From assembly GCA_028288595.1 (NCBI GenBank), contig JAQBNK010000048.1, forward strand, positions 1-60,209: a stretch of 60,209 nucleotides of DNA. The letters are read 5' to 3'. A program made the position numbers and the translations under genes. The stretch's first letter is position 1, and each line of letters begins with the position of its first letter. A model generated the notes under the pieces. That model did no database searches. It had not been told where the DNA came from and saw only the letters and a list, made by a program, of their open reading frames with translations. Shown piece by piece: positions 1 to 60,209 of this stretch. The DNA comes from Chitinophagaceae bacterium (GTDB lineage: Bacteria > Bacteroidota > Bacteroidia > Chitinophagales > Chitinophagaceae).

Positions 1-86
1 TGTGGAAAAAGAATTTCCGGGATTTTCTTGTTTTTTTCTTAAAAAATAATATTTAACTTGTTGTCCCCCAAAAAACTAAACTGCTT

Positions 87-341
87 ATGCTCGCAATTCA
101 ACCACAAGCCTTTAGTGTAAACATGGACAACGACTTCCTGTTTATTCAGCTAAACGATTCAAAATTCCAGTTCACACCAGTGGAATACACTATTTATTCT
201 TCAGATCATACACCGATGCGAAAGGGCCGCTTCTCCGGTAAAGTTGTCCAATTGCGATTGGCACATTTACCCCTGGGTCAATACGGAATAGAGATTGAAC
301 TGGCAGGCTCGTCTGTTAATTATTCTTTTAGCAGGAGCTAA
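87..341 (+). CDS. Small protein of unknown function
   Basis: An 84-residue protein that I do not recognise. No signal peptide or transmembrane segment is visible. Its second half alternates hydrophobic and polar residues in the manner of beta strands (for example LPLGQYGIEIEL), which resembles small beta-sandwich domains, but that is only an impression. The stop codon lies two bases before the stop of the convergent DUF1080 gene, so both genes end back to back with no room for a separate terminator. It is placed as coding because the frame is open over the whole stretch and the composition fits its neighbours; function is unknown. Confidence 0.55.
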   Translation: MLAIQPQAFSVNMDNDFLFIQLNDSKFQFTPVEYTIYSSDHTPMRKGRFSGKVVQLRLAHLPLGQYGIEIELAGSSVNYSFSRS

Positions 342-343
342 AA

Positions 344-1084
344 TCAGAGCGTCTTTATTTTAATATTCCTGAACCATACTTCATCTCCATGATCCTGTAA
401 GGCAAATTTTCCTGTTTTAAAATTTCCAAAACCGGGCATTGTTTTAAACTTACTTCCGGCAACCATTTTCCTCCAGTTCTCATCCCACATTGTTGTATGC
501 AAAACGTTTTCTCCGTTTAAAATAAATTGGAGATCGCCATTGTTAGAAATTATTTCAGCCTGGTTCCACTCACCTACCGGTCTTACCGTTTCTTTTGAAA
601 CTTTGATTAAATCATAAAGATCACCGGCACGATGTTTAATAATTTTTCCATCAGGATGACCATCGTTATCTAATACCTGCATTTCAGGACCCGTGTTATA
701 AGTATTCTTGTATTTCACGGTGTCTTCCTTCACATAAAAGATCAAACCACTATTTCCTTTAGGAGAAATTTTCCATTCATATTTAAAATCAAAATTCCCA
801 AACTCTTCATTGGTTACCAGATCACCTCCACCAAAAGTTTTCCTGTCATTCATGTCTACATATAATGCGCCCTCACCAGCATGCCATGCACCCGGTGAGC
901 CCGGCTTTCCGTAGATGTGCCAGCCCATTAATGTTTTGCCATCGAAAAGCATTCGCCAGCCTGCATTTTTTTCAGCAACAGTAAGTCCGTTACCATTAAC
1001 AGTACGGGTAACTGTTTTACTTGTGGTGTGACAGGCCATTAGCAGTACAAAAGCGAATAAAATTCCCGTGGTTATTCTTTTCAT
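344..1084 (-). CDS. DUF1080 lipoprotein, probable 3-keto-glycoside hydrolase
   Basis: A 246-residue single-domain DUF1080 (3-keto-disaccharide hydrolase) protein. The N-terminus is a lipoprotein signal with lipobox LMAC and Cys18, so it should be anchored in the envelope. The family signature WRMLFDGKTLMGWHIYG follows at about residues 43-59, and the fold is a concanavalin-type jelly roll. Known members cleave glycosides whose sugar has first been oxidised at C3. It is the last gene of a reverse-strand run with a cytochrome c (2 bp upstream), a TIM-barrel isomerase and a Gfo/Idh dehydrogenase, which supports a place in an oxidise-then-cleave glycoside pathway. The actual substrate cannot be read from sequence. 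Confidence 0.85.
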   Translation of the reverse strand: MKRITTGILFAFVLLMACHTTSKTVTRTVNGNGLTVAEKNAGWRMLFDGKTLMGWHIYGKPGSPGAWHAGEGALYVDMNDRKTFGGGDLVTNEEFGNFDFKYEWKISPKGNSGLIFYVKEDTVKYKNTYNTGPEMQVLDNDGHPDGKIIKHRAGDLYDLIKVSKETVRPVGEWNQAEIISNNGDLQFILNGENVLHTTMWDENWRKMVAGSKFKTMPGFGNFKTGKFALQDHGDEVWFRNIKIKTL

Positions 1085-1086
1085 AA

Positions 1087-1473
1087 TTATTTTTTTAAGG
1101 ACATGATATATTTAAGCATTGCTTTCGCATCTTCTTTAGATAAGGTTGGATGTGGGGTCATTGGAATTTGTCCCCAATGTCCCGCGCCACCGGTAATGAT
1201 CTTATTTGATAAACTATCAATTGTATTATCATCATTCGGATATTTTGCAGCAACATCCTGGTAAGCAGGTCCGGTGGAGGCTTCAGTATTTTTATGACAA
1301 GTGAAACAGTCGCTTTTTGCGATCATTTCAAGTCCTTTCTCTGCTTCGGGATCTTTTTTAGGTTCTGCCGTTACAGCCTGTGAATTGTCAGCAGTTTTTT
1401 TATTGCTGTCATTATTATTGCCGCAACTCATTATGAAAATGATAAGCGCCAGCCCGACTAAAGTTTTTTTCAT
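1087..1473 (-). CDS. Lipoprotein class I cytochrome c
   Basis: A 128-residue monohaem cytochrome c. Residues 1-17 are a lipoprotein signal ending in MSC (Cys17), followed by a polar, Asn/Lys-rich linker. The haem-binding motif CFTCH is at 56-60 and the likely axial Met lies in QIPMTPHP near residue 106. Class I small cytochromes of this kind act as periplasmic electron carriers. It sits between the DUF1080 hydrolase (2 bp) and a TIM-barrel isomerase (15 bp), and a GMC dehydrogenase with its small subunit lies a few kilobases away, so I infer that it takes electrons from sugar oxidation. It could equally serve general respiration. Confidence 0.88.
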   Translation of the reverse strand: MKKTLVGLALIIFIMSCGNNNDSNKKTADNSQAVTAEPKKDPEAEKGLEMIAKSDCFTCHKNTEASTGPAYQDVAAKYPNDDNTIDSLSNKIITGGAGHWGQIPMTPHPTLSKEDAKAMLKYIMSLKK

Positions 1474-1488
1474 GTGAATTAATTTCAG

Positions 1489-2550
1489 TTATTGATTGTT
1501 GAGCCCTAAGATACTGCGATTGAATTGTTCATCACTCCCTGTATTCGCAAAATCGTCAAAAGCTTTTTCTGTAACCCGTATAATATTGTTTTTAATGAAA
1601 GCCGCTCCTTCTTTCGCACCGTCCTCAGGATGTTTCAAACAACACTCCCATTCCATCACGGCCCAGCCCGGGTAATCATAAGCAGTTAGTTTGCTGAATA
1701 TCGCTTTAAAATTTACCTGTCCGTCGCCCGGGGAACGGAAACGCCCTGCCCTGTTCACCCAGCTTTGATATCCTCCATACACACCTTGTTTTCCTGTTGG
1801 ATTAAATTCTGCATCCTTCACATGAAATGCCCTGATGCGCTCATGGTAATGATCGATATAAGCGAGATAATCAAGACACTGTAAAATAAAATGTGAGGGA
1901 TCATATAACAAACATGCCCTTGCATGATTATTTACTTTCTCTAAAAACATTTCATAAGTAACTCCATCAAACAGATCTTCCCCCGGATGTATCTCGTAAC
2001 AAAGATCAACGCCGCATTCATCAAACACATTTAAAATGGGAAGCCATCTTTTTGCAAGTTCTGTAAATCCTGTTTCAACAAGCCCGGCCGGTCTTTGCGG
2101 CCAGGGATTAAATGTGTGCCATAATAAAGCGCCGCTGAATGTTGCGCAGGCATTCAATCCTAAATTCTGCGACGCTTTTGCAGCATACTTTACTTGTTGC
2201 ACTGCCCATTCCGTTCTTGCTTTTGGATTATTGCGATATGCTTCAGGTGCAAAACCGTCAAACATAATATCGTAAGCAGGATGCGATGCAACCAGTTGCC
2301 CCTGTAAATGCGTTGATAGTTCTGTGATCTCCAGCCCGCAATCATTAACTAATCCTTTCAGTTCATCTGCATAAGTTTTGCTTTCTGCGGCCTTTTGCAA
2401 ATCAATACACCTTGGATCCCATGTAGGAATTTGCACACCGATAAATCCTAAACTTTTCGCCCATCTGCAAATACTTTCAAGAGAATTAAATGGTGGCTTA
2501 TCACCTAAAAACTGCGCAAGAAAAATACCGGGGCCTTTGATGGTTCGCAT
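1489..2550 (-). CDS. Sugar phosphate isomerase/epimerase family TIM-barrel protein
   Basis: A 353-residue AP endonuclease 2-like TIM barrel (xylose isomerase-like). Likely metal ligands are seen at the ends of strands: Glu in CYEIHPGEDLF, Asp in LLYDPSHF, His in FHVKDAEF and Glu in VMEWECC. I chose the Met of MRTIKGPGIF as the start; the frame runs 16 codons further upstream, but that extension does not look like family sequence and enters an AT-rich word repeat. No signal peptide, so cytoplasmic, unlike the Tat-exported barrels downstream. Operon with the Gfo/Idh gene upstream and the cytochrome and DUF1080 genes downstream. Likely isomerises or epimerises a keto-sugar or inositol-type intermediate; substrate unknown. 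Confidence 0.82.
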   Translation of the reverse strand: MRTIKGPGIFLAQFLGDKPPFNSLESICRWAKSLGFIGVQIPTWDPRCIDLQKAAESKTYADELKGLVNDCGLEITELSTHLQGQLVASHPAYDIMFDGFAPEAYRNNPKARTEWAVQQVKYAAKASQNLGLNACATFSGALLWHTFNPWPQRPAGLVETGFTELAKRWLPILNVFDECGVDLCYEIHPGEDLFDGVTYEMFLEKVNNHARACLLYDPSHFILQCLDYLAYIDHYHERIRAFHVKDAEFNPTGKQGVYGGYQSWVNRAGRFRSPGDGQVNFKAIFSKLTAYDYPGWAVMEWECCLKHPEDGAKEGAAFIKNNIIRVTEKAFDDFANTGSDEQFNRSILGLNNQ

Positions 2551-2663
2551 ATCGTAAGAATTTGAGATTGCTAAATTATAGAGTTTATCAATAGTCAATT
2601 GTCATTGGTCAATAGTCATTAGTCATTAGTCAAAAGCGCCAACTTCCAACTAACAACCGCCAA

Positions 2664-3812
2664 CTATATATTCAGCCACTTCTCCTCCGACTTCCCGCTC
2701 TCAATTACTTTTTCAATAAACAACATCCCTCTAACACCTTCTTCGGCCTTTGGAAAATCGAGCCACTCAGGCTTTGGTTGTCCATTGCTTAACTGTGCCT
2801 GCACACATAAAATAAAATTGCGGTAGAGATTGGCGAATGCTTCTAAATATCCTTCAGGATGGCCCGAAGGCGTGCGTGTATTATGTTGTGCGAACGAAGA
2901 TAAATATCCATTTCCTGCACGCCATATTTCAGCGGGTTTATCAAGGTGGCGAATGATCAAACTGTTCGCTTCGGTATGCCGCCATTCAAGTCCGCCGTTT
3001 TCGCCATACACTTTTATATGAAGATCATTTTCTTCACCGGCCATTATTTGAGACGCCATCAGCACACCGCTTGCACCATTATTGAATTTCAAAAGAACCG
3101 CCCCGTCATCATCTAATTTGCGGCCTTCTACAACGATATTAATATCAGCACAAAGTTTTGTTGCCTGCAAACCTGTTATATATTCTGCAAGGTTAAAAGC
3201 ATGTGTACCAATATCGCCCATCGCTCCTGCAATACCACTGCGTGAAGGATCGGTTCTCCATGCGGCCTGTTTCTGATCACTTCCCTCTAAAAAATCACTG
3301 AGCCATCCCTGCGGGTAACTGACAAATATTTTCCTGATCTTACCGAGCTTACCAGCAGCTATTTGTTGTTTCGCTTCTTTCACCATCGGGTAACCCGTGT
3401 ATGTATGTGTAAGGCAGAAATATTTTCCGGAAGCATCGGCGATCTTTTTTAGTTCTTCTGCTTCTTTCAGATTGAAGGTCATGGGTTTGTCGAGCACTAC
3501 ATGAAAACCATTTTCAAGTGCCAGCTTAGCGGGTTCAAAATGAAGATGGTTGGGTGTAACGATGCTAATGAAATCTATCCGCTCATTTTCAGGAAGTGAT
3601 TTTTCTTTTTCTATCATTTCTTTATAAGAGCCATAGACACGGCTTTCAGAAAGATTAAGGTCATGCCCGGTTTGAGCGGATTTTGCAGGATCTGAACTGA
3701 AAGCACCTGCAACTAATTCTGTTAGTCCGTCCATTGATGCTGCAATTCTGTGAACCGCCCCTATAAACGCACCCGGCCCGCCGCCGATCATTCCCATTCG
3801 TAGTTTTCTCAT
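2664..3812 (-). CDS. Gfo/Idh/MocA family NAD(P)-dependent oxidoreductase
   Basis: A 382-residue cytoplasmic dehydrogenase. The N-terminal Rossmann motif is MIGGGPGAFIG (residues 8-18). The usual EKP motif appears as DKPMTFN, and the catalytic region reads GDIGTHAFNLAEY with the expected His. The C-terminal alpha/beta domain is complete. Family members oxidise or reduce hydroxyls of sugars and inositols, and some carry out the 3-keto step of glycoside metabolism. First gene of the reverse-strand run that continues with the TIM-barrel, cytochrome c and DUF1080 genes, and divergent from the MFS permease gene across a 213-bp gap that should hold both promoters. Substrate is not predictable from sequence. 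Confidence 0.85.
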   Translation of the reverse strand: MRKLRMGMIGGGPGAFIGAVHRIAASMDGLTELVAGAFSSDPAKSAQTGHDLNLSESRVYGSYKEMIEKEKSLPENERIDFISIVTPNHLHFEPAKLALENGFHVVLDKPMTFNLKEAEELKKIADASGKYFCLTHTYTGYPMVKEAKQQIAAGKLGKIRKIFVSYPQGWLSDFLEGSDQKQAAWRTDPSRSGIAGAMGDIGTHAFNLAEYITGLQATKLCADINIVVEGRKLDDDGAVLLKFNNGASGVLMASQIMAGEENDLHIKVYGENGGLEWRHTEANSLIIRHLDKPAEIWRAGNGYLSSFAQHNTRTPSGHPEGYLEAFANLYRNFILCVQAQLSNGQPKPEWLDFPKAEEGVRGMLFIEKVIESGKSEEKWLNI

Positions 3813-4025
3813 AAGTGTAGTTTTCAGAAATCAATGGAAAGATAATATAGCATTGAAATAAAACGCTTCTCATTTTTTGCTTTTTTTTGTTGAGAGAATT
3901 TTTTTGCCGTTCGATGATAAAATGTGTACTTTATACCCGTTATAAAATTGTACGATTGCCTGAGAAAAATCCTGTTTACCACCGGCACTTTCTATCAGCC
4001 AGTCAGATAAATTAAACAACTGCCA

Positions 4026-5267
4026 ATGAAGCCCGCCATCCGCATTCAGTTATCTGTAATGATGTTCTTCAACTTTTTTATCTGGGGTGCCTGGTTCGTA
4101 ACGATGGGGACTTATTTAAAATCTATCAACGCCACAGATGTACAGGTGGGTGTAGCCTATGGTACACAATCTTTAGGTGCCATTATCGCTCCGTTTATTA
4201 TTGGTTTGATCGCAGACCGTTTTTTTGCAGCGCAAAAGATACTAGCGATCCTGCATATTCTTGGTGCGGGTTTACTTTATTATATAACTACCATTCACGA
4301 CTTCAATACTTTCTACCCTGTTCTGTTGATCTATATGATCCTGTTCATGCCAACGCTTGCATTGGTGAACGCTGTATCATTTAAACAATTGAATAGTCCT
4401 GAAAAAGAGTTTGCCAATATTCGTGTATGGGGAACCATCGGGTGGATCGTTGCTGGATTAATTATCGGGTGGATGGCCTGGGAAAAGAATGCTTCTCTCG
4501 AAAATACTTTCCGGCTGGCGGCAATCGTATCGCTGGTGCTGGGGCTTTTCAGTTTCACATTACCGAATACGCCTCCTCCTAAAAGAGGTTCGAAAACATC
4601 AGTTGGAGAAATTCTCGGACTGGATGCTATCGGTTTATTAAAGGACCGTAACTTTTTGGTTTTCTTTCTTTCCTCTTTACTCATTTGTATCCCGCTTGCT
4701 TTCTATTACCAGGAAACGAATATTTATTTAAATGAAATAGGTGTTGATGCCGCTGCAGGAAAAATGGCATTCGGACAAATGTCGGAAATGATCTTTCTCT
4801 TCCTGATGCCATTCTTTTTTGCCCGCTGGGGTGTTAAAAAAATGCTGCTGATCGGAATGGCCGCATGGGTATTGCGTTACCTGTGTTTCGGATTCGGCGA
4901 TGCAGGTTCCGGCATGTGGATGTTATATGCAGGGATTATTTTACATGGCGTGTGTTATGATTTCTTCTTTGTTACAGGACAGGTATACACCGATGCAAGG
5001 GCCGGGGAACGCATTCGTGCATCAGCACAGGGAATGATCACACTCGCAACTTACGGCGTGGGTATGCTGATCGGTTTCTGGATAGCTGGTATGGTCGCGG
5101 AGAAAAACACATTGGGTAAAGGGCATGACTGGAAAAATATATGGATGGTTCCGGCGATCATTGCATTTATTGTTATGCTCATATTCCTCGTATTCTTCAA
5201 AGGAAAAAAACCGATAGTCGCAGATAAAAATGTTGATACCGGGCTCGCGGGAAGTCCGCTTGCTTAA
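4026..5267 (+). CDS. MFS transporter, nucleoside:H+ symporter (NupG/XapB-like) family
   Basis: A 413-residue polytopic membrane protein with about twelve hydrophobic segments. The start (QLSVMMFFNFFIWGAWFVTM) and the GLIADRFF loop after the second helix are typical of the nucleoside:proton symporter branch of the major facilitator superfamily. In Bacteroidota this branch is commonly placed in sugar oxidation loci. Here it is the first forward gene, 15 bp before a Tat-exported TIM-barrel gene, so it probably imports the product of the extracytoplasmic steps rather than a nucleoside. That substrate reassignment is inference from context. Confidence 0.83.
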   Translation: MKPAIRIQLSVMMFFNFFIWGAWFVTMGTYLKSINATDVQVGVAYGTQSLGAIIAPFIIGLIADRFFAAQKILAILHILGAGLLYYITTIHDFNTFYPVLLIYMILFMPTLALVNAVSFKQLNSPEKEFANIRVWGTIGWIVAGLIIGWMAWEKNASLENTFRLAAIVSLVLGLFSFTLPNTPPPKRGSKTSVGEILGLDAIGLLKDRNFLVFFLSSLLICIPLAFYYQETNIYLNEIGVDAAAGKMAFGQMSEMIFLFLMPFFFARWGVKKMLLIGMAAWVLRYLCFGFGDAGSGMWMLYAGIILHGVCYDFFFVTGQVYTDARAGERIRASAQGMITLATYGVGMLIGFWIAGMVAEKNTLGKGHDWKNIWMVPAIIAFIVMLIFLVFFKGKKPIVADKNVDTGLAGSPLA

Positions 5268-5282
5268 AAGTTATAATAAGAA

Positions 5283-6167
5283 ATGGCACAACAAACCTCC
5301 AGGCGAAAACTATTAAAGAACCTCTTACTAAGCGGGTCGGCTGTAATGGCCGTGCCTTCCATTGCATTCAGTAATTGTACAGATGAAAAAAAATCAATGC
5401 AGCTTAAAGGAAACATAAATCATTCTGTCTGCAGGTGGACATACAGCCAGTTGTCAGTTGAAGAACTATGCAAAGTGGTAAAGGATCTGGGTTTTTCTGC
5501 TATGGATCTTGTTGGGCCCAAAGACTGGGATACGCTTAAACAATATGGCATTTATTCATCCATGTGTAATGGCGCTGAAATAAATTTAGTGAATGGTTGG
5601 AACGATAAACAATATCATCCCACACTCATAAAAAACTACACGGAACATATTGATCTTGTTGCCAAAGCAGGATATAAAAACCTGATCTGCTTTAGCGGGA
5701 ACAGGAATGGAATGGATGATGAAACAGGAATGAAAAATTGTGTTGATGGATTAAAGCAGATCCTTCCGCTTGCTGAAAAAAGAGGTGTAACGATTCAAAT
5801 GGAACTACTAAACAGCAAAGTGAATCATAAAGATTATATGTGCGACCGTTCGCCCTGGGGTATTGAACTGGTGAAGCGGCTTGGATCAGAAAATTTTAAA
5901 TTATTGTATGATATTTATCACATGCAGATCGATGAGGGTGATGTGATCAGGAGCATACAAACCAATCATCAATATTTTGGTCATTATCACACCGGTGGAA
6001 ATCCCGGCAGGCATGAGATCGATGAAACACAGGAACTGAATTATCCTGCAATCATGAAAGCGATAGTGGAAACAGGTTTCAAAGGTTTTGTGGCCCAGGA
6101 ATTTATTCCGGCAAGAACAGATAAAGTGGCTTCATTAAGACAGGCAATTTCATTATGCGACGTTTAA
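5283..6167 (+). CDS. Tat-exported TIM-barrel protein (hydroxypyruvate isomerase-like)
   Basis: A 294-residue protein with a twin-arginine signal (SRRKLLKNLLLSG, arginines 7-8) followed by a TIM barrel of the sugar isomerase/epimerase superfamily. Metal-binding residues can be followed: Glu in MELLNSKVNHK, Asp in LYDIYHMQ, His in GHYHTGGNPGR and the last Glu in AQEFIP. The HYHTGGNPGRHEID stretch is typical of the hydroxypyruvate isomerase (Hyi) branch. Tat export suggests that it folds and binds metal before secretion. It follows the permease by 15 bp and precedes the GMC dehydrogenase by 36 bp, so it belongs to the same forward operon. True substrate is probably a keto-sugar rather than hydroxypyruvate. 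Confidence 0.82.
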   Translation: MAQQTSRRKLLKNLLLSGSAVMAVPSIAFSNCTDEKKSMQLKGNINHSVCRWTYSQLSVEELCKVVKDLGFSAMDLVGPKDWDTLKQYGIYSSMCNGAEINLVNGWNDKQYHPTLIKNYTEHIDLVAKAGYKNLICFSGNRNGMDDETGMKNCVDGLKQILPLAEKRGVTIQMELLNSKVNHKDYMCDRSPWGIELVKRLGSENFKLLYDIYHMQIDEGDVIRSIQTNHQYFGHYHTGGNPGRHEIDETQELNYPAIMKAIVETGFKGFVAQEFIPARTDKVASLRQAISLCDV

Positions 6168-6203
6168 TATTTTTTGTCATCAATCCTAAAATAAAAATTA
6201 CAC

Positions 6204-7883
6204 ATGGCGAACAACACTTATGACGCGATTGTTGTGGGTTCAGGTATCAGCGGCGGATGGGCGGCTAAGGAACTAACAGAGAAAGGCTTAAAAGTTTTAT
6301 TACTTGAAAGAGGAGAAAACATCGAGCACATTAAAGGTTATGTGAACGCGAACAAAAATCCCTGGGAGTTTCCTCACCGTGGCGGAAGAACACAGCAGAT
6401 GATAAAAGATTATCCTGTGCTGAAAAGAGATTACCCCCTTAACGAAACCAATCTTAATTATTGGGTTAAGGATACGGAGAGTCCTTACACAGAAGTAAAA
6501 AGATTCGACTGGTATCGCGGCTATCATGTAGGCGGACGCTCACTCATGTGGGGAAGACAAAGCTATCGCTGGAGTGATTTCGATTTCGAGGCCAATGCTA
6601 AAGATGGCATCGCTATCGACTGGCCCATTCGTTATAAAGACATTGCGCCATGGTATGATTATGCAGAGAAATTCGCAGGCATCAGCGGTAACCGCGACGG
6701 CCTGGCACAACTCCCCGATGGACAGTTCATGCCGGCGATGGAAATGAACTGCGTTGAAAAAGATGTATCGGCAAGAATTAAAGAACATTATAAAGGCCTG
6801 CGCCAGATGATCATAGGGCGCACAGCGAATATTACTGTTGCACACAATGACAGAACCAATTGCCAGTACAGAAATAAGTGCTGGCTGGGTTGTCCTTTCG
6901 GTGCTTATTTCAGTACACAATCTGCCACACTTCCTGCAGCAATGAAAACAGGTAACTTAACACTAAGACCTTTTTCAATTGTAAAAGAACTGATCTACGA
7001 TAAGGATACTAAAAAAGCGAAAGGCGTAAGAATACTGGATGCGGAAACAAATAAGACCTACGATTATTTTTCGAAGATCGTTTTTGTAAACGCCTCCACA
7101 TTAAACAGCGCATGGGTGCTGATGAACACAGCTACTGATATATGGCCCGATGGTTTGGGCAGCAGCAGCGGTGAACTCGGACATAATTTAATGGATCACC
7201 ATTTCCGTTGCGGCGCCTCAGGTAAAGCAGAAGGTTACGATGATAAATATTACTACGGTAAAAGACCGAATGGTATTTATGTTCCGCGTTTCAGGAATTT
7301 GTTTGGTGATAAAAGAGACTACATCCGTGGCTTCGGTTACCAGGGCAGTGCGAGCCGCGATGGATGGGCAAGAGAAGTTGCTGAAATGAATATCGGCGGT
7401 GAATATAAAGATGCATTGGCAGAACCCGGCGACTGGAACATAGGTCTCGGTGGATTTGGTGAAATGCTTCCATACCATGAGAATAAAATAACGCTGGATA
7501 AAACTAAAAAAGATAAATGGGGTCTTCCTGTTTTAGCAATCGATGCGGAAATAAAAGACAATGAAAGAAAAATGCGTAAGGATATGATGGCTGATGCCCA
7601 GGAAATGCTGGAAGCAGCGGGCATCAAGAATGTTCATACGCATGATAATGATTATTACCCCGGCATGGGCATTCACGAAATGGGAACTGCGCGTATGGGC
7701 AAAGATCCAAAGACTTCTGTACTGAATGAACATAACCAGGTATGGGATGCAAAAAATGTATTCGTAACAGATGGTTCATGTATGGTATCTGCCGCTTGCG
7801 TTAACCCGTCGCTTACTTATATGGCGTTAACAGCAAGAGCAGCAGATTTTGCAGTGAGTGAATTGAAAAAAGGAAATCTGTAG
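6204..7883 (+). CDS. GMC family FAD-dependent oxidoreductase, catalytic subunit
   Basis: A 559-residue glucose-methanol-choline oxidoreductase. The FAD-binding Rossmann motif AIVVGSGISGGWAAKEL is at the N-terminus with the ribose-binding Glu in LLLERGE. The C-terminal domain carries the catalytic His in MGIHEMGTARMG and Asn in CVNPSLTYMAL. This subtype resembles the flavoprotein subunits of gluconate 2-dehydrogenase, fructose dehydrogenase and glucoside 3-dehydrogenase. It has no signal peptide, which fits export as a passenger of a Tat-bearing small subunit. That partner is encoded at 9486-10046, after an intervening Gfo/Idh gene. I infer a periplasmic sugar C3 (or similar) dehydrogenase donating electrons to cytochrome c. 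Confidence 0.88.
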   Translation: MANNTYDAIVVGSGISGGWAAKELTEKGLKVLLLERGENIEHIKGYVNANKNPWEFPHRGGRTQQMIKDYPVLKRDYPLNETNLNYWVKDTESPYTEVKRFDWYRGYHVGGRSLMWGRQSYRWSDFDFEANAKDGIAIDWPIRYKDIAPWYDYAEKFAGISGNRDGLAQLPDGQFMPAMEMNCVEKDVSARIKEHYKGLRQMIIGRTANITVAHNDRTNCQYRNKCWLGCPFGAYFSTQSATLPAAMKTGNLTLRPFSIVKELIYDKDTKKAKGVRILDAETNKTYDYFSKIVFVNASTLNSAWVLMNTATDIWPDGLGSSSGELGHNLMDHHFRCGASGKAEGYDDKYYYGKRPNGIYVPRFRNLFGDKRDYIRGFGYQGSASRDGWAREVAEMNIGGEYKDALAEPGDWNIGLGGFGEMLPYHENKITLDKTKKDKWGLPVLAIDAEIKDNERKMRKDMMADAQEMLEAAGIKNVHTHDNDYYPGMGIHEMGTARMGKDPKTSVLNEHNQVWDAKNVFVTDGSCMVSAACVNPSLTYMALTARAADFAVSELKKGNL

Positions 7884-7994
7884 AATTAAGAATTATGAAT
7901 TAAGAATTATGAATGCAGCTTATTCTTACTATTCATTTTTAATTCTTAACGAAGTAATTCATAATTCTGAATTCATAATTCTTAATTCTTAATT
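7884..7994. repeat. Long A/T-rich inverted repeat between GMC and Gfo/Idh genes
   Basis: Left arm 7884-7914 and right arm 7957-7994 are near reverse complements, both made of repeats of the word 'aattaagaattatg'. The left arm begins right at the GMC stop codon and the right arm ends about ten bases before the next start. The transcript would fold into a long hairpin. It may act as a processing site, transcript stabiliser or partial terminator inside the operon. Similar architecture with different words recurs at other gene ends in the window. Confidence 0.8.
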
Positions 7995-8003
7995 GAAAAA
8001 AAA

Positions 8004-9467
8004 ATGTCAGAAGAAAAAAAGACCACCCCTACTGCAGATACGAGCAGGCGGAATTTTTTAAGAGACACAACATTGGCAGCAGCCGGATTTATGATCATTC
8101 CCAGGCATGTACTGGGAAGAGGATATGTTGCGCCGAGTGACAGGCTTATCGTTGCCGGTATAGGCGCAGGCGGTAAAGGTGAAAGTGATATAGCCAACTT
8201 CTTCAAAAGCGGTAAAGCCGATATCGGATTTTTGGTTGATGTGGATGATCGCAGGGCCGCAAAAACTGTTGCAAACTTTCCTAAAGCGAAATATTACAAG
8301 GACTGGCGTGAACTGATGGATAAAGAGTCAAAAAACTTTGATGCAGTTTCTGTTTCCACGCCCGATCATAACCACGCGGTAATTGCACTTTCTGCTATGC
8401 AGTTAGGTAAGCACGTGTATGTACAAAAACCGCTTACGCATGATATCTATGAGGCAAGAGTATTAACCGCTGCAGAAAAAAAATATAAGGTCGTTACGCA
8501 AATGGGTAACCAGGGTTCTTCCGGAGATGGTGTAAGACAATTAAGAGAATGGTATGATGCTGGCATTATCGGCGACGTTCACACTGTTTATTGCTGGACG
8601 GATCGTCCCGTATGGCCACAGGGAATTCCCTGGTCTTCTACCCCTGCCCCGGTTCCTGCAGGTTTAGACTGGAATCTCTGGCTGGGTACGGCGCCTTATA
8701 AAGATTATGTTGAAAAATTAGTTCCCTTCAACTGGAGGGGCTGGTGGGATTATGGTACCGGCGCTTTAGGCGATATGGGTTGCCATATCATCGAACAGCC
8801 TTTCCGTGTACTCAATCTGCAATACGCAAATGATGTACAGGCAAGTGTGGGCAGCGTGTATGTAGATGAATTTAAACGCGGATATTTTCCTGAGAGCTGT
8901 CCTCCCTCAAGTCACGTTACTTTAACTTTCCCAAAAAGCGATAAAACAAACGGTCCTGTTACACTTCACTGGATGGATGGCGGTATTCAACCGGAAAGAC
9001 CTGCAGAATTAGGCGCCAATGAAACTTTTGGTGATGGTGGTAACGGTACCTTATTTATCGGCACAAAAGGAAAAATGATGTGCGGAACTTACGGTGCAAA
9101 TCCAAGACTGCTTCCGTTAACACGTACAAAAGAAGTTTCTGTTCCTGTAACTATTCCACGTGTACCGGGTGGTGCAGACGGCCACTATGCACAGTGGGTT
9201 GAAGCGGCCATTGCAGGATATGGAAAGAAAGAAGTGAGCTCTCCATTCTCCATTGCAGGACCATTAACAGAAGCATTATTAATGGCCAATCTTGCGATCC
9301 GTGCTTATGATCTGAGGAAACCAAGGGCAACAGGTAATGGATTTGATTATCCCGGCCGTTATGTAAAATTATTATGGGATAACAACAACATGCGTGTTAC
9401 AAACCTTGACGAAGTAAACCAGTTTGTAAAACGCCAGTATCGCGATGGATTCACTTTAAAAGTTTAA
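8004..9467 (+). CDS. Tat-exported Gfo/Idh/MocA family oxidoreductase
   Basis: A 487-residue NAD(P)-type oxidoreductase with a twin-arginine signal (SRRNFLRDTTLAAAGF, arginines 15-16). The Rossmann motif is VAGIGAGGKGESD, the cofactor/catalytic motif is VQKPLTHD, and the active-site region reads GALGDMGCHIIEQPF with the conserved His. Long insertions compared with cytoplasmic members are common in the exported branch. Such proteins are thought to be secreted folded with a tightly bound nicotinamide cofactor, so they act as closed-cycle oxidoreductases or hydrolases rather than using free NAD. It lies between the GMC catalytic subunit and its small subunit, suggesting joint action on the same glycoside. 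Confidence 0.86.
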   Translation: MSEEKKTTPTADTSRRNFLRDTTLAAAGFMIIPRHVLGRGYVAPSDRLIVAGIGAGGKGESDIANFFKSGKADIGFLVDVDDRRAAKTVANFPKAKYYKDWRELMDKESKNFDAVSVSTPDHNHAVIALSAMQLGKHVYVQKPLTHDIYEARVLTAAEKKYKVVTQMGNQGSSGDGVRQLREWYDAGIIGDVHTVYCWTDRPVWPQGIPWSSTPAPVPAGLDWNLWLGTAPYKDYVEKLVPFNWRGWWDYGTGALGDMGCHIIEQPFRVLNLQYANDVQASVGSVYVDEFKRGYFPESCPPSSHVTLTFPKSDKTNGPVTLHWMDGGIQPERPAELGANETFGDGGNGTLFIGTKGKMMCGTYGANPRLLPLTRTKEVSVPVTIPRVPGGADGHYAQWVEAAIAGYGKKEVSSPFSIAGPLTEALLMANLAIRAYDLRKPRATGNGFDYPGRYVKLLWDNNNMRVTNLDEVNQFVKRQYRDGFTLKV

Positions 9468-9485
9468 CTATTAAAAAACTCAACT

Positions 9486-10046
9486 ATGCATAGAAGAGAA
9501 GCAGTCCAGTACATCACGCTCCTTTTAGGTGGAACATTGATCGGCGGTGAAGCATTGCTCACAGGTTGCAAAACAAAAACCGGCGGACCAAAAGTTTATT
9601 CTGCTGATGATATCGCTTACCTGAATGAAATAGCAGATACTATTTTACCTGCGACCAGCACCCCCGGGGCGAAAGCCGCTAATGTGGGCCAGTTTATGAC
9701 GACAATGGTGAATGATTCTTATACTGATGAGGATCAAAAAGTATTTAACGACGGCATGGACAATTTAAATAAGGAAGCCAATAAGCAATTCAAAGATGAT
9801 TTCATGAAACTGAACCCCCAGCAAAGGCATGACCTTTTAGTAAGGCTGGATAAAGAACAGAAAGATTACATGAAGAATAAGAAGAAAGAACAGCCCGGTC
9901 ATTATTTCAGGATGATGAAAGAACTGACGCTGCTCGGATACTTTACTTCTGAAGTCGGCTGCACCAAAGCAAGAAGGTATACACCGGTACCGGGAAGGTT
10001 CGATGGTTGCATACCTTATAAGAAAGGAGATAAATCTTTTGCATAA
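9486..10046 (+). CDS. Gluconate 2-dehydrogenase subunit 3 family protein (GMC small subunit)
   Basis: A 186-residue small subunit of a membrane-linked GMC dehydrogenase. The N-terminus has paired arginines (residues 3-4) and a lipobox-like LLTGC with Cys28, so it looks like a Tat-exported lipoprotein. The core (YSADDIAYLNEIADTILPAT and following) matches the gluconate 2-dehydrogenase subunit 3 family. In known complexes this subunit escorts the signal-less flavoprotein through the Tat pore and anchors it. It follows the Gfo/Idh gene by 18 bp. The GMC partner lies one gene upstream rather than directly adjacent, as is more usual. Confidence 0.86.
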   Translation: MHRREAVQYITLLLGGTLIGGEALLTGCKTKTGGPKVYSADDIAYLNEIADTILPATSTPGAKAANVGQFMTTMVNDSYTDEDQKVFNDGMDNLNKEANKQFKDDFMKLNPQQRHDLLVRLDKEQKDYMKNKKKEQPGHYFRMMKELTLLGYFTSEVGCTKARRYTPVPGRFDGCIPYKKGDKSFA

Positions 10047-10047
10047 G

Positions 10048-10146
10048 AAATTAAATTATGAATGTTGAATTATGAATGATGAATGAATACATTATTCTGC
10101 ATTCAACATTCCTAATTCAACATTCATAATACATAATTCATAATTC
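10048..10146. repeat. Long A/T-rich inverted repeat between small-subunit and TIM-barrel genes
   Basis: Arms at about 10050-10082 and 10110-10146 are imperfect reverse complements built from variants of 'aattatgaatgttgaa'. The element fills the whole gap: it starts after the stop codon and ends at the next ATG. It has the same architecture as 7884-7994 but not the same sequence. Confidence 0.75.
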
Positions 10147-11010
10147 ATGACTTACCAACGCCGGGAATTTTTAAAACTCGCTTCTGCATTCGGTGCAGGA
10201 TTAGCACTTACTTCCTGTACCAGTAAATTGATGGGCAACAATCTAAAAGGACGGCCCTACGGTTTACAATTGTATAGTTTAAGAGATGATCTTCCTAAAG
10301 ACCCGAAAGGTGTTTTAAAACAAGTTGCCTCCTTCGGGTATAAACAGGTGGAAGGTTTTGAAGGATCGAAGGGCATGTTCTGGGGAATGACCAACACAGA
10401 ATTTAAACGTTATATGGATGATCTTGGAATGAAGATCGTTTCCAGCCATTGTAACATCGACCAGAATTTTCAGCAGAAAGCTGACCAGGCCGCAGCGATT
10501 GGAATGAGTTATTTACTGGCTCCTTACCTGGGCCCGCAGAAAGAATTAGATGATTATAAAAGAGCGGCAGAGAAGTTTAACCAGCGTGGGGAAACCTGCA
10601 GAAAAGCCGGACTGAAGTTCGGTTACCACAACCACGATTATAGTTTTAAAGCAGTGAATGGCGTGTTTCCGCAGGACATTATGATGCAAAATACCGACCC
10701 TTCACTGGTTGATTTTGAAATGGATATTTACTGGGTAGTTACCGCAGGACAGGATCCCATCGCATGGATCAATAAATATCCTAACCGTTTTAAACTGGCA
10801 CATATAAAAGACCGCCAAAAAAATGTGCCGCTCACAGAAAAGAAAAACGTTTCTGTTGTTTTAGGAACGGGAGAAATTAATTTTCCTGCAATTATTAAAG
10901 CAGGCAAAAGCCTCGATTACCTGATTGTTGAGCAGGAAGCTTATGAAGGCACCACCCCGCTTGCAGCAGCAAAAGGTGATGCTGAATACATGAAACGAAT
11001 TTTATCCTGA
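10147..11010 (+). CDS. Tat lipoprotein sugar phosphate isomerase/epimerase
   Basis: A 287-residue TIM-barrel protein of the xylose isomerase-like superfamily. It begins with a twin-arginine signal (QRREFLKLASAFGAG, arginines 5-6) and a lipobox-like ALTSC with Cys24, so it is probably an exported lipoprotein. Barrel motifs GYHNHDYSF, VDFEMDIYW, LAHIKDR and LIVEQEAYEG carry the likely metal ligands. It is the last gene of the forward operon beginning with the MFS permease. Members of this subgroup are frequent partners of exported Gfo/Idh and DUF1080 proteins in Bacteroidota; some act as lyases or epimerases on 3-keto sugars. Substrate unknown. Confidence 0.83.
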   Translation: MTYQRREFLKLASAFGAGLALTSCTSKLMGNNLKGRPYGLQLYSLRDDLPKDPKGVLKQVASFGYKQVEGFEGSKGMFWGMTNTEFKRYMDDLGMKIVSSHCNIDQNFQQKADQAAAIGMSYLLAPYLGPQKELDDYKRAAEKFNQRGETCRKAGLKFGYHNHDYSFKAVNGVFPQDIMMQNTDPSLVDFEMDIYWVVTAGQDPIAWINKYPNRFKLAHIKDRQKNVPLTEKKNVSVVLGTGEINFPAIIKAGKSLDYLIVEQEAYEGTTPLAAAKGDAEYMKRILS

Positions 11011-11018
11011 TTTTTTTA

Positions 11019-11176
11019 TCACAAAGAACACAAAGAACACAAAGAAAAGACACAAGGAAATAACAGGATAACATAAAAATAACCGCAGAGTCGCTGCGAA
11101 GTCTCTGCGGTTATAAAAATTTCTGCGATTTCCGCGTGTTCTGCGAGACAACTAATTTTCTTTGTGTTCTTTGTGA
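11019..11176. repeat. Nested inverted repeats at end of the sugar operon
   Basis: Outer arms are 11019-11048 ('cacaaagaa' words) and 11156-11176, whose 21 bases are an exact reverse complement of part of the left arm. Inside lies a second hairpin, 11079-11114, with stem AACCGCAGAG/CTCTGCGGTT. The element separates the forward sugar operon from the convergent DUF2851 gene, so it probably works as a bidirectional terminator or transcript end. Confidence 0.75.
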
Positions 11177-11212
11177 AAGCCTTTGTGGGGCAGCTTGTGG
11201 TAATAAAAAACA

Positions 11213-12487
11213 TCATCCACCTTTTAAAACCTGGTAACCAATTCTGCAATCCAGGCACCGCAGTTCATTACAATAATTTTTCTTTAAAAATAATAATGCC
11301 TGCGAGTCCTGCGCATTCGCATTTCTAACGCCGTTACCCGAAAATAATTTAGTGTATGCATTATTTTCCTGCGGTAATAATTGCATCCATTCGATTGCTC
11401 TATTTTTCAATTCTTCTTTCCCGTGGTAATGGCCGTAACCAAAGATCATAGGAACAATCGTATTGATTAAAATATTATTGATCATCTGGCTGCCTGCATT
11501 TTTTTCTTTAAATGCAGTTTCTTCATCAAACCGGTAATGATAATGCCAGTAATCATTGGCAGTAACATTTAGCATTTGTTCAGCCTGTTTAACATCCTTT
11601 ACTTCCAGCATGGCCGCAAAAAGATGAGTGGCTTTATGTACCAGCATGGCTAGTTGCGCTAATCTTATTGTGGGAAAATTAGCGGGCCTCATTCTTAAAA
11701 ATGCCGGGTACACTCCAATAGGTTTTAGCTGGTATTTCTTTTGAAGGAACCTGTATTCTCTTTGCAGTAATTGCGGATAACTTTCTTCAAAATCCTGGTT
11801 TAATAAATTCGCCTGGCCCATCAAAAGCGCTTCAAGTTGTATTACCTGCTTTTTATGTTTAGCTAAAATGTTTATATCCAACGAAGCGGCGACCGCTTCA
11901 AATAGTTCCGCATTTACAGGTAGTCCAAAATTTCTGGCGAGCCTGCACCAAAAGACCTGCTCCCAATGATTTTTGGATTCATGCAAAGCAGCCTCAATCT
12001 TTTCGTACTGCTGATGAAGCCGCTGTACACACAGGTTCTCTTTCCACGAAACCCATTGCAATTCATTCATTGCAGGTAAATGCGGCAGGCATGGCAGCCG
12101 GTTGGTGTTCTGCATCAAACCTTCATATTTATTCAATAAAGTTTTTGCCACAAGGGGCTGTAATTCTACAGTCGCAAATTTTTTTACAAGATCATGGGTA
12201 ATCTCCAGGTCATTGATCCATACAACATGCAATATCACGGCATTGTATTGCGGGTCGGTATCATGCCGGTGCAGGAACCAGTCAGACGTTTTAATATGCA
12301 GCTCAATATTTCCTGCATACAAAGCATTATCAATCCTTATCAACCCATCAGAAAAATCCGGTCCCTGGTTATGATTAATTGTTCCGGGTTTAATTATGCT
12401 AACGGGGATATCATCAATCGTATGCAGGTCCTGTACACGATAATATTGAAACTGCCATAAGTACTGAAGCAACTTTTCATTGATCAT
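11213..12487 (-). CDS. DUF2851 family protein
   Basis: A 424-residue soluble protein that matches the DUF2851 family, found almost only in Bacteroidota. The opening (EKLLQYLWQFQYYRVQDLHT) and the block GPDFSDGLIRIDNALYAGNIELHI are the family hallmarks. The second block, with its Asp/Glu and 'GNIELH', recalls nuclease-like active sites, but I do not claim activity. There are four cysteines in the last 40 residues, including CLDC. It stands alone, divergent from glgX across 149 bp. Function unknown. Confidence 0.8.
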   Translation of the reverse strand: MINEKLLQYLWQFQYYRVQDLHTIDDIPVSIIKPGTINHNQGPDFSDGLIRIDNALYAGNIELHIKTSDWFLHRHDTDPQYNAVILHVVWINDLEITHDLVKKFATVELQPLVAKTLLNKYEGLMQNTNRLPCLPHLPAMNELQWVSWKENLCVQRLHQQYEKIEAALHESKNHWEQVFWCRLARNFGLPVNAELFEAVAASLDINILAKHKKQVIQLEALLMGQANLLNQDFEESYPQLLQREYRFLQKKYQLKPIGVYPAFLRMRPANFPTIRLAQLAMLVHKATHLFAAMLEVKDVKQAEQMLNVTANDYWHYHYRFDEETAFKEKNAGSQMINNILINTIVPMIFGYGHYHGKEELKNRAIEWMQLLPQENNAYTKLFSGNGVRNANAQDSQALLFLKKNYCNELRCLDCRIGYQVLKGG

Positions 12488-12636
12488 CTTTGTGTTTTTT
12501 CAACCCTATATTACCAATAAATTATATGGCCCGTCATTCATTACTACCATTGTAGTTGGCACCATTATTATTGATAATCTGCGTGGTATTAAGTGATTGT
12601 AAAACGATAGCCAGCCGGCTATAAAAGATTTGTGGA

Positions 12637-14820
12637 ATGAAGGAAACTGTTATTGCTTATCCCGGACGCCCCTACCCGCTCGGATCTATGTGGGATGGAG
12701 AAGGTGTAAATTTTTCTTTGTTCGCCGATAATGCTACCGGTGTTGACCTCTGTCTTTTTGACCAGGCAATGGGCGCTCCTGAAACTGCACGTATCAAAAT
12801 GCAGGAACGGTCTTACCAGATGTGGCACTGCTATGTTCCTGAATTAAAGCCCGGGCAACTTTACGGCTACCGTGTATATGGCCCTTACGAACCTTCCAAT
12901 GGTCATCGCTTCAACCCAAATAAATTACTGATAGATCCTTATGCAAAAGCGATCTCGGGAACGGTGGAATGGCACGATTCATTATTTGGCTACCAGGTAG
13001 GCGATCCTGCAGCAGACATGAGCTTTAGTGATTCTGATAGCGCTCCCTTCATTCCAAAATCTGTTGTAATAGATGAATCTTTTGACTGGGAAAATGATAA
13101 GAATCCGAAAATAGCTTATCACAACACCATCATCTACGAGACGCATATAAAAGGCTTTACGCAAATGCATCCCGGTATCCCGGAAGATATTAAAGGAAAG
13201 TATGCTGCATTTAGTCACCCTGCCGTTATCAGTTATTTAAAAGAGCTGGGAATAACGGCTGTAGAATTTATGCCTGTCCATCATTTTATAACAGACCGGT
13301 ATTTGTTAGACAAAGGGCTGAACAATTACTGGGGATATAATACACTTGGATTTTTTGCACCGGATACCCGCTACTCTTCCTGGGGTTACCTCGGCGAACA
13401 GGTAAAAGAATTTAAACAGATGGTGAAGGACCTGCATAAAGCAGGAATCGAAGTGATCATGGACGTGGTGTACAATCACACAGGAGAAGGAAGCCAGTTA
13501 GGCCCCACTTTAAACTTCAGGGGGATTGATAATGCTTCTTACTACCGGCTTACTTCAGACCAGCGCTATTACATGGATTATACAGGAACAGGAAACACAC
13601 TGAATGCTAATCTTCCGAATGTTTTGCGGCTCATCATGGATAGCCTGCGTTACTGGATACTGGATATGCATGTTGATGGTTTTCGTTTCGACCTTGCCGC
13701 TACACTCGCAAGAGAACTGCATGAAGTGGATCGCCTGAGTTCTTTCTTCGATATTATTTACCAGGACCCGGTTATATCGCAGGTAAAATTAATTGCAGAG
13801 CCCTGGGATATTGGTGAAGGTGGTTACCAGGTAGGAAACTTTCCGCCGGGCTGGTCTGAATGGAACGGAAAATATCGTGATTGCATCCGTGATTACTGGA
13901 GAGGCGCGGATAGTATACTCGCTGAATTCGGCGAAAGATTTACTGGCAGTTCTGATCTGTATAAAGATGATAACAGGAGGCCCACTGCCAGTATTAATTT
14001 TATTACGGCACATGACGGCTTCACACTGCATGATCTTGTTTCTTATAACGAAAAACATAATTATGCAAACGGTGAAAATAATAATGACGGTGAAACACAT
14101 AACCGTTCTTGGAACTGTGGCGCAGAAGGCCCCACGGAAGATCCGGAGGTAATTGCATTAAGAGAAAAACAAAAGAGAAATTTTCTCACCACCTTATTTC
14201 TTTCGCAGGGTGTACCCATGATAGTGGCCGGTGATGAACTCGGCAAGACACAGATGGGAAATAATAATGCTTATTGCCAGGATAATGAAATATCCTGGAT
14301 CAACTGGGCGACTGCTGATAAAAAATTATTGTCGTTCACGCAAAAACTCATCAGCCTAAGAAAAAATCATCCTGTATTCTGCCGCAGGCGCTGGTTCCAG
14401 GGGCAGCCGATAAAAGGGATCGGGGTTGAAGATATTGCCTGGTTTGTTTTAGACGGTACTGAAATGTCTGATGAAGACTGGACGAATGGCTTCGCTAAAT
14501 CGCTGGCTGTATTTCTGAATGGCAAAGGATTACATACAACAGGTTGGAAAGGTGAATTGGTTTTGGATGATAGTTTTTATATCATTTTCAATGCTTATCA
14601 CGAACTACTCACTTTCAAACTTCCATCAAAAAAATATGGTAACAGCTGGACAAAAATTTTAGATACCAGTGAATGTGAGATCGGTCCAACAAAAAAGTTC
14701 AGGGCCAGGAGCAATATCAAAGTTGAAGGAAGATCGATAGTTGTTTTACAGCAAATGCAGTTCCGTCCGTCGGCTAAACAGTCACGTCAAGTTGATCAAG
14801 ATGCTGAAGAACACGGCTGA
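12637..14820 (+). CDS. glgX: Glycogen debranching enzyme GlgX (GH13)
   Basis: A 727-residue isoamylase-type debranching enzyme that hydrolyses alpha-1,6 branches of glycogen limit dextrin. An N-terminal CBM48-like domain (PYPLGSMWDGEGVNFSLFAD) precedes a GH13 barrel with all four conserved regions: DVVYNHT (about 275), DGFRFDLAATL (nucleophile Asp, about 349), IAEPWDIG (acid/base Glu, about 386) and TAHDGFTLHDL (about 458). The length matches the family (about 650-730). No other glycogen gene is nearby. Its last 47 bases overlap the end of the convergent maf gene, so both C-termini are coded on opposite strands of the same DNA. Confidence 0.93.
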   Translation: MKETVIAYPGRPYPLGSMWDGEGVNFSLFADNATGVDLCLFDQAMGAPETARIKMQERSYQMWHCYVPELKPGQLYGYRVYGPYEPSNGHRFNPNKLLIDPYAKAISGTVEWHDSLFGYQVGDPAADMSFSDSDSAPFIPKSVVIDESFDWENDKNPKIAYHNTIIYETHIKGFTQMHPGIPEDIKGKYAAFSHPAVISYLKELGITAVEFMPVHHFITDRYLLDKGLNNYWGYNTLGFFAPDTRYSSWGYLGEQVKEFKQMVKDLHKAGIEVIMDVVYNHTGEGSQLGPTLNFRGIDNASYYRLTSDQRYYMDYTGTGNTLNANLPNVLRLIMDSLRYWILDMHVDGFRFDLAATLARELHEVDRLSSFFDIIYQDPVISQVKLIAEPWDIGEGGYQVGNFPPGWSEWNGKYRDCIRDYWRGADSILAEFGERFTGSSDLYKDDNRRPTASINFITAHDGFTLHDLVSYNEKHNYANGENNNDGETHNRSWNCGAEGPTEDPEVIALREKQKRNFLTTLFLSQGVPMIVAGDELGKTQMGNNNAYCQDNEISWINWATADKKLLSFTQKLISLRKNHPVFCRRRWFQGQPIKGIGVEDIAWFVLDGTEMSDEDWTNGFAKSLAVFLNGKGLHTTGWKGELVLDDSFYIIFNAYHELLTFKLPSKKYGNSWTKILDTSECEIGPTKKFRARSNIKVEGRSIVVLQQMQFRPSAKQSRQVDQDAEEHG

Positions 14821-15370
14821 CAGGCAGGCCCATCACATTATAAAAATCTCCTTTAATAGATTTAATACCCACCACGCCTATCCATTCCTGTATGGCATAA
14901 GCGCCGGCCTTATCAAAAGGTTTGTATTTATCAACGTAATAAATAATCTGGTCCGGTGTTATTGAATGGAAGGCCACTTCAGTGATATCAGTAAAAGAAA
15001 TCTCTTTCTCTCCGTGCAGGATCGCTACGCCGGTTATTACTTTATGTGTATTGCCCGATAACTTCATCAGCATTGCAATTGCTTCATCCCTGGCGGTAGG
15101 TTTACCTAATATTTCATTCTGAAAATAAACAATGGTATCTGCGGCGAGCACAGGTGTTGTTGTGTATTGCCCGTGATAAGCCTCCTGTAAATGCTGTTTT
15201 GTTGAGAGTGCTTTTTGTTTAGCTATGTAAGCCGGAACTTCTTCCGCTTTCATATCAGGTGGAAAATTTTCTTCGGTATGACGGGTTACAATTTCAAATG
15301 GCACCTCGGCCCATTCCAATAATAATTTTCTTCGCGGAGAGGTAGATGCAAGGATGATATGCTGCATCAT
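14774..15370 (-). CDS. maf: Maf family nucleotide pyrophosphatase
   Basis: A 198-residue Maf/YceF-type nucleoside triphosphate pyrophosphatase, which removes modified or non-canonical nucleotides. The start ILASTSPRRKLLLEWA is the classical N-terminal motif; the catalytic Asp region VLAADTIVYFQNEILGKP and the substrate loop AYAIQEWIGVVGIKSIKGD near the end follow. Last gene of the reverse operon fdx-iscX-kdsC-ubiA-maf, 13 bp after ubiA. Two adjacent Met codons are possible starts. The 3' end overlaps glgX by 47 bp. Confidence 0.92.
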   Translation of the reverse strand: MMQHIILASTSPRRKLLLEWAEVPFEIVTRHTEENFPPDMKAEEVPAYIAKQKALSTKQHLQEAYHGQYTTTPVLAADTIVYFQNEILGKPTARDEAIAMLMKLSGNTHKVITGVAILHGEKEISFTDITEVAFHSITPDQIIYYVDKYKPFDKAGAYAIQEWIGVVGIKSIKGDFYNVMGLPVSRVLQHLDQLDVTV

Positions 15371-15383
15371 GCAAATGTAAGTG

Positions 15384-16316
15384 TTAGTAGAAAAGGAAGG
15401 AGATCATTGACAAAATTCCTGTTAGCATGATCAGTTTAATAAAGGAGCTGAGGCGATGAAAATCCTCCGCCGAATTGGCTTTCGATAATTTTTGCATCGC
15501 GGTAAAAAGCGGAATGATGATCAGCAATACACAATAAATAATACTGTACCACCATGCGAACTGCAGAATATAAAACTGCAGAATAAGAATAGTAACAAAC
15601 AATACGACCATCCATACGCCCGTAAAAACCTTGCTTACATTAATGCCCCATGCGATGGGCATGGTACGGCAGCCATAGCGCCTGTCTCCTTCTACATCTT
15701 CCATATCTTTTATCACTTCACGGATCAGTGAAATAACAAAAGCAAAACCGCCGTATAAAAAACTGAGCCTGGTAATTTTCTCTGTAACTCCGGTATGACG
15801 AAGCGTCACAAGGTTATTTGTTTCACAATACGTTATCACCAGTACCGTCCATGCCGTTAATAAAGAGATAAGAATATTGCCGGCCAGTAATTTCTTTTTT
15901 AAAGAAATGGAATAGACGAATAATAAAATAACGCAGAGCATATTCAGCAAACCAAGAAAGCGGACATTGGTTTTATAATCGATATAAAATGAAATGACAA
16001 TGCCTGCTATGCTTAAAATAAAATGCCAGGCGATCACCCATCTCCTGTTAATATATTTTTCAACAACTAATTTATCGGGCTTGTTTACCCTGTCGATATT
16101 CAGATCAAAATAATCATTGATGATATATCCGCCTGCTGCAATAAGTACTGAGGCAAGCGATAATAAGACGAGATAGCCATCATAAATATTAGGTTCAACA
16201 TGTACAAAACGCAGAACCGGTATCATGATGCAATAACTGAACAGCCATTGCGCTAAAACAATGAAGACGAGGTTGGGCCAGCGTATTAGCCGGAAGAAAG
16301 CCGCAAGCTGTTTCAA
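15384..16316 (-). CDS. UbiA family prenyltransferase (geranylgeranylglycerol-phosphate geranylgeranyltransferase-like)
   Basis: A 310-residue integral membrane protein with eight or nine hydrophobic helices. The two prenyl-diphosphate/Mg2+ motifs are present: NDYFDLNIDRVNKPDK in the N-terminal half and IKDMEDVEGDRRYGCRT in the middle. In Bacteroidota, UbiA members in this exact position (between kdsC and maf) are usually annotated as geranylgeranylglycerol-phosphate geranylgeranyltransferase, but quinone or haem prenylation is not excluded. Gaps of 13 bp to maf and 10 bp to kdsC indicate one transcript. Confidence 0.87.
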   Translation of the reverse strand: MKQLAAFFRLIRWPNLVFIVLAQWLFSYCIMIPVLRFVHVEPNIYDGYLVLLSLASVLIAAGGYIINDYFDLNIDRVNKPDKLVVEKYINRRWVIAWHFILSIAGIVISFYIDYKTNVRFLGLLNMLCVILLFVYSISLKKKLLAGNILISLLTAWTVLVITYCETNNLVTLRHTGVTEKITRLSFLYGGFAFVISLIREVIKDMEDVEGDRRYGCRTMPIAWGINVSKVFTGVWMVVLFVTILILQFYILQFAWWYSIIYCVLLIIIPLFTAMQKLSKANSAEDFHRLSSFIKLIMLTGILSMISFLFY

Positions 16317-16326
16317 GGGTGAGTAT

Positions 16327-16845
16327 TTATTTAGATTTTACAGAAGTATCCATTTCCCAGTCATCTCTTAATTTCAGCACTTTTTCAATCACGTCTCTAA
16401 CACATCCTTCGCCGCCTTTATGTGGTGAAGCATATTTTGATATATGCCTTATCTCCATTACCGCGTCTGAGGGGCAAGCCGGCAAACCCGAATGTTTAAG
16501 CATTTCATAATCCGGGATATCATCACCCATACAAAGTACTTCTTCCTTCGTTATTTTATGCTGTTGCATATAATCTTCCAGCAGCTTTAATTTATCCTGG
16601 ACATCCATATATACATCGGTAATACCCAGCTTATTTAAACGGGTAACCACTTCATCAGAACTGCTGCCGGAAATAACCAACACACGATACCCTTTCTTTA
16701 TCGCAAGCTGCAGAACATATCCATCTTTTACGCTCATGCGGCGGGCCATAGCATTCTGCACCAGGTAAACGGTACCATCGGTTAATACACCGTCTACATC
16801 AAAAACAAAGGTGGTGATATTCTTAAAATACTGCAATACGTTCAT
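16327..16845 (-). CDS. kdsC: KdsC-like HAD phosphatase (KDO-8-phosphate phosphatase)
   Basis: A 172-residue HAD-superfamily hydrolase of the 3-deoxy-D-manno-octulosonate 8-phosphate phosphatase type, without a cap domain. Motif I is FDVDGVLTDGTVYL, motif II is VISGSSSDE, and the C-terminal Asp cluster is CMGDDIPDYEML. KdsC yields free KDO for lipopolysaccharide. It lies in the fdx-iscX-kdsC-ubiA-maf run, 10-12 bp from its neighbours. The length matches the tetrameric KdsC family; other C0-type sugar phosphatases look similar, so the substrate call is strong but not certain. Confidence 0.88.
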   Translation of the reverse strand: MNVLQYFKNITTFVFDVDGVLTDGTVYLVQNAMARRMSVKDGYVLQLAIKKGYRVLVISGSSSDEVVTRLNKLGITDVYMDVQDKLKLLEDYMQQHKITKEEVLCMGDDIPDYEMLKHSGLPACPSDAVMEIRHISKYASPHKGGEGCVRDVIEKVLKLRDDWEMDTSVKSK

Positions 16846-16857
16846 GGGCAGGGTTGT

Positions 16858-17100
16858 CTATTTCTGGTTATCTCTCCACTCGTATACCCAGGCGCTTTGT
16901 ATCATTTCGAGATGGCCCTCGGTGGATTGTTCCCGTGTACCTGCAAACTTAGGAATTTGCAGCACCCATTCAAGCAGGTCGGTAAACCGGATCCTGTATA
17001 TTTTGCTTTCGCCGAATTCATCGCCAAAACGCTCGTATAATTTCATCGCGATATCTTCATGATCGCTCCAGTTGATCGGGGGTTCAAACATTTCGGCCAT
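16858..17100 (-). CDS. iscX: Fe-S cluster assembly protein IscX
   Basis: An 80-residue acidic protein matching IscX (YfhJ). The family pattern is clear: INWSDHEDIAMKLYERF at the start, the core IRFTDLLEWVLQIPKF, then a helix ending in IQSAWVYEW. IscX binds the desulfurase IscS and modulates iron delivery for cluster assembly. It sits 12 bp after a 2Fe-2S ferredoxin gene, the same pair seen at the end of classical isc operons, although no iscS, iscU or hscAB is in the window. Confidence 0.88.
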   Translation of the reverse strand: MAEMFEPPINWSDHEDIAMKLYERFGDEFGESKIYRIRFTDLLEWVLQIPKFAGTREQSTEGHLEMIQSAWVYEWRDNQK

Positions 17101-17112
17101 AGTAGTTGCGGG

Positions 17113-17448
17113 TTATTCTCCTAAAAATTGTGTCTGGTCTGGTAAAGTAATTTCCACCTCGCCATCACCGTCCAGTAAAACGCTCTGGCAGCCTAGGCGG
17201 GAATTGATACGCGGATTCACGGCCCTGTCAATAAAATCTTCTTCTTTATCAGACAATTCCTCCAAAAAATCCATCCCTTTTTCGATGTAAATATGACAAG
17301 TGCTGCAGGCGCAAACGGCCCCGCAATTATGGTGCAGTTCTATGCCGTTATTCAGGCAAACCTCCACCATGGATTCTCCTGCCGAAACATTATTTAAAGT
17401 AACCGGTTGCTGGCCTTTTTGTTCAAAATTGATCTTGATCGTGTACAT
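17113..17448 (-). CDS. 2Fe-2S ferredoxin (adrenodoxin/ISC type)
   Basis: A 111-residue plant/adrenodoxin-fold ferredoxin. Cluster ligands are visible as HHNCGAVCACSTCHIYIEKG, with the Cys-x5-Cys-x2-Cys pattern, and the fourth Cys in RLGCQSVLLDGDG. The acidic tail and 'ELSDKEEDFIDRA' segment are typical of the ISC/adrenodoxin subgroup. First gene of the five-gene reverse operon and directly before iscX, so it probably supplies electrons for Fe-S cluster assembly. Confidence 0.9.
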   Translation of the reverse strand: MYTIKINFEQKGQQPVTLNNVSAGESMVEVCLNNGIELHHNCGAVCACSTCHIYIEKGMDFLEELSDKEEDFIDRAVNPRINSRLGCQSVLLDGDGEVEITLPDQTQFLGE

Positions 17449-17524
17449 ATCCTGTTATTCGGCAGCGAAATTAGGTCAAAACAGGCTGTGAGGGGTTACG
17501 ATTTTGAATGTTTAGTTTGAATAT

Positions 17525-17627
17525 TTTACCACATAGGCACATAGAAACATAGAAATACACCTAAATAGCAAGAAATCCACGCTCCTGTTAGATATTCTTC
17601 TATGTTCCTATGTGCCTATGTGGTAAA
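17525..17627. repeat. Near-perfect 30-bp inverted repeat downstream of a YtxH-like gene
   Basis: Arms 17525-17554 and 17598-17627 are reverse complements with one mismatch in 30 bases. The core words are 'cataggcacatag' and 'aacatag'. The loop is 43 bases. It lies between the ferredoxin gene's promoter side and the end of the reverse-strand small gene at 17649, so it probably forms the 3' end of that transcript. Related words occur again at 44562-44607. Confidence 0.85.
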
Positions 17628-17648
17628 GATCTCTCCCCAATAGAATCA

Positions 17649-17837
17649 TTATGCCCCGGTAACATTCGTGCTATCAACCGGTTTAGTCTTTCCGATCATA
17701 GAAAGCACATTATCCCAGGCATCTTTTGCGCTATCTGTCAGTTCATTATACAATTCAGGGTTTTTCTTCTGAAGGTAAAGGATCACACCTGCGCCGGCTG
17801 CGCCTACTACTGCTGCTGTAATGAGTAATGTTTTCAT
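17649..17837 (-). CDS. Small membrane-anchored YtxH-like protein
   Basis: A 62-residue protein with one N-terminal transmembrane segment rich in Ala and Gly (LLITAAVVGAAGAGVILYL) followed by a short polar helix containing SAKDAWDNVLSMI. This matches the layout of YtxH/gas-vesicle-like envelope proteins that are common in Bacteroidota and often stress-linked. No specific function can be assigned. Monocistronic; it ends next to the 17525-17627 hairpin. Confidence 0.6.
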   Translation of the reverse strand: MKTLLITAAVVGAAGAGVILYLQKKNPELYNELTDSAKDAWDNVLSMIGKTKPVDSTNVTGA

Positions 17838-17895
17838 AATTTATTTTAAATAGTATAAGGCAAGCAGCGTACCAAAAAGCGAAATATTAAACTAC

Positions 17896-18030
17896 CGCCA
17901 ACAGTGTGTTTATAAAATGGTAGCTGGACGTTAAGCATTCAACCATAAATCACTATTTTGCTTTGAAGGTTAATAAAAACAGGCGTTTTTCAATTGCCAC
18001 GATTCATAAACACTTTAACGTTAGGCGTCA
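17896..18030. repeat. Integron attC-like end sequences upstream of the esterase gene
   Basis: Two segments resemble attC parts. At 17896-17936 a stretch begins with CGCCAAC and ends with GTTAAGC (fits GTTRRRY). At 18002-18030 a 29-base block contains GTTAGGC (18020-18026), and this block is repeated, with about three quarters identity, at 19822-19852. The match to integron cores is by eye, no integrase is present, and folding was not computed, so the name attC-like describes appearance only. Confidence 0.4.
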
Positions 18031-18053
18031 TTTCAAACAATCAATCAATAGGA

Positions 18054-18983
18054 GTGAAATATCTTTTCTTTTTATGTGTTCACATAGTTCTTATTTGGAA
18101 CACGGTCATTGCCCAGCGCTATGAGAAAATCGTTGTAAACGCGAAGGACACTACATCAGGTTACTATTTAGCTGTCAAACCGCCGACAAGCACAATCAGT
18201 GGTGTACTGGTGTTGCTGGACGGATTTGGCGGTGCGCCTGAAAGCATCCCCATAGAATCAATGCTGCCAAACATAGCTTATGCAAATGGCATCTTAACTG
18301 TTGCAGCAACAATGGGACAGAAAGTGTATGCTGACAGTGCCGTGATTGGCAAACTCAATTTGCTTTTGCGTGATGTGATTAAACGTTATAATGTCTCACC
18401 TGATAAGTTTGTTATTGGCGGTTTTTCTGCTGGTGGAACTATTTCCCTTCGATACGTAGAGCTATGTAAAGAATCTCCTTCAAAATACCCTGTTTATCCG
18501 AGAGCGGTTTTCACTGTGGATTCACCCGTTGATCTAATTGACCTGTGGGGTCTTTTTGAAAAGCAAATAGAAAAGAACTATTCCGATGTTGCCGTCGGTG
18601 AAGCGAAGTTTGTATCAGCTGTGATGGAGCGGGAGCATGGCACACCAACGTCTAACTTACAAACATACAAATGGTTAACACCCTTCAATCACCTTGAGAA
18701 AGGAGATGGAAATGAAAAGTATCTGAAAGAAATACCTGTAAGAGTTTATCATGATGTAGATATTGTTTGGCGATTACAAAACCGAAGGCAGAGTGGTTAC
18801 GAGGCTAATTATCTGAATTCGTCAGAAATGATTTTAAGGTTACTACTCTTGAAAAATAATGATGCAGAATTTGTGAAAGGAAGGACGGGATACCGCAGCA
18901 ATGGAATGCGTCATCCTCACTCCTGGAACATTGTAGACGAAATTGAATTTATACAATGGATGAAGAAAATAATGGTAAAATAA
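18054..18983 (+). CDS. Secreted alpha/beta hydrolase (esterase-like)
   Basis: About 309 residues if started at the GTG at 18054. That start gives a clean Sec signal peptide (VKYLFFLCVHIVLIWNTVIAQ); an ATG at 17994 is also in frame but lies upstream of the repeated block at 18002-18030 and adds sequence unlike a signal. The nucleophile elbow is FVIGGFSAGGTISLRY (Gly-Phe-Ser-Ala-Gly), and a plausible late His is in RHPHSWNIVDEIEFIQWM. The fold resembles extracellular esterases or depolymerases. First gene of the accessory array; no co-transcribed neighbour. Substrate unknown. Confidence 0.72.
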   Translation: MKYLFFLCVHIVLIWNTVIAQRYEKIVVNAKDTTSGYYLAVKPPTSTISGVLVLLDGFGGAPESIPIESMLPNIAYANGILTVAATMGQKVYADSAVIGKLNLLLRDVIKRYNVSPDKFVIGGFSAGGTISLRYVELCKESPSKYPVYPRAVFTVDSPVDLIDLWGLFEKQIEKNYSDVAVGEAKFVSAVMEREHGTPTSNLQTYKWLTPFNHLEKGDGNEKYLKEIPVRVYHDVDIVWRLQNRRQSGYEANYLNSSEMILRLLLLKNNDAEFVKGRTGYRSNGMRHPHSWNIVDEIEFIQWMKKIMVK

Positions 18984-19067
18984 ACGAACGCACAACATGG
19001 TATTGCCAAAAGGATATGCACCCTTTTAAATTGACAAACACTACTGACCGATACTAAAAAATAAAAC

Positions 19068-19484
19068 ATGAAATCAAAAATATCAACCCTGATTTTAGCT
19101 ATTGTATACATTGCCTTTAGCTCATGCAACAGATCGGAATGCAGGAATACAAACTTAATATTTGACAAATTCTCACCAGACACAAAAGAATATAAAACTG
19201 AATTGGCAAAACAAATACAAAATGTTGGAGCCGAAAATCTTTCTTATTGGCATGATAAATATCTAAAGAAAGACGGAGCAGAATATATAGTGATATACAT
19301 TCAGGGACAAGGTCTTTGTGCTAAAGGAGAAATTCAAGTTACTGATTGGAGCAAAATTATTGGAATGAGGGGCGAAAGCAGTGGTTACAGGGGTGCAAAA
19401 CTTGAAGGTTTAAATTTTAAAATAATTCAAGACTCCAGGGGAACAAACTTCCTCTACAAAGATATTGATAGAGTTGTCGACTAA
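19068..19484 (+). CDS. Hypothetical lipoprotein
   Basis: A 138-residue protein with a lipoprotein signal (lipobox FSSC, Cys20). The mature part is mixed alpha/beta, with a run of beta-like residues AEYIVIYIQGQGLCAKGEI and three cysteines in total. I do not recognise a family; similar short lipoproteins of unknown role are common in Bacteroidota accessory regions. Stand-alone gene, 84 bp after the esterase and followed by a 413-bp repeat-rich gap. Confidence 0.6.
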   Translation: MKSKISTLILAIVYIAFSSCNRSECRNTNLIFDKFSPDTKEYKTELAKQIQNVGAENLSYWHDKYLKKDGAEYIVIYIQGQGLCAKGEIQVTDWSKIIGMRGESSGYRGAKLEGLNFKIIQDSRGTNFLYKDIDRVVD

Positions 19485-19489
19485 TACCT

Positions 19490-19569
19490 AGCCTCGTCGT
19501 AGTTTATCACACTTAACATTATTTTGGACTATCAAAAAGAAGCAGGGTAACTGCGCTCAGCGTAGCCAC
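19490..19569. repeat. Dispersed repeat R1, copy 1
   Basis: About 80 bases starting AGCCTCGTCGTAGTTTATCA, just after a stop codon. It aligns with 23684-23760, which starts AGCCTCTTCATAGTTTATCA and also follows a stop codon. Identity by eye is roughly 70 percent with a few single-base gaps. Same position relative to the preceding gene in both places. Confidence 0.7.
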
Positions 19570-19618
19570 CACTACGCTTCACTTCATAGTAACTTGCAGC
19601 TACATGATTCACAAAGAA

Positions 19619-19672
19619 CAGTCCCGACCATAGGTTGGGACAAGTGTGCGATCCCGACCTTCGGTTGGGACA
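19619..19672. repeat. Two tandem hairpins
   Basis: Two copies of a 19-21 base palindrome spaced by about ten bases: GTCCCGACCATAGGTTGGGAC and then TCCCGACCTTCGGTTGGGA. Each stem has eight or nine pairs including a G-T wobble on the transcript. The three-base loops differ while the stems are kept, which suggests selection or recombination on the folded form. Confidence 0.75.
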
Positions 19673-19821
19673 AGCTGCAACGAAGCTCGGTCAATGGTCT
19701 GCTGCCGGGCTCATAAATAATATCCTTAAATTCAGTTGGATTTCTCACCGCCGCAGTCTCTAAAGTCAAATATTCGTCCGGCGGTTCGAAATGACGGAAC
19801 GCAAACATTCGGGCAGCACAA

Positions 19822-19852
19822 CTTCATAAACGATTTAATGTTGGGCACCATG
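19822..19852. repeat. attC-like end block R2, copy 2
   Basis: Thirty-one bases beginning CTTCATAAACGATTTAATG and containing GTTGGGC at 19840-19846 (fits GTTRRRY). It aligns without gaps with 18002-18030. In both places a gene starts within 30-55 bases downstream. Confidence 0.55.
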
Positions 19853-19897
19853 ATATTTTCAACTTCTTTGTACTTTTAAAATCTAATCAAGACTATC

Positions 19898-20605
19898 ATG
19901 ACTGTACAAACCATTATGACAGAATTAAAAGCAAAAGGAAATGATGGCGTGAAAAAAATATTGCTTAAACATGGAATTAAAGAACCATTTTTTGGTGTAA
20001 AGGTTGAAGATTTAAAAGTTATTCAAAAAAAAGTAAAGAAAGATTATCAATTATCTAAAGACCTGTATGCTACCGGGAATGCAGATGCTATGTACCTGGC
20101 CGGGCTGATTGCAGATGAGGATAAGATGACAAAAAAAGATTTGTCGGGATGGGTAAAGCAGGCACTTTCTACTAACATCAGTGAATATACAGTACCATGG
20201 ATAGCCGCAGAAAGTAAATTTGGGTATGAACTGGCAATCGAATGGATTGATGCAAAGGAAGAATATATTGCCGCATGCGGATGGTCTACACTCTCTAGTG
20301 TAGTAGCCATCAGGCCGGATGATGAATTAGATATTCCATCTCTAAAAAAATTATTAGCGAGAGTAGAAAAAAATATTCATAAAGCTGACAATCGCGTTCG
20401 TCAAAAAATGAATGGTTTTATTATTGCCGTCGGTTCTTATGTAACATCGCTGACTGATGACGCCATAAAGACTGCTAAAAAGATAGGCGAAATAAAAGTT
20501 GATATGAATGGTACTGCTTGTAAATTACCTGATGCAGTACAATACATCGAGAAAATGAAGAGCAAAGGTGTCTTGGGGAAGAAGAAGAAAATGGCAAGAT
20601 GCTAA
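19898..20605 (+). CDS. DNA alkylation repair protein (HEAT-repeat, AlkD-like)
   Basis: A 235-residue all-helical protein of the DNA_alkylation (AlkC/AlkD HEAT-like) family. Helical repeats with the pattern 'IAAESKFGYELAIEWIDA... GWSTLSSV' and 'NRVRQKMNGFIIAVGSYV' match the branch of small AlkD-related proteins in Bacteroidota. AlkD is a DNA glycosylase for N3- and N7-alkyl purines. I see the fold but do not verify the catalytic Asp/Trp set, so some members may bind rather than cleave. The C-terminus is very basic (GKKKKMAR). Stand-alone gene in the accessory array. Confidence 0.78.
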   Translation: MTVQTIMTELKAKGNDGVKKILLKHGIKEPFFGVKVEDLKVIQKKVKKDYQLSKDLYATGNADAMYLAGLIADEDKMTKKDLSGWVKQALSTNISEYTVPWIAAESKFGYELAIEWIDAKEEYIAACGWSTLSSVVAIRPDDELDIPSLKKLLARVEKNIHKADNRVRQKMNGFIIAVGSYVTSLTDDAIKTAKKIGEIKVDMNGTACKLPDAVQYIEKMKSKGVLGKKKKMARC

Positions 20606-20677
20606 AGCGATAAACACGAACCCGGCAATATCCCTGCTTCGGCGCACTCACGGTTACATTGCTGAGAACCCCAACTT

Positions 20678-21256
20678 ATGACACCAGGAAATATTGACAT
20701 TTTTAACAGACTGCTTAAAGGAGGCATTATTAAGAATGATGATCCGGTAATGGTTAAAGTCTGGGAAACTGTTTCCGAAACAATAAAGCTTTCTTCGGGA
20801 CTTAATACTTCATCAGGTATTGAAGAGATAAGAGACCGGTTAAGCGAGATTATTGGAAAGCCCATCGATAAAACCACCACCATATTTGTTCCCTTCTATA
20901 CAAATTTTGGTAAGCATATAACTATTGGAAAAAATGTATTTATCAATCATGCATGCAGCTTTTTAGATTTGGGAGGAATAACAATTGAAGACCATGTTCT
21001 GATTGGACCCCGGGTCAATCTGATTACCGAAAATCATCCCATCGATCCGTCACAAAGAAATTCACTTGTACTAAACCCTATCCTGGTAAAACGAAAAGCA
21101 TGGATTGGAGCTGGAGTAACAATTTTGCCTGGCGTAACAATTGGCGAAAATTCAATTATCGCTGCTGGCGCTGTAGTTACAAAAAATGTCCCTGACAATA
21201 CCATAGTCGGAGGTATCCCCGCAAAATTTATTAAATCAATTAGTGAAGCAGATTAA
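20678..21256 (+). CDS. Hexapeptide-repeat acetyltransferase (sugar O-acetyltransferase/Maa-like)
   Basis: A 192-residue left-handed beta-helix acyltransferase. Hexapeptide repeats run from about residue 75 ([20 protein letters not shown]) to 180 ([20 protein letters not shown]). The segment [15 protein letters not shown] carries the catalytic His typical of the maltose/galactoside acetyltransferase (Maa/LacA) group, which acetylates sugars from acetyl-CoA. The N-terminal helical part is longer than in LacA and has no clear Maa domain. Stand-alone gene; its upstream gap is only 72 bp. Confidence 0.82.
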
Positions 21257-21271
21257 AAGGAGGAGGAAGCT

Positions 21272-21315
21272 TTCAATTCGCCGAAATGTTTTTTATCTTA
21301 CCCTTCTCACCTACC
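21272..21315. repeat. Dispersed repeat R3, copy 1
   Basis: About 44 bases starting TTCAATTCGCCGAAATG and ending CCCTTCTCACCTACC. It aligns with 26346-26390 (TTTAATTCGGCGCAAGG ... GCCTTCTCGCCTACC). Both copies lie a short distance after a stop codon in the accessory region. Confidence 0.65.
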
Positions 21316-21418
21316 GATTAATCGCAAGACATCTGCTGAGAGATGTAGGCGTAACAATTATTGCGACAGCTGCTAAACGGTATTTGATGGAAACATTTGA
21401 CATTTAAACCACAAAATC

Positions 21419-21823
21419 ATGATGTTAAAATGGTCTGTATTATTTTCTCTTATCCTTTGTTTAGTTACTAAATCGAACCAGGCTCAAACTGCAGTGGCTA
21501 AAATAGACAGTTTGCTGATTGGCACATGGAATGGCACTTCTATTTGCCAGGTAAAAAATTCGCCATGTCATGACGAGACGGTTGTATATCACATTTCAAA
21601 AAAAATGGGAGTCGACACCTTCTATATCAACGCAAGCAAAATCGTGAATGGCGTGGAAGAAGAAATGGGCATTTTACCTTTCATTTACAATAAAAAAACG
21701 AATCAACTCACCTCAACCGCGTATGGAATTTGGACTTTTAATATAGAAGGAATTAAAATGGAAGGGACTTTATTAGTCCGTGGTGATTTGTATAGAAAAA
21801 TTCAACTTTATAAGCACTACTAA
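21419..21823 (+). CDS. Secreted protein of unknown function
   Basis: A 134-residue protein with a Sec signal peptide (residues 1-22, ending NQAQT). The mature part starts KIDSLLIGTWNGTSICQ and continues as a small beta-rich domain of the 'lipocalin-like, GTW' type that is common in secreted Bacteroidota proteins. Two cysteines (SICQVKNSPCHDE) could form a disulfide. Stand-alone; no functional assignment. Confidence 0.6.
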   Translation: MMLKWSVLFSLILCLVTKSNQAQTAVAKIDSLLIGTWNGTSICQVKNSPCHDETVVYHISKKMGVDTFYINASKIVNGVEEEMGILPFIYNKKTNQLTSTAYGIWTFNIEGIKMEGTLLVRGDLYRKIQLYKHY

Positions 21824-21841
21824 TTCTAAAACGACGCCTTC

Positions 21842-21871
21842 GCCCAACAATAGGTTTTTGTCATGCGGCTT
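21842..21871. repeat. Possible attC-like R' segment
   Basis: Begins GCCCAAC (fits the RYYYAAC core) followed by a T-rich stretch, 18 bases after a stop codon. Similar stretches ending in AAC followed by GGTTTTG-like sequence occur after the stops at 18983 and 25692. Weak evidence by eye only. Confidence 0.3.
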
Positions 21872-22050
21872 CCGAAAACATTTTCAATTTTTCCTTCTGC
21901 GTATGTACTCATCGAAGAATTGCAATTAACATGGCCTTCTTGTTGAACTATATTTCTAATGTCCAGTCTTTTCTGAATTGATTTAGTTTCTTAATTTGAA
22001 GGATTACCATAACGACTGAAATACATTGCAAGAACCCGAATTTCAAAAAC

Positions 22051-22533
22051 ATGACGAACAACAATATCACATTAGCTGAAACAGAAAAAGATGATCTAAA
22101 CGCATTTTTTCAATTTCAGCTTAACAAAGAAGCAAGTTATTTAGCGGCTTTCACACCTAAAGACCCAAACGACAAGACTGCTTACATTGAAAAGTATACA
22201 AAGCATTTGGCTGACCCGGCAATAAATATGCGGACAATTAAAGTGAATGATGAAATAGCGGGTAGTATCGCAAAATTTGTTATGGAAAATGATGCTGAGA
22301 TTACTTATTGGATCGACAGAAAATTTTGGGGACAGGGCATTGCCACAACTGCTCTTAAAGACTTTCTGAAAATTGAACAAACCAGGCCGATTTATGGACG
22401 TGTTGCATTTGACAATTATGGTTCGCAAAAAGTTTTAGAGAAATGCGGTTTTGTAAAAACAGGAAAGGATAAAGGATTTGCTAATGCCAGGCAGGCAGAA
22501 ATTGAAGAGTTTATTTATAAACTTTCGGACTGA
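22051..22533 (+). CDS. GNAT family N-acetyltransferase (RimJ/RimL-like)
   Basis: A 160-residue acetyltransferase. The acetyl-CoA binding region reads YWIDRKFWGQGIATTALKDF, and the C-terminal motif is GRVAFDNYGSQKVLEKCGF, both characteristic of RimJ/RimL-type GNAT enzymes that acetylate protein N-termini or small amines. No partner gene gives a substrate. Stand-alone in the accessory array; the 227-bp gap before it contains a TAGTTTCTTAATTTG segment shared with the gap before the DUF2200 gene. Confidence 0.82.
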   Translation: MTNNNITLAETEKDDLNAFFQFQLNKEASYLAAFTPKDPNDKTAYIEKYTKHLADPAINMRTIKVNDEIAGSIAKFVMENDAEITYWIDRKFWGQGIATTALKDFLKIEQTRPIYGRVAFDNYGSQKVLEKCGFVKTGKDKGFANARQAEIEEFIYKLSD

Positions 22534-22582
22534 CAACCTTAAGAGGTTTAACTTGAATCTTTAAATAATACAAATCCAGGTT

Positions 22583-23677
22583 ATGAGATATTTCACCTTA
22601 GCCATTAGCTTCTTCTTTTTTATGTCGTTTTTGGTTGAGGCCAAACCTATCCGTGTAGGTATTGCTGGTATGACGCACAATCATATCAACCAGGTTTTTG
22701 ATTACATCGGTAAGCAGGATGAGGTGGAAATAGTAGGATTTGCAGAGCCAAACCGGGCATTGGCTATGAAATTATTAAAACAACACCACTTACCCGAATC
22801 GCTTTGGTTTGCTACCCTGGATGAATTAATAAAAAAGACAAAACCGGAAGCTGTGTGTGCTTTTAATTCTATTTATGAGCATTTAGAGGTAGTCAAAATC
22901 TGTGCACCGAAAGGAATTAATGTGATTGTTGAAAAACCTTTAGCGGTAAACAATGATCACTTAAATCAAATGCGTGGCCTAGTAAAAAAATTTCACATTC
23001 AGCTTTTAACCAATTATGAAACTACCTGGTATCCCTCCCATGCTAAAGTTTGGGATATGGCAAAGAATGAAAAAAGCCTTGGAACAATTCGTAAAGTAGT
23101 CTTTAAGGATGGTCATAAAGGGCCTATCGAAATTGGATGTACACCGGAATTTACAGATTGGCTAACCGACCCCGTTAAAAATGGTGGCGGAGCATTAGTA
23201 GATTTTGGTTGTTACGGAGCAGATATAATGACCTGGTTGATGGATGCACAGAAACCTATATCTGTTACAGCCGTTACGCAGCATTTTAAGCCAAACGTAT
23301 ATCCGAAAGTAGAAGATGAAGCAAGTATTATTCTTACTTACCCAACTTGCCAGGCCATCATCCAGGCTTCGTGGAACTGGCCCTTCCAGGTAAAAGACAC
23401 TGAAGTGTATGGAACTACCGGAATACTAATCGCCAATAAAGAAAATAAGATGAAATACATTATTGGAGACCAGGTTGGAAAAGAAACATGGCTTGATCTG
23501 TCTGCTCTTCCACGTGAGCGGTCAAATATATTTTCCTATCTGGCAGCAGTCATCAATGGTAAAATTGACCCTCAGCACGACTTGTCTTCATTTGCAGTTA
23601 ATGAAATTGTTGTAGAAATTTTGTCGGCTGCAAAAGAGTCAGCAAAAACTGGTAAAACCATTTATTTGAATAAATAG
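22583..23677 (+). CDS. Gfo/Idh/MocA family oxidoreductase with a Sec signal peptide
   Basis: A 364-residue dehydrogenase-like protein. Residues 1-20 form a Sec-type signal peptide (FTLAISFFFFMSFLVEAKP) without paired arginines. Then come the Rossmann motif VGIAGMTHNHINQ, the VEKPLAV motif, and the active-site region GGGALVDFGCYGADIM, in which the usual His of G-x-H is Tyr. Cofactor-binding proteins of this family are normally cytoplasmic or Tat-exported, so a Sec signal is odd. A non-canonical reaction is possible. Stand-alone, 49 bp after the GNAT gene, and followed by repeat R1. Confidence 0.78.
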   Translation: MRYFTLAISFFFFMSFLVEAKPIRVGIAGMTHNHINQVFDYIGKQDEVEIVGFAEPNRALAMKLLKQHHLPESLWFATLDELIKKTKPEAVCAFNSIYEHLEVVKICAPKGINVIVEKPLAVNNDHLNQMRGLVKKFHIQLLTNYETTWYPSHAKVWDMAKNEKSLGTIRKVVFKDGHKGPIEIGCTPEFTDWLTDPVKNGGGALVDFGCYGADIMTWLMDAQKPISVTAVTQHFKPNVYPKVEDEASIILTYPTCQAIIQASWNWPFQVKDTEVYGTTGILIANKENKMKYIIGDQVGKETWLDLSALPRERSNIFSYLAAVINGKIDPQHDLSSFAVNEIVVEILSAAKESAKTGKTIYLNK

Positions 23678-23683
23678 TCCCCC

Positions 23684-23760
23684 AGCCTCTTCATAGTTTA
23701 TCACAGTAACATTATCATCTCCTATCGAAAAGGTGCAAGGTGACTGCACCCGTAGCATCC
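23684..23760. repeat. Dispersed repeat R1, copy 2
   Basis: Partner of 19490-19569. It starts seven bases after the stop of the Gfo/Idh gene. Shared blocks include TAGTTTATCACA, TAACATTAT and the GGTGACTGC/GGTAACTGC pair. Confidence 0.7.
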
Positions 23761-23799
23761 GTTAGACTGTTCTTCATTTGTCATATTCAGCCACCATGA

Positions 23800-23833
23800 T
23801 TGTCGCATTCACACTGCAATGATTCTATATTTG
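23800..23833 (+). promoter_or_regulatory. Candidate Bacteroidota sigma-A promoter for the RibD-C gene
   Basis: The -7 element TATATTTG (23826-23833) fits TAnnTTTG exactly. A TTG lies at 23800-23802, with 23 bases between, slightly wide. Transcription would start near 23838, about 30 bases before the ATG at 23870. This implies that the gene carries its own promoter. Confidence 0.5.
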
Positions 23834-23869
23834 TTGACGAGATTTGACTAGGAATACAACAGAAACATT

Positions 23870-24478
23870 ATGAGAAAAATAATTGTTTTATCAATGATCA
23901 CATTGGATGGAGTGATGCAGGCGCCGGGTGGGCCGAAGGAAGATACCTCAGGCGGTTTCAAATATGGTGGGTGGACGGCATCGTATGGCGATGAAGTGTA
24001 TAGTGAGGTGGTGCAAAAAGAGCTGCAACCTGCAGATTATCTTTTGGGCAGAAAAACATTTGAGATCTGGGCCGACTATTGGCCTGAACACGGAGACTTT
24101 TGGCCGGGTATTAATGAAGGAACAAAATATGTTTTTTCCAAAAACATGAAAAAGTCGGACCCAAGAGTTACCGGGTGGAAAAAATCAATAGTAATAAAAA
24201 ACGTGGCCGATATTAAAAAACTCAAAAAAACAAAAGGGGCTGACATCCAGGTTTGGGGTAGCAGTAAGCTCGTTCAACTGTTGCTTAAAAATGATCTTGT
24301 TGACGAACTAAGACTCAAAATTCACCCACTGACTTTAGGCAAGGGAAAAAAGCTTTTTGACAAGGGAACGATTCCGGCTGCATTTACATTAACAGAGAGT
24401 ATTATTACACCAGGCGGAGTTATTATTGCTACTTACACACGAGCTGGAAAAGTTAAGACAGGTACTGTTGGGGCTTAA
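23870..24478 (+). CDS. RibD C-terminal domain (dihydrofolate reductase-like) protein
   Basis: A 202-residue NADPH-dependent reductase-fold protein. The opening VLSMITLDGVMQAPGGPKED and the later LLGRKTFEIWADYWP, VWGSSKLVQLLL and PLTLGKGKKLFD blocks are typical of the YyaP/YwjB-like RibD-C family. Despite the dihydrofolate reductase label, most members have no known substrate. Stand-alone; it has a good promoter of its own just upstream. Confidence 0.84.
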   Translation: MRKIIVLSMITLDGVMQAPGGPKEDTSGGFKYGGWTASYGDEVYSEVVQKELQPADYLLGRKTFEIWADYWPEHGDFWPGINEGTKYVFSKNMKKSDPRVTGWKKSIVIKNVADIKKLKKTKGADIQVWGSSKLVQLLLKNDLVDELRLKIHPLTLGKGKKLFDKGTIPAAFTLTESIITPGGVIIATYTRAGKVKTGTVGA

Positions 24479-24609
24479 GAAGAAATAAAAAGAATTAACT
24501 TGATCATCAGTAATTTTTGACCGGCTTTAGTTGCCCCCTATAAATCGCAGCACAGCAGCAAGCTTTGCCGTTAGCCCAGTTCAATTAACACAACCCCTAA
24601 TAACTCATT

Positions 24610-25692
24610 ATGGCAAATAAAATCAGTGCTTTTTTCTTTCCCGGTATTTTTCTACTTTTTGCACTCTCCGCAAATAGCCAGGTAACTTACAACTATGAAA
24701 TAAAACAATTTGCGGTTTCGCTTTACAATTCGTTTGATAAGATGCAAAATATTTCGGGAAGACTTGATTTTAATGATACATCAAGACTTAAATGGAACAA
24801 TCTTCCGGTAGGAATGAGACCAAGGGCAGGAACAAGTATAGGCAACATGACTGACGACCAAAGAAAACTTCTTCATCGTATACTTTCTGCTTCATTAAGT
24901 TCACAAGGCTATTTAAAGACAACCAGCATAATGCACTTAGACGATTTGCTGAATCGCTATTATGATAGTCTTTTTTACAAGAAAGAAATTGACGACAACA
25001 CATATACGCTCGTAAAATCGTTGTTATGGTCACATAAAAATTACTACTTCGCCTTTTTTGGACAACCAACAGATGGTATCTGGGGATATAAATTAGAGGG
25101 ACACCATTTATCGATCAATTTCACTTTCGTTAATGACAAGCTTTCAGTAACTCCATTTTTCATTGGTACGGATCCGGCCGAATATCAAAATTCTGAGTAT
25201 GCAGGCTGGCGTGTTCTCGGGCAAGAAGAAGATTTAGGTATTAAGCTCATACAGCTATTAACACCTGCTCAGCAAAAGAAAGCAACAATGAGTTCTGCAG
25301 TTCCGAAAGATATAATAACAGCAGCAGAAAGTGGAAAACGCTTAGTTGACAATTGGGGTATTTTAGGAACTGAAATGACTGATAAACAAAAAGCCATTTT
25401 GCAATATATAATTCGGGAGTTTGTATTTAACCTTGAGTATGATAAAGCAGTTATTGAGTACAATAAAATTGTAAAGGCAAGGATTGATAAAATTTATTTT
25501 GGCTGGATTGGGGAATATGATGAAACGAAGCCGCATTATTATGTTCTAAATGGACCAACATTTATTATTGAGTTTGACAATAATGGCGGACCAAGAAATG
25601 GTGCGAATCATATCCATGCTATTTGGAGAGAAAAAGGTAATGAATATGGTGAAGATGTATTAAAAAATCACTACCTGCTGGAAAAACATTAA
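24610..25692 (+). CDS. Secreted DUF3500 family protein
   Basis: A 360-residue protein with a Sec signal peptide (residues 1-23, ending ANSQV). The mature part matches DUF3500: LKWNNLPVGMRPRAGTSIG near the start, the block WGYKLEGHHLSINFTFVNDKL, and the C-terminal NGPTFIIEFDNNGGPRNGANHIHAIWRE. Conserved His residues in GHHLSINFT and ANHIHAIWR suggest a metal or catalytic site, but the reaction is unknown. Stand-alone in the array. Confidence 0.82.
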   Translation: MANKISAFFFPGIFLLFALSANSQVTYNYEIKQFAVSLYNSFDKMQNISGRLDFNDTSRLKWNNLPVGMRPRAGTSIGNMTDDQRKLLHRILSASLSSQGYLKTTSIMHLDDLLNRYYDSLFYKKEIDDNTYTLVKSLLWSHKNYYFAFFGQPTDGIWGYKLEGHHLSINFTFVNDKLSVTPFFIGTDPAEYQNSEYAGWRVLGQEEDLGIKLIQLLTPAQQKKATMSSAVPKDIITAAESGKRLVDNWGILGTEMTDKQKAILQYIIREFVFNLEYDKAVIEYNKIVKARIDKIYFGWIGEYDETKPHYYVLNGPTFIIEFDNNGGPRNGANHIHAIWREKGNEYGEDVLKNHYLLEKH

Positions 25693-25846
25693 CTGTAATA
25701 AAGCATGAACCGCTAACATGCAGTTTTGTGCTGTACTGGTGCGACGAAGTAATGGGCTTTTATACTGCTATCCGGCAGACGAATTTTTCAGCAACGGTGT
25801 GAAATTAAAATCAAACCCACAATAAATAACCTCAAAAACATTTGTT

Positions 25847-26296
25847 ATGAGCAACAACAGCGTATCCCTGCACAGGGTTCTTAAAGCATCTCCTGAAAAA
25901 GTTTATCGTGCATTTACAGAGGCCATTGCGATTACATCCTGGTTACCTCCGTATGGCTTTTTATGTACGGTGCATGAAATGAACGTTAAAGTAGAAGGAA
26001 CCTTCAGGATGTCATTTCACAATTTTTCTACAGGCAACGGCCATTCATTCGGAGGAAGATACCTCGAGGTTAAACCAAATGCATTTTTAAAGTATACAGA
26101 TAAATTTGACGACCCTAACCTACCAGGTGAAATGATGACTTCTGTAGAGCTGAAAAAAGTTTTGGTTGGCACTGAAATAAAGATTTTTCAGGAGAATATT
26201 CCTTCCCAGATACCAGCAGAAATGTGTTATTTGGGCTGGCAGGAATCTTTAGAAAAATTGGCTAAGTTAGTTGAGCCGGAAATTCCGGATGCGTAA
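25847..26296 (+). CDS. SRPBCC/AHSA1 family protein
   Basis: A 149-residue START-like domain protein of the activator-of-Hsp90-ATPase (AHSA1) group. The start HRVLKASPEKVYRAFTEAIA and the central FGGRYLEVKPNAFLKYTDKF are diagnostic. Such proteins form a hydrophobic pocket and may bind lipids or small molecules; in bacteria most have no assigned ligand. Stand-alone gene; repeat R3 follows about 50 bases after its stop. Confidence 0.82.
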   Translation: MSNNSVSLHRVLKASPEKVYRAFTEAIAITSWLPPYGFLCTVHEMNVKVEGTFRMSFHNFSTGNGHSFGGRYLEVKPNAFLKYTDKFDDPNLPGEMMTSVELKKVLVGTEIKIFQENIPSQIPAEMCYLGWQESLEKLAKLVEPEIPDA

Positions 26297-26345
26297 ATGG
26301 GTTTAGCCATTTCCGGGGGATTGATTCTTGCTGTGCAGTGTGCCC

Positions 26346-26390
26346 TTTAATTCGGCGCAAGGATTTCCATCCTGCCTTCTCGCCTACCAT
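26346..26390. repeat. Dispersed repeat R3, copy 2
   Basis: Partner of 21272-21315; the two share the ends TTyAATTCG and CCTTCTCrCCTACC with a T-rich middle. Confidence 0.65.
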
Positions 26391-26430
26391 AAAAAATGAC
26401 AAATCAAATTCAATCCCAAAATTCTAATCG

Positions 26431-26811
26431 ATGACTACCGTTAAACTTAACAGCATAGACGAGTATATCGCCAGTTTTCCCGGGGAAATTCGAAATGATT
26501 TGGAACAGATTCGTGCGGGAATTAAAGAAGCAGCACCGGATGCGGAAGAAAGTATTAGTTATGGAATGCCTGCATTTAAAATTCATGGAAAACCGTTGGT
26601 CTATTTTGCTGCTTTCAAAAACCACATTGGGTTTTATGCGACACCAACAGGACATTCGGAATTTGCAAAAGAACTTTCAAACTATAAACAAGGAAAAGGT
26701 TCAGTTCAATTTCCGCTAGACAAGCCTATGCCTTTAAATTTAATAACGAAAATTGTGAAGTTTAGGATAAATGAAAATTTGCAACGGGCAAAGAAGGAAA
26801 GGAACAAATGA
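26431..26811 (+). CDS. DUF1801 (YdhG-like) family protein
   Basis: A 126-residue small protein of the DUF1801 family. The signature is SYGMPAFKIHGKPLVYFAAF followed by NHIGFYATP. The fold is similar to the iron-chaperone-like YdhG/frataxin-like proteins, but no function is proven. The start at 26431 gives the usual family N-terminus (SIDEYIASFPGEIRNDLEQI). Stand-alone. Confidence 0.85.
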   Translation: MTTVKLNSIDEYIASFPGEIRNDLEQIRAGIKEAAPDAEESISYGMPAFKIHGKPLVYFAAFKNHIGFYATPTGHSEFAKELSNYKQGKGSVQFPLDKPMPLNLITKIVKFRINENLQRAKKERNK

Positions 26812-26995
26812 ACTCCGGAGTGTTTTATAATAATATTTCTTTCTTCAATTCATCCGCGACTGGTTCCCCTGGTAACCCATTGCTCCTATTCACTAAGCGA
26901 GAGAAAAACGCAAGTAATAACTATAGAGCAGCACTTGACATTAATAATAATTGGCACTACCTTGATCAATCAATTTGCTAATTAACACTAATAAT

Positions 26996-27418
26996 ATGAA
27001 AAAGCTGATCCTTGTTTTACCGGCGCTGCTTTTGTTTACATCCTTTTTATCTGCCCAATCAGCGCAACCAAATTATAAGGTTGTGTTCGACATTACGAGT
27101 AAAGATACTCTCGACCATAAAAATGTAATACGCTGGGTTAATGAGATATCAAAAGGTGATCCCGATGCAAAGATGGAAGTAGTTTTTTATGGCCAGTCAC
27201 TCGACCTCGTAGTAAAAGATAAATCAATAATGCCGGGTATAATAAGCAGTCTTGCGGGCAACAAAAAAGTTTGTTTCAAAGTTTGTGAAGTGGCCATGAA
27301 AAATCATAACATCGATAAAAGCCAATTAATCGCCGGAGTGGAAACAGTCCCCGATGGTATCTATGAAATAATTACCAAACAAAGGCAGGGCTGGGGATAC
27401 ATTAAGGCCAGCCACTAA
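26996..27418 (+). CDS. Secreted DsrE-like family protein
   Basis: A 140-residue protein when started at the Met of MKKLILVLPALLLFTSFLSA, which gives a clean Sec signal peptide; an ATG seven codons upstream is less likely. The mature domain (YKVVFDITSKDTLDHKNVIR, then KMEVVFYGQSLDLV, VCEVAMKNH and AGVETVPDGIYEIITKQRQG) has the DsrE/DsrF-like fold used by sulfur-carrier proteins. A cysteine pair (VCFKVC) precedes the 'EVAM' helix. It lies four bases before the TsdA-like cytochrome gene, hence the same transcript. I infer a periplasmic role in sulfane-sulfur handling; direct evidence is lacking. Confidence 0.78.
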   Translation: MKKLILVLPALLLFTSFLSAQSAQPNYKVVFDITSKDTLDHKNVIRWVNEISKGDPDAKMEVVFYGQSLDLVVKDKSIMPGIISSLAGNKKVCFKVCEVAMKNHNIDKSQLIAGVETVPDGIYEIITKQRQGWGYIKASH

Positions 27419-27422
27419 GCAA

Positions 27423-28400
27423 ATGGCACATTTAAAAGAACATTGGTTTCCTTACCTCGTAGGACTGGTGGTGCTTATTGTTATTTTAGAAAAAATGCAT
27501 TCCTGTAACGATAACAATTATAAAACCGTTCAGTTTGAGAGTGCATCTTTAGTGCCTGATATCAATGACCTTTCTGATTCTGAAGCAGATGACCTTATCC
27601 GTTATGGAAGAGAATTAATTCTGAATACTTCAAAATATTTCGGCCCACATGGAACCATAGCTCATATTACCAATGGCCTTAATTGCGGCAACTGTCACCT
27701 TGAATCGGGAACAAAATCTTTCACTAATAATTTTCTGGCGGTAGCCTCAACTTATCCCAGGTTCAGGGAAAGGAGCGGCTCAATGGAATCTGTAGAATTC
27801 CGGGTTAACGATTGCATGCAAAGAAGTCTTAACGGAAAAACAATTGACAGCCTCAGTAAAGAAATGAGAGCCATGGTTAGTTATATTAAATGGACAGGAA
27901 AAAATATAAGCAAAGAAAAAAAAGCCGATGAAGCAGGAAGCAAAGACATTGCTTTTTTAAACAGGGCCGCCGATCCCGAAAAAGGTAAAATAATTTACAC
28001 CGCAAAATGCATTACCTGTCACATGGCAAATGGCGAAGGTGTCGTATCACCTGATTCTGCCGGTTATAAGTATCCTCCTTTATGGGGGAACAATAGTTAT
28101 GCGGTAAGTGCAGGCATGTACAGGCTTACCAAAATTGCGTCATTTATAAAAAATAATATGCCCAACGGCGCATCCTTCACAAGCCCACAATTAACCGACG
28201 AAGAAGCATGGGATATAGCTGCGTATATCAACACACAGCCACATCCCAAAAAAATCTTTGCATACGACTGGCCCGTGCTTAGCACCAAGCCTGTAGATTA
28301 TCCATTCGGACCTTACGCTGACAGGTTCAATGAAAAGCAACATAAATACGGACCTTTCCAGCCCATTAAAAACGCAAAAAAAGTCATTAAGCAGTTATAA
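27423..28400 (+). CDS. Dihaem cytochrome c, thiosulfate dehydrogenase (TsdA)-like
   Basis: A 325-residue membrane-anchored cytochrome c. One N-terminal transmembrane segment (YLVGLVVLIVILE) leads to two haem domains. Haem 1 motif is CGNCH at 88-92, with a later VNDCMQRSLNGK in which Cys131 sits where TsdA-type enzymes use Cys as an axial ligand. Haem 2 motif is CITCH at 196-200. The C-terminal SFIKNNMPNGASFTSPQLTDEEAWDIAAYI block also matches the TsdA/SoxA-related family, which couples two thiosulfates to tetrathionate. It follows the DsrE-like gene by four bases. Family membership is clear; substrate is inference. Confidence 0.8.
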   Translation: MAHLKEHWFPYLVGLVVLIVILEKMHSCNDNNYKTVQFESASLVPDINDLSDSEADDLIRYGRELILNTSKYFGPHGTIAHITNGLNCGNCHLESGTKSFTNNFLAVASTYPRFRERSGSMESVEFRVNDCMQRSLNGKTIDSLSKEMRAMVSYIKWTGKNISKEKKADEAGSKDIAFLNRAADPEKGKIIYTAKCITCHMANGEGVVSPDSAGYKYPPLWGNNSYAVSAGMYRLTKIASFIKNNMPNGASFTSPQLTDEEAWDIAAYINTQPHPKKIFAYDWPVLSTKPVDYPFGPYADRFNEKQHKYGPFQPIKNAKKVIKQL

Positions 28401-28426
28401 TCTTTTTACGTTTTTACATCAAAATA

Positions 28427-29114
28427 TTATCCGGCAAAAATATAAGAGCAGCCATGTTCCTGTGCCCTGCCCAGTGCCCAAACCCCTGATGGCACTGGCT
28501 GCACACCAGGTAACAAACCAGACAGCCAGTCTTTTTTGACTTCCCCAGCATCCATTTTCATTTGTCCAGCCACTGCTGCACTATATACTGTCATGGCGAC
28601 GTCGCATACGGCGAACATCACACCACTTTGCCTGTAGTTCATTGATCCCTATTGGGACGGCGCCGAACCCTGGTAATTTATATTCGCCTTCTTTTGGTTG
28701 CCAGAAAGGGTTTCTTACGCATGGTGCTTTTGTAAGAGGGTCATCCGTCTTAAACATTTCACCGAATTTATATTTTGCCCATATGCGATGTTCGAAAGCA
28801 TAAGGTATCGCATCATGCCGCAATACAACCACTACGCTGGAATCTTTTTCGTTGGTGCCTGTAGCCTGGTTTGTCAGCAAAAAGACTCTTGGCCATGCAA
28901 AGGGCATCATCTCATGCGGCCGTGTAGCATCAAACACAACACGGTGCTTACCTTTTATTTGATTGAACCATTCGTCCGCATCATTTGGTTCACTAAAAAG
29001 CTGCGGTGCAGCCTTGATAGATGCAGGAACACTTAGCAAACCGATTGAAGCTGCACCTGCCGCGAATTTTCCCAGGAACTCACGACGGTGGGTGGTTGAT
29101 TTTTTGTTGTTCAT
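28427..29114 (-). pseudogene. Tat-exported DsrE-like protein, interrupted by a one-base frameshift
   Basis: The frame opens at 29114 with a twin-arginine signal (THRREFLGKFAAGAAS, arginines 10-11) and runs on to INELQA, then shifts. The C-terminus continues in another frame as SGVMFAVCDVAMTVYSAA... to GRAQEHGCSYIFAG, stopping at 28427. Removing one T from the TTT at 28627-28629 (AAA on the coding strand) restores one 228-codon frame exactly. The restored protein has the same DsrE-like pattern as the gene at 26996 (VVVVLRHDAI, FAVCDVAM, PGVQPVPSGVWAL). It ends 26 bp from the convergent cytochrome gene. It is either a true recent pseudogene or a base-call error. Confidence 0.75.
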
Positions 29115-29476
29115 GACGGTAGTTTTTAATGAATAGATGTTGTGAAGGTTAATGGGGAGAAACAAAATACAGACAATTATTATTTTATGCAATATGCTTT
29201 TAACAATAGAATTAGTTCTTCGCAAGGTATCTTTCGTCTAAACTAACTGCACCGCCCTGGGTTTGCCACAATGCAGTCATCATATATTTCTAATTTAATG
29301 TGTTTGCAAAATTGGTATAGTTTCTTAAATTGGAAGGGGCACTATAATCCGCAATGGCCCTCCTATGCACAAGCATGGATCCGGGAGACTTTGAGGAAAA
29401 CGCGAAAGCAGTAAACACTGGGGAACAACGTTGGCATGGCGGTTACAGTGAATGACTTTGCAATAAAACATAAAGC
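29115..29476. other. 362-bp gap upstream of the frameshifted DsrE-like gene and the DUF2200 gene
   Basis: No intact gene is supported. On the reverse strand, 29212-29283 encodes 23 residues ending in GGAVSLDERYLAKN and a stop, with an in-frame stop just upstream, which looks like the tail of a lost gene. On the forward strand, a TAGTTTCTTAAATTGGAAGG segment near 29318 resembles one before the GNAT gene at 22051 and may be part of a promoter. The rest shows no structure to me. Confidence 0.5.
29212..29283 (-). pseudogene. Possible C-terminal gene relic
   Basis: Twenty-three codons reading MMTALWQTQGGAVSLDERY then LAKN and a stop. The composition is protein-like and the run ends in a proper stop, but there is an in-frame stop two codons before the first Met. 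I do not recognise the parent family. Could be chance. Confidence 0.3.
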
Positions 29477-29842
29477 ATGAAAACAACGCCTGAACACGAT
29501 GAGCGAATAGCAAAACTTACCTTCGCTTCGGTTTATCCGCATTATATCAGAAAAGTTGAAAGTAAAAACAGAACAACACAAGAATTGCACCAGGTAATAA
29601 AGTGGCTGACTGGGTTTGATGAAAAAAAGCTGCAACAATTGATTGATGAGAAAGTGACTTTCAAAACATTTTTTCAAAAAGCTAAAGTCAATTCAAATGC
29701 ACAACTTATTACAGGAGTAATTTGTGGCTACCGGGTAGAAGAAATTGAAAACCCTTTAACGAAGCAAGTAAGATATTTAGACAAGTTAGTAGACGAATTG
29801 GCGAAAGGCAGGAAGATGGAGAAGATATTAAGAAATGCGTAA
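29477..29842 (+). CDS. DUF2200 family protein
   Basis: A 121-residue protein with an unmistakable DUF2200 sequence: PEHDERIAKLTFASVYPHYI at the start, WLTGFDEKKLQQLIDEKVTF in the middle and ITGVICGYRVEEIENPLTKQ near the end. It is soluble and helical. The family is widespread and very conserved but has no established role. Last of the stand-alone genes in the accessory array; 135 bp or more separate it from neighbours on both sides. Confidence 0.92.
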   Translation: MKTTPEHDERIAKLTFASVYPHYIRKVESKNRTTQELHQVIKWLTGFDEKKLQQLIDEKVTFKTFFQKAKVNSNAQLITGVICGYRVEEIENPLTKQVRYLDKLVDELAKGRKMEKILRNA

Positions 29843-29963
29843 ATACTGTGTTTGCTGAATTGACTTAGTTTTCAAATTAATGATCATCAACTCCTGTAGT
29901 CTTGCACACGGGTAGCAAAGCAATAAAATTTAAATCCCACCTTATTTTTTATCACCCCATCAA

Positions 29964-29992
29964 ACAAAAAAAAGACGCTCTTAAAGCGTCTT
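29964..29992 (-). terminator. Rho-independent terminator of the CHRD gene
   Basis: Stem AAGACGCT/AGCGTCTT (29972-29992 region) with a short loop. Read on the reverse strand it is followed by a run of eight T. It begins 15 bases after the stop of the CHRD-domain gene. Confidence 0.85.
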
Positions 29993-30007
29993 CCCATAAG
30001 CGAAAGC

Positions 30008-30487
30008 CTAATTCTTTGTTGCTGTCAATTGTCCCCGTACCTCGCCGCTGGCATTTGCAGCAGTGGCAATTGTGTAGTAAAGATTTCCCGCCAGCAATTG
30101 CGCTTCCTGGTCTGCTGAAAGAATCACGGAACCTGAAAACGATCCTGACACAGCTAGCCCTGCGCCTAATGCCCAGCTGTTAACAGGCGATCCCTCCTGG
30201 CCGGATCCGCCGGTATAAAACCCTGCTCCTGAAGGAACATCTGCAAGATTTACCCAAGTGCTTGTGTAGGTAAGTGCTTTGCTTTGCTGATCATACGTTC
30301 CCGTGAATACTGCCGAGCCGGTACTGTTGTTAGCTGGTACTACCTGCGAAGCATCAGCATTTCCTTTAATGGAAAATGTTACCATTGGCTGATCATTTTT
30401 CTTTGAGCAGGAGGACAAAGAATTAACCGCAACCAATAAGAGCAATGCCAATAATGCACGCATGGAAAAATGAAAGGTGTTTTTCAT
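30008..30487 (-). CDS. CHRD domain lipoprotein
   Basis: A 159-residue protein with a lipoprotein signal (NSLSSC, Cys27) followed by a single CHRD domain. Domain motifs are VTFSIKGNADASQVVPANNS, SKALTYTSTWVNLADV and the ending NLYYTIATAANASGEVRGQL. CHRD domains are beta-rich modules of secreted proteins; the bacterial ones have no known activity. Monocistronic with its own terminator at 29964-29992. Confidence 0.88.
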   Translation of the reverse strand: MKNTFHFSMRALLALLLLVAVNSLSSCSKKNDQPMVTFSIKGNADASQVVPANNSTGSAVFTGTYDQQSKALTYTSTWVNLADVPSGAGFYTGGSGQEGSPVNSWALGAGLAVSGSFSGSVILSADQEAQLLAGNLYYTIATAANASGEVRGQLTATKN

Positions 30488-30825
30488 AATAGTTTTTTTA
30501 GAGGATCAAAAATGAAGTAACGATTAAATGATATGGGCAACTTTTATTTCGCTGCCTGAAGTGATTGAACGCATGATAAAATTTTTTTTATACAACAGTC
30601 TTAGAAGGGTACGTACAACTGGTATTATCTTGATTACTCCTAAAAAAAATATTTATCAAATCATGAACACGAAAACATAGCAGCATTCAACAGCTAACAG
30701 GTTAAAGGAGATCAAAATAATTTCTGAATAATTCCTTTCTGCCAACTATCAGAATTGTTATTCATTACAATAAATCTGGATCAACATGTATATTGTATTG
30801 TCATTATTATAAAACCAGCTAAAAA
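30488..30825. other. 338-bp divergent intergenic region
   Basis: A/T-rich DNA between the divergent CHRD and alcohol dehydrogenase genes. It must contain both promoters, but I see no convincing TTG/TAnnTTTG pair, no hairpin and no coding remnant. Confidence 0.5.
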
Positions 30826-31794
30826 ATGAAAGCCGCAGTCAGGTCAAAATATGGTTTGCCCGGAGATCTAACTATAAAAGATCTTGAAATACCAACTCCG
30901 AAAGAAGATGAGGTGCTGATTAAAGTTCATGCTACTACGGTAAACAGGAGTGATTGTCATGTACTATCAGGCAAACCTTTTGCCATGAGGCTTTTTACCG
31001 GATTATTTAAACCACGATCATCCGTTATAGGATCAGACTTTGCAGGAGAAATTGAATCAATAGGTTCAACTGTCCAATCGTTTAAACCCGGAGATAAGAT
31101 CATGGGATTTGGTGGGGGTTTTGGCTGCGGTTCGCATGCACAATATTTTATTATTACCGAAACCAAAGCAAAAAAGATAATAGTTCCAATGTCTGCTAAT
31201 ATAACTTTTGACGAGGCAGCAGCTTGTCTTGAAGGTGCATATTATGCTGCTTCAGTTATCTTAGGCTTAAAACTAATCCCCGGGCAAAAAGCTTTAGTTT
31301 ATGGCGCAACGGGAGCAATCGGTTCATCCTATGTTCAATTTCTAAAATACTATGGCGTTTATATTACTGCGGTATGTAGTGCTGAAAATACCGATTTGAT
31401 AAAATCATTGGGAGCGGATAAGGTTATTGATTACAAAACGACTGATTTTACAAAAGACAATGAGAAATATGATTTTGTATTTGATGCCATTGGCAGAAGT
31501 AGTTTTCACAGGTGTAAACGACTGTTAAAGGAAAAAGGAATTTATACTTCTTCAGGCGGAGCTGAGAATCTTTTACTGATATTCATTACACCGTTTTTTG
31601 GCGGAAAAAAAGTTCTCTTTCCGCGTCCTAAAAGTATTTCAGCAGGTCTTCATTTTATTAAAGACCTGATTGAAACCGGAAACTTCAAACCGGTATTTGA
31701 TAGAAAATATCCACTTGAAAAAATAGCAGAAGCATATACATACGTGGCAACTGGTCAAAAAATTGGTAGTGTAATCATTACAATGGATGCATGA
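30826..31794 (+). CDS. Medium-chain NAD(P)-dependent alcohol dehydrogenase/quinone oxidoreductase
   Basis: A 322-residue MDR-superfamily protein. The N-terminal GroES-like domain starts KAAVRSKYGLPGDLTIKDLE, the nucleotide-binding loop is LVYGATGAIGSSYVQFLKYY, and the C-terminus closes with EAYTYVATGQKIGSVIITMD. There is no structural-zinc cysteine cluster, so it belongs to the zinc-free quinone-oxidoreductase-like branch, which reduces quinones or enones with NADPH. The stop overlaps the next gene start (ATGA), so the two are translationally coupled. Confidence 0.86.
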   Translation: MKAAVRSKYGLPGDLTIKDLEIPTPKEDEVLIKVHATTVNRSDCHVLSGKPFAMRLFTGLFKPRSSVIGSDFAGEIESIGSTVQSFKPGDKIMGFGGGFGCGSHAQYFIITETKAKKIIVPMSANITFDEAAACLEGAYYAASVILGLKLIPGQKALVYGATGAIGSSYVQFLKYYGVYITAVCSAENTDLIKSLGADKVIDYKTTDFTKDNEKYDFVFDAIGRSSFHRCKRLLKEKGIYTSSGGAENLLLIFITPFFGGKKVLFPRPKSISAGLHFIKDLIETGNFKPVFDRKYPLEKIAEAYTYVATGQKIGSVIITMDA

Positions 31795-32186
31795 TCATAG
31801 TTAGAAAAAAATATTTAATCCTTACAATTTTATTATTTCTTATTGAAGTAATAATAGCCCTCTTTATTCACGACCAGTATATAAGGCCATACGTTGGCGA
31901 TCTGTTAGTGGTCATCCTGATCTACTGTTTCATCCGCAGCTTTTTTAATGTTCCTGTGATGGGAACGGCTTTGGTAACACTGGTTTTTGCTTACACAATT
32001 GAAGTCCTGCAATATTTTAAACTGGTTGAATTACTGGGGCTGGGAGATTCTAAACTGGCCCGGATAATAATCGGCACTTCTTTCCAATGGATCGATATGG
32101 TGGCATATACGTTAGGAATATTAGTCGTTATTCTTACAGAAAGGATTCTGTCACTTCGGAAGATCAAAAAGCCGGGTACAAAATAG
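31791..32186 (+). CDS. DUF2809 membrane protein
   Basis: A 131-residue protein with four hydrophobic segments. The block HDQYIRPYVGDLLVVILIYC and the later TIEVLQYFKL and GTSFQWIDMVAYTLG are the DUF2809 hallmarks, with conserved charged residues in membrane helices (IRPYVGD, E in TIEVLQ, D in QWIDM). It overlaps the preceding dehydrogenase by four bases. Related to VanZ-like membrane proteins in appearance; function unknown. Confidence 0.83.
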   Translation: MIIVRKKYLILTILLFLIEVIIALFIHDQYIRPYVGDLLVVILIYCFIRSFFNVPVMGTALVTLVFAYTIEVLQYFKLVELLGLGDSKLARIIIGTSFQWIDMVAYTLGILVVILTERILSLRKIKKPGTK

Positions 32187-32300
32187 CTTTGCAAAAACCC
32201 TATAGGCAGTTCAGCAAAGTTTTATATTTTGTTGAAGGAATTTATAATATGATCAGCTATCCTGTTTCATACCCAATAACCCGGAACAAACAGCACCCCA

Positions 32301-32915
32301 ATGCCAGAACCAAATCCAAATGCCCGCCTGGAAGCTTTTTGCGATGGCGTATTTGCCATTGCATTAACCTTACTGATCATCGACATTAAGATCCCATCGT
32401 CGGCGGAAATTAATAACGCTGCGGATCTGTGGCAGGCATTACTGCATATCACTCCTTCAATACTGGCCTTCGTTCTCAGCTTTATCATCATCCTGATCAC
32501 CTGGGTTAATCACCACGCCAGTTTAAAACTCGGAGTCAGGTCATCCCCTTCTTTTATCTATGCGAACGGACTATTACTGCTAACAGTTGTCTTTCTGCCA
32601 TTTCCTACTGCAATGATGGGTGAATATATTTTAACTAACCACGCTGCCCCTGCAGTGGTGCTGTACAATGCAACCGTAGCGTTCCAGGCAGTTGGCTGGA
32701 TCATGATAGGTAAAACGGCCCTGAAGGATAAATTATATAAAAATGAAGAAGCAGCTTTGGTAGTTCATAAAAATATTAAATACGGGTATTTTGCATTTAT
32801 ACTTTATAGCCTGTTTGCGCTTATCGCATTCTGGTTTCCTTTTACGATCGCGATAATTACTATCTTAACCTGGATATTTTGGTTGATCTGGGGAATTAAT
32901 ATGAAGCATGAATAA
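32301..32915 (+). CDS. TMEM175 family potassium channel-like protein (DUF1211)
   Basis: A 204-residue membrane protein with six hydrophobic segments. The first helix carries FCDGVFAIALTLLIIDIKIP, the filter-forming motif of bacterial TMEM175 (normally FSDGVFAIA; here Ser is Cys). Bacterial TMEM175 proteins form tetrameric K+ channels. It lies 114 bp after the DUF2809 gene and three bases before the YjdF-like gene, with which it is probably co-transcribed. Confidence 0.85.
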   Translation: MPEPNPNARLEAFCDGVFAIALTLLIIDIKIPSSAEINNAADLWQALLHITPSILAFVLSFIIILITWVNHHASLKLGVRSSPSFIYANGLLLLTVVFLPFPTAMMGEYILTNHAAPAVVLYNATVAFQAVGWIMIGKTALKDKLYKNEEAALVVHKNIKYGYFAFILYSLFALIAFWFPFTIAIITILTWIFWLIWGINMKHE

Positions 32916-32918
32916 TCC

Positions 32919-33566
32919 ATGAGTTTTACTATCGCTATATCAAAACAGAGAGTTGAGCTCAGGAGAAACCCCTGGCTATTCTTTTTTATTCTTGCATTTA
33001 TTCTTGCATGGGCCAATTCACTTATAGGTACTACAGATGTTGCTAACTGGATGCTGGAAAACACCCTGACGTTTATTTTTATTTTCTTCCTCGTGCTGTC
33101 TTATAAAAAATACCAGTTCAGCGATCTTAGTTATTTACTGATTTGCATTTACCTGTGCCTGCATGTCTATGGATCGAAATATACTTATGCTGAAAACCCG
33201 TTTGGTTACTGGCTGAAGGATCTTTTTAATACCAGCAGAAACCACTATGACCGGATTGTACATTTTAGTTTCGGGTTCTTACTTGCCTACCCTATGCGGG
33301 AGATGTTTTTAAAATGGTTGAAATATCCGAGGTGGGTTGCGTGGTTATTGCCAATAGAAATAACACTTTCCGTAAGCGCTTTTTATGAATTAATTGAGTG
33401 GGCAGTTGCAGACTTCTTTTTTAAGGCCCATGGCGATTCTTACCTGGGAACACAGGGTGATATCTGGGATGCGCAAAAAGACATCTTTGTCGCATGTTGC
33501 GGTGCTATTATTGCAACTACAATTGTCTCCCTGGTAAAACGAATTTTTAAAATCTACGAAGAATAA
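32919..33566 (+). CDS. DUF2238 (YjdF-like) inner membrane protein
   Basis: A 215-residue protein with five or six membrane segments. The conserved blocks HVYGSKYTYAENPFGYWLKD, NHYDRIVHFSFGFLLAYPMR and GDSYLGTQGDIWDAQKDIF are those of the DUF2238/YjdF family. Many conserved His, Asp and Tyr residues on loops suggest an enzyme-like site, but no function is established. Three bases after the TMEM175 gene and ten before the SRPBCC gene. Confidence 0.85.
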   Translation: MSFTIAISKQRVELRRNPWLFFFILAFILAWANSLIGTTDVANWMLENTLTFIFIFFLVLSYKKYQFSDLSYLLICIYLCLHVYGSKYTYAENPFGYWLKDLFNTSRNHYDRIVHFSFGFLLAYPMREMFLKWLKYPRWVAWLLPIEITLSVSAFYELIEWAVADFFFKAHGDSYLGTQGDIWDAQKDIFVACCGAIIATTIVSLVKRIFKIYEE

Positions 33567-33576
33567 AATTATTATT

Positions 33577-34014
33577 ATGCCGGGTAACAATCTTATAGCA
33601 AAAGCAGAAATAGTAGTTAACGCACCTGTTGATAAAGCCTGGGACGCCTTGATAAACCCGGTCATGATAAAAAAATACATGTTTGGAACAACGGTTGTAT
33701 CGGAATGGAAAGAAGGGAGTAAAATAATTTGGAAGGGAGAATGGAAAGGAAAGCCTTATGAAGACAAAGGTGAAATTCTAAAGATCATACCGGGTCAAAA
33801 ATTACAATACACTCATTTTAGCCCGCTATCCGGCATGGATGATATTCCTGAAAATTATCACACTGTTACTATTGACCTGGCAGATAAAAATGGCCACGCA
33901 TCTATTGTTTTATCACAGGACAAAAACGAAACTGAAGAGGCAAAGGCACATTCGGAAAAGAATTGGGGCATGGTGCTTTCTTCTTTTAAAAACTTACTCG
34001 AAGAAAACGACTAA
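33577..34014 (+). CDS. SRPBCC domain-containing protein
   Basis: A 145-residue START/AHSA1-like protein. The start IAKAEIVVNAPVDKAWDALI and the middle GSKIIWKGEWKGKPYEDKGE, followed by NWGMVLSSFKNLLEE at the end, are typical. It lies within the compact run 32301-34601 and two bases before the DUF1543 gene. Probably binds a hydrophobic ligand; unknown role. Confidence 0.82.
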   Translation: MPGNNLIAKAEIVVNAPVDKAWDALINPVMIKKYMFGTTVVSEWKEGSKIIWKGEWKGKPYEDKGEILKIIPGQKLQYTHFSPLSGMDDIPENYHTVTIDLADKNGHASIVLSQDKNETEEAKAHSEKNWGMVLSSFKNLLEEND

Positions 34015-34016
34015 CC

Positions 34017-34601
34017 ATGAATGATCTATCTCATCAAACCCTAAAACTTTTCATGGTATTGACAGGCTGCAAACCTTCCGGCAGGCATACTGAACAGCAT
34101 GACATTTTTTTCGGTGTGGCAAATAAACTAAGTGAACTCGTTCCCGGTATTATTGCTTCGTGGCCCGAAACAAATAAAATACATGTGGACGCCTGGCGGG
34201 AAGTAACAGCCATCGATCAATATTCGGTAAAGGTGGTTCCTAAAATGAATGGCGGTGAAAAAACAAGCGGGCTTAAACTATTTTTTATAAATCTGGGCGG
34301 CTACAAAAGAAATGAGTTTGAAGAATATCATTACAAAATCATAGTTGCGGCTAAAGACCTGGCCGGTGCTATTCATCAATCAAAACAAACTGCTTTTTAT
34401 AAACATACCGGTTTCGAAAATGCGCATTCGCATGTGGATGATAAATACGGCATAGATGTAGACGACGCTTACGAGATAGAAGACCTGTTGCCTCTTGCCA
34501 TGAAAGAAAAATTTACTATTGAAGTGTCTGAACATGCATCAACGCCAGACACAATTCATTTAGGCTATTTTAAAATGACTAACATTTTAGAAAATTTCTG
34601 A
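34017..34601 (+). CDS. DUF1543 family protein
   Basis: A 194-residue soluble protein. The start KLFMVLTGCKPSGRHTEQHD, then FGVANKLSELVPGI, and the block FFINLGGYKRNEFEEYHYKI match DUF1543 well. The family is often duplicated within one chain; here a second, weaker half is suggested after residue 100 (AHSHVDDKYGIDVDDAYEI). No function is known. Last gene of the forward run, convergent with the Gfo/Idh gene 58 bp away. Confidence 0.8.
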   Translation: MNDLSHQTLKLFMVLTGCKPSGRHTEQHDIFFGVANKLSELVPGIIASWPETNKIHVDAWREVTAIDQYSVKVVPKMNGGEKTSGLKLFFINLGGYKRNEFEEYHYKIIVAAKDLAGAIHQSKQTAFYKHTGFENAHSHVDDKYGIDVDDAYEIEDLLPLAMKEKFTIEVSEHASTPDTIHLGYFKMTNILENF

Positions 34602-34659
34602 GCTAAAGAAACACTGATCCATTCTTAATAATGCTTCATTACTAATATCACTTCATAGT

Positions 34660-35973
34660 TTAAATCATCGGCTCCCACCCTTTCTCATATTCTCTTCTCC
34701 ATAATTTCATCGCATCCCTGTCATTTAAAATATGACCATTCGAAGGATCGCAATGCAAGGTCCGGCCGGTGCGCTGTGCAATATTTGCAAGATGACAAAG
34801 CAGTATTGACTTCTGCATTTCTGTAACCGGTGAATTGATCTTTGCATCACCACGGATGCCATCGATAAAGTTCTGGAAATGATAGAGTTCAAGATCGCCG
34901 CTGGCGCTTACCGGATTATTAGGGTCTGCCTTAATATCAGCCTTAATATCTTTCATCAGTTTCCTCGCAGTATCGAAGATCTTATAGTTACCGTTACCAT
35001 CGTTTACCAGCGTCCCTTTATCACCATAAATAACAAAACCGCGACCCGAGCCTTCTACGGGAAAATTACTGCAACTGCGGCCCTCCCATGTGATAGTAGC
35101 TTTATCACCAAATTCAAAAGATGCATTTTGTGTATCGGGTGTTTCCCAGTCATCTTTAAAAGCATAACGTCCACCGGCAGAAGTAACTTTTGTCGGGTAA
35201 TCTACTCCTAAGAACCAACGGCAGCAATCTACTTCGTGTGTTGCATTGTTGCATGTTTCAGAAGTACCCCAGTGCCAGAACCAGTGCCAGTTATAATGAA
35301 CGAGATTGTCTTTGTATTCTCTTCGCGGAGCCGGCCCCTGCCAGAGATCAAAATCAAGCGTAGACGGTACGGGTATAACTTTTCCAATCCCGATCGATTT
35401 GCGGTTATTCGTATACCATGCTTTACCCATGTAAGCATTTCCTATAATACCGTTACGCACATCCAATGCAGCCTGCTGCAAGGTTGGAAATGAACGGCGC
35501 TGGTTACCCATCTGCACGAGTTTGTTATATTTCACCATGGCCTGCGAAAGCAACTCGCCTTCATAAGGATTATGCCCGCAGGGTTTTTCTACATACACAT
35601 GTTTATCATGCGTAACACCTAATATGGCGGCGGGTGCGTGCCAGTGGTCAGGCGCTGCGATCACCAATGCATCAAAATCTTTTTGTGCAACCAGCTTACG
35701 AATATCTTTTACAACCGTTGGTTTTCTTGCAGCATTTGCAAAAGGCTTTAATCCATTCTTAATGGCGCCATCTTCTACATCGCAGATATAGGCGATCTCT
35801 ACATTCTGCAATTTTGAAAATGATTCGGTGAGATAAGCGCCGCGGCTGTTTACTCCCATCATTGCTAAAACAACTTTGTTGCTCGGAGCATTTTTCCCGA
35901 AGACAGGAAAGTTGAGAATGGTTATCCCTGCAGTAGCGAGGGAAGTGTTTTTGATGAAGTCTCTTCTTTGCAT
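34660..35973 (-). CDS. Tat-exported Gfo/Idh/MocA family oxidoreductase
   Basis: A 437-residue exported oxidoreductase. Twin arginines at 3-4 (MQRRDFIKNTSLATAGI) start a short Tat signal. Core motifs are VVLAMMGVNSRGAYL (Rossmann), YVEKPCGHNPYEG and the active-site block HWGTSETCNNATHEVDCCRW, with Thr-His. This is the branch often found beside DUF1080 genes in Bacteroidota, and the double-DUF1080 gene lies 86 bp upstream on the same strand. Together they resemble a second oxidise-then-cleave pair, separate from the larger island at the window start. Confidence 0.85.
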   Translation of the reverse strand: MQRRDFIKNTSLATAGITILNFPVFGKNAPSNKVVLAMMGVNSRGAYLTESFSKLQNVEIAYICDVEDGAIKNGLKPFANAARKPTVVKDIRKLVAQKDFDALVIAAPDHWHAPAAILGVTHDKHVYVEKPCGHNPYEGELLSQAMVKYNKLVQMGNQRRSFPTLQQAALDVRNGIIGNAYMGKAWYTNNRKSIGIGKVIPVPSTLDFDLWQGPAPRREYKDNLVHYNWHWFWHWGTSETCNNATHEVDCCRWFLGVDYPTKVTSAGGRYAFKDDWETPDTQNASFEFGDKATITWEGRSCSNFPVEGSGRGFVIYGDKGTLVNDGNGNYKIFDTARKLMKDIKADIKADPNNPVSASGDLELYHFQNFIDGIRGDAKINSPVTEMQKSILLCHLANIAQRTGRTLHCDPSNGHILNDRDAMKLWRREYEKGWEPMI

Positions 35974-36059
35974 GAGTTATTTTGTTTTCGCTAAAGGCTT
36001 GAAGAAGTCAAAATTCAAAATTAAAAAGTCAAAAAAATACAGGGAACCCTTTTGAATTT

Positions 36060-37439
36060 TTACTTTTGATTTTGCAGTGTTTTGATTTTAATATTTTTAA
36101 AGCTTACATCATGCCCGTGGTCCTGCAGTAAAATATATCCTGCCGGTGTTTCTCCAAAATCTTTTACATTTTTAAACTTGCTTAAAGCAACGACATCACG
36201 AAATGCCTGCGAGCCTCTTTCGTATTCAAGGACTTTTATTCCGTTTAAATAATGTTCTACATGATTGTTTGGATATACAACAACACGGCCCGTATTCCAT
36301 TGTCCGATAGGATGAATAAAACGCTCCTGTTTTTTTGCCGGAATTAAATCATACAGTGAAGCAAGGGTTCTGTCACCATCACGGCCTAACTTTGCATCAG
36401 GATGCACTTTATCATCAAGCACCTGGAACTCTAGTCCCAATGCTGATCCCGGCTTATTATCTTCAACCGTAACAAAATATTTTAAACCGCTGTTGGCGCC
36501 TGTGCTCATTTTAAAATCGAATGAAAGATCGAACACTGAATACTTATCAGTAGTAATAATATCGCCGCCGCTGGGCTCATTTGTTCCTCCGGCAGATGCA
36601 ACATTTAATGTTCCGTCTTTTACGGCCCAGCCCTTGGCAGGAAATACTTTTCTTCCTGCACTTACCCAGCCATTCGAAGTTTTCCCATCAAATAATAATT
36701 TCCATCCATCTCTTTTTTCATAACCGGTTAATGTGTTGGATACATTACTGAACACATAAATGCCGGGAGGAAAAGATGTTGGTTGCAAACCCGTGGTTTT
36801 AATTTTGATATTTTTATAATGAACTTTTTCGCCAGCGAATTTCGGGTTGCTGACGGCATGCACCTGTAAAGCGATAAACCCGGTTTTATCCATCGTATCA
36901 ACCACATAAGCAACAGGGATATTATTGATCCATGTTTTCATTTCATTACCAATAACTTCCATTTTTATATGATTGTACTCTCCCACTCTAAAAGCATTCT
37001 GGCCCTTTGGATTATAAGAGGAAGGATATAACCAGTCACGCCGGCCCTCATCATAAATACCGCCGGACCATTTTCTTGAAGAGGGATCGATCTCGAACTG
37101 CTTCCCATAAACCAGTCCTTTACCTCCATGGCCGGCAGGATCATAATGACTTCTCACCTGAACGCCGGAGTTGCTGCTGGTATCCTCGATCTTTACATCC
37201 ATCTCCAAAATAAAATCTTTGAATTCTTTTTCCGTAACTAAAAAAGTATTGCCTGGGTTGGTAACTGTTGTTCCTACAATTTCTCCGTTCTGCACCTGGT
37301 AATCCGCGGTACCTGCAAGTCGCTTCCAGCCGTTGAGTGTTTTACCGTCGAACAAATTTGTCCAGCCATTTTTTGACTGTGCATTAAGATGAGTGAGCGA
37401 AAAAGAAACGAGGAGAAAAAGACAAATGAGTTTTTTCAT
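36060..37439 (-). CDS. Secreted protein with two DUF1080 domains
   Basis: A 459-residue protein when started at MKKLICLFLLVSFSLTHLNA, which is a Sec signal peptide; an ATG four codons upstream is less likely. Two DUF1080 jelly rolls follow: domain 1 opens with WTNLFDGKTLNGWKRLAG (about 25-42), domain 2 with WKLLFDGKTSNGWVSAGR (about 245). Both end in 'VxFKNIKIKT' (near 212 and at the C-terminus). The duplication suggests two carbohydrate sites, one possibly binding. Upstream of, and same strand as, the Tat Gfo/Idh gene. Probably hydrolyses 3-keto-glycosides; substrate unknown. Confidence 0.85.
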   Translation of the reverse strand: MKKLICLFLLVSFSLTHLNAQSKNGWTNLFDGKTLNGWKRLAGTADYQVQNGEIVGTTVTNPGNTFLVTEKEFKDFILEMDVKIEDTSSNSGVQVRSHYDPAGHGGKGLVYGKQFEIDPSSRKWSGGIYDEGRRDWLYPSSYNPKGQNAFRVGEYNHIKMEVIGNEMKTWINNIPVAYVVDTMDKTGFIALQVHAVSNPKFAGEKVHYKNIKIKTTGLQPTSFPPGIYVFSNVSNTLTGYEKRDGWKLLFDGKTSNGWVSAGRKVFPAKGWAVKDGTLNVASAGGTNEPSGGDIITTDKYSVFDLSFDFKMSTGANSGLKYFVTVEDNKPGSALGLEFQVLDDKVHPDAKLGRDGDRTLASLYDLIPAKKQERFIHPIGQWNTGRVVVYPNNHVEHYLNGIKVLEYERGSQAFRDVVALSKFKNVKDFGETPAGYILLQDHGHDVSFKNIKIKTLQNQK

Positions 37440-37532
37440 ACAGCAGTGCATTAGCGTGGTAATTGGAAATAGTTATCTATAAATATAAGGACTTCCATGA
37501 AAGATTACAGAGTGGTTTTTTACCTTAGCGGT

Positions 37533-37985
37533 ATGAATAATAATGCAATTTATATCCTGCTGGCTTTCTTTACAGGTGCATTGATACCTGTTCAGGCAGC
37601 CACTAACACCGCGTTTGGGAAAACCGTTGGCAGCCCTTTTATAACCGGCATCATGGTATTTATAGTGGCGCTTATTCTTACCAGTGCTTATTTGCTGATC
37701 ACGAGGACACCGCTTCCCAGTCTTGCGCAATTAAGTAAAGCGCCGGCATTCAGCTATGCAGGCGGATTAGTAATGGCGTCCTATGTTATTATGATCACTT
37801 TTGTGGCGCCAAAATTAGGAGTTGGAAATGCGATTGCCTTAGTTGTAACAGGGCAAATATTTTCGGCGTTACTGATTGACCAATTTGGTTTATTTCATAG
37901 TACGATAAGAACAATTAATTTAACGAGACTTGCGGGTGCAGTAATGATGATAGCGGGAGTTTACTTAGTGATGAAAAGAAAATGA
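37533..37985 (+). CDS. DMT superfamily transporter (DUF606/YdcZ-like)
   Basis: About 150 residues if started at the Met of MNNNAIYILLAFFTGALIPV, which matches the family N-terminus; an in-frame ATG at 37497 adds 12 residues. Four or five hydrophobic segments are present. Motifs GALIPVQAATNTAFGK and VGNAIALVVTGQIFSALLID are diagnostic of the short DUF606 transporters, thought to be dimeric DMT-type exporters. Divergent from the DUF1080 gene. Confidence 0.83.
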   Translation: MNNNAIYILLAFFTGALIPVQAATNTAFGKTVGSPFITGIMVFIVALILTSAYLLITRTPLPSLAQLSKAPAFSYAGGLVMASYVIMITFVAPKLGVGNAIALVVTGQIFSALLIDQFGLFHSTIRTINLTRLAGAVMMIAGVYLVMKRK

Positions 37986-38010
37986 ATTTTGATGTACCGT
38001 GTAATTTAAT

Positions 38011-38099
38011 GTACGGTGTACGATGTACGACAGATCGAAAATCAGGGTAATTAAGCGCTTGTTAAGTTATCTTGCGGCGCACGTACATCGTACATCGCT
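38011..38099. repeat. Inverted repeat with 'gtacgatgtacg' words
   Basis: Arms 38011-38031 and 38079-38099 share TGTACGATGTACG as reverse complement. It lies between the convergent YdcZ-like and agmatine deiminase genes and just touches the stop of the latter. Likely a shared transcript end. Confidence 0.65.
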
Positions 38100-39147
38100 A
38101 CACCGCCGGTTCCTGCTGACTCAAACAATGAAAGCTGCCAAGGCCCCAGATCAGGTCTGTTGAATCAATGCCAACTACTTTCCTGCCTGAAAAACAAGAC
38201 TGAATAATGTTAAGCGCTTTTTCATCGCGGCTGCATCGGAAAGTTGGAACGATCACAGACTTATTCGAAATATAGAAATTAGCATAAGAAGCAGGTAACC
38301 GCTGCTCTTCATAGGTTATACATTCGGGCATGGGAAGTTCAACAATATTTAATTGTTTCCCGTTTATCAGCCGCATCCTTTTTAATTGTTGGAGATTATC
38401 CTGCAGCAACTCAAAATTTTCATCATGCTTATCTTCTTCGATCACCGTGATCACCGTATCACTATTAACAAAGCGAACCGTATCATCGATATGGCCATCT
38501 GTATCATCACCGATGATTCCTTCATCAATCCATAATATTTGCGCTGCACCATAATAATCCATTAAATATTTTTCAACCTGGTCCTGGTTTAAATGAGGAT
38601 TACGGTTTGGATTCAGCAGACAGGCAGTAGAAGTTAAAATAGTTCCTTCACCGTTAAATTCTACTGACCCTCCTTCCATGATAATACCGGGATAAAATAC
38701 AGGAATATCATAGTGTTTTGCAATACTGGTAGGGATCACATCATCCAGGTCATACGGCGGATATTTATTTCCCCAGGCGTTATAATCCCAGTCAACAATT
38801 ACTTTTTTTTGTTCTGCAGATGGATTGATCAAAAATGCGGGGCCATGATCCCGGCACCATGCATCGTTCGTTGGATGAAAATAAAAGTTAACGCGGTCCA
38901 TATCAATATTAGCATCCTGTAAATGCTTTACGGCAAATGTTTTCATTGCCTCATCATTTACATTAATGCAAACCTTTTCGCTAAGGGTGAGTTCTTTTAT
39001 AAATTCTACATAAGCCGGATAAATACTATGAATTTTTCCGGGCCATGAAGCTTCTTTATGGGGCCAGCTCAGCCAGGTCGCTTCATGCCTGGCAAATTCT
39101 GCAGGAAAGTAATAACCGAGTTCACGGGGCGTGGCAGGTGTGATCAT
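38098..39147 (-). CDS. aguA: Agmatine deiminase
   Basis: A 349-residue agmatine deiminase (agmatine to N-carbamoylputrescine), matching the family length of about 350-370. Visible landmarks are WCRDHGPAFLIN, IIMEGGSVEFNGEGT, DTDGHIDDTVRFV and the C-terminal catalytic block LIWGLGSFHCLSQQEP with the nucleophilic Cys. It lies 44 bp after the N-carbamoylputrescine amidase gene on the same strand, so the pair forms the agmatine route to putrescine. Arginine decarboxylase is not in the window. Confidence 0.93.
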   Translation of the reverse strand: MITPATPRELGYYFPAEFARHEATWLSWPHKEASWPGKIHSIYPAYVEFIKELTLSEKVCINVNDEAMKTFAVKHLQDANIDMDRVNFYFHPTNDAWCRDHGPAFLINPSAEQKKVIVDWDYNAWGNKYPPYDLDDVIPTSIAKHYDIPVFYPGIIMEGGSVEFNGEGTILTSTACLLNPNRNPHLNQDQVEKYLMDYYGAAQILWIDEGIIGDDTDGHIDDTVRFVNSDTVITVIEEDKHDENFELLQDNLQQLKRMRLINGKQLNIVELPMPECITYEEQRLPASYANFYISNKSVIVPTFRCSRDEKALNIIQSCFSGRKVVGIDSTDLIWGLGSFHCLSQQEPAV

Positions 39148-39191
39148 TTTGCGTTGAAATTAAAAGTTAGATGGCAGCTAATCGCAAAATA

Positions 39192-40061
39192 TTAATCAAT
39201 ATATCGCTTTGTGATCGGGTCGTAAGAATCGATGCGCCTGTCCCGGAGAAATGGCCAGTGGGTGCGATACCTGTCTGTTGCAGAAATATCCAATTCTTCA
39301 ACATGTGTTTCTTCGTTATCATGAGAAGCCTGGTATAATATTTTACCGAAAGGATTTGCCACGAATGATCCGCCCCAGAACTTCATCGCACCATTTTGCT
39401 CAAAACCAGTACGGTTAACACTCACTACATGAATACCATTTGCGATGGCATGACTGCGCTGAATAGTTTGCCATGCATTGTATTGTTCCAGGTTTGTTCC
39501 TTCATCCTGTGCAGTGGCCCATCCAATAGCGGTTGGATAAAATAAAATCTCTGCCCCCATTAGCGCAGTGATCCTCGCAGCTTCAGGATACCATTGATCC
39601 CAGCAGATGAGCACACCAATATTTGCAAATTTTGTTTTGAATATTTTATAACCAAGATCGCCGGGAGTAAAGTAAAATTTCTCATAAAAAGCAGGATCAT
39701 CAGGGATGTGCATCTTCCTGTATTTACCGAGGTAAGTTCCGTCTGCATCAATTACGGCGGTCGTATTATGATAAATACCCTGGGTTCTTTTTTCAAATAG
39801 TGAAGCAATGATTACCACTCCCAGTTCAGCCGCTACAGTACAAAGAGCATCCGTGGATGGCCCGGGAATGGACTCGGCCAGGTTAAAATTGTCGTAGTCT
39901 TCTGTATCGCAAAAATATAAAGATGTGAAAAGTTCCTGCAGGCAAATAACCTGTGCGCCTTTTGATGCAGCTTCTTTTATTTTCTGTATTGCCTTTTTTA
40001 AATTGGCAGCTTTATCCTGCTCACAACTCATTTGCACAAGACCCACTTTTACTTTGCTCAT
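39192..40061 (-). CDS. aguB: N-carbamoylputrescine amidase
   Basis: A 289-residue nitrilase-superfamily enzyme that releases putrescine, CO2 and ammonia from N-carbamoylputrescine. The catalytic triad is visible: Glu43 in ICLQELF, Lys116 in YRKMHIP and Cys153 in LICWDQWYPEAAR. The ending YRTHWPFLRDRRIDSYDPI is typical of AguB. Operon with aguA. A -7-like element (TAATTTTG on the reverse strand, 40079-40086) lies just upstream, but no good -33 was found. Confidence 0.93.
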   Translation of the reverse strand: MSKVKVGLVQMSCEQDKAANLKKAIQKIKEAASKGAQVICLQELFTSLYFCDTEDYDNFNLAESIPGPSTDALCTVAAELGVVIIASLFEKRTQGIYHNTTAVIDADGTYLGKYRKMHIPDDPAFYEKFYFTPGDLGYKIFKTKFANIGVLICWDQWYPEAARITALMGAEILFYPTAIGWATAQDEGTNLEQYNAWQTIQRSHAIANGIHVVSVNRTGFEQNGAMKFWGGSFVANPFGKILYQASHDNEETHVEELDISATDRYRTHWPFLRDRRIDSYDPITKRYID

Positions 40062-40078
40062 GGCGTAAAAATAAGCTG

Positions 40079-40086
40079 CAAAATTA
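40079..40086 (-). promoter_or_regulatory. Candidate -7 element upstream of aguB
   Basis: TAATTTTG on the reverse strand fits TAnnTTTG. It lies 18 bases before the ATG. No TTG is seen at the usual spacing, so the call rests on the -7 element alone. Confidence 0.3.
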
Positions 40087-40101
40087 TAAGAGCTTAGTTA
40101 T

Positions 40102-40209
40102 TTAACCTTGTTTTTCGCACTGGTAATGAATAAGCCAGTTTTGTTTCCATGTTTTGCCGCTATCTGTAGTCGCTTCCCATTGCCAGTCGAATGCATCGGC
40201 ACTGGAATA
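40102..40209 (-). pseudogene. C-terminal relic of a lost gene
   Basis: Thirty-five codons ending in a stop read protein-like sequence (DAFDWQWEATTDSGKTWKQN then WLIHYQCEKQG). The W-x-WE-x-S/T-x-DxGKTW pattern resembles the C-terminal strand pair of small secreted or DUF1579-like proteins. An in-frame stop lies directly before it and there is no start, so it is a fragment. The rest of the gene is not found nearby. Confidence 0.55.
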
Positions 40210-40262
40210 TTATTTTAGAAAAATGACTGATTAAAATGGTAATTTACCGTAAACCTCCGGAC

Positions 40263-40799
40263 ATGAAATATCTCCTATATTTTGCAATGGTAAGCTCAAT
40301 AAGTTTAAGCTCAGTGGCCCAGTCTTCTCCCGAAGCAGCGCAGGATATTTTAAGATCTGCTTATAAACAAGCTGCAAAAGAAAATAAAAAAGTGTTCGTG
40401 ATCTTTCATGCATCCTGGTGCGGCTGGTGCCATAAAATGGATACTGCGATGAACGATGAAAGCTGCAGAAAATTATTTAATGATAATTATGTGATCCGGC
40501 ATTTGGATGTGATGGAAACCAATGAGAAAAAAGCGCTTGAGAATCCCGGCGCAATGGATATCATGAAAGAATATGGCGGCGATAATGGAGGTATTCCTTT
40601 CTGGCTGGTTTTTGATGAAGATGGGAAACTGCTCGCAGATTCGCACATGAAAGCCGGTGTAAATACAGGATGCCCGGCAAGTAAAGAAGAGATCGATTAT
40701 TTTTTACAAGTCTTGCAAAAAACCTCTTCTTTAAACGACAGGCAACTGATTGCAATTAAAAAGCGGTTCTCAAAAATAAATGGCTTAACGGGTAATTAG
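40263..40799 (+). CDS. Secreted thioredoxin-fold protein with CGWC motif
   Basis: A 178-residue protein when started at MKYLLYFAMVSSISLSSVAQ, a Sec signal peptide. The thioredoxin-like domain has the redox pair in FHASWCGWCHKMDTAMND (Cys53 and Cys56). This group resembles the C-terminal domain of DsbD and periplasmic disulfide reductants. Stand-alone; the convergent small gene ends four bases inside its 3' end. Confidence 0.85.
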   Translation: MKYLLYFAMVSSISLSSVAQSSPEAAQDILRSAYKQAAKENKKVFVIFHASWCGWCHKMDTAMNDESCRKLFNDNYVIRHLDVMETNEKKALENPGAMDIMKEYGGDNGGIPFWLVFDEDGKLLADSHMKAGVNTGCPASKEEIDYFLQVLQKTSSLNDRQLIAIKKRFSKINGLTGN

Positions 40800-40993
40800 A
40801 CCAAATCTGTTTTATCCTCTCCTAACCGTGCGGTTTCACCTTCATCCAAATCATCATTCGGACTATGGATGCTGAGGTCAGCATCACCTGCAATATCTTT
40901 TTCTGACTGCTCCAACGCATGATTTATATGTTCAGGATCATTTGATTTATTATCCGGGCTTTCGTTCTTGCGTGGCTCTTTATACGTATACAT
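40796..40993 (-). CDS. Small acidic protein of unknown function
   Basis: A 65-residue, highly charged, probably disordered protein (Asp/Glu-rich; EQSEKDIAGDADLSIHSPND). It has no hydrophobic segment. Its stop overlaps the end of the thioredoxin-fold gene by four bases. I recognise no family; kept because the open frame is clean and its upstream region is free of other genes. Confidence 0.5.
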   Translation of the reverse strand: MYTYKEPRKNESPDNKSNDPEHINHALEQSEKDIAGDADLSIHSPNDDLDEGETARLGEDKTDLV

Positions 40994-41202
40994 AAATCTT
41001 GTTTCATTAAGAGGACAAAAATTTGTGCCAGTATTTTAATACCATGGTAATAATCGCCAGCCGGCTGGAAGAACAGACGAAGTAAAATAAAGGGAAGCGG
41101 AAGGTCTTACAATGAATTGAATTTCTGCCAGGGTTGAATAAAAAGCAGGCTGTGTTAAGGTAGCGTTTCCGAATTGAAATTGCAATACCCGTAATGATGT
41201 TT

Positions 41203-41967
41203 TTATTTTACCCTGCTGAAATTGATGATGCTTTCCGTAAGCTCCAGATAAATTTTTTGAAGATTAGGATAGGCTGATAAAATTTCAGCATGCGCATTAA
41301 TAGTTACACCATCGCCTCTTACAGCCGGGCCGGTTTGCATATTATTTGGAGAAAATTCTTTCAGCCTCGTAGCGGTCTCTTCAATTAAGGGATAGAGTAT
41401 ATTAAACGGAAGTTCTTCCATATCACAAAAACGTTCACCCAGTGCATACAAATGATTAACGAAGTTGGAAACAAAGACCGCAGCTACGTGTAATTTCAAT
41501 CTTTGCTCATCTCCTGCGTATTCAACAGCGGGTGAAAGTGTTTCAGCAAAAGAGCGTATGGTTTCCAGTATTTTTTCATCTGAACCATCAATTAATAATG
41601 GCACGGCGGCATCAAGCTTATTTTTCCGGAGACTCTGCAAGGGATATAAAACACCATAGTTTTTTGAAACAGGCTCCAGGATATGGATGGAAGCAGAACC
41701 AGTTGTATGAACAACGAGTTTGGTATCGAGATAAATTTCTTTACTTAATATGGGCAACACATCATCACTAACAGCAAGGATATAAATATCACCTTCAGGA
41801 TTCAATAAGGTGATGTCATTAATAAAGGTTGCATTTAAAGAGGCGGCCAGCTCTTGTGCATTGCCTGTATTGCGGCTAAAAACCTGGATAATACTGTTCC
41901 CGCCTTTAACCATCTTATGAGCCAGGACCGTTGCCACGTTCCCCGAACCAATTAAAACCACTTTCAT
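41203..41967 (-). CDS. DUF2520 Rossmann-fold protein (ketopantoate reductase/F420-oxidoreductase-like)
   Basis: A 254-residue protein with an N-terminal NADP-binding fold (VVLIGSGNVATVLAHKM) and a helical C-terminal DUF2520 domain (LKLHVAAVFVSNFVNHLYAL). The block YGVLYPLQSLRKNKL is typical. The family looks like a small dehydrogenase with an unknown substrate. It is divergent from topA across 228 bp. Confidence 0.84.
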   Translation of the reverse strand: MKVVLIGSGNVATVLAHKMVKGGNSIIQVFSRNTGNAQELAASLNATFINDITLLNPEGDIYILAVSDDVLPILSKEIYLDTKLVVHTTGSASIHILEPVSKNYGVLYPLQSLRKNKLDAAVPLLIDGSDEKILETIRSFAETLSPAVEYAGDEQRLKLHVAAVFVSNFVNHLYALGERFCDMEELPFNILYPLIEETATRLKEFSPNNMQTGPAVRGDGVTINAHAEILSAYPNLQKIYLELTESIINFSRVK

Positions 41968-42109
41968 AAAGTAAAATTAGATAAGACGAGCTTGTCAGCA
42001 TTATATGACTGAAAATCAGGCCAGATATTAAAAAGATACTATTTTTCGAAGACTTCATCTGGCCGTTTTTTTGCGTTTTCACCGTTTAAACTAATATTGC
42101 AAGGTTGGA

Positions 42110-42187
42110 AATTCAAAAGGCAAAAGTCAAAAGTCAAAAATTTGACCCGCTTTTTCTTTTGAATCCTGACTTTTGAATTTTGAATTA
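42110..42187. repeat. Inverted repeat with 'aaaagtcaaaagtcaaa' words upstream of topA
   Basis: Arms about 42110-42140 and 42151-42187, imperfect reverse complements. The right arm ends ten bases before the topA ATG, so it lies in the leader rather than at a gene end. It could affect topA mRNA stability or translation. Confidence 0.65.
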
Positions 42188-42195
42188 TAAACTGA

Positions 42196-44538
42196 ATGGC
42201 AAAGAATTTACTGATCGTTGAGTCACCTGCAAAGGCCAAGACCATAGAAAAAATTTTAGGCGAAGATTTCGAGGTAAAGAGCTGTTATGGCCATATCCGC
42301 GACCTTGACAAAGGCGATATGGGTATCGACGTAAAGCATAATTATAAGCCCAATTATATTGTTCCCGAAGAAAAACAAAAGGTCGTTAAGGAATTGAAAG
42401 CAGTTGCCAAAAAATCTGGTGAAGTATGGCTGGCGACGGATGAGGACCGTGAAGGAGAAGCGATCAGCTGGCATTTATGCGAAGTTTTGGGACTTGACCC
42501 TTCGACAACAAAACGCATTGTTTTTCATGAGATTACAAAGCCTGCAATTAAAAAAGCGGTTGATAATCCCCGGTTACTGGATATGAACCTTGTAAATGCC
42601 CAGCAGGCACGCCGAATCGTTGACCGTATCGTGGGTTTTGAGCTAAGCCCGGTTTTGTGGAAAAAGATCAGCATGAAGAACTCGTTGAGCGCCGGCAGGG
42701 TGCAGAGTGTCGCAGTAAGATTAATAGCGGAAAGAGAACGGGAGATCAATGCTTTTAAAGCAGCTAGCAATTTTAAGATTGAAGCTTTCTTCGCTGCTAA
42801 AGACATTAATAATAAAAGCGTCAGTTTTAAAGCAGAGGGAAACAGGGTTAAAAATGACGAAGAAGCTGAGAAATTCCTCGAAAGTTGTAAGGGCGCAAAA
42901 TATTCAGTAAAAGACATCCAGGTTAAGCCTGCGAAAAAGTCACCTTCTGCCCCGTTCACCACTTCCACTTTACAACAGGAAGCAAGCCGCAAACTGGGTT
43001 ATGGCGTTAGTAAAACAATGGTACTTGCTCAAAAATTATATGAAAGCGGTAAGATCACCTACATGCGTACTGACAGTGTGAGCCTGAGTGAAACCGCGAT
43101 CGATGATATCAAAGGGCAAATTGGAAAACAATTCGGCGACCGCTATGTGCAGCTTCGCAAGTACAAGAATAAATCAGAAAATGCGCAGGAGGCGCATGAG
43201 GCCATTCGACCAACGTACATGGAGAATTCTTCGATAGAAGATGCAGATACAAGACGTTTGTATGAACTGATCTGGAAGAGAACGATCGCTTCACAAATGG
43301 CCGATGCCGAACTCGAAAAAACAATTGCTAAAATCAGTATATCAACCAATAATTCAGAGCTTACTGCCCAGGGTGAAGTGCTGAAGTTTGACGGGTTTTT
43401 AAAAGCCTATTCAGAAGATAAGGATGATGATGAAATAACAGACGAGGAAGAAACCGAGGGCATGTTACCTGCATTAGCCGTGGGCCAATCGTTAGACTTG
43501 AAAGAATTAACGGCTATCGAACGATTTACAAGACCTGCACCACGCTATACAGAGGCTTCACTCGTAAAAAAACTGGAAGAACTGGGTATCGGGCGCCCCT
43601 CTACTTATGCGCCTACTATCAGCACGATCTTAAAAAGAGGTTATGTTGAAAAAAGGGATAAAGAAGGTATTAAAAGAGACTTCAGGGTTCTGGTATTGAA
43701 GAATGACGTTATCGCAAAAAAAACAGAGCAGGAAAATACGGGTGCTGAAAAATCGAAGCTCTTTCCAACAGATCTTGGGTTGGTTGTAACAGATTTTTTG
43801 AACAAGCATTTTGATGATATAATGGATTATCGCTTTACAGCGAGAATAGAAGAAGAATTTGATGAGATAGCGCAGGGAAAACAGCAATGGGCTAAAATGG
43901 TTGATCATTTTTATCATCCATTTAAAAAAGATGTGGAGGAAACGCTTGAAAATGCAGAACGTGCCGTTGGTGAAAGAAGTCTTGGAACTGATCCTGTATC
44001 TGGTAAAAAAGTAATCGCAAGAATGGGCCGCTATGGCCCGATGGTACAGATAGGCGATACGACAGAAGAAGAAAAGGCACGCTTCGCAAAACTGAAACAG
44101 GACCAAAGCATTGAAACAATAAATTTAGATGAAGCGATGGAACTGTTTAAACTGCCGAGAATGCTGGGCCAGTTTGAAGACAGCGATGTGAGTGTAAACA
44201 TTGGGCGGTTTGGCCCTTATGCAGCCCACGATAAAAAGTTTTATTCGCTGAATAAAGAAATGGATCCCTACACGGTAACATTAGAAGAAATTGCCCCGCT
44301 GATAGAAGAAAAGAGGAAAGCTAAAGACGAAAGAACAGTGAAGGTTTTTGAAAAAGAAAAAATACAATTATTACGTGGCCCCTATGGTATTTATATAAAA
44401 CAGGGATTGCGAAATTATAAACTCTCCAAAGATCAACAGGAAAAAGCAACAGACTTAACGATTGAAGAGGTTAAGAAAGTGATCGAGGATCAAAAGGCGA
44501 ATCCGCCGAAGAAATCTGCGAGAAGAAAAGCAAAATAA
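42196..44538 (+). CDS. topA: DNA topoisomerase I
   Basis: A 780-residue type IA topoisomerase that relaxes negative supercoils. The Toprim domain opens with LLIVESPAKAKTIEKILGED and includes DEDREGEAISWHL. The active-site Tyr289 is in GKITYMRTDSVSLS. The C-terminus has three topo C-terminal repeats (GRYGPMVQIGD, GRFGPYAAHDKKFYSL, GPYGIYIKQGLRNYKL) and a basic tail, without zinc-ribbon cysteines, as in other Bacteroidota. Length is about 90 residues shorter than in E. coli because of those missing fingers. Confidence 0.96.
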   Translation: MAKNLLIVESPAKAKTIEKILGEDFEVKSCYGHIRDLDKGDMGIDVKHNYKPNYIVPEEKQKVVKELKAVAKKSGEVWLATDEDREGEAISWHLCEVLGLDPSTTKRIVFHEITKPAIKKAVDNPRLLDMNLVNAQQARRIVDRIVGFELSPVLWKKISMKNSLSAGRVQSVAVRLIAEREREINAFKAASNFKIEAFFAAKDINNKSVSFKAEGNRVKNDEEAEKFLESCKGAKYSVKDIQVKPAKKSPSAPFTTSTLQQEASRKLGYGVSKTMVLAQKLYESGKITYMRTDSVSLSETAIDDIKGQIGKQFGDRYVQLRKYKNKSENAQEAHEAIRPTYMENSSIEDADTRRLYELIWKRTIASQMADAELEKTIAKISISTNNSELTAQGEVLKFDGFLKAYSEDKDDDEITDEEETEGMLPALAVGQSLDLKELTAIERFTRPAPRYTEASLVKKLEELGIGRPSTYAPTISTILKRGYVEKRDKEGIKRDFRVLVLKNDVIAKKTEQENTGAEKSKLFPTDLGLVVTDFLNKHFDDIMDYRFTARIEEEFDEIAQGKQQWAKMVDHFYHPFKKDVEETLENAERAVGERSLGTDPVSGKKVIARMGRYGPMVQIGDTTEEEKARFAKLKQDQSIETINLDEAMELFKLPRMLGQFEDSDVSVNIGRFGPYAAHDKKFYSLNKEMDPYTVTLEEIAPLIEEKRKAKDERTVKVFEKEKIQLLRGPYGIYIKQGLRNYKLSKDQQEKATDLTIEEVKKVIEDQKANPPKKSARRKAK

Positions 44539-44561
44539 AACCAACCGGAATTATTTACCAC

Positions 44562-44607
44562 ATAGGCACATAAGGCACATAGGTAATTTTGTGAGTCTTA
44601 TGTGCCT
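44562..44607. repeat. Short inverted repeat with 'aggcacata' words downstream of topA
   Basis: Arms 44562-44580 and 44595-44607 pair through AGGCACATAAG/CTTATGTGCCT. The words are those of the longer element at 17525-17627. Likely transcript end of topA. Confidence 0.6.
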
Positions 44608-44751
44608 GTTTGTTATAATGATATTAACAACAGCTGAATAACTAAATACCCGGCATTTTAGAAAAAATAATTTAGTTTGATAGTGCTTTGAAATGGTACG
44701 CAAGTTGAATGGTATACAATATGCAGGATTAGAAGAAGAAAAGGATATGTT

Positions 44752-45624
44752 ATGAGAGAGACCAATGAAATATCAGCATTGTTTCACCTGATTGATGATC
44801 CCGACCAGGAAGTGTTCACGACGGTATCAGAGAGAATTGTAGGGTTCGGTAAAAATATCATTCCCAACCTGGAAAATCTCTGGGAAACAACTACCAGCAA
44901 CGAGGTTCAGGAAAGAATTGAAATGCTGATCCACCGCCTGCATTATTCTGATCTTGTACAGGACCTTACAGAATGGCGGGACAGTGCTTATCACGATCTT
45001 TTATTGGGTACACTCCTCGTAGCTAAATTCCAGTATCCAGATTTGCAGACAGCGCCAGTCTTACAGGAGATTGAGAAGATCCGCCGAAATGTATGGCTTG
45101 AGCTCAACAGTTTTCTAACCCCGCTTGAACAGGCAAATGTGATTTCCAGTATTCTTTACAATTATTATAACCTGAAAGGTGTGGATATGGATTATTCCAA
45201 TCCCGACCATTTTCTTTTACATAAAGTATTGCAAAGCAAAAAAGGTAATGCTATCTCCAATGGAATTTTATACCTGATATTAGGTGAGCTGCTGGATATT
45301 CCTGTTAAGGTTATTAATATCCCCAGGCAATTTGTACTGGCTTTTTTTAGTCCTTCCGCGGATGAAGAAATTTCCGAGGAAAACCCAAGAGAGAATATTA
45401 TTTTTTATGTAGATCCATCAAGCGGTGTTGCTTTTTCAAATAAAGATCTCGAAGCATATTTTAAACGCATCGCTGTTCCCATCACACCTTTTTATTTCAA
45501 ACCACAATCGCATAAAAGGATCATTCAATTACTTATTGAAGAGCTGGGCAAATGCTTTGAAGAACCCGAGAATTTATATAAGCAGGAAGAATTAAAAAAA
45601 CTGATAGAATTATTGGATCAGTAA
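44752..45624 (+). CDS. Transglutaminase-like (SirB1 family) protein
   Basis: A 290-residue cytoplasmic protein. The N-terminal half consists of HEAT-like helices (FHLIDDPDQEVFTTVSERIV) and the core block KGNAISNGILYLILGELLDI followed by PVKVINIPRQFVLAFF belongs to the Transglut_core2 family. The usual Cys of transglutaminases appears replaced (N-A-I-S-N-G), so enzymatic activity is doubtful. Stand-alone gene after topA. Confidence 0.8.
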   Translation: MRETNEISALFHLIDDPDQEVFTTVSERIVGFGKNIIPNLENLWETTTSNEVQERIEMLIHRLHYSDLVQDLTEWRDSAYHDLLLGTLLVAKFQYPDLQTAPVLQEIEKIRRNVWLELNSFLTPLEQANVISSILYNYYNLKGVDMDYSNPDHFLLHKVLQSKKGNAISNGILYLILGELLDIPVKVINIPRQFVLAFFSPSADEEISEENPRENIIFYVDPSSGVAFSNKDLEAYFKRIAVPITPFYFKPQSHKRIIQLLIEELGKCFEEPENLYKQEELKKLIELLDQ

Positions 45625-45632
45625 GTGTGGTA

Positions 45633-45736
45633 AAATTCTAAATACTAATATCTAAGTACTAAATACTAATCTCTAAATTCTAACGAGCAGGACGTTCAAT
45701 TAGAATTTAGAGATTAGTATTTAGAATTTAGAATTT
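45633..45736. repeat. Long A/T-rich inverted repeat with 'aatactaatctctaaattcta' type words
   Basis: Right arm 45700-45736 is an almost exact reverse complement of the inner left arm 45655-45683; the left arm extends out to 45633 with more of the same words. It fills the gap between the convergent SirB1-like and OsmC genes. Confidence 0.8.
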
Positions 45737-45737
45737 T

Positions 45738-46151
45738 TTATGAAGTCAGTTCAGACTCTAAATTGATCTGCGTATTCAGCAATAAACTTATAGGGCAGTT
45801 TTGTTTTGCTTCATTTGCACACTCATCAAATTTTTCCTTTGTAATACCCGGCACTTTTGCCTGTAATTTCAAGTTCGAGGAAACGATCTTTCCTTCTTCC
45901 AGGGTTACTTCTGCAGTGGTTTGTATACTTTCAGGAGTAAAACCAGCAGCACCCAAAACAAAGCTCAGCTTCATGCTAAAACATCCTGCATGAGCAGCAG
46001 CGATTAATTCTTCAGGGTTGGTTCCTTTTCCTTCTGCAAAACGCGAATTATACGAGTATTGGGTTTGCTGTAATACTGCACTTTGCGTAGTTAAGTGGCC
46101 ACTGCCCTCTTTACCAGAGCCATTCCATTCGGCTGTTGCGGTTCTTTTCAT
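45738..46151 (-). CDS. OsmC family protein
   Basis: A 137-residue OsmC/Ohr-type protein, a thiol-dependent peroxidase fold. The helix motif LIAAAHAGCFSMKLSFVLG carries the first active Cys, and the second Cys lies in KQNCPISLLL. The start KRTATAEWNGSGKEGSGHLT is typical of OsmC, which handles organic hydroperoxides. Stand-alone, divergent from csaA. Confidence 0.9.
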   Translation of the reverse strand: MKRTATAEWNGSGKEGSGHLTTQSAVLQQTQYSYNSRFAEGKGTNPEELIAAAHAGCFSMKLSFVLGAAGFTPESIQTTAEVTLEEGKIVSSNLKLQAKVPGITKEKFDECANEAKQNCPISLLLNTQINLESELTS

Positions 46152-46264
46152 TTGTTCGTTGTTTTTTATTTTTAGTTATCCAATAGAAAACCTGCATTAA
46201 TCTCAACGATGAGAAAAATTTGTATACCCGGTTTCATAATGGTTATTTTTAAAAAAATATTTAC

Positions 46265-46594
46265 ATGATTACCTGGGATGATTTTACGAAGATCGATATC
46301 CGCTCCGGAACCATAATTGAAGTTAAAGATTTTCCTGCTGCAAAAAAGCCTGCTTACCAGTTAACTATAGACTTTGGCCCGTTGGGTATTAAACAATCAT
46401 CGGCGCAAATAACAGATCATTATACGAAAGAGCAACTCCAGGGAAAGCAGATAGTAGCTATAGTCAACTTTCAGCCGAAACAAATAGCGACCTTTTTTAG
46501 TGAATGCCTGGTTTTAGGCGTGTATGATAAAAATAAACAGGTAATTTTATTAGGTATCGATAAGCCGGTCGATAATGGACAGCAGGCCGGTTAA
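46265..46594 (+). CDS. csaA: tRNA-binding domain protein CsaA
   Basis: A 109-residue OB-fold protein of the CsaA/EMAP-like tRNA-binding family. WDDFTKIDIRSGTIIEVKDF and IVAIVNFQPKQIATFFSECL are the signatures. CsaA was described as an export-related chaperone and tRNA binder. It is six bases before the ogt gene, hence co-transcribed. Confidence 0.92.
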   Translation: MITWDDFTKIDIRSGTIIEVKDFPAAKKPAYQLTIDFGPLGIKQSSAQITDHYTKEQLQGKQIVAIVNFQPKQIATFFSECLVLGVYDKNKQVILLGIDKPVDNGQQAG

Positions 46595-46600
46595 AACTAA

Positions 46601-47095
46601 ATGGATATTTATTACACATATTATGAGAGCCCCATTGGCCTGCTAAAAATGGGTGGCACCGATCATTATATCTGCGAACTAAGTTTCGTGGATAATACGG
46701 AACAACTGGTACATGGCGAACCGGGTATTTCGGAAGTTATGCATCAGTGCACAGAACAGTTAATAGAATTCTTTAATGGCAATCGTCGCGAGTTTAATGT
46801 CCCCATCGCACAGGATGGTACCGATTTTCAGCAGCGGGTCTGGGGTGAACTGCTTGATATCCCCTATGGAAGAACTATCAGTTATATGGACCTTGCAAAA
46901 CGACTTGGTGATCCTAAAGTGATCAGGGCGGCGGCCAGCACTAATGGTAAAAACAAAGTCGCCATCATTGTCCCTTGTCACCGTGTTATTGGCTCTAATT
47001 CTGCATTAACCGGTTACGCCGGCGGCCTCTGGAGAAAACGATGGCTGCTGGAACATGAGTTTAAAATCGCCCATGGCGTTCAGACATTATTCTAA
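46601..47095 (+). CDS. ogt: Methylated-DNA--[protein]-cysteine S-methyltransferase
   Basis: A 164-residue O6-alkylguanine DNA alkyltransferase that accepts the alkyl group on its own Cys. The acceptor motif PCHRVIGS has Cys126. The helix-turn-helix part (PYGRTISYMDLAKRLGDPKV) and GYAGGLWRKRWLLEHE complete the C-terminal domain. It follows csaA by six bases and precedes the ferredoxin reductase by one base. A small DNA alkylation repair protein is also in the window (19898), but not linked. Confidence 0.93.
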   Translation: MDIYYTYYESPIGLLKMGGTDHYICELSFVDNTEQLVHGEPGISEVMHQCTEQLIEFFNGNRREFNVPIAQDGTDFQQRVWGELLDIPYGRTISYMDLAKRLGDPKVIRAAASTNGKNKVAIIVPCHRVIGSNSALTGYAGGLWRKRWLLEHEFKIAHGVQTLF

Positions 47096-47096
47096 A

Positions 47097-48140
47097 ATGG
47101 AAGGGACGGAAAACCGCTTACACTTTAAGATCATTTCTGTAAGACAGGAAACCGCGGATGTAAAAACTTTTTTTCTCGAACTGCAAGATCCGGTGCAGAT
47201 TCATTACAGATCGGGCCAGTTTCTAACTTTTCTTTTTACTATTTATGATAAAGAAGTAAGACGCTCCTATTCATTAGGCTCATCGCCTGGTATTGACCCG
47301 CATTTATTTATCACCGTTAAACGAAAAGAGAACGGAGAATTTTCAAGATTACTTTTTGATCATTTTCATCCGGGTGATACACTAACAGCCTTACCTCCTG
47401 CCGGGCGGTTCACATTACCGGAAACAGCTGTTAAAGAATATGTTTTTATTGCAGCAGGAACCGGAATCGTACCCATCTACAGTTTAATAAAAGAGGCGAT
47501 GCAGTTTTTTCCGGAAACCACTGTATTACTGATTTATCAGAATAAAAATGAATTGAATATTATTTATCAGGATGAATTAGAATTAATAAAAACGAAGCAT
47601 CCTGACCGTTTAAACATCATCTATCTTTTTAGTTCTCCAAAAGAGCATATTCATTTCCCTTCGAGACTAAATAATAATTTGCTGGAGAAAATAATACAGC
47701 AGGAAGTGAAATCCGCCGAAGTATTATTTTATACCTGCGGACCAAAGCTATTCATGACGATGGTCGAATTTACTTTACGATTGATGGGTTACTTAAAAGA
47801 ACAGGTCAAGAAAGAAAATTTTGTGATTGATCCTTTACCTGTATTCAAACTGGTTGATACAACTCCGAAAACGGTAAACATTATTTACAGGAAAAAAAAG
47901 ATTTCGTTACAGGTTTCACAGCCTGATAGTATTTTAACGACTGCATTATCTCATCACATAGAACTTCCTTATAGCTGCCGTGGAGGCCGATGCAGTTCCT
48001 GCATCGCTATTTGTAAATCGGGAAAAGTAAGTATGAGCGTAAATGAAGTTTTGACTGATAAAGATCTTGAAAAAGGTTACATACTTACATGTGTTGCGCA
48101 CCCGGAGACGGACGTAGAGATAGTTTATGAGGAATTATGA
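47097..48140 (+). CDS. Ferredoxin-NADP+ reductase-like protein with 2Fe-2S domain (PaaE-like)
   Basis: About 347 residues when started at the Met directly after the ogt stop; an upstream in-frame ATG at 47055 would overlap ogt. The FAD domain has RSYSLGSS, the NAD domain FIAAGTGIVPIYSLIKEA and FYTCGPKLFMTMVE, and the C-terminal 2Fe-2S domain SCRGGRCSSCIAICKSG with the fourth Cys in LTCVAHP. This three-domain order matches PaaE/HmpA-like reductases that feed electrons to oxygenases. No oxygenase is nearby, so the partner is unknown. Confidence 0.87.
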   Translation: MEGTENRLHFKIISVRQETADVKTFFLELQDPVQIHYRSGQFLTFLFTIYDKEVRRSYSLGSSPGIDPHLFITVKRKENGEFSRLLFDHFHPGDTLTALPPAGRFTLPETAVKEYVFIAAGTGIVPIYSLIKEAMQFFPETTVLLIYQNKNELNIIYQDELELIKTKHPDRLNIIYLFSSPKEHIHFPSRLNNNLLEKIIQQEVKSAEVLFYTCGPKLFMTMVEFTLRLMGYLKEQVKKENFVIDPLPVFKLVDTTPKTVNIIYRKKKISLQVSQPDSILTTALSHHIELPYSCRGGRCSSCIAICKSGKVSMSVNEVLTDKDLEKGYILTCVAHPETDVEIVYEEL

Positions 48141-48174
48141 ATGATGAATTCTGAATGATGAATTCCGAGTGACA

Positions 48175-48241
48175 AATTAGGAATTAGAATGATCATTCTC
48201 AATGCAGGTCCTCCTCATTCTTAATTCTTAATTCCTAATTT
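48175..48241. repeat. A/T-rich inverted repeat with 'aattaggaattagaat' words
   Basis: Left arm 48175-48192, right arm about 48215-48241; they pair over 18 or more bases. Preceded by direct repeats of 'gaatgatgaatt'. Sits between the convergent reductase and holin-like genes. Confidence 0.75.
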
Positions 48242-48254
48242 GTTATTGCTTTTG

Positions 48255-48593
48255 CTAATAAAAAATATTTTGAAAGATTGTTCCCACAAGCGCCATGCAT
48301 ACGGCGAGGATGAATGCGGCTGTGAAATTTTTCAATACAAATCCCCTGAAAAAATAATCCACTATTCTAAGAACAATTGCTGTAACGATTAACCTTACCA
48401 GGAAAGATAAAAGTCCTAGTGTAATAATATTTAAAGGAAGCCTGAGCAGAAAGCCAACTGTTGCATCAAGAATTCCTACAATAAAGGCGACGGCTAAAGC
48501 GGTTCCGAAACTGCGAACCTTGATAGTCGGCATAAAATGCGCAAGCAGCATTAAGACGCCTGCGTTTAAAAATAACTGAACGATCAAACCCAT
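48255..48593 (-). CDS. Phage holin family (4_2) membrane protein
   Basis: A 112-residue protein with four hydrophobic segments. The layout (VQLFLNAGVLMLLAHFMPTI, then AVAFIVGILDATVGFLLRLP and LGLLSFLVRLIVTAIVLRIV) is that of the YvlD/phage_holin_4_2 family. Despite its name the family is chromosomal and general, and there is no sign of prophage here. Function is not known; it may be an envelope protein. Confidence 0.82.
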   Translation of the reverse strand: MGLIVQLFLNAGVLMLLAHFMPTIKVRSFGTALAVAFIVGILDATVGFLLRLPLNIITLGLLSFLVRLIVTAIVLRIVDYFFRGFVLKNFTAAFILAVCMALVGTIFQNIFY

Positions 48594-48648
48594 GGTTGAA
48601 GATTGTACTGTTAATCAACATTTTTTATGCCACTAACTTAAAATTTAA

Positions 48649-49134
48649 TCACTCCATATCTAAAGCGGTAAAACTTAATGGTAATAACATGCTTGCACGA
48701 GGTATCACGTAAATTTTACCTTCCAAGCCCCCCAGTATTAAACGAATCGGATGTTTAACACGCTCTTCATACTCAAGTAAAGCCTGCCTGCACATGCCGC
48801 AGGGCGAAACGGGGCGGTTGCTTTCCCCATTGTTATTATGATAACTGATTGCAATAGTTTGAACGGGAACTTTTGGAAATAAAGAAGATGCGCCAGCCAG
48901 CAATACACGTTCGGCGCACATGCCAACAGGATAGCTGGCATTCTCCTGGTTTGTGCCCGTGACCTGCTCTCCATTTTCAAGTTTTGCAACTGCCCCCACG
49001 AAAAAGTTTGAGTATGGAGCATAGGCATTTTCTGTTACTTTTCTTGCTTGCATCAGCAGCTTCTTATCGTCGTCGTTTAAATTATCGCTGGAATCGTAGA
49101 CCTCGAATTCAAATTGATATTTCTGGTGGTTCAT
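48649..49134 (-). CDS. cdd: Cytidine deaminase
   Basis: A 161-residue homotetrameric-type cytidine deaminase (pyrimidine salvage). Zinc ligands and the catalytic Glu are in GMCAERVLLA (Cys73, Glu75) and PCGMCRQAL (Cys112, Cys115). The substrate-binding AYAPYSNFFVGAVAKLENGE precedes them. The lepB terminator lies directly upstream, so cdd needs its own promoter in a very short space. Confidence 0.94.
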   Translation of the reverse strand: MNHQKYQFEFEVYDSSDNLNDDDKKLLMQARKVTENAYAPYSNFFVGAVAKLENGEQVTGTNQENASYPVGMCAERVLLAGASSLFPKVPVQTIAISYHNNNGESNRPVSPCGMCRQALLEYEERVKHPIRLILGGLEGKIYVIPRASMLLPLSFTALDME

Positions 49135-49150
49135 TACTAATTTTTTAGAT

Positions 49151-49184
49151 AAAAAAAGTCCCCGCTGCGCTTAGCTGCGGGGAC
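49151..49184 (-). terminator. Rho-independent terminator of lepB
   Basis: Stem GTCCCCGC/GCGGGGAC with an 11-base loop, followed on the reverse strand by seven T. It starts about 24 bases after the lepB stop and ends 17 bases before the cdd start. Confidence 0.88.
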
Positions 49185-49207
49185 CCTTATCGGTAAATGA
49201 AGATAAG

Positions 49208-50716
49208 TTATTTGATACTTTTAAACAAGCGGTTCCACCGTGGCCCTTTGTTCCAGCTAAACCATATCAGGGAAGCTTTCCCCACAACATGGGTTTCCGG
49301 TACAAAACCCCAGAAACGGCTGTCCTGGCTACGATGACGGTTGTCTCCCATCATCCAGTAATAATTATATTTTAAAATGTACTGGTTTGCAGGTTTACCA
49401 TTAATGAGATACTGCCCGTTATTTTCTTCAAGTGTATTATGTTCATAAACGGTGATCAGCCGGCGATACATTTCAATATTCTGCGGGGTCAGATTCAGCA
49501 CCTGTCCTTGTTTAGGAATTTGCACAGGGCCGAAATTATCAACGGTCCACGGAAAATTAACATCTTCATTCGGCCAGGTTAACCCATGCGTATTATCCAC
49601 ATAGGGCTGTATTGATTTTATGTTAGGCTGTTTCTTTATTTTTTCCAAACCTTCGGGTGTAGTATTAATGACAAAAGTATTGGCGCCGCTGATCTGTGTG
49701 TAGCTCTGATCCTGGTCATTATCAAGATCAATTCCTAATTCATCTTTAATAAAATCTGCCGTTAGAGGCTGACCCGTTGTCTCTATCAGGTAATCTTTCT
49801 GTGATCCCGGCGGCACAAACCCTGGCTGGTTATTCACATATAAAATTCCTTCCTTCACCTGGATAATATCTCCTGAAACACCAACGCAGCGCTTGATATA
49901 GTTATCGGTTTTATCCATTGGATGAACCAGTATCGGAAAATTAGACATGAGCACCTCCCGGTTTCCTTTAAACTGTTGACGAAGCACATCATAATAAGGT
50001 TGCTTGGAACCATACTCAGGTAGATTGATAATGGTATCCCCTGCAGGAAAATTAAATACCACTACATCATTCCTTTTTACTTTAGTGAAGCCACCAATGC
50101 GCTTATATGGCAGTTGGATCCATTTTAAATAAGACGGGGTAGTCTGGGAAAAAGGCATTGTATTATGAACAAAAGGAAAACTCAGCGGTGTTTGCGGTAA
50201 CCGCGGTCCGTAACTCATTTTGTTTACGAAAAGAAAGTCATTCACCAGTAAGGTCCTTTCCATACTGGGTGTGGGGATAGTGTATGCCTCAAAAATAAAA
50301 GTACGGATTAAGGTGGCCGCAACTATTGCAAAAACCGCTGCATCAACCCATTCCCGGGCGGCTGACTTTTTATATCGTTTGAGTGCATCAGGGCCTGCCC
50401 ATCTTACATCCGGCGAATAACCGAGATAAGGCATGTAAATAAAGGGAACCAACACCAGCAGCGCATGATCAATGAGTGAAAATCTGCCAAAGTTCATCGA
50501 AAGGATAATAGTGATCCAGATAGAAATAAATTGCCCGGCTATCGGAATGAACTGCAGGTAAAACCATATCTTTTTAATCCTGCACTTTTCTACAATGATC
50601 CATGTATTATAAAAAGGGATCAGGGCCTTCCAGGGTTCAACCCCCATTTTTTTAAACATTCCGTATAAGCCAACATGCCAGCCAATAATGTAAATCGCGA
50701 AAATGATCCAACCCAT
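49208..50716 (-). CDS. lepB: Signal peptidase I
   Basis: A 502-residue type I signal peptidase, much longer than the 324 residues of E. coli. Several N-terminal hydrophobic segments (1-100) precede the catalytic domain. Ser151 is in TIPTPSMERTL and the general-base Lys275 in DNYIKRCVG; the C-terminal box is MMGDNRHRSQDSRFWG. About 130 residues are inserted between the Lys box and that last box, a feature I recall for Bacteroidota LepB. It cleaves Sec and Tat signal peptides, many of which are encoded in this window. A strong promoter lies just upstream and a terminator downstream. Confidence 0.94.
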   Translation of the reverse strand: MGWIIFAIYIIGWHVGLYGMFKKMGVEPWKALIPFYNTWIIVEKCRIKKIWFYLQFIPIAGQFISIWITIILSMNFGRFSLIDHALLVLVPFIYMPYLGYSPDVRWAGPDALKRYKKSAAREWVDAAVFAIVAATLIRTFIFEAYTIPTPSMERTLLVNDFLFVNKMSYGPRLPQTPLSFPFVHNTMPFSQTTPSYLKWIQLPYKRIGGFTKVKRNDVVVFNFPAGDTIINLPEYGSKQPYYDVLRQQFKGNREVLMSNFPILVHPMDKTDNYIKRCVGVSGDIIQVKEGILYVNNQPGFVPPGSQKDYLIETTGQPLTADFIKDELGIDLDNDQDQSYTQISGANTFVINTTPEGLEKIKKQPNIKSIQPYVDNTHGLTWPNEDVNFPWTVDNFGPVQIPKQGQVLNLTPQNIEMYRRLITVYEHNTLEENNGQYLINGKPANQYILKYNYYWMMGDNRHRSQDSRFWGFVPETHVVGKASLIWFSWNKGPRWNRLFKSIK

Positions 50717-50734
50717 TGTTTCTGTTTAAGATGT

Positions 50735-50764
50735 CAAAAATAACCTACGCTTTGTGATAACCAA
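50735..50764 (-). promoter_or_regulatory. Bacteroidota sigma-A promoter of lepB
   Basis: On the reverse strand the -33 TTG (50762-50764) is followed by 19 bases and then TATTTTTG (50735-50742), an exact TAnnTTTG. The start point should be near 50728, about 12 bases before the ATG. Confidence 0.7.
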
Positions 50765-50942
50765 GAACCATTTTATGTATGTAGATAAAACAGGAATAAA
50801 CTTACAGGGAAATTGTTAAAATGGCCTGTTACCGCTTGTATCCATGCGTGATTGTTTCATTGTTAATTGAAAGGCACCAATGGGCCGAAACTAAACAATT
50901 AAACAATTCAACCATTGAACCCTGGAACTATTAGCTCCATTC

Positions 50943-51458
50943 TTACCCACCTATCTCTTTTTTCATCAGCCAGTCGTTCTGTACGTCGTGCCCGAGGATA
51001 AAAACGTGTTCACTAAATTTTTCAAAGTCCCATTTTTTATAAAAAGAAATCGCCCTTTCATTTTTGTCCCAAACGCCTAACCAAACTATTTCAACCCCGC
51101 TTTCCTTTGCTTTTAATAAACATTGCTTCATCAACTCATTTCCTGCACCCCGGCCTATCTTATCTTTTATCATATAGATCCGGCCAATTTCAACAGCAGT
51201 TCTGTTCCCGAGACTTACATGCTGGCGCATTCTCATATTTGCATAACCAATCAGTTGATCGGATTCATACATTAATATGCAAGTGTTTCCTTCGGATGAC
51301 AGCTCTCTACGGATATTTTCAACCACAAAATAAGTATCCAGGAACAGTTGCATATCCTCTGCTTTGTTCTGCTCATGAAATGTATCATAGAAAGTTGTGC
51401 GGCTGATATCGCAAACAATTTCTGCATCAGAAGGAAGAGCGAGTTTGAAAGTGTACAT
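50943..51458 (-). CDS. GNAT family N-acetyltransferase
   Basis: A 171-residue acetyltransferase. The CoA site reads IYMIKDKIGRGAGNELMKQC, and the C-terminal EIVWLGVWDKNERAISFYKK followed by WDFEKFSEHVFILG matches GNATs of the spermidine/diamine-like type. Substrate is open. Stand-alone, downstream of the thiolase on the same strand, 53 bp apart. Confidence 0.87.
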   Translation of the reverse strand: MYTFKLALPSDAEIVCDISRTTFYDTFHEQNKAEDMQLFLDTYFVVENIRRELSSEGNTCILMYESDQLIGYANMRMRQHVSLGNRTAVEIGRIYMIKDKIGRGAGNELMKQCLLKAKESGVEIVWLGVWDKNERAISFYKKWDFEKFSEHVFILGHDVQNDWLMKKEIGG

Positions 51459-51511
51459 GAAATGGAAAGTTCTGCGCTTAGATTTAGATATTAGTATTTA
51501 GTATTTAGTAT

Positions 51512-52708
51512 TTAGACCTCAGCAGTTGGAATTTCAATCACCATTGCACTTGCGCCGCCACCACCGTTACAAATTCCGGCTGCACCTAAACGGCCATTAT
51601 TTTGTTTTAAAACATGGATAAGCGTAACTATAATTCTTGCACCGCTGCAACCCAAAGGATGACCGAGGGATACGGCGCCGCCATTCACGTTTACTTTAGC
51701 CGGATCTAGTTTCATTTTTTGCGTATTTACAATGCCTACAACAGAAAATGCTTCGTTCAATTCAACAAAATCAATCTCGTTTATTTTTAAACCCGCTTTT
51801 TCTATGGCTTTCGGTACAGCGAGGGAAGGTGTTGTAGTAAACCATTCCGGGGCCTGCTCAGCGTCTGCATAACTGCGAATGATCGCTAATGGTTTTAGCC
51901 CCATTGCATCCGCTTTTTCTTTGCTCATTAATACCACGGCAGCAGCTCCGTCATTCATGGTTGAAGCATTTGCGGCTGTTACGGTACCATCTTTTATAAA
52001 TGCTGGTTTCAGTCCGGGTATCTTATCAAACTTTACGTTGAACGGTTCTTCATCCATTGCAAAAAGAAGCGGTTCTCCCTTTCTTTGAGGCACAGCGACG
52101 GGTACAACTTCTTCAAAAAACTTTCCGTTATTCCATGCAGCCTGGCTACGCTTATAACTTTCTATAGCAAACTCATCCTGCTGCTCACGGCTGATGCCGC
52201 ATTCCGATGCGCAGAGTTCAGCCGCATTCCCCATGGCGTAATTTTTATATACATCAGTCAGGCCATCTTTCGCAAGTCCATCAACTAAATTCACATTACC
52301 ATATTTATTTCCCCAGCGCATATCGGGTGAATAAAACGGAACATTGCTCATGCTTTCCATCCCTCCTGCCACAATAATATCAGCATCACCCAGCAAAATA
52401 GATTGTGCTCCTATCGCAATAGCTTTCATACCGCTTGCGCATACTTTATTTATCGTGGTGCAAATTGTTTCAGCCGGTAAACCTGCCAGCATCGCGGCTT
52501 GTCTTGCAGGTGCCTGGCCTGTATTAGCCTGTAACACACAACCCATTAAAACTTCTTGAACATCCCCGGCTTTGATTCCTGCTTTTTCTACTGCTGCTTT
52601 GATAGCTATGGAACCGAGTTGCGGAGCAGAAAGATCTTTTAATGAACCGCCAAAACTTCCCATTGGGGTTCTAACTGCTGAAATGATATAAACTGTTTTG
52701 TTATTCAT
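51512..52708 (-). CDS. Acetyl-CoA C-acetyltransferase (thiolase)
   Basis: A 398-residue thiolase when started at [20 protein letters not shown]; an ATG seven codons upstream is less typical. Cys90 in [13 protein letters not shown] forms the acyl-enzyme. [11 protein letters not shown] and the final [14 protein letters not shown] supply the His and second Cys. It condenses two acetyl-CoA or cleaves acetoacetyl-CoA in fatty acid and isoprenoid metabolism. A -7 element (TACCTTTG, reverse strand, 52727-52734) lies just upstream. Confidence 0.94.
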
Positions 52709-52726
52709 GATTAACTTATTGCGGCG

Positions 52727-52734
52727 CAAAGGTA
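52727..52734 (-). promoter_or_regulatory. Candidate -7 element of the thiolase gene
   Basis: TACCTTTG on the reverse strand fits TAnnTTTG exactly and lies 19 bases before the ATG. The -33 is weak (CTG at 16 bases). Confidence 0.4.
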
Positions 52735-52811
52735 AACATTAGTTAGTTTACAGACTGTGAACCTTTACCTGGAAACTATCAAATTTTACAACGAATAAAT
52801 TAATTTACCAG

Positions 52812-53513
52812 ATGCAACGTTCAACCCACCGGCCCGCACTGCTGATCATCTTATTCGGAATCGTTCTCGCAGCCAATTGCCTGTTTATATATCTTGAAAT
52901 TGAAATGGCCAGGCAGATCACCAAAGCTTTATTAATGCCTGTATTGATCGGGCTTGTTATCTCCTCTTCGTGGTTTAGTGAAAAGCGGTTTTTATTTGTG
53001 GTACTCCTTTTTTCCTGGCTTGGAGATCTCTTATTACTGGGGAAGGGACAAGTATTTTTTTTATCAGGCCTTAGTTGCTTTCTGCTTGCACATCTTACCT
53101 ATATTTTCATTTTCAATAAATTAAAGCCTCTCCGATACTTAAGCACCAAGAAATTTATTTACACTGCGGTAACTCCTCTTACGATTGCTGCGGTGGTATT
53201 AAATATTGTGTGGGGTAACCTGCATGAGTTAAAATATCCTGTGTTAGCTTATATGATTGTGATAACTATCATGTACATAGCGGCGGGTAATGCATATGAC
53301 TATATAGAGAAAAAAAATATCCTCCTCTTAGCCGGGGCGAAACTTTTCCTTGCTTCTGATGCAATCCTGGCCATTAATTTATTTTATCAGAAAACCATCA
53401 TATTCGATGTCGCTGTAATGATCACATACGGCCTTGCACAATTATTATTAGTGATTGGCTTACGGTCCGCGACAAAAAATAACAGTGAATCAATCGTTTA
53501 TACTCCCGGTTAA
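52812..53513 (+). CDS. Lysoplasmalogenase family (YhhN/TMEM86) protein
   Basis: A 233-residue membrane protein with seven or eight hydrophobic segments. The motifs LLFSWLGDLLLLGKGQVFFL and AGAKLFLASDAILAINLF hold the paired acidic residues that mark the YhhN/TMEM86 family. Eukaryotic TMEM86B cleaves lysoplasmalogens; the bacterial role is unproven. It precedes dnaG by about 60 bp. Confidence 0.86.
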   Translation: MQRSTHRPALLIILFGIVLAANCLFIYLEIEMARQITKALLMPVLIGLVISSSWFSEKRFLFVVLLFSWLGDLLLLGKGQVFFLSGLSCFLLAHLTYIFIFNKLKPLRYLSTKKFIYTAVTPLTIAAVVLNIVWGNLHELKYPVLAYMIVITIMYIAAGNAYDYIEKKNILLLAGAKLFLASDAILAINLFYQKTIIFDVAVMITYGLAQLLLVIGLRSATKNNSESIVYTPG

Positions 53514-53573
53514 TTTATTTTCTTTCATCACCAAAACCCTTTTTTATTTACCCGATATTTGCCGCCCATTCAC

Positions 53574-55496
53574 ATGATCTCTCCTCAAACTATACAACAG
53601 ATAACCAGCCGCATCGACATTATTGATGTGATAGGCGAATTTGTGAAGCTAAAAAAACGGGGTGCTAATTACCTTGGGGTTTGTCCTTTTCATAATGAGA
53701 AAACGCCATCGTTCACGGTTTCTCCTGCCAAAGAGATATTTAAATGTTTTGGCTGTGGTAAAAGCGGCAATACCATCAGCTTTTTAATGGAGCATGAAAA
53801 ATACAGTTATGTTGAAGCACTAAAATGGCTGGCGGTAAGGTATAATGTTGAGATAGAAGAAACATTTGTAAGTGATGATCAAAAACAACAACAATTAGCG
53901 GCTGATAGTCTTTATATCATCAATGCATTCGCTCAAAAATTTTTTAGTGAGCAACTGCTTTCTTCTGAAGAGGGACAAGCAAATGGTTTAAGCTACCTTG
54001 AAGAAAGAGGATTCAGGAAAGATGTAATTGAGAAATTTCAATTAGGATATGATCCTCAGTCAGGACATGCATTTGCTGGTGCCGCTATCAAACAACAATA
54101 TAACGGCGAACTACTTTTAAAGACGGGTCTTGTTGTGGAACGCAATGGTAATTTAATGGACAATTACCGTGGCCGTATCATTTTTCCCGTTCATAATAAT
54201 ACCGGGAAAATTTTAGGGTTCGGCGCAAGAGTAATTGGGAAAGCAGATAAGGCGCCGAAGTATATAAACACACCTGAGAATGATATCTATGTAAAGAGCC
54301 GCATACTTTATGGAAGCTATTTCGCAAGACAGGCGATTGATAAAGCAGATGAATGTTTATTGGTTGAAGGATATACTGACGTGATCAGCCTGCACCAGGC
54401 AGGAATTGAAAACGTAGTTGCCAGTGGCGGCACATCGCTTACTATCGATCAGTTAAGGCTGGTGCGTAAATACACAAATAACCTTACGATCATTTATGAT
54501 GGTGATGCGGCTGGCGTGAAAGCTGCTTTACGTGGTTTGGATATGGCGATTGAAGAAGGACTGAATGTGCGGCTCGTGCTGATACCCGATAAAGAAGACC
54601 CTGATAGTTATGTAAATAAAATAGGGAGATCAGCATTTATTGATTTTATCGCATCAACCAAAAAAGATTTTATTCTTTTTCAACTTGAAGTTTTATTGAG
54701 TGAAGCGGGAAATGATGTAACGAGAAAAAATGAAGTAGTAAATCAAATGGCCGAGACGCTGAGTAAGATCAGCAAGGCAGAAGATTTTACAAAGCAGCAG
54801 GAATATATCAGGCAATGCGCTGAACATTTAAAGATCGATGAAAGCGGGATGACAAATCTCGTTAATAAATATAAGCGGGACAGGATTGCAAAAGATGAGA
54901 AGAAACTACCGTTTGAAGAAACGAATTTTAACGCCGCCAAAAATGATCAAACTGCATTTGATGATAATACACTTATTAACCAAGATGATCCCCAGGAGAA
55001 AAATCTTTTAAAAGTTTTACTTGAGCATGGATTGAAAAAATGGGACGAGGAACAGACAATGGCTCAATATATTATTAGTGAACTAAGCCAGTTCCAGTTC
55101 GATGATCCAATGCACGAAAAATTATTTGATCTCTACCAGTCACAATATGAGCAAGGTCTTGAACCAACTGCTAAAACGCTGATGTATTACGAGGATGAGG
55201 CCATGCGAACCCTGGTGGTAAACATCACTATGAATAAATATGAACTGAGCCAGAAATGGGATGAGGTAATGGAGAATATGAATATCCTTAACAGGGATAC
55301 CAGCCGGCAGGATGTTGTGATGAGTGTGAATTATTTCAAACTAAGAAAGATCAAAAAAATGTTTGAAGAAAACCAGCGTGATATGGCTGCCGCAAAAGAC
55401 TTTGAAGAACAAATGAAACTGATCGAGGTACATAAACAGTTGAAAGATTTTGAAGTGCAGATCACTAAAGAATTGGGCACTGTGATCTTAAAATGA
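53574..55496 (+). CDS. dnaG: DNA primase
   Basis: A 640-residue DnaG when started at MISPQTIQQITSRIDIIDVI, the usual family start; an ATG five codons upstream is less likely. The zinc-binding domain has VCPFHNEKTPSF and FKCFGCGKSGN. The Toprim domain contains LLVEGYTDVISLHQAGIENV, TIIYDGDAAGVKAALRG and PDKEDPDSYV. The C-terminal helicase-binding region is helical. It makes RNA primers for replication. The last nine bases overlap the convergent CYTH gene. Confidence 0.95.
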   Translation: MISPQTIQQITSRIDIIDVIGEFVKLKKRGANYLGVCPFHNEKTPSFTVSPAKEIFKCFGCGKSGNTISFLMEHEKYSYVEALKWLAVRYNVEIEETFVSDDQKQQQLAADSLYIINAFAQKFFSEQLLSSEEGQANGLSYLEERGFRKDVIEKFQLGYDPQSGHAFAGAAIKQQYNGELLLKTGLVVERNGNLMDNYRGRIIFPVHNNTGKILGFGARVIGKADKAPKYINTPENDIYVKSRILYGSYFARQAIDKADECLLVEGYTDVISLHQAGIENVVASGGTSLTIDQLRLVRKYTNNLTIIYDGDAAGVKAALRGLDMAIEEGLNVRLVLIPDKEDPDSYVNKIGRSAFIDFIASTKKDFILFQLEVLLSEAGNDVTRKNEVVNQMAETLSKISKAEDFTKQQEYIRQCAEHLKIDESGMTNLVNKYKRDRIAKDEKKLPFEETNFNAAKNDQTAFDDNTLINQDDPQEKNLLKVLLEHGLKKWDEEQTMAQYIISELSQFQFDDPMHEKLFDLYQSQYEQGLEPTAKTLMYYEDEAMRTLVVNITMNKYELSQKWDEVMENMNILNRDTSRQDVVMSVNYFKLRKIKKMFEENQRDMAAAKDFEEQMKLIEVHKQLKDFEVQITKELGTVILK

Positions 55497-56012
55497 TCTT
55501 TGCAATAACAGGTCGCTATAACTTACTTCAATAAAATCTTCCTCTTTAATTTCAAGTGCTTCAATATAATAATCGCACTGCTTTTGCAGCGCTTCTTTTG
55601 TTTTTGAGATATCTGTTTTATTGCCTGCTTCTATTTCCATAAAATTTCCTAATCCCTGCACTTCATCAATATGGAACTTCACATTTTTAATGTAATAGAT
55701 CTCTCTTTTTTTATCAACAATCACTTTAATTCCGAGAGCAGCAGTTAAAACAGATTTTAGTAAAACGCTATCATTTACAGGAGCCAGGTTAAAGTCAGAT
55801 TGTTTTGGACCTTTACGATCGGGACGGTTATAGAAGATGAGGGCTTTTTCAATATTTCCTTCACGTAGTTTCAGTCTTCCTTCGGGTACATTAAAGTAAG
55901 TATCGATCTGGTGATCGGTTCCAATAAATTCAGCATTGTGGGCTAATAAAAATGCATTCACTTTTTTTGGGTGAATGCATTTCGCTTTTATCTCGATATT
56001 GATAAATGACAT
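55488..56012 (-). CDS. CYTH domain protein (class IV adenylate cyclase-like)
   Basis: A 174-residue triphosphate tunnel enzyme. The ExExK signature is NIEIKAK at residues 4-10, followed by acidic and basic tunnel residues (GRLKLREG, YNRPDRKGPKQSDF, FHIDEVQGLGNFMEIEAG). Members include CyaB adenylate cyclase and thiamine triphosphatase, and this short form is commonly annotated as class IV cyclase. The reaction cannot be settled from sequence. Convergent with dnaG (9-bp overlap) and three bases after the YdeI-like gene. Confidence 0.87.
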   Translation of the reverse strand: MSFINIEIKAKCIHPKKVNAFLLAHNAEFIGTDHQIDTYFNVPEGRLKLREGNIEKALIFYNRPDRKGPKQSDFNLAPVNDSVLLKSVLTAALGIKVIVDKKREIYYIKNVKFHIDEVQGLGNFMEIEAGNKTDISKTKEALQKQCDYYIEALEIKEEDFIEVSYSDLLLQRSF

Positions 56013-56015
56013 CTG

Positions 56016-56666
56016 TTATTTAGCAAACTGGTATTTGCCTGAAAGCAATCTTTCCAGTGTGGCTTCCGCCCTTCTTTGTTTTGTATCGGCTCTTTTTGCC
56101 TCTTCTATCCAGGAAACATATTCTTTTTTGTGTGAAGGAGACAAAGCCGTAAATATTTCTTTGGCCTTATTATGCTTGGATAATAATTGCTCTAAAACCA
56201 ACGGTGTACCCAGAATACTGCGATCGAAGTTGTCTGCTTCGTCTTCATCGTCCAGCGCTACCAAAGTGGCTGGAACCTGGTCTGATTTCGCAAATTGCAA
56301 GGCTGTCCAGACATGATCCAGTATAACCTGCTCAGTACTTTCATAACCATTTTCGGTTAAGATTTCCCATGCACAATCACGGTTAAGGTCTGAAGCAATT
56401 TTGCTGGCTGTCTTTGGATAAGCTATCCACACTTTACTATTTTTATGCAAAGCGGTAAAAACCTCTGAAAGAATATTGCATAGCTGGTTCTGATTTACAG
56501 CAAATACCAGTGCAAAATCAATTTTTCGGCTTCGGAGAAGAGGAGTAACACTTTTTGAATAAGATAATTTGGCAAACTGCTTTTCGATGGAAGAAGGCAG
56601 TCCCTGGATTAAAATGTTCTTTTCATCTTTTAACTGGAGCTTCTCAAACATATTCTGTATAGACAT
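56016..56666 (-). CDS. YdeI/OmpD-associated family protein
   Basis: A 216-residue protein. The N-terminal part resembles DUF3052-like domains (LPSSIEKQFAKLSYSKSVTP), and the C-terminal block FTALSPSHKKEYVSWIEEAK with the later KQRRAEATLERLLSG is the signature of the YdeI/bacteriocin-protection family. Domain fusion of this type is common in Bacteroidota. Function is unclear. Three bases upstream of the CYTH gene. Confidence 0.8.
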   Translation of the reverse strand: MSIQNMFEKLQLKDEKNILIQGLPSSIEKQFAKLSYSKSVTPLLRSRKIDFALVFAVNQNQLCNILSEVFTALHKNSKVWIAYPKTASKIASDLNRDCAWEILTENGYESTEQVILDHVWTALQFAKSDQVPATLVALDDEDEADNFDRSILGTPLVLEQLLSKHNKAKEIFTALSPSHKKEYVSWIEEAKRADTKQRRAEATLERLLSGKYQFAK

Positions 56667-56731
56667 CCTTAAAGAAATTTAAGGTTACAAAAAGGAATGC
56701 GAAGGTAAGCATTTAAAGGGTCCCGTAAAAG

Positions 56732-56762
56732 AAAAAGCGCTGTCTTTTAGAAGACAGCGCCT
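56732..56762 (-). terminator. Rho-independent terminator of the M48 protease gene
   Basis: Perfect 10-bp stem GCGCTGTCTT/AAGACAGCGC with a TTAG loop, followed on the reverse strand by an A/T-rich run with five T. It lies about 18 bases after the stop. Confidence 0.88.
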
Positions 56763-56779
56763 TAAAAACTGATAAAACC

Positions 56780-57589
56780 CTATTGCCTAACCGGCTTATA
56801 ATACTTAAGTGCCTCAGGCATAAAACTTTGAAGTTCCTGTATTCTTTGTGCATCGGCGGGGTGATCACTCAGAAATGTTGGAGTACCTCCACTTTTATTC
56901 AAAGACATCATTCTTTCCCAGAAAGGAATTGCTTCCTGGGGGTTATAACCCGCCATCGCGGCAAAGATCAGCCCGTAATGATCGGCTTCCAGTTCCTGTT
57001 TACGAGAATTAGGTAACAATACGCCAACCTGCGCACCGGGAGCAAAAACGGCACTGAATACGTTCGCCGCCGCGCCACTGCCACCAAGAGCCACGTTACC
57101 CAGCGTACCGATACCCTGTGCTGCCAGCTGCTGGCTCATACGTTCGCGACCATGGCCCGCAACAGCGTGTGTAATTTCGTGTCCCATAACAATAGCCAGG
57201 GCTGCTTCGTTCTGAGCTACGGGTAAAAGACCCGAATACACCACTACTTTACCTCCGGGCATGCACCAGGCATTCACTTCTTTATTGTTTACGAGGTTAA
57301 ATTCCCATTGGTAGCCATTCAATTCGTTTCCGGCGCCCTGCTGAGCATAATATTGTGCAATGGCGTTTGCAATCCTGGAACCAACACGTTTCACCATTTC
57401 GGCGTCGCGGCTTCCTGATGAGGCTATGCTATTCTGGGACAAAAATTGCCTGTATTGCTGAGTTGCCATTTCCTGTAACTGGGCTTCAGAAACTAAGGAT
57501 AATTGGTTTCTTCCGGTAATTGCATTTCTGGTGCAAGACCAGGCCAAAGCAGCAATCACAACTGTGAGTAATAGATATTTCCTTCCCAT
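56780..57589 (-). CDS. M48 family metallopeptidase lipoprotein (LoiP/BepA-like)
   Basis: A 269-residue zinc protease. The signal ends in a lipobox (ALAWSC, Cys19). The zinc motif HEITH is at 137-141, preceded by IVMG and followed by AVAGH, with the third ligand Glu199 in RKQELEADHYG. This matches the outer-membrane-associated M48C group (LoiP, BepA), which degrades misfolded envelope proteins. Own terminator downstream; stand-alone. Confidence 0.92.
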   Translation of the reverse strand: MGRKYLLLTVVIAALAWSCTRNAITGRNQLSLVSEAQLQEMATQQYRQFLSQNSIASSGSRDAEMVKRVGSRIANAIAQYYAQQGAGNELNGYQWEFNLVNNKEVNAWCMPGGKVVVYSGLLPVAQNEAALAIVMGHEITHAVAGHGRERMSQQLAAQGIGTLGNVALGGSGAAANVFSAVFAPGAQVGVLLPNSRKQELEADHYGLIFAAMAGYNPQEAIPFWERMMSLNKSGGTPTFLSDHPADAQRIQELQSFMPEALKYYKPVRQ

Positions 57590-57639
57590 AATTCTTTTTC
57601 AATGGAAAGGACAAGATTTATACCAATAAAAAGTGAAAA

Positions 57640-58290
57640 TTATTCTGCGTTGCGCCTGCGGCGGCGGTCGCGATGCCGGAGTATAGGAACCTTATTTTCA
57701 GTTCCTTTAAGAATACGGTTGATATTCTTCTGATGCGTAAGGAGTACCATTAATGCGACTGCAACGGCGAAGACCCGGTACAGTGGCTCTTTTTCATTGA
57801 ATATAAAGAGGATGAATACAGCGAAAGAAACGGAAGCTAAAATAGAACTAAGAGAAACAAAACGGGTAAGCAGGAGTACAACAAGGAAGACACCTATACA
57901 GCAAACTGCAACAATGGGTTGAATGGCAACAGCCATACCTAATAAGGTCGCAACACCTTTACCACCTTTAAAACCTGCCCAAACCGGGAAAATATGCCCA
58001 ACGACGGCTGAGAGGCCTAGACCAACCATTAAATTGGTTCTATCCCACTCGTCAGCTACATAATGCGGAATTAAAAGATAAAGTGAAGCAGCTACGATGC
58101 CTTTTATTACATCAAAGACCATTACTATAGTGCCCCATTTAGAACCTAAAGTTCTGTAAGTGTTGGTAGCACCGGCATTACCACTACCGTAATCGCGTAT
58201 ATCAATACCGAAAAACTTTTTGCTGATCCACACTGAAGTTGGAATTGATCCAATTAAGTATGCCAGTATGATTAAAGCGACTTCTTTCAT
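57640..58290 (-). CDS. plsY: Glycerol-3-phosphate acyltransferase PlsY
   Basis: A 216-residue membrane acyltransferase when started at MKEVALIILAYLIGSIPTSV; the open frame reaches 27 codons further, over a promoter-like region and prmA's end. It acylates glycerol-3-phosphate from acyl-phosphate, the first step of phospholipid synthesis. Motifs: GSIPTSVWISK, RDYGSGNAGATNTYRTLG and GFKGGKGVATLLG. The C-terminal tail is very basic (RHRDRRRRRN). A -7 element lies 22 bases before the ATG. Confidence 0.94.
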   Translation of the reverse strand: MKEVALIILAYLIGSIPTSVWISKKFFGIDIRDYGSGNAGATNTYRTLGSKWGTIVMVFDVIKGIVAASLYLLIPHYVADEWDRTNLMVGLGLSAVVGHIFPVWAGFKGGKGVATLLGMAVAIQPIVAVCCIGVFLVVLLLTRFVSLSSILASVSFAVFILFIFNEKEPLYRVFAVAVALMVLLTHQKNINRILKGTENKVPILRHRDRRRRRNAE

Positions 58291-58311
58291 ACCCTTGGTT
58301 GAGTTGGACGG

Positions 58312-58319
58312 CAAAGATA
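58312..58319 (-). promoter_or_regulatory. Candidate -7 element of plsY
   Basis: TATCTTTG on the reverse strand fits TAnnTTTG exactly; it lies 22 bases before the start. The only TTG upstream is 11 bases away, too close, so only the -7 part is supported. It also argues for the inner Met start. Confidence 0.4.
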
Positions 58320-58367
58320 AGCGCTGAAGGCAATAAATAATTAGTTTGTTAAGGGTAATTATGGTAA

Positions 58368-59183
58368 TCAATTACAAATAATTGCTATCCATTTATCTCT
58401 GTATACAATATTCTTAAGCTTGAAACCCTGCATTATCAAAGCTTTCTGCAGATCACCCTCGTCTTCCTGAAGCAGCCCGCTTAGCAATAAACTGCCACCG
58501 CTTTTAAGCGTATTTTTTAGTTCTTTAAGATTTGCCAGGATGATGTGCCTGTTAATATTAGCAAGAATGATATCGAATGCCGGCAGATCATTTATTTGAT
58601 CAGCCAACAGTAATTGTATGTTACCAGAATGATTATTTTCAAAATTTTCTTTTGCATTATTTATACTCCATTCATCATTATCAATGGCTGTAACATTTGT
58701 AGCACCCCGCTTTTCAGCAAGTATGGCCAAGACCCCGGTACCGGTTCCAAAATCAAGCACAGATTTATTTTTAAAATCAATACCCCTCATTTCGTGCATC
58801 ATCATATAGGTTGTTGCATGATGTCCCGTACCGAAACTCATTTTTGGCGTAATGATAATTTCGTGTTCAACATTTAATATGGGTTGATGAAAAGCTGCAC
58901 GGATAGCCACAAAATCATCAACAATTACAGGATCAAAATTTGACTCCCATACTTCATTCCAATTCTGCTCTTCAATAATTATTGTTGAATAATTCAGATC
59001 ATATAATGAAGCAGTTTGTTTTATTTCTTCTTCATTAAAATCATTTTCAATTATAAAAGCATTCAATCCTGTTTCCGTTTCTTCAAACCCATCAATTTTT
59101 TTTGATGAAAGGGAACCAATGAGCAATTCTTTTTGCTCTTCAGAAATATTTAAAAAGCTGATCTGAATGTATTTTTTATTCAT
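58368..59183 (-). CDS. prmA: Ribosomal protein L11 methyltransferase
   Basis: A 271-residue SAM-dependent methyltransferase that trimethylates ribosomal protein L11. SAM motif I is VLDFGTGTGVLAILAEKRGA, followed by AIDNDEWSINNAKENF and the substrate loop ILANINRHIILANLKE. The upstream part (EEQNWNEVWESNFDPVIVDD, then TPKMSFGTGHHATT) is typical of PrmA. Starts just downstream of the pnp terminator. Confidence 0.92.
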   Translation of the reverse strand: MNKKYIQISFLNISEEQKELLIGSLSSKKIDGFEETETGLNAFIIENDFNEEEIKQTASLYDLNYSTIIIEEQNWNEVWESNFDPVIVDDFVAIRAAFHQPILNVEHEIIITPKMSFGTGHHATTYMMMHEMRGIDFKNKSVLDFGTGTGVLAILAEKRGATNVTAIDNDEWSINNAKENFENNHSGNIQLLLADQINDLPAFDIILANINRHIILANLKELKNTLKSGGSLLLSGLLQEDEGDLQKALIMQGFKLKNIVYRDKWIAIICN

Positions 59184-59186
59184 AAC

Positions 59187-59210
59187 AAAAAACCCCGCGA
59201 GGCGGGGTCT
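59187..59210 (-). terminator. Rho-independent terminator of pnp
   Basis: Stem ACCCCGC/GCGGGGT with a GAG loop. On the reverse strand it is followed by a T run (TTTTTT, then G). It lies in the 32-bp gap between pnp and prmA, with the prmA ATG four bases further on. Confidence 0.85.
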
Positions 59211-59215
59211 TTATT

Positions 59216-60209
59216 TTACTCGCCTTGTTGAGGCTGATTTGAATTTTCTTGTCTCTGTCCTTCCGGTCTTGGCATTAAAGCTTTACGGCTCAGTTTAAAT
59301 TTACCGGTACGTTGATCAACGCCCAGTAATTTCACTTTCACCACATCGCCTTCTTTTAATACTCCTTCCATTGTATCGAGTCGTTTCCAGCTTATTTCAC
59401 TGATGTGTAATAAACCTTGTTTACCAGGGAGGAATTCAACGAAAGCACCGAACTCTTTAATTCCTTTTACGGTTGCTTCGTAAACAGTTCCAACTTCAGG
59501 AACAGAAACGATACCTTTTATCCAAGCTACTGCTTTTTCTACACCTTCTTTTGCAGGTGAGAAAATGCTTACTTCACCATAATTACCTACTTCTTCAAGA
59601 TTAATTGTGGTTCCGGTTTCTCTTTGAATTTCCTGGATGATCTTACCACCCGGCCCGATCACTGCACCAATAAATTCTTTATCGATGATCAGTTTCTCCA
59701 TGCGTGGTGCATGTGGTTTTACTTCAGATCTTGCTTCAGGCATCGCTTCATACATCGCATCCAGAATATGTAAACGTCCGTTACGAGCTTGTGCAAGCGC
59801 TTCACGCATTACATCCATGCTTAAACCATCAACCTTAATATCCATCTGTACTCCGCAGATACCATCTCTTGTGCCGGTAACTTTAAAGTCCATATCACCC
59901 AGGTGATCTTCATCACCCAAAATATCTGTAAGAATCGCGTATTTATTATCTGTAGCACGTGTTATTAAACCCATCGCTACACCACTTACGTGTTTAGGAA
60001 TAGGCACACCTGCATCCATCAATGCTAATGATCCTGCGCAAACAGTAGCCATAGAAGATGAACCATTAGACTCCAATATATCGCTTACTATACGCACAGT
60101 GTAAGCATATTCGCTGCCGGGCATCATTTGCCTAAGGCTGCGCATGGCCAGGTTGCCATGGCCAATTTCGCGGCGGCCAACGCCCCTCATCATCTTTACC
60201 TCGCCGGTA
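59216..60209 (-). CDS. pnp: Polyribonucleotide nucleotidyltransferase, C-terminal part (cut by window end)
   Basis: The visible 330 or so residues are the C-terminal part of PNPase; the gene continues beyond position 60209. The second RNase PH core runs through [40 protein letters not shown] and [20 protein letters not shown]. The KH domain is [20 protein letters not shown] and the S1 domain is [20 protein letters not shown]. PNPase degrades mRNA from the 3' end using phosphate. A Gln/Asn-rich tail follows the S1 domain. Confidence 0.95.

Follow-up and report, generated by a model that had tools for sequence, protein, structure and literature searches.

Two small exported proteins and a membrane-anchored dihaem cytochrome are encoded side by side in a Chitinophagaceae bacterium, and the locus raises the question of whether they act together on thiosulfate or tetrathionate outside the cytoplasmic membrane. 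The three genes were found where a sequence-only reading had placed them, at 26996–29114 of the window, i.e. the whole stretch of 60,209 nucleotides that was analyzed. As a whole, that interpretation was partly supported: the gene set stood, but the gene for the Tat-exported protein as a single intact frame did not. The reading favored here, at roughly even odds (a probability of about 0.5), is that exported cysteine proteins of the DsrE fold partner the TsdA cytochrome in an extracytoplasmic thiosulfate/tetrathionate module.

The locus and the identity of its proteins

The first gene (26996–27418, + strand) encodes a Sec-type DsrE-family protein of 140 aa, whose hydrophobic N-terminus ends in AQ and which has a cysteine at position 97. 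Four bases separate its stop from the start of the gene for a 325-aa dihaem cytochrome of the TsdA kind with an N-terminal membrane anchor (27423–28400, + strand). This pair is convergent with the Tat protein gene (28430–29114, − strand), whose predicted Tat signal was recovered as the twin-arginine motif RREFLG. The signal peptides of the module proteins were assigned by eye. A hydrophobicity test at the N-terminus was positive for all 59 DsrE ORFs, even that of L066, which has no clear signal by eye, so the test discriminates nothing. Promoter-like sites showed no excess (7 versus 7.2 expected), and five terminator-like sites were observed against 2.8 expected. Outside the module, a secreted DUF3500 protein of unassigned function is encoded at 24610–25692 (277 bits).

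The Sec protein scored 29.2 bits against the Pfam DsrE family (PF02635), above the curated cut-off of 22.7. Searching the PDB by sequence identified 2pd2 (ST0148) and 1l1s (MTH1491), and Cys97 aligns with a cysteine in both. The predicted model was confident (pLDDT 93.1) and superposes on 1l1s at 1.3 Å. Two alignments, of 26 and 33 rows, show this cysteine without exception; the pattern used to find it missed 3 of the 59 DsrE ORFs.

The called frame of the Tat gene (28581–29114, − strand) holds about 162 residues in frame followed by an out-of-frame tail, and it parallels its relatives only up to residue 162–163, where its matches in 23 of 117 family genomes all stop. The frame shift falls near 28620, and relatives carry the gene intact. 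A profile search of the bacterium's own genome found the last 65 residues as a second piece in another frame (28430–28624, − strand), carrying the DsrE-position cysteine and the motif PSGVWA. Intact relatives are mostly 219–241 aa long, with one called at 277. An assembly or sequencing error and a real lesion look alike here and cannot be told apart. Because of the frame shift, the third part of the module may not work in this organism, which weakens the module reading.

Sequence searches of Pfam and the PDB gave no match for the window Tat protein, its DsrE-like part being out of frame and diverged, and assessing the fold therefore required structure prediction and relatives with an intact gene. 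PF02635 matched neither the window copy nor the relatives L072, L086 and L068. The model of another relative, L092 (residues 48–233; 78 rows), had a pLDDT of 94.8 and a pTM of 0.90. VIA-align superposed it on 2pd2 with Z 14.2 and 1.4 Å over 107 residues; the top ten rows were all DsrE-type (Z 14.2 to 9.3), and the next scored 5.1. In Foldseek, DsrE-type chains likewise headed the ranking (E 2.6e-5); its superposition of the model on 1l1s was poor (rmsd 6.5 Å). The DsrE fold proposed for both small proteins was thus recovered in confident models, for the Tat protein by way of a relative.

The DsrE-position cysteine was present in all 97 pattern-readable members of a set of 101 Tat ORFs, in which some genomes are counted twice. 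Three of the four unreadable ORFs show the cysteine on visual inspection, and the last of the four is the window's own broken copy. The RR motif was found in 99 of the 101, the two exceptions being truncated at contig ends. Profile–profile comparison of the Sec and Tat families gave E 6e-9, cysteine on cysteine. In fold and aligned cysteine, both small proteins resemble the DsrE/DsrF-like family (MTH1491, ST0148, YchN, DsrEFH and DsrE3A). Unlike that family they are exported, and the Tat protein differs further in its long insertions and its missing Pfam match.

The cytochrome fell on the TsdA rather than the SoxA side in sequence searches, as had been anticipated. Solved TsdA chains were matched at E of about 5e-36 to 3e-35 (best 4.8e-36) and 5lo9, which we take to be a TsdBA fusion, at 9.7e-28, whereas SoxA was matched at 1.7e-4. 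The Pfam SoxA-TsdA_cyt-c domain, common to SoxA and TsdA and in this respect a likeness to the Sox system (SoxXA-YZ-B), scored 41.5 bits. Two CxxCH motifs occur in the window protein, and exactly two in each of 86 full-length ORFs. The haem motifs, Cys131 at haem 1 and Met246 at haem 2 were invariant in 30 rows, and the VNDC cysteine singled out in the sequence-only reading was likewise invariant among 30 aligned relatives. These features, with the Cys ligand region of haem 1, are shared with TsdA, the dihaem thiosulfate dehydrogenase/tetrathionate reductase of Allochromatium vinosum and Campylobacter jejuni.

The residue preceding the haem-2 methionine was Asn in 78 of the 86 ORFs, Ser in three, Ala in two and Thr in one, with two unread; Lys, as in A. 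vinosum, was found in none of those read. In the accessible text of PMC5146829, C. jejuni TsdA has Cys138 as the haem-1 ligand and Asn254–Met255 at haem 2, and acts as a tetrathionate reductase; the Asn ahead of the haem-2 Met is thus a likeness to that enzyme. The cytochrome differs from known TsdA proteins in its N-terminal anchor, its DsrE-fold partners and, in Larkinella, a fusion to a transporter. Such TauE-like transporter–TsdA fusions were seen in two Larkinella genomes (L126:7743–9476, 577 aa; L157:7774–9489, 571 aa), the TauE-like part being named by eye from its resemblance to TauE. In genome G084 a TsdA gene, too, is split across two frames (L080:9246–10237).

Conservation and linkage of the three genes

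Conservation was assessed in 117 genomes of the same family (Chitinophagaceae), the bacterium's own genome included. DsrE was present in 29 at an E threshold of 1e-3, TsdA in 48 at one of 1e-10, and the Tat gene in 23. All 23 Tat genomes carry TsdA (one-sided Fisher p 2e-11, kinship ignored), as do 28 of the 29 DsrE genomes (p 5e-13, one-sided, kinship again ignored). Among genomes holding both members of a pair, Tat and TsdA lie within 5 kb of each other in 20 of 23, DsrE and TsdA in 18 of 28, and DsrE and Tat in 12 of 20. For genomes of 4–5 Mb, we infer that an unlinked pair would show such proximity in far fewer than 1%.

All three genes occur together, at this 5-kb spacing, in 12 of the 117 genomes. 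Eleven of these are genomes other than the window's own, so the pairing is kept beyond this strain and the association is above chance. Several gene orders were found. TsdA and Tat are convergent with DsrE behind in L072–L074; on a single strand, the order is Tat–TsdA–DsrE in L077–L080 and DsrE–Tat–TsdA in L075 and L076.

A scan of species genomes with the Tat protein returned 322 relatives, of which the best 80 were retained. Judged by title, these are all from Bacteroidota, and they overlap partly with the 117 family genomes. Among these best 80 of 322 loci, TsdA flanks the Tat gene in 60, DsrE in 31 and both in 25, and 47 of the 60 Tat–TsdA pairs share a strand. With at least 2.5 kb available on both sides, TsdA was found at 51 of 67 loci. 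Neither gene flanks the remaining 14 of the 80, which weakens the module reading. The Tat family is sparse across the phylum (7 of 296 genomes), and no relatives were found in the plasmid collection searched.

Two of the loci without TsdA (L133:4633–6804 and L140:1709–3889, of Mucilaginibacter type or kin) carry beside the Tat gene a protein of about 725 aa with one CxxCH, which by eye resembles a PQQ-type dehydrogenase. In 13 of the best 80 loci of 322, e.g. L101 and L104, the module has a gene for haem A synthase (CtaA) in its vicinity. Such a neighbor might hint that the electrons end at an aerobic oxidase.

Relation of the Tat family to NF052225

At an E threshold of 0.01, the NCBIfam model NF052225, 'thiosulfate dehydrogenase' (ThioSDhTetH), matched 16 of the 17 Tat-family members scanned, with the similarity spanning about 125–145 residues. 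The best match, L068, reached E 5.2e-11 and 42.4 bits; second among the ten listed was a protein with 28.9 bits. As no member comes near the model cut-off of 300 bits, the Tat proteins are relatives of NF052225 and not members. L068 is also the most diverged Tat protein (41% to L069), and its gene lies on a different contig from TsdA in genome G086 and does not adjoin it. The sole non-matching protein of the 17, L069, is identical to the modeled L092. The low best score, the divergence and placement of L068 and the identity of L069 with the model all weaken the module reading.

The window Tat copy, without its C-terminal part, did not match NF052225, and neither did three Sec DsrE proteins (the window protein at a threshold of E 0.1, L083 and L089 at one of 0.001). 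Used as a whole-genome query, the model matched 1 of 148 genomes and 0 of 14 controls, so the link to the Tat family rests on scans of the proteins themselves. Nine single alanine changes in L068 were scored against NF052225. Replacing C167, at the DsrE position, cost 5.0 bits, and the other eight changes shifted the score by −1.8 to +3.8, suggesting that the NF052225 enzymes probably share the DsrE-position cysteine.

NF052225 is taken here to represent AFE_0042 of Acidithiobacillus ferrooxidans, a haem-free protein whose fold and cysteine were judged through this profile alone. The part of PMC2754497 available lists AFE_0042 among Tat-signal proteins and places a solute-binding protein gene next to it, and that of PMC6335251 places its gene with doxDA and a rhodanese gene. 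A solute-binding protein gene likewise follows TsdA and a diverged DsrE in two relatives (L071:10600–11505, assigned as SBP_bac_11, and L089:10079–10987, assigned by resemblance of its start). The Tat family resembles NF052225 in sequence, in the cysteine preferred at the DsrE position and in the Tat signal listed for AFE_0042; it differs in scoring far below 300 bits and in having genes tied to a TsdA cytochrome. On this similarity, the Tat protein may be distantly related to a second, little-understood type of thiosulfate-oxidizing enzyme. With this relation and the frame shift in the window, the picture given by the sequence-only reading is changed.

These results bear on a rival explanation, namely that the cytochrome alone is the enzyme, as a thiosulfate dehydrogenase or a tetrathionate reductase, while the DsrE-fold proteins are non-catalytic accessories that clear or move reactive sulfane sulfur. 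Of the 48 TsdA genomes, 25 are without the Tat gene, which also weakens the module reading. Purified TsdA enzymes work without a DsrE partner in the portion of PMC5146829 available, and the Asn before the haem-2 Met, the C. jejuni state, would permit reductase activity. This explanation is possible but doubtful, given that TsdA is present in every Tat genome and in all but one of the DsrE genomes of the family, and that the Tat proteins resemble a thiosulfate dehydrogenase model.

Sulfur genes nearby and possible roles

Genes for TauE, YeeE-type, SoxB-like, type III SQR, DsrC, DsrE2, rhodanese and metallo-beta-lactamase/rhodanese (persulfide dioxygenase-like) proteins flank some relatives, and the thiosulfate/tetrathionate chemistry suggested earlier would fit these neighborhoods. 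Among the best 80 of 322 Tat loci, TauE was found in 11, a YeeE pair in 11 and a SoxB-like gene in 2. Co-occurrence of YeeE and TsdA in the 117 genomes showed no excess over chance (p 0.08), which again weakens the module reading. In the bacterium's own genome, the queries for the SoxB-like protein (E 1e-30) and YeeE (E 1e-15) matched nothing, nor did that for SQR at E 1e-3 in a search run without a control. This too weakens the module reading, and perhaps only the module core is present in this organism.

Operon-like runs of TauE–YeeE–YeeE–TsdA–SoxB-like–DsrE genes were found in L081:7792–14275 and L082:7530–15113, the latter with additional rhodanese genes after TauE. They would accord with a Sox-like route lacking SoxYZ, in which TsdA loads thiosulfate onto an exported DsrE cysteine, the SoxB-like protein removes sulfate and the YeeE-type protein imports the remaining sulfur. 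Of the 12 genomes with a SoxB-like gene and TsdA, 7 have the two no more than 5 kb apart, adjoining in some relatives as a likeness to the Sox system. SoxY, whose absence is the point of difference, was matched in 0 of 117 family genomes by a model positive in 47 of 395 genomes of the phylum. A full Sox system was dropped from consideration on this count. SoxZ was also matched in 0 of 117, by a model whose control stayed silent.

Nevertheless, the Sox-like route is unlikely. Of the 8 genomes with a SoxB-like gene and DsrE, only 2 have the two no more than 5 kb apart; the gene flanks Tat in just 2 of the best 80 of 322 loci, and its query found no match in the bacterium's own genome. The protein itself is closest to a solved SoxB (E 3.8e-28), with a nucleotidase next at 1.3e-21, and scores 258.7 bits against a SoxB cut-off of 550. 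TsdA with a lone SoxB has moreover been published already and explained by tetrathionate as an intermediate, in the part of PMC12345210 available. That thiosulfate is a misleading label and the substrate a different one, e.g. an organic thiol or other sulfur compound, is improbable: thiosulfate is a substrate that we infer, and some Tat genes adjoin genes with no visible sulfur role, but the TsdA haem ligands are fully kept, TauE is fused to TsdA and inorganic-sulfur genes lie near several relatives.

The module reading is favored by the DsrE folds, the retained TsdA residues, the linkage, the NF052225 similarity, the nearby sulfur genes and the TauE–TsdA fusions. The computed results comprise the folds, the conservation of cysteines and haem residues, the motifs for export, the linkage of the genes and the sulfur genes near some relatives; a substrate, a direction, a division of labor and contact between the module proteins are proposed on top of these. 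At its Cys-ligated haem, the TsdA-type cytochrome would turn thiosulfate into tetrathionate or the reverse, and via the His/Met haem it would pass electrons to or from the respiratory chain. In the Tat protein, the DsrE-position cysteine would probably be the site where thiosulfate is bound or oxidized, the electrons going to the cytochrome, and the Sec DsrE protein would probably carry the product as a Cys-S-thiosulfonate. DsrE3A of Metallosphaera, which takes thiosulfate from tetrathionate onto a cysteine and hands it to TusA according to the accessible text of PMC4175335, is a precedent for cysteine-bound thiosulfate on such proteins.

The individual parts belong to known kinds, and TsdA in Bacteroidetes bins has already been published (PMC7887784, in the part available). 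Searches of open-access papers yielded no description of a module of TsdA with exported DsrE-fold proteins, nor of a relation between the Tat family and thiosulfate dehydrogenase. The recurrence in Bacteroidota of a haem enzyme with two exported DsrE-fold proteins suggests that thiosulfate is handled outside the cell membrane by a route so far undescribed.

A bolder proposal is held only tentatively. In a thiosulfate route of Bacteroidota, exported DsrE-fold cysteine proteins might take the place of SoxYZ, or might be a second subunit of a thiosulfate dehydrogenase and feed electrons to the TsdA cytochrome; by extension, the AFE_0042-type enzyme might be a DsrE-fold cysteine enzyme, with such a cytochrome possibly its natural acceptor. 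A DsrE fold, a conserved cysteine and a linked dihaem cytochrome would yield a hypothesis for the fold, active residue and electron acceptor of that enzyme. If the module reading is true, DsrE-type sulfur chemistry would be located outside the cytoplasmic membrane, and the Chitinophagaceae would gain a thiosulfate route without SoxY.
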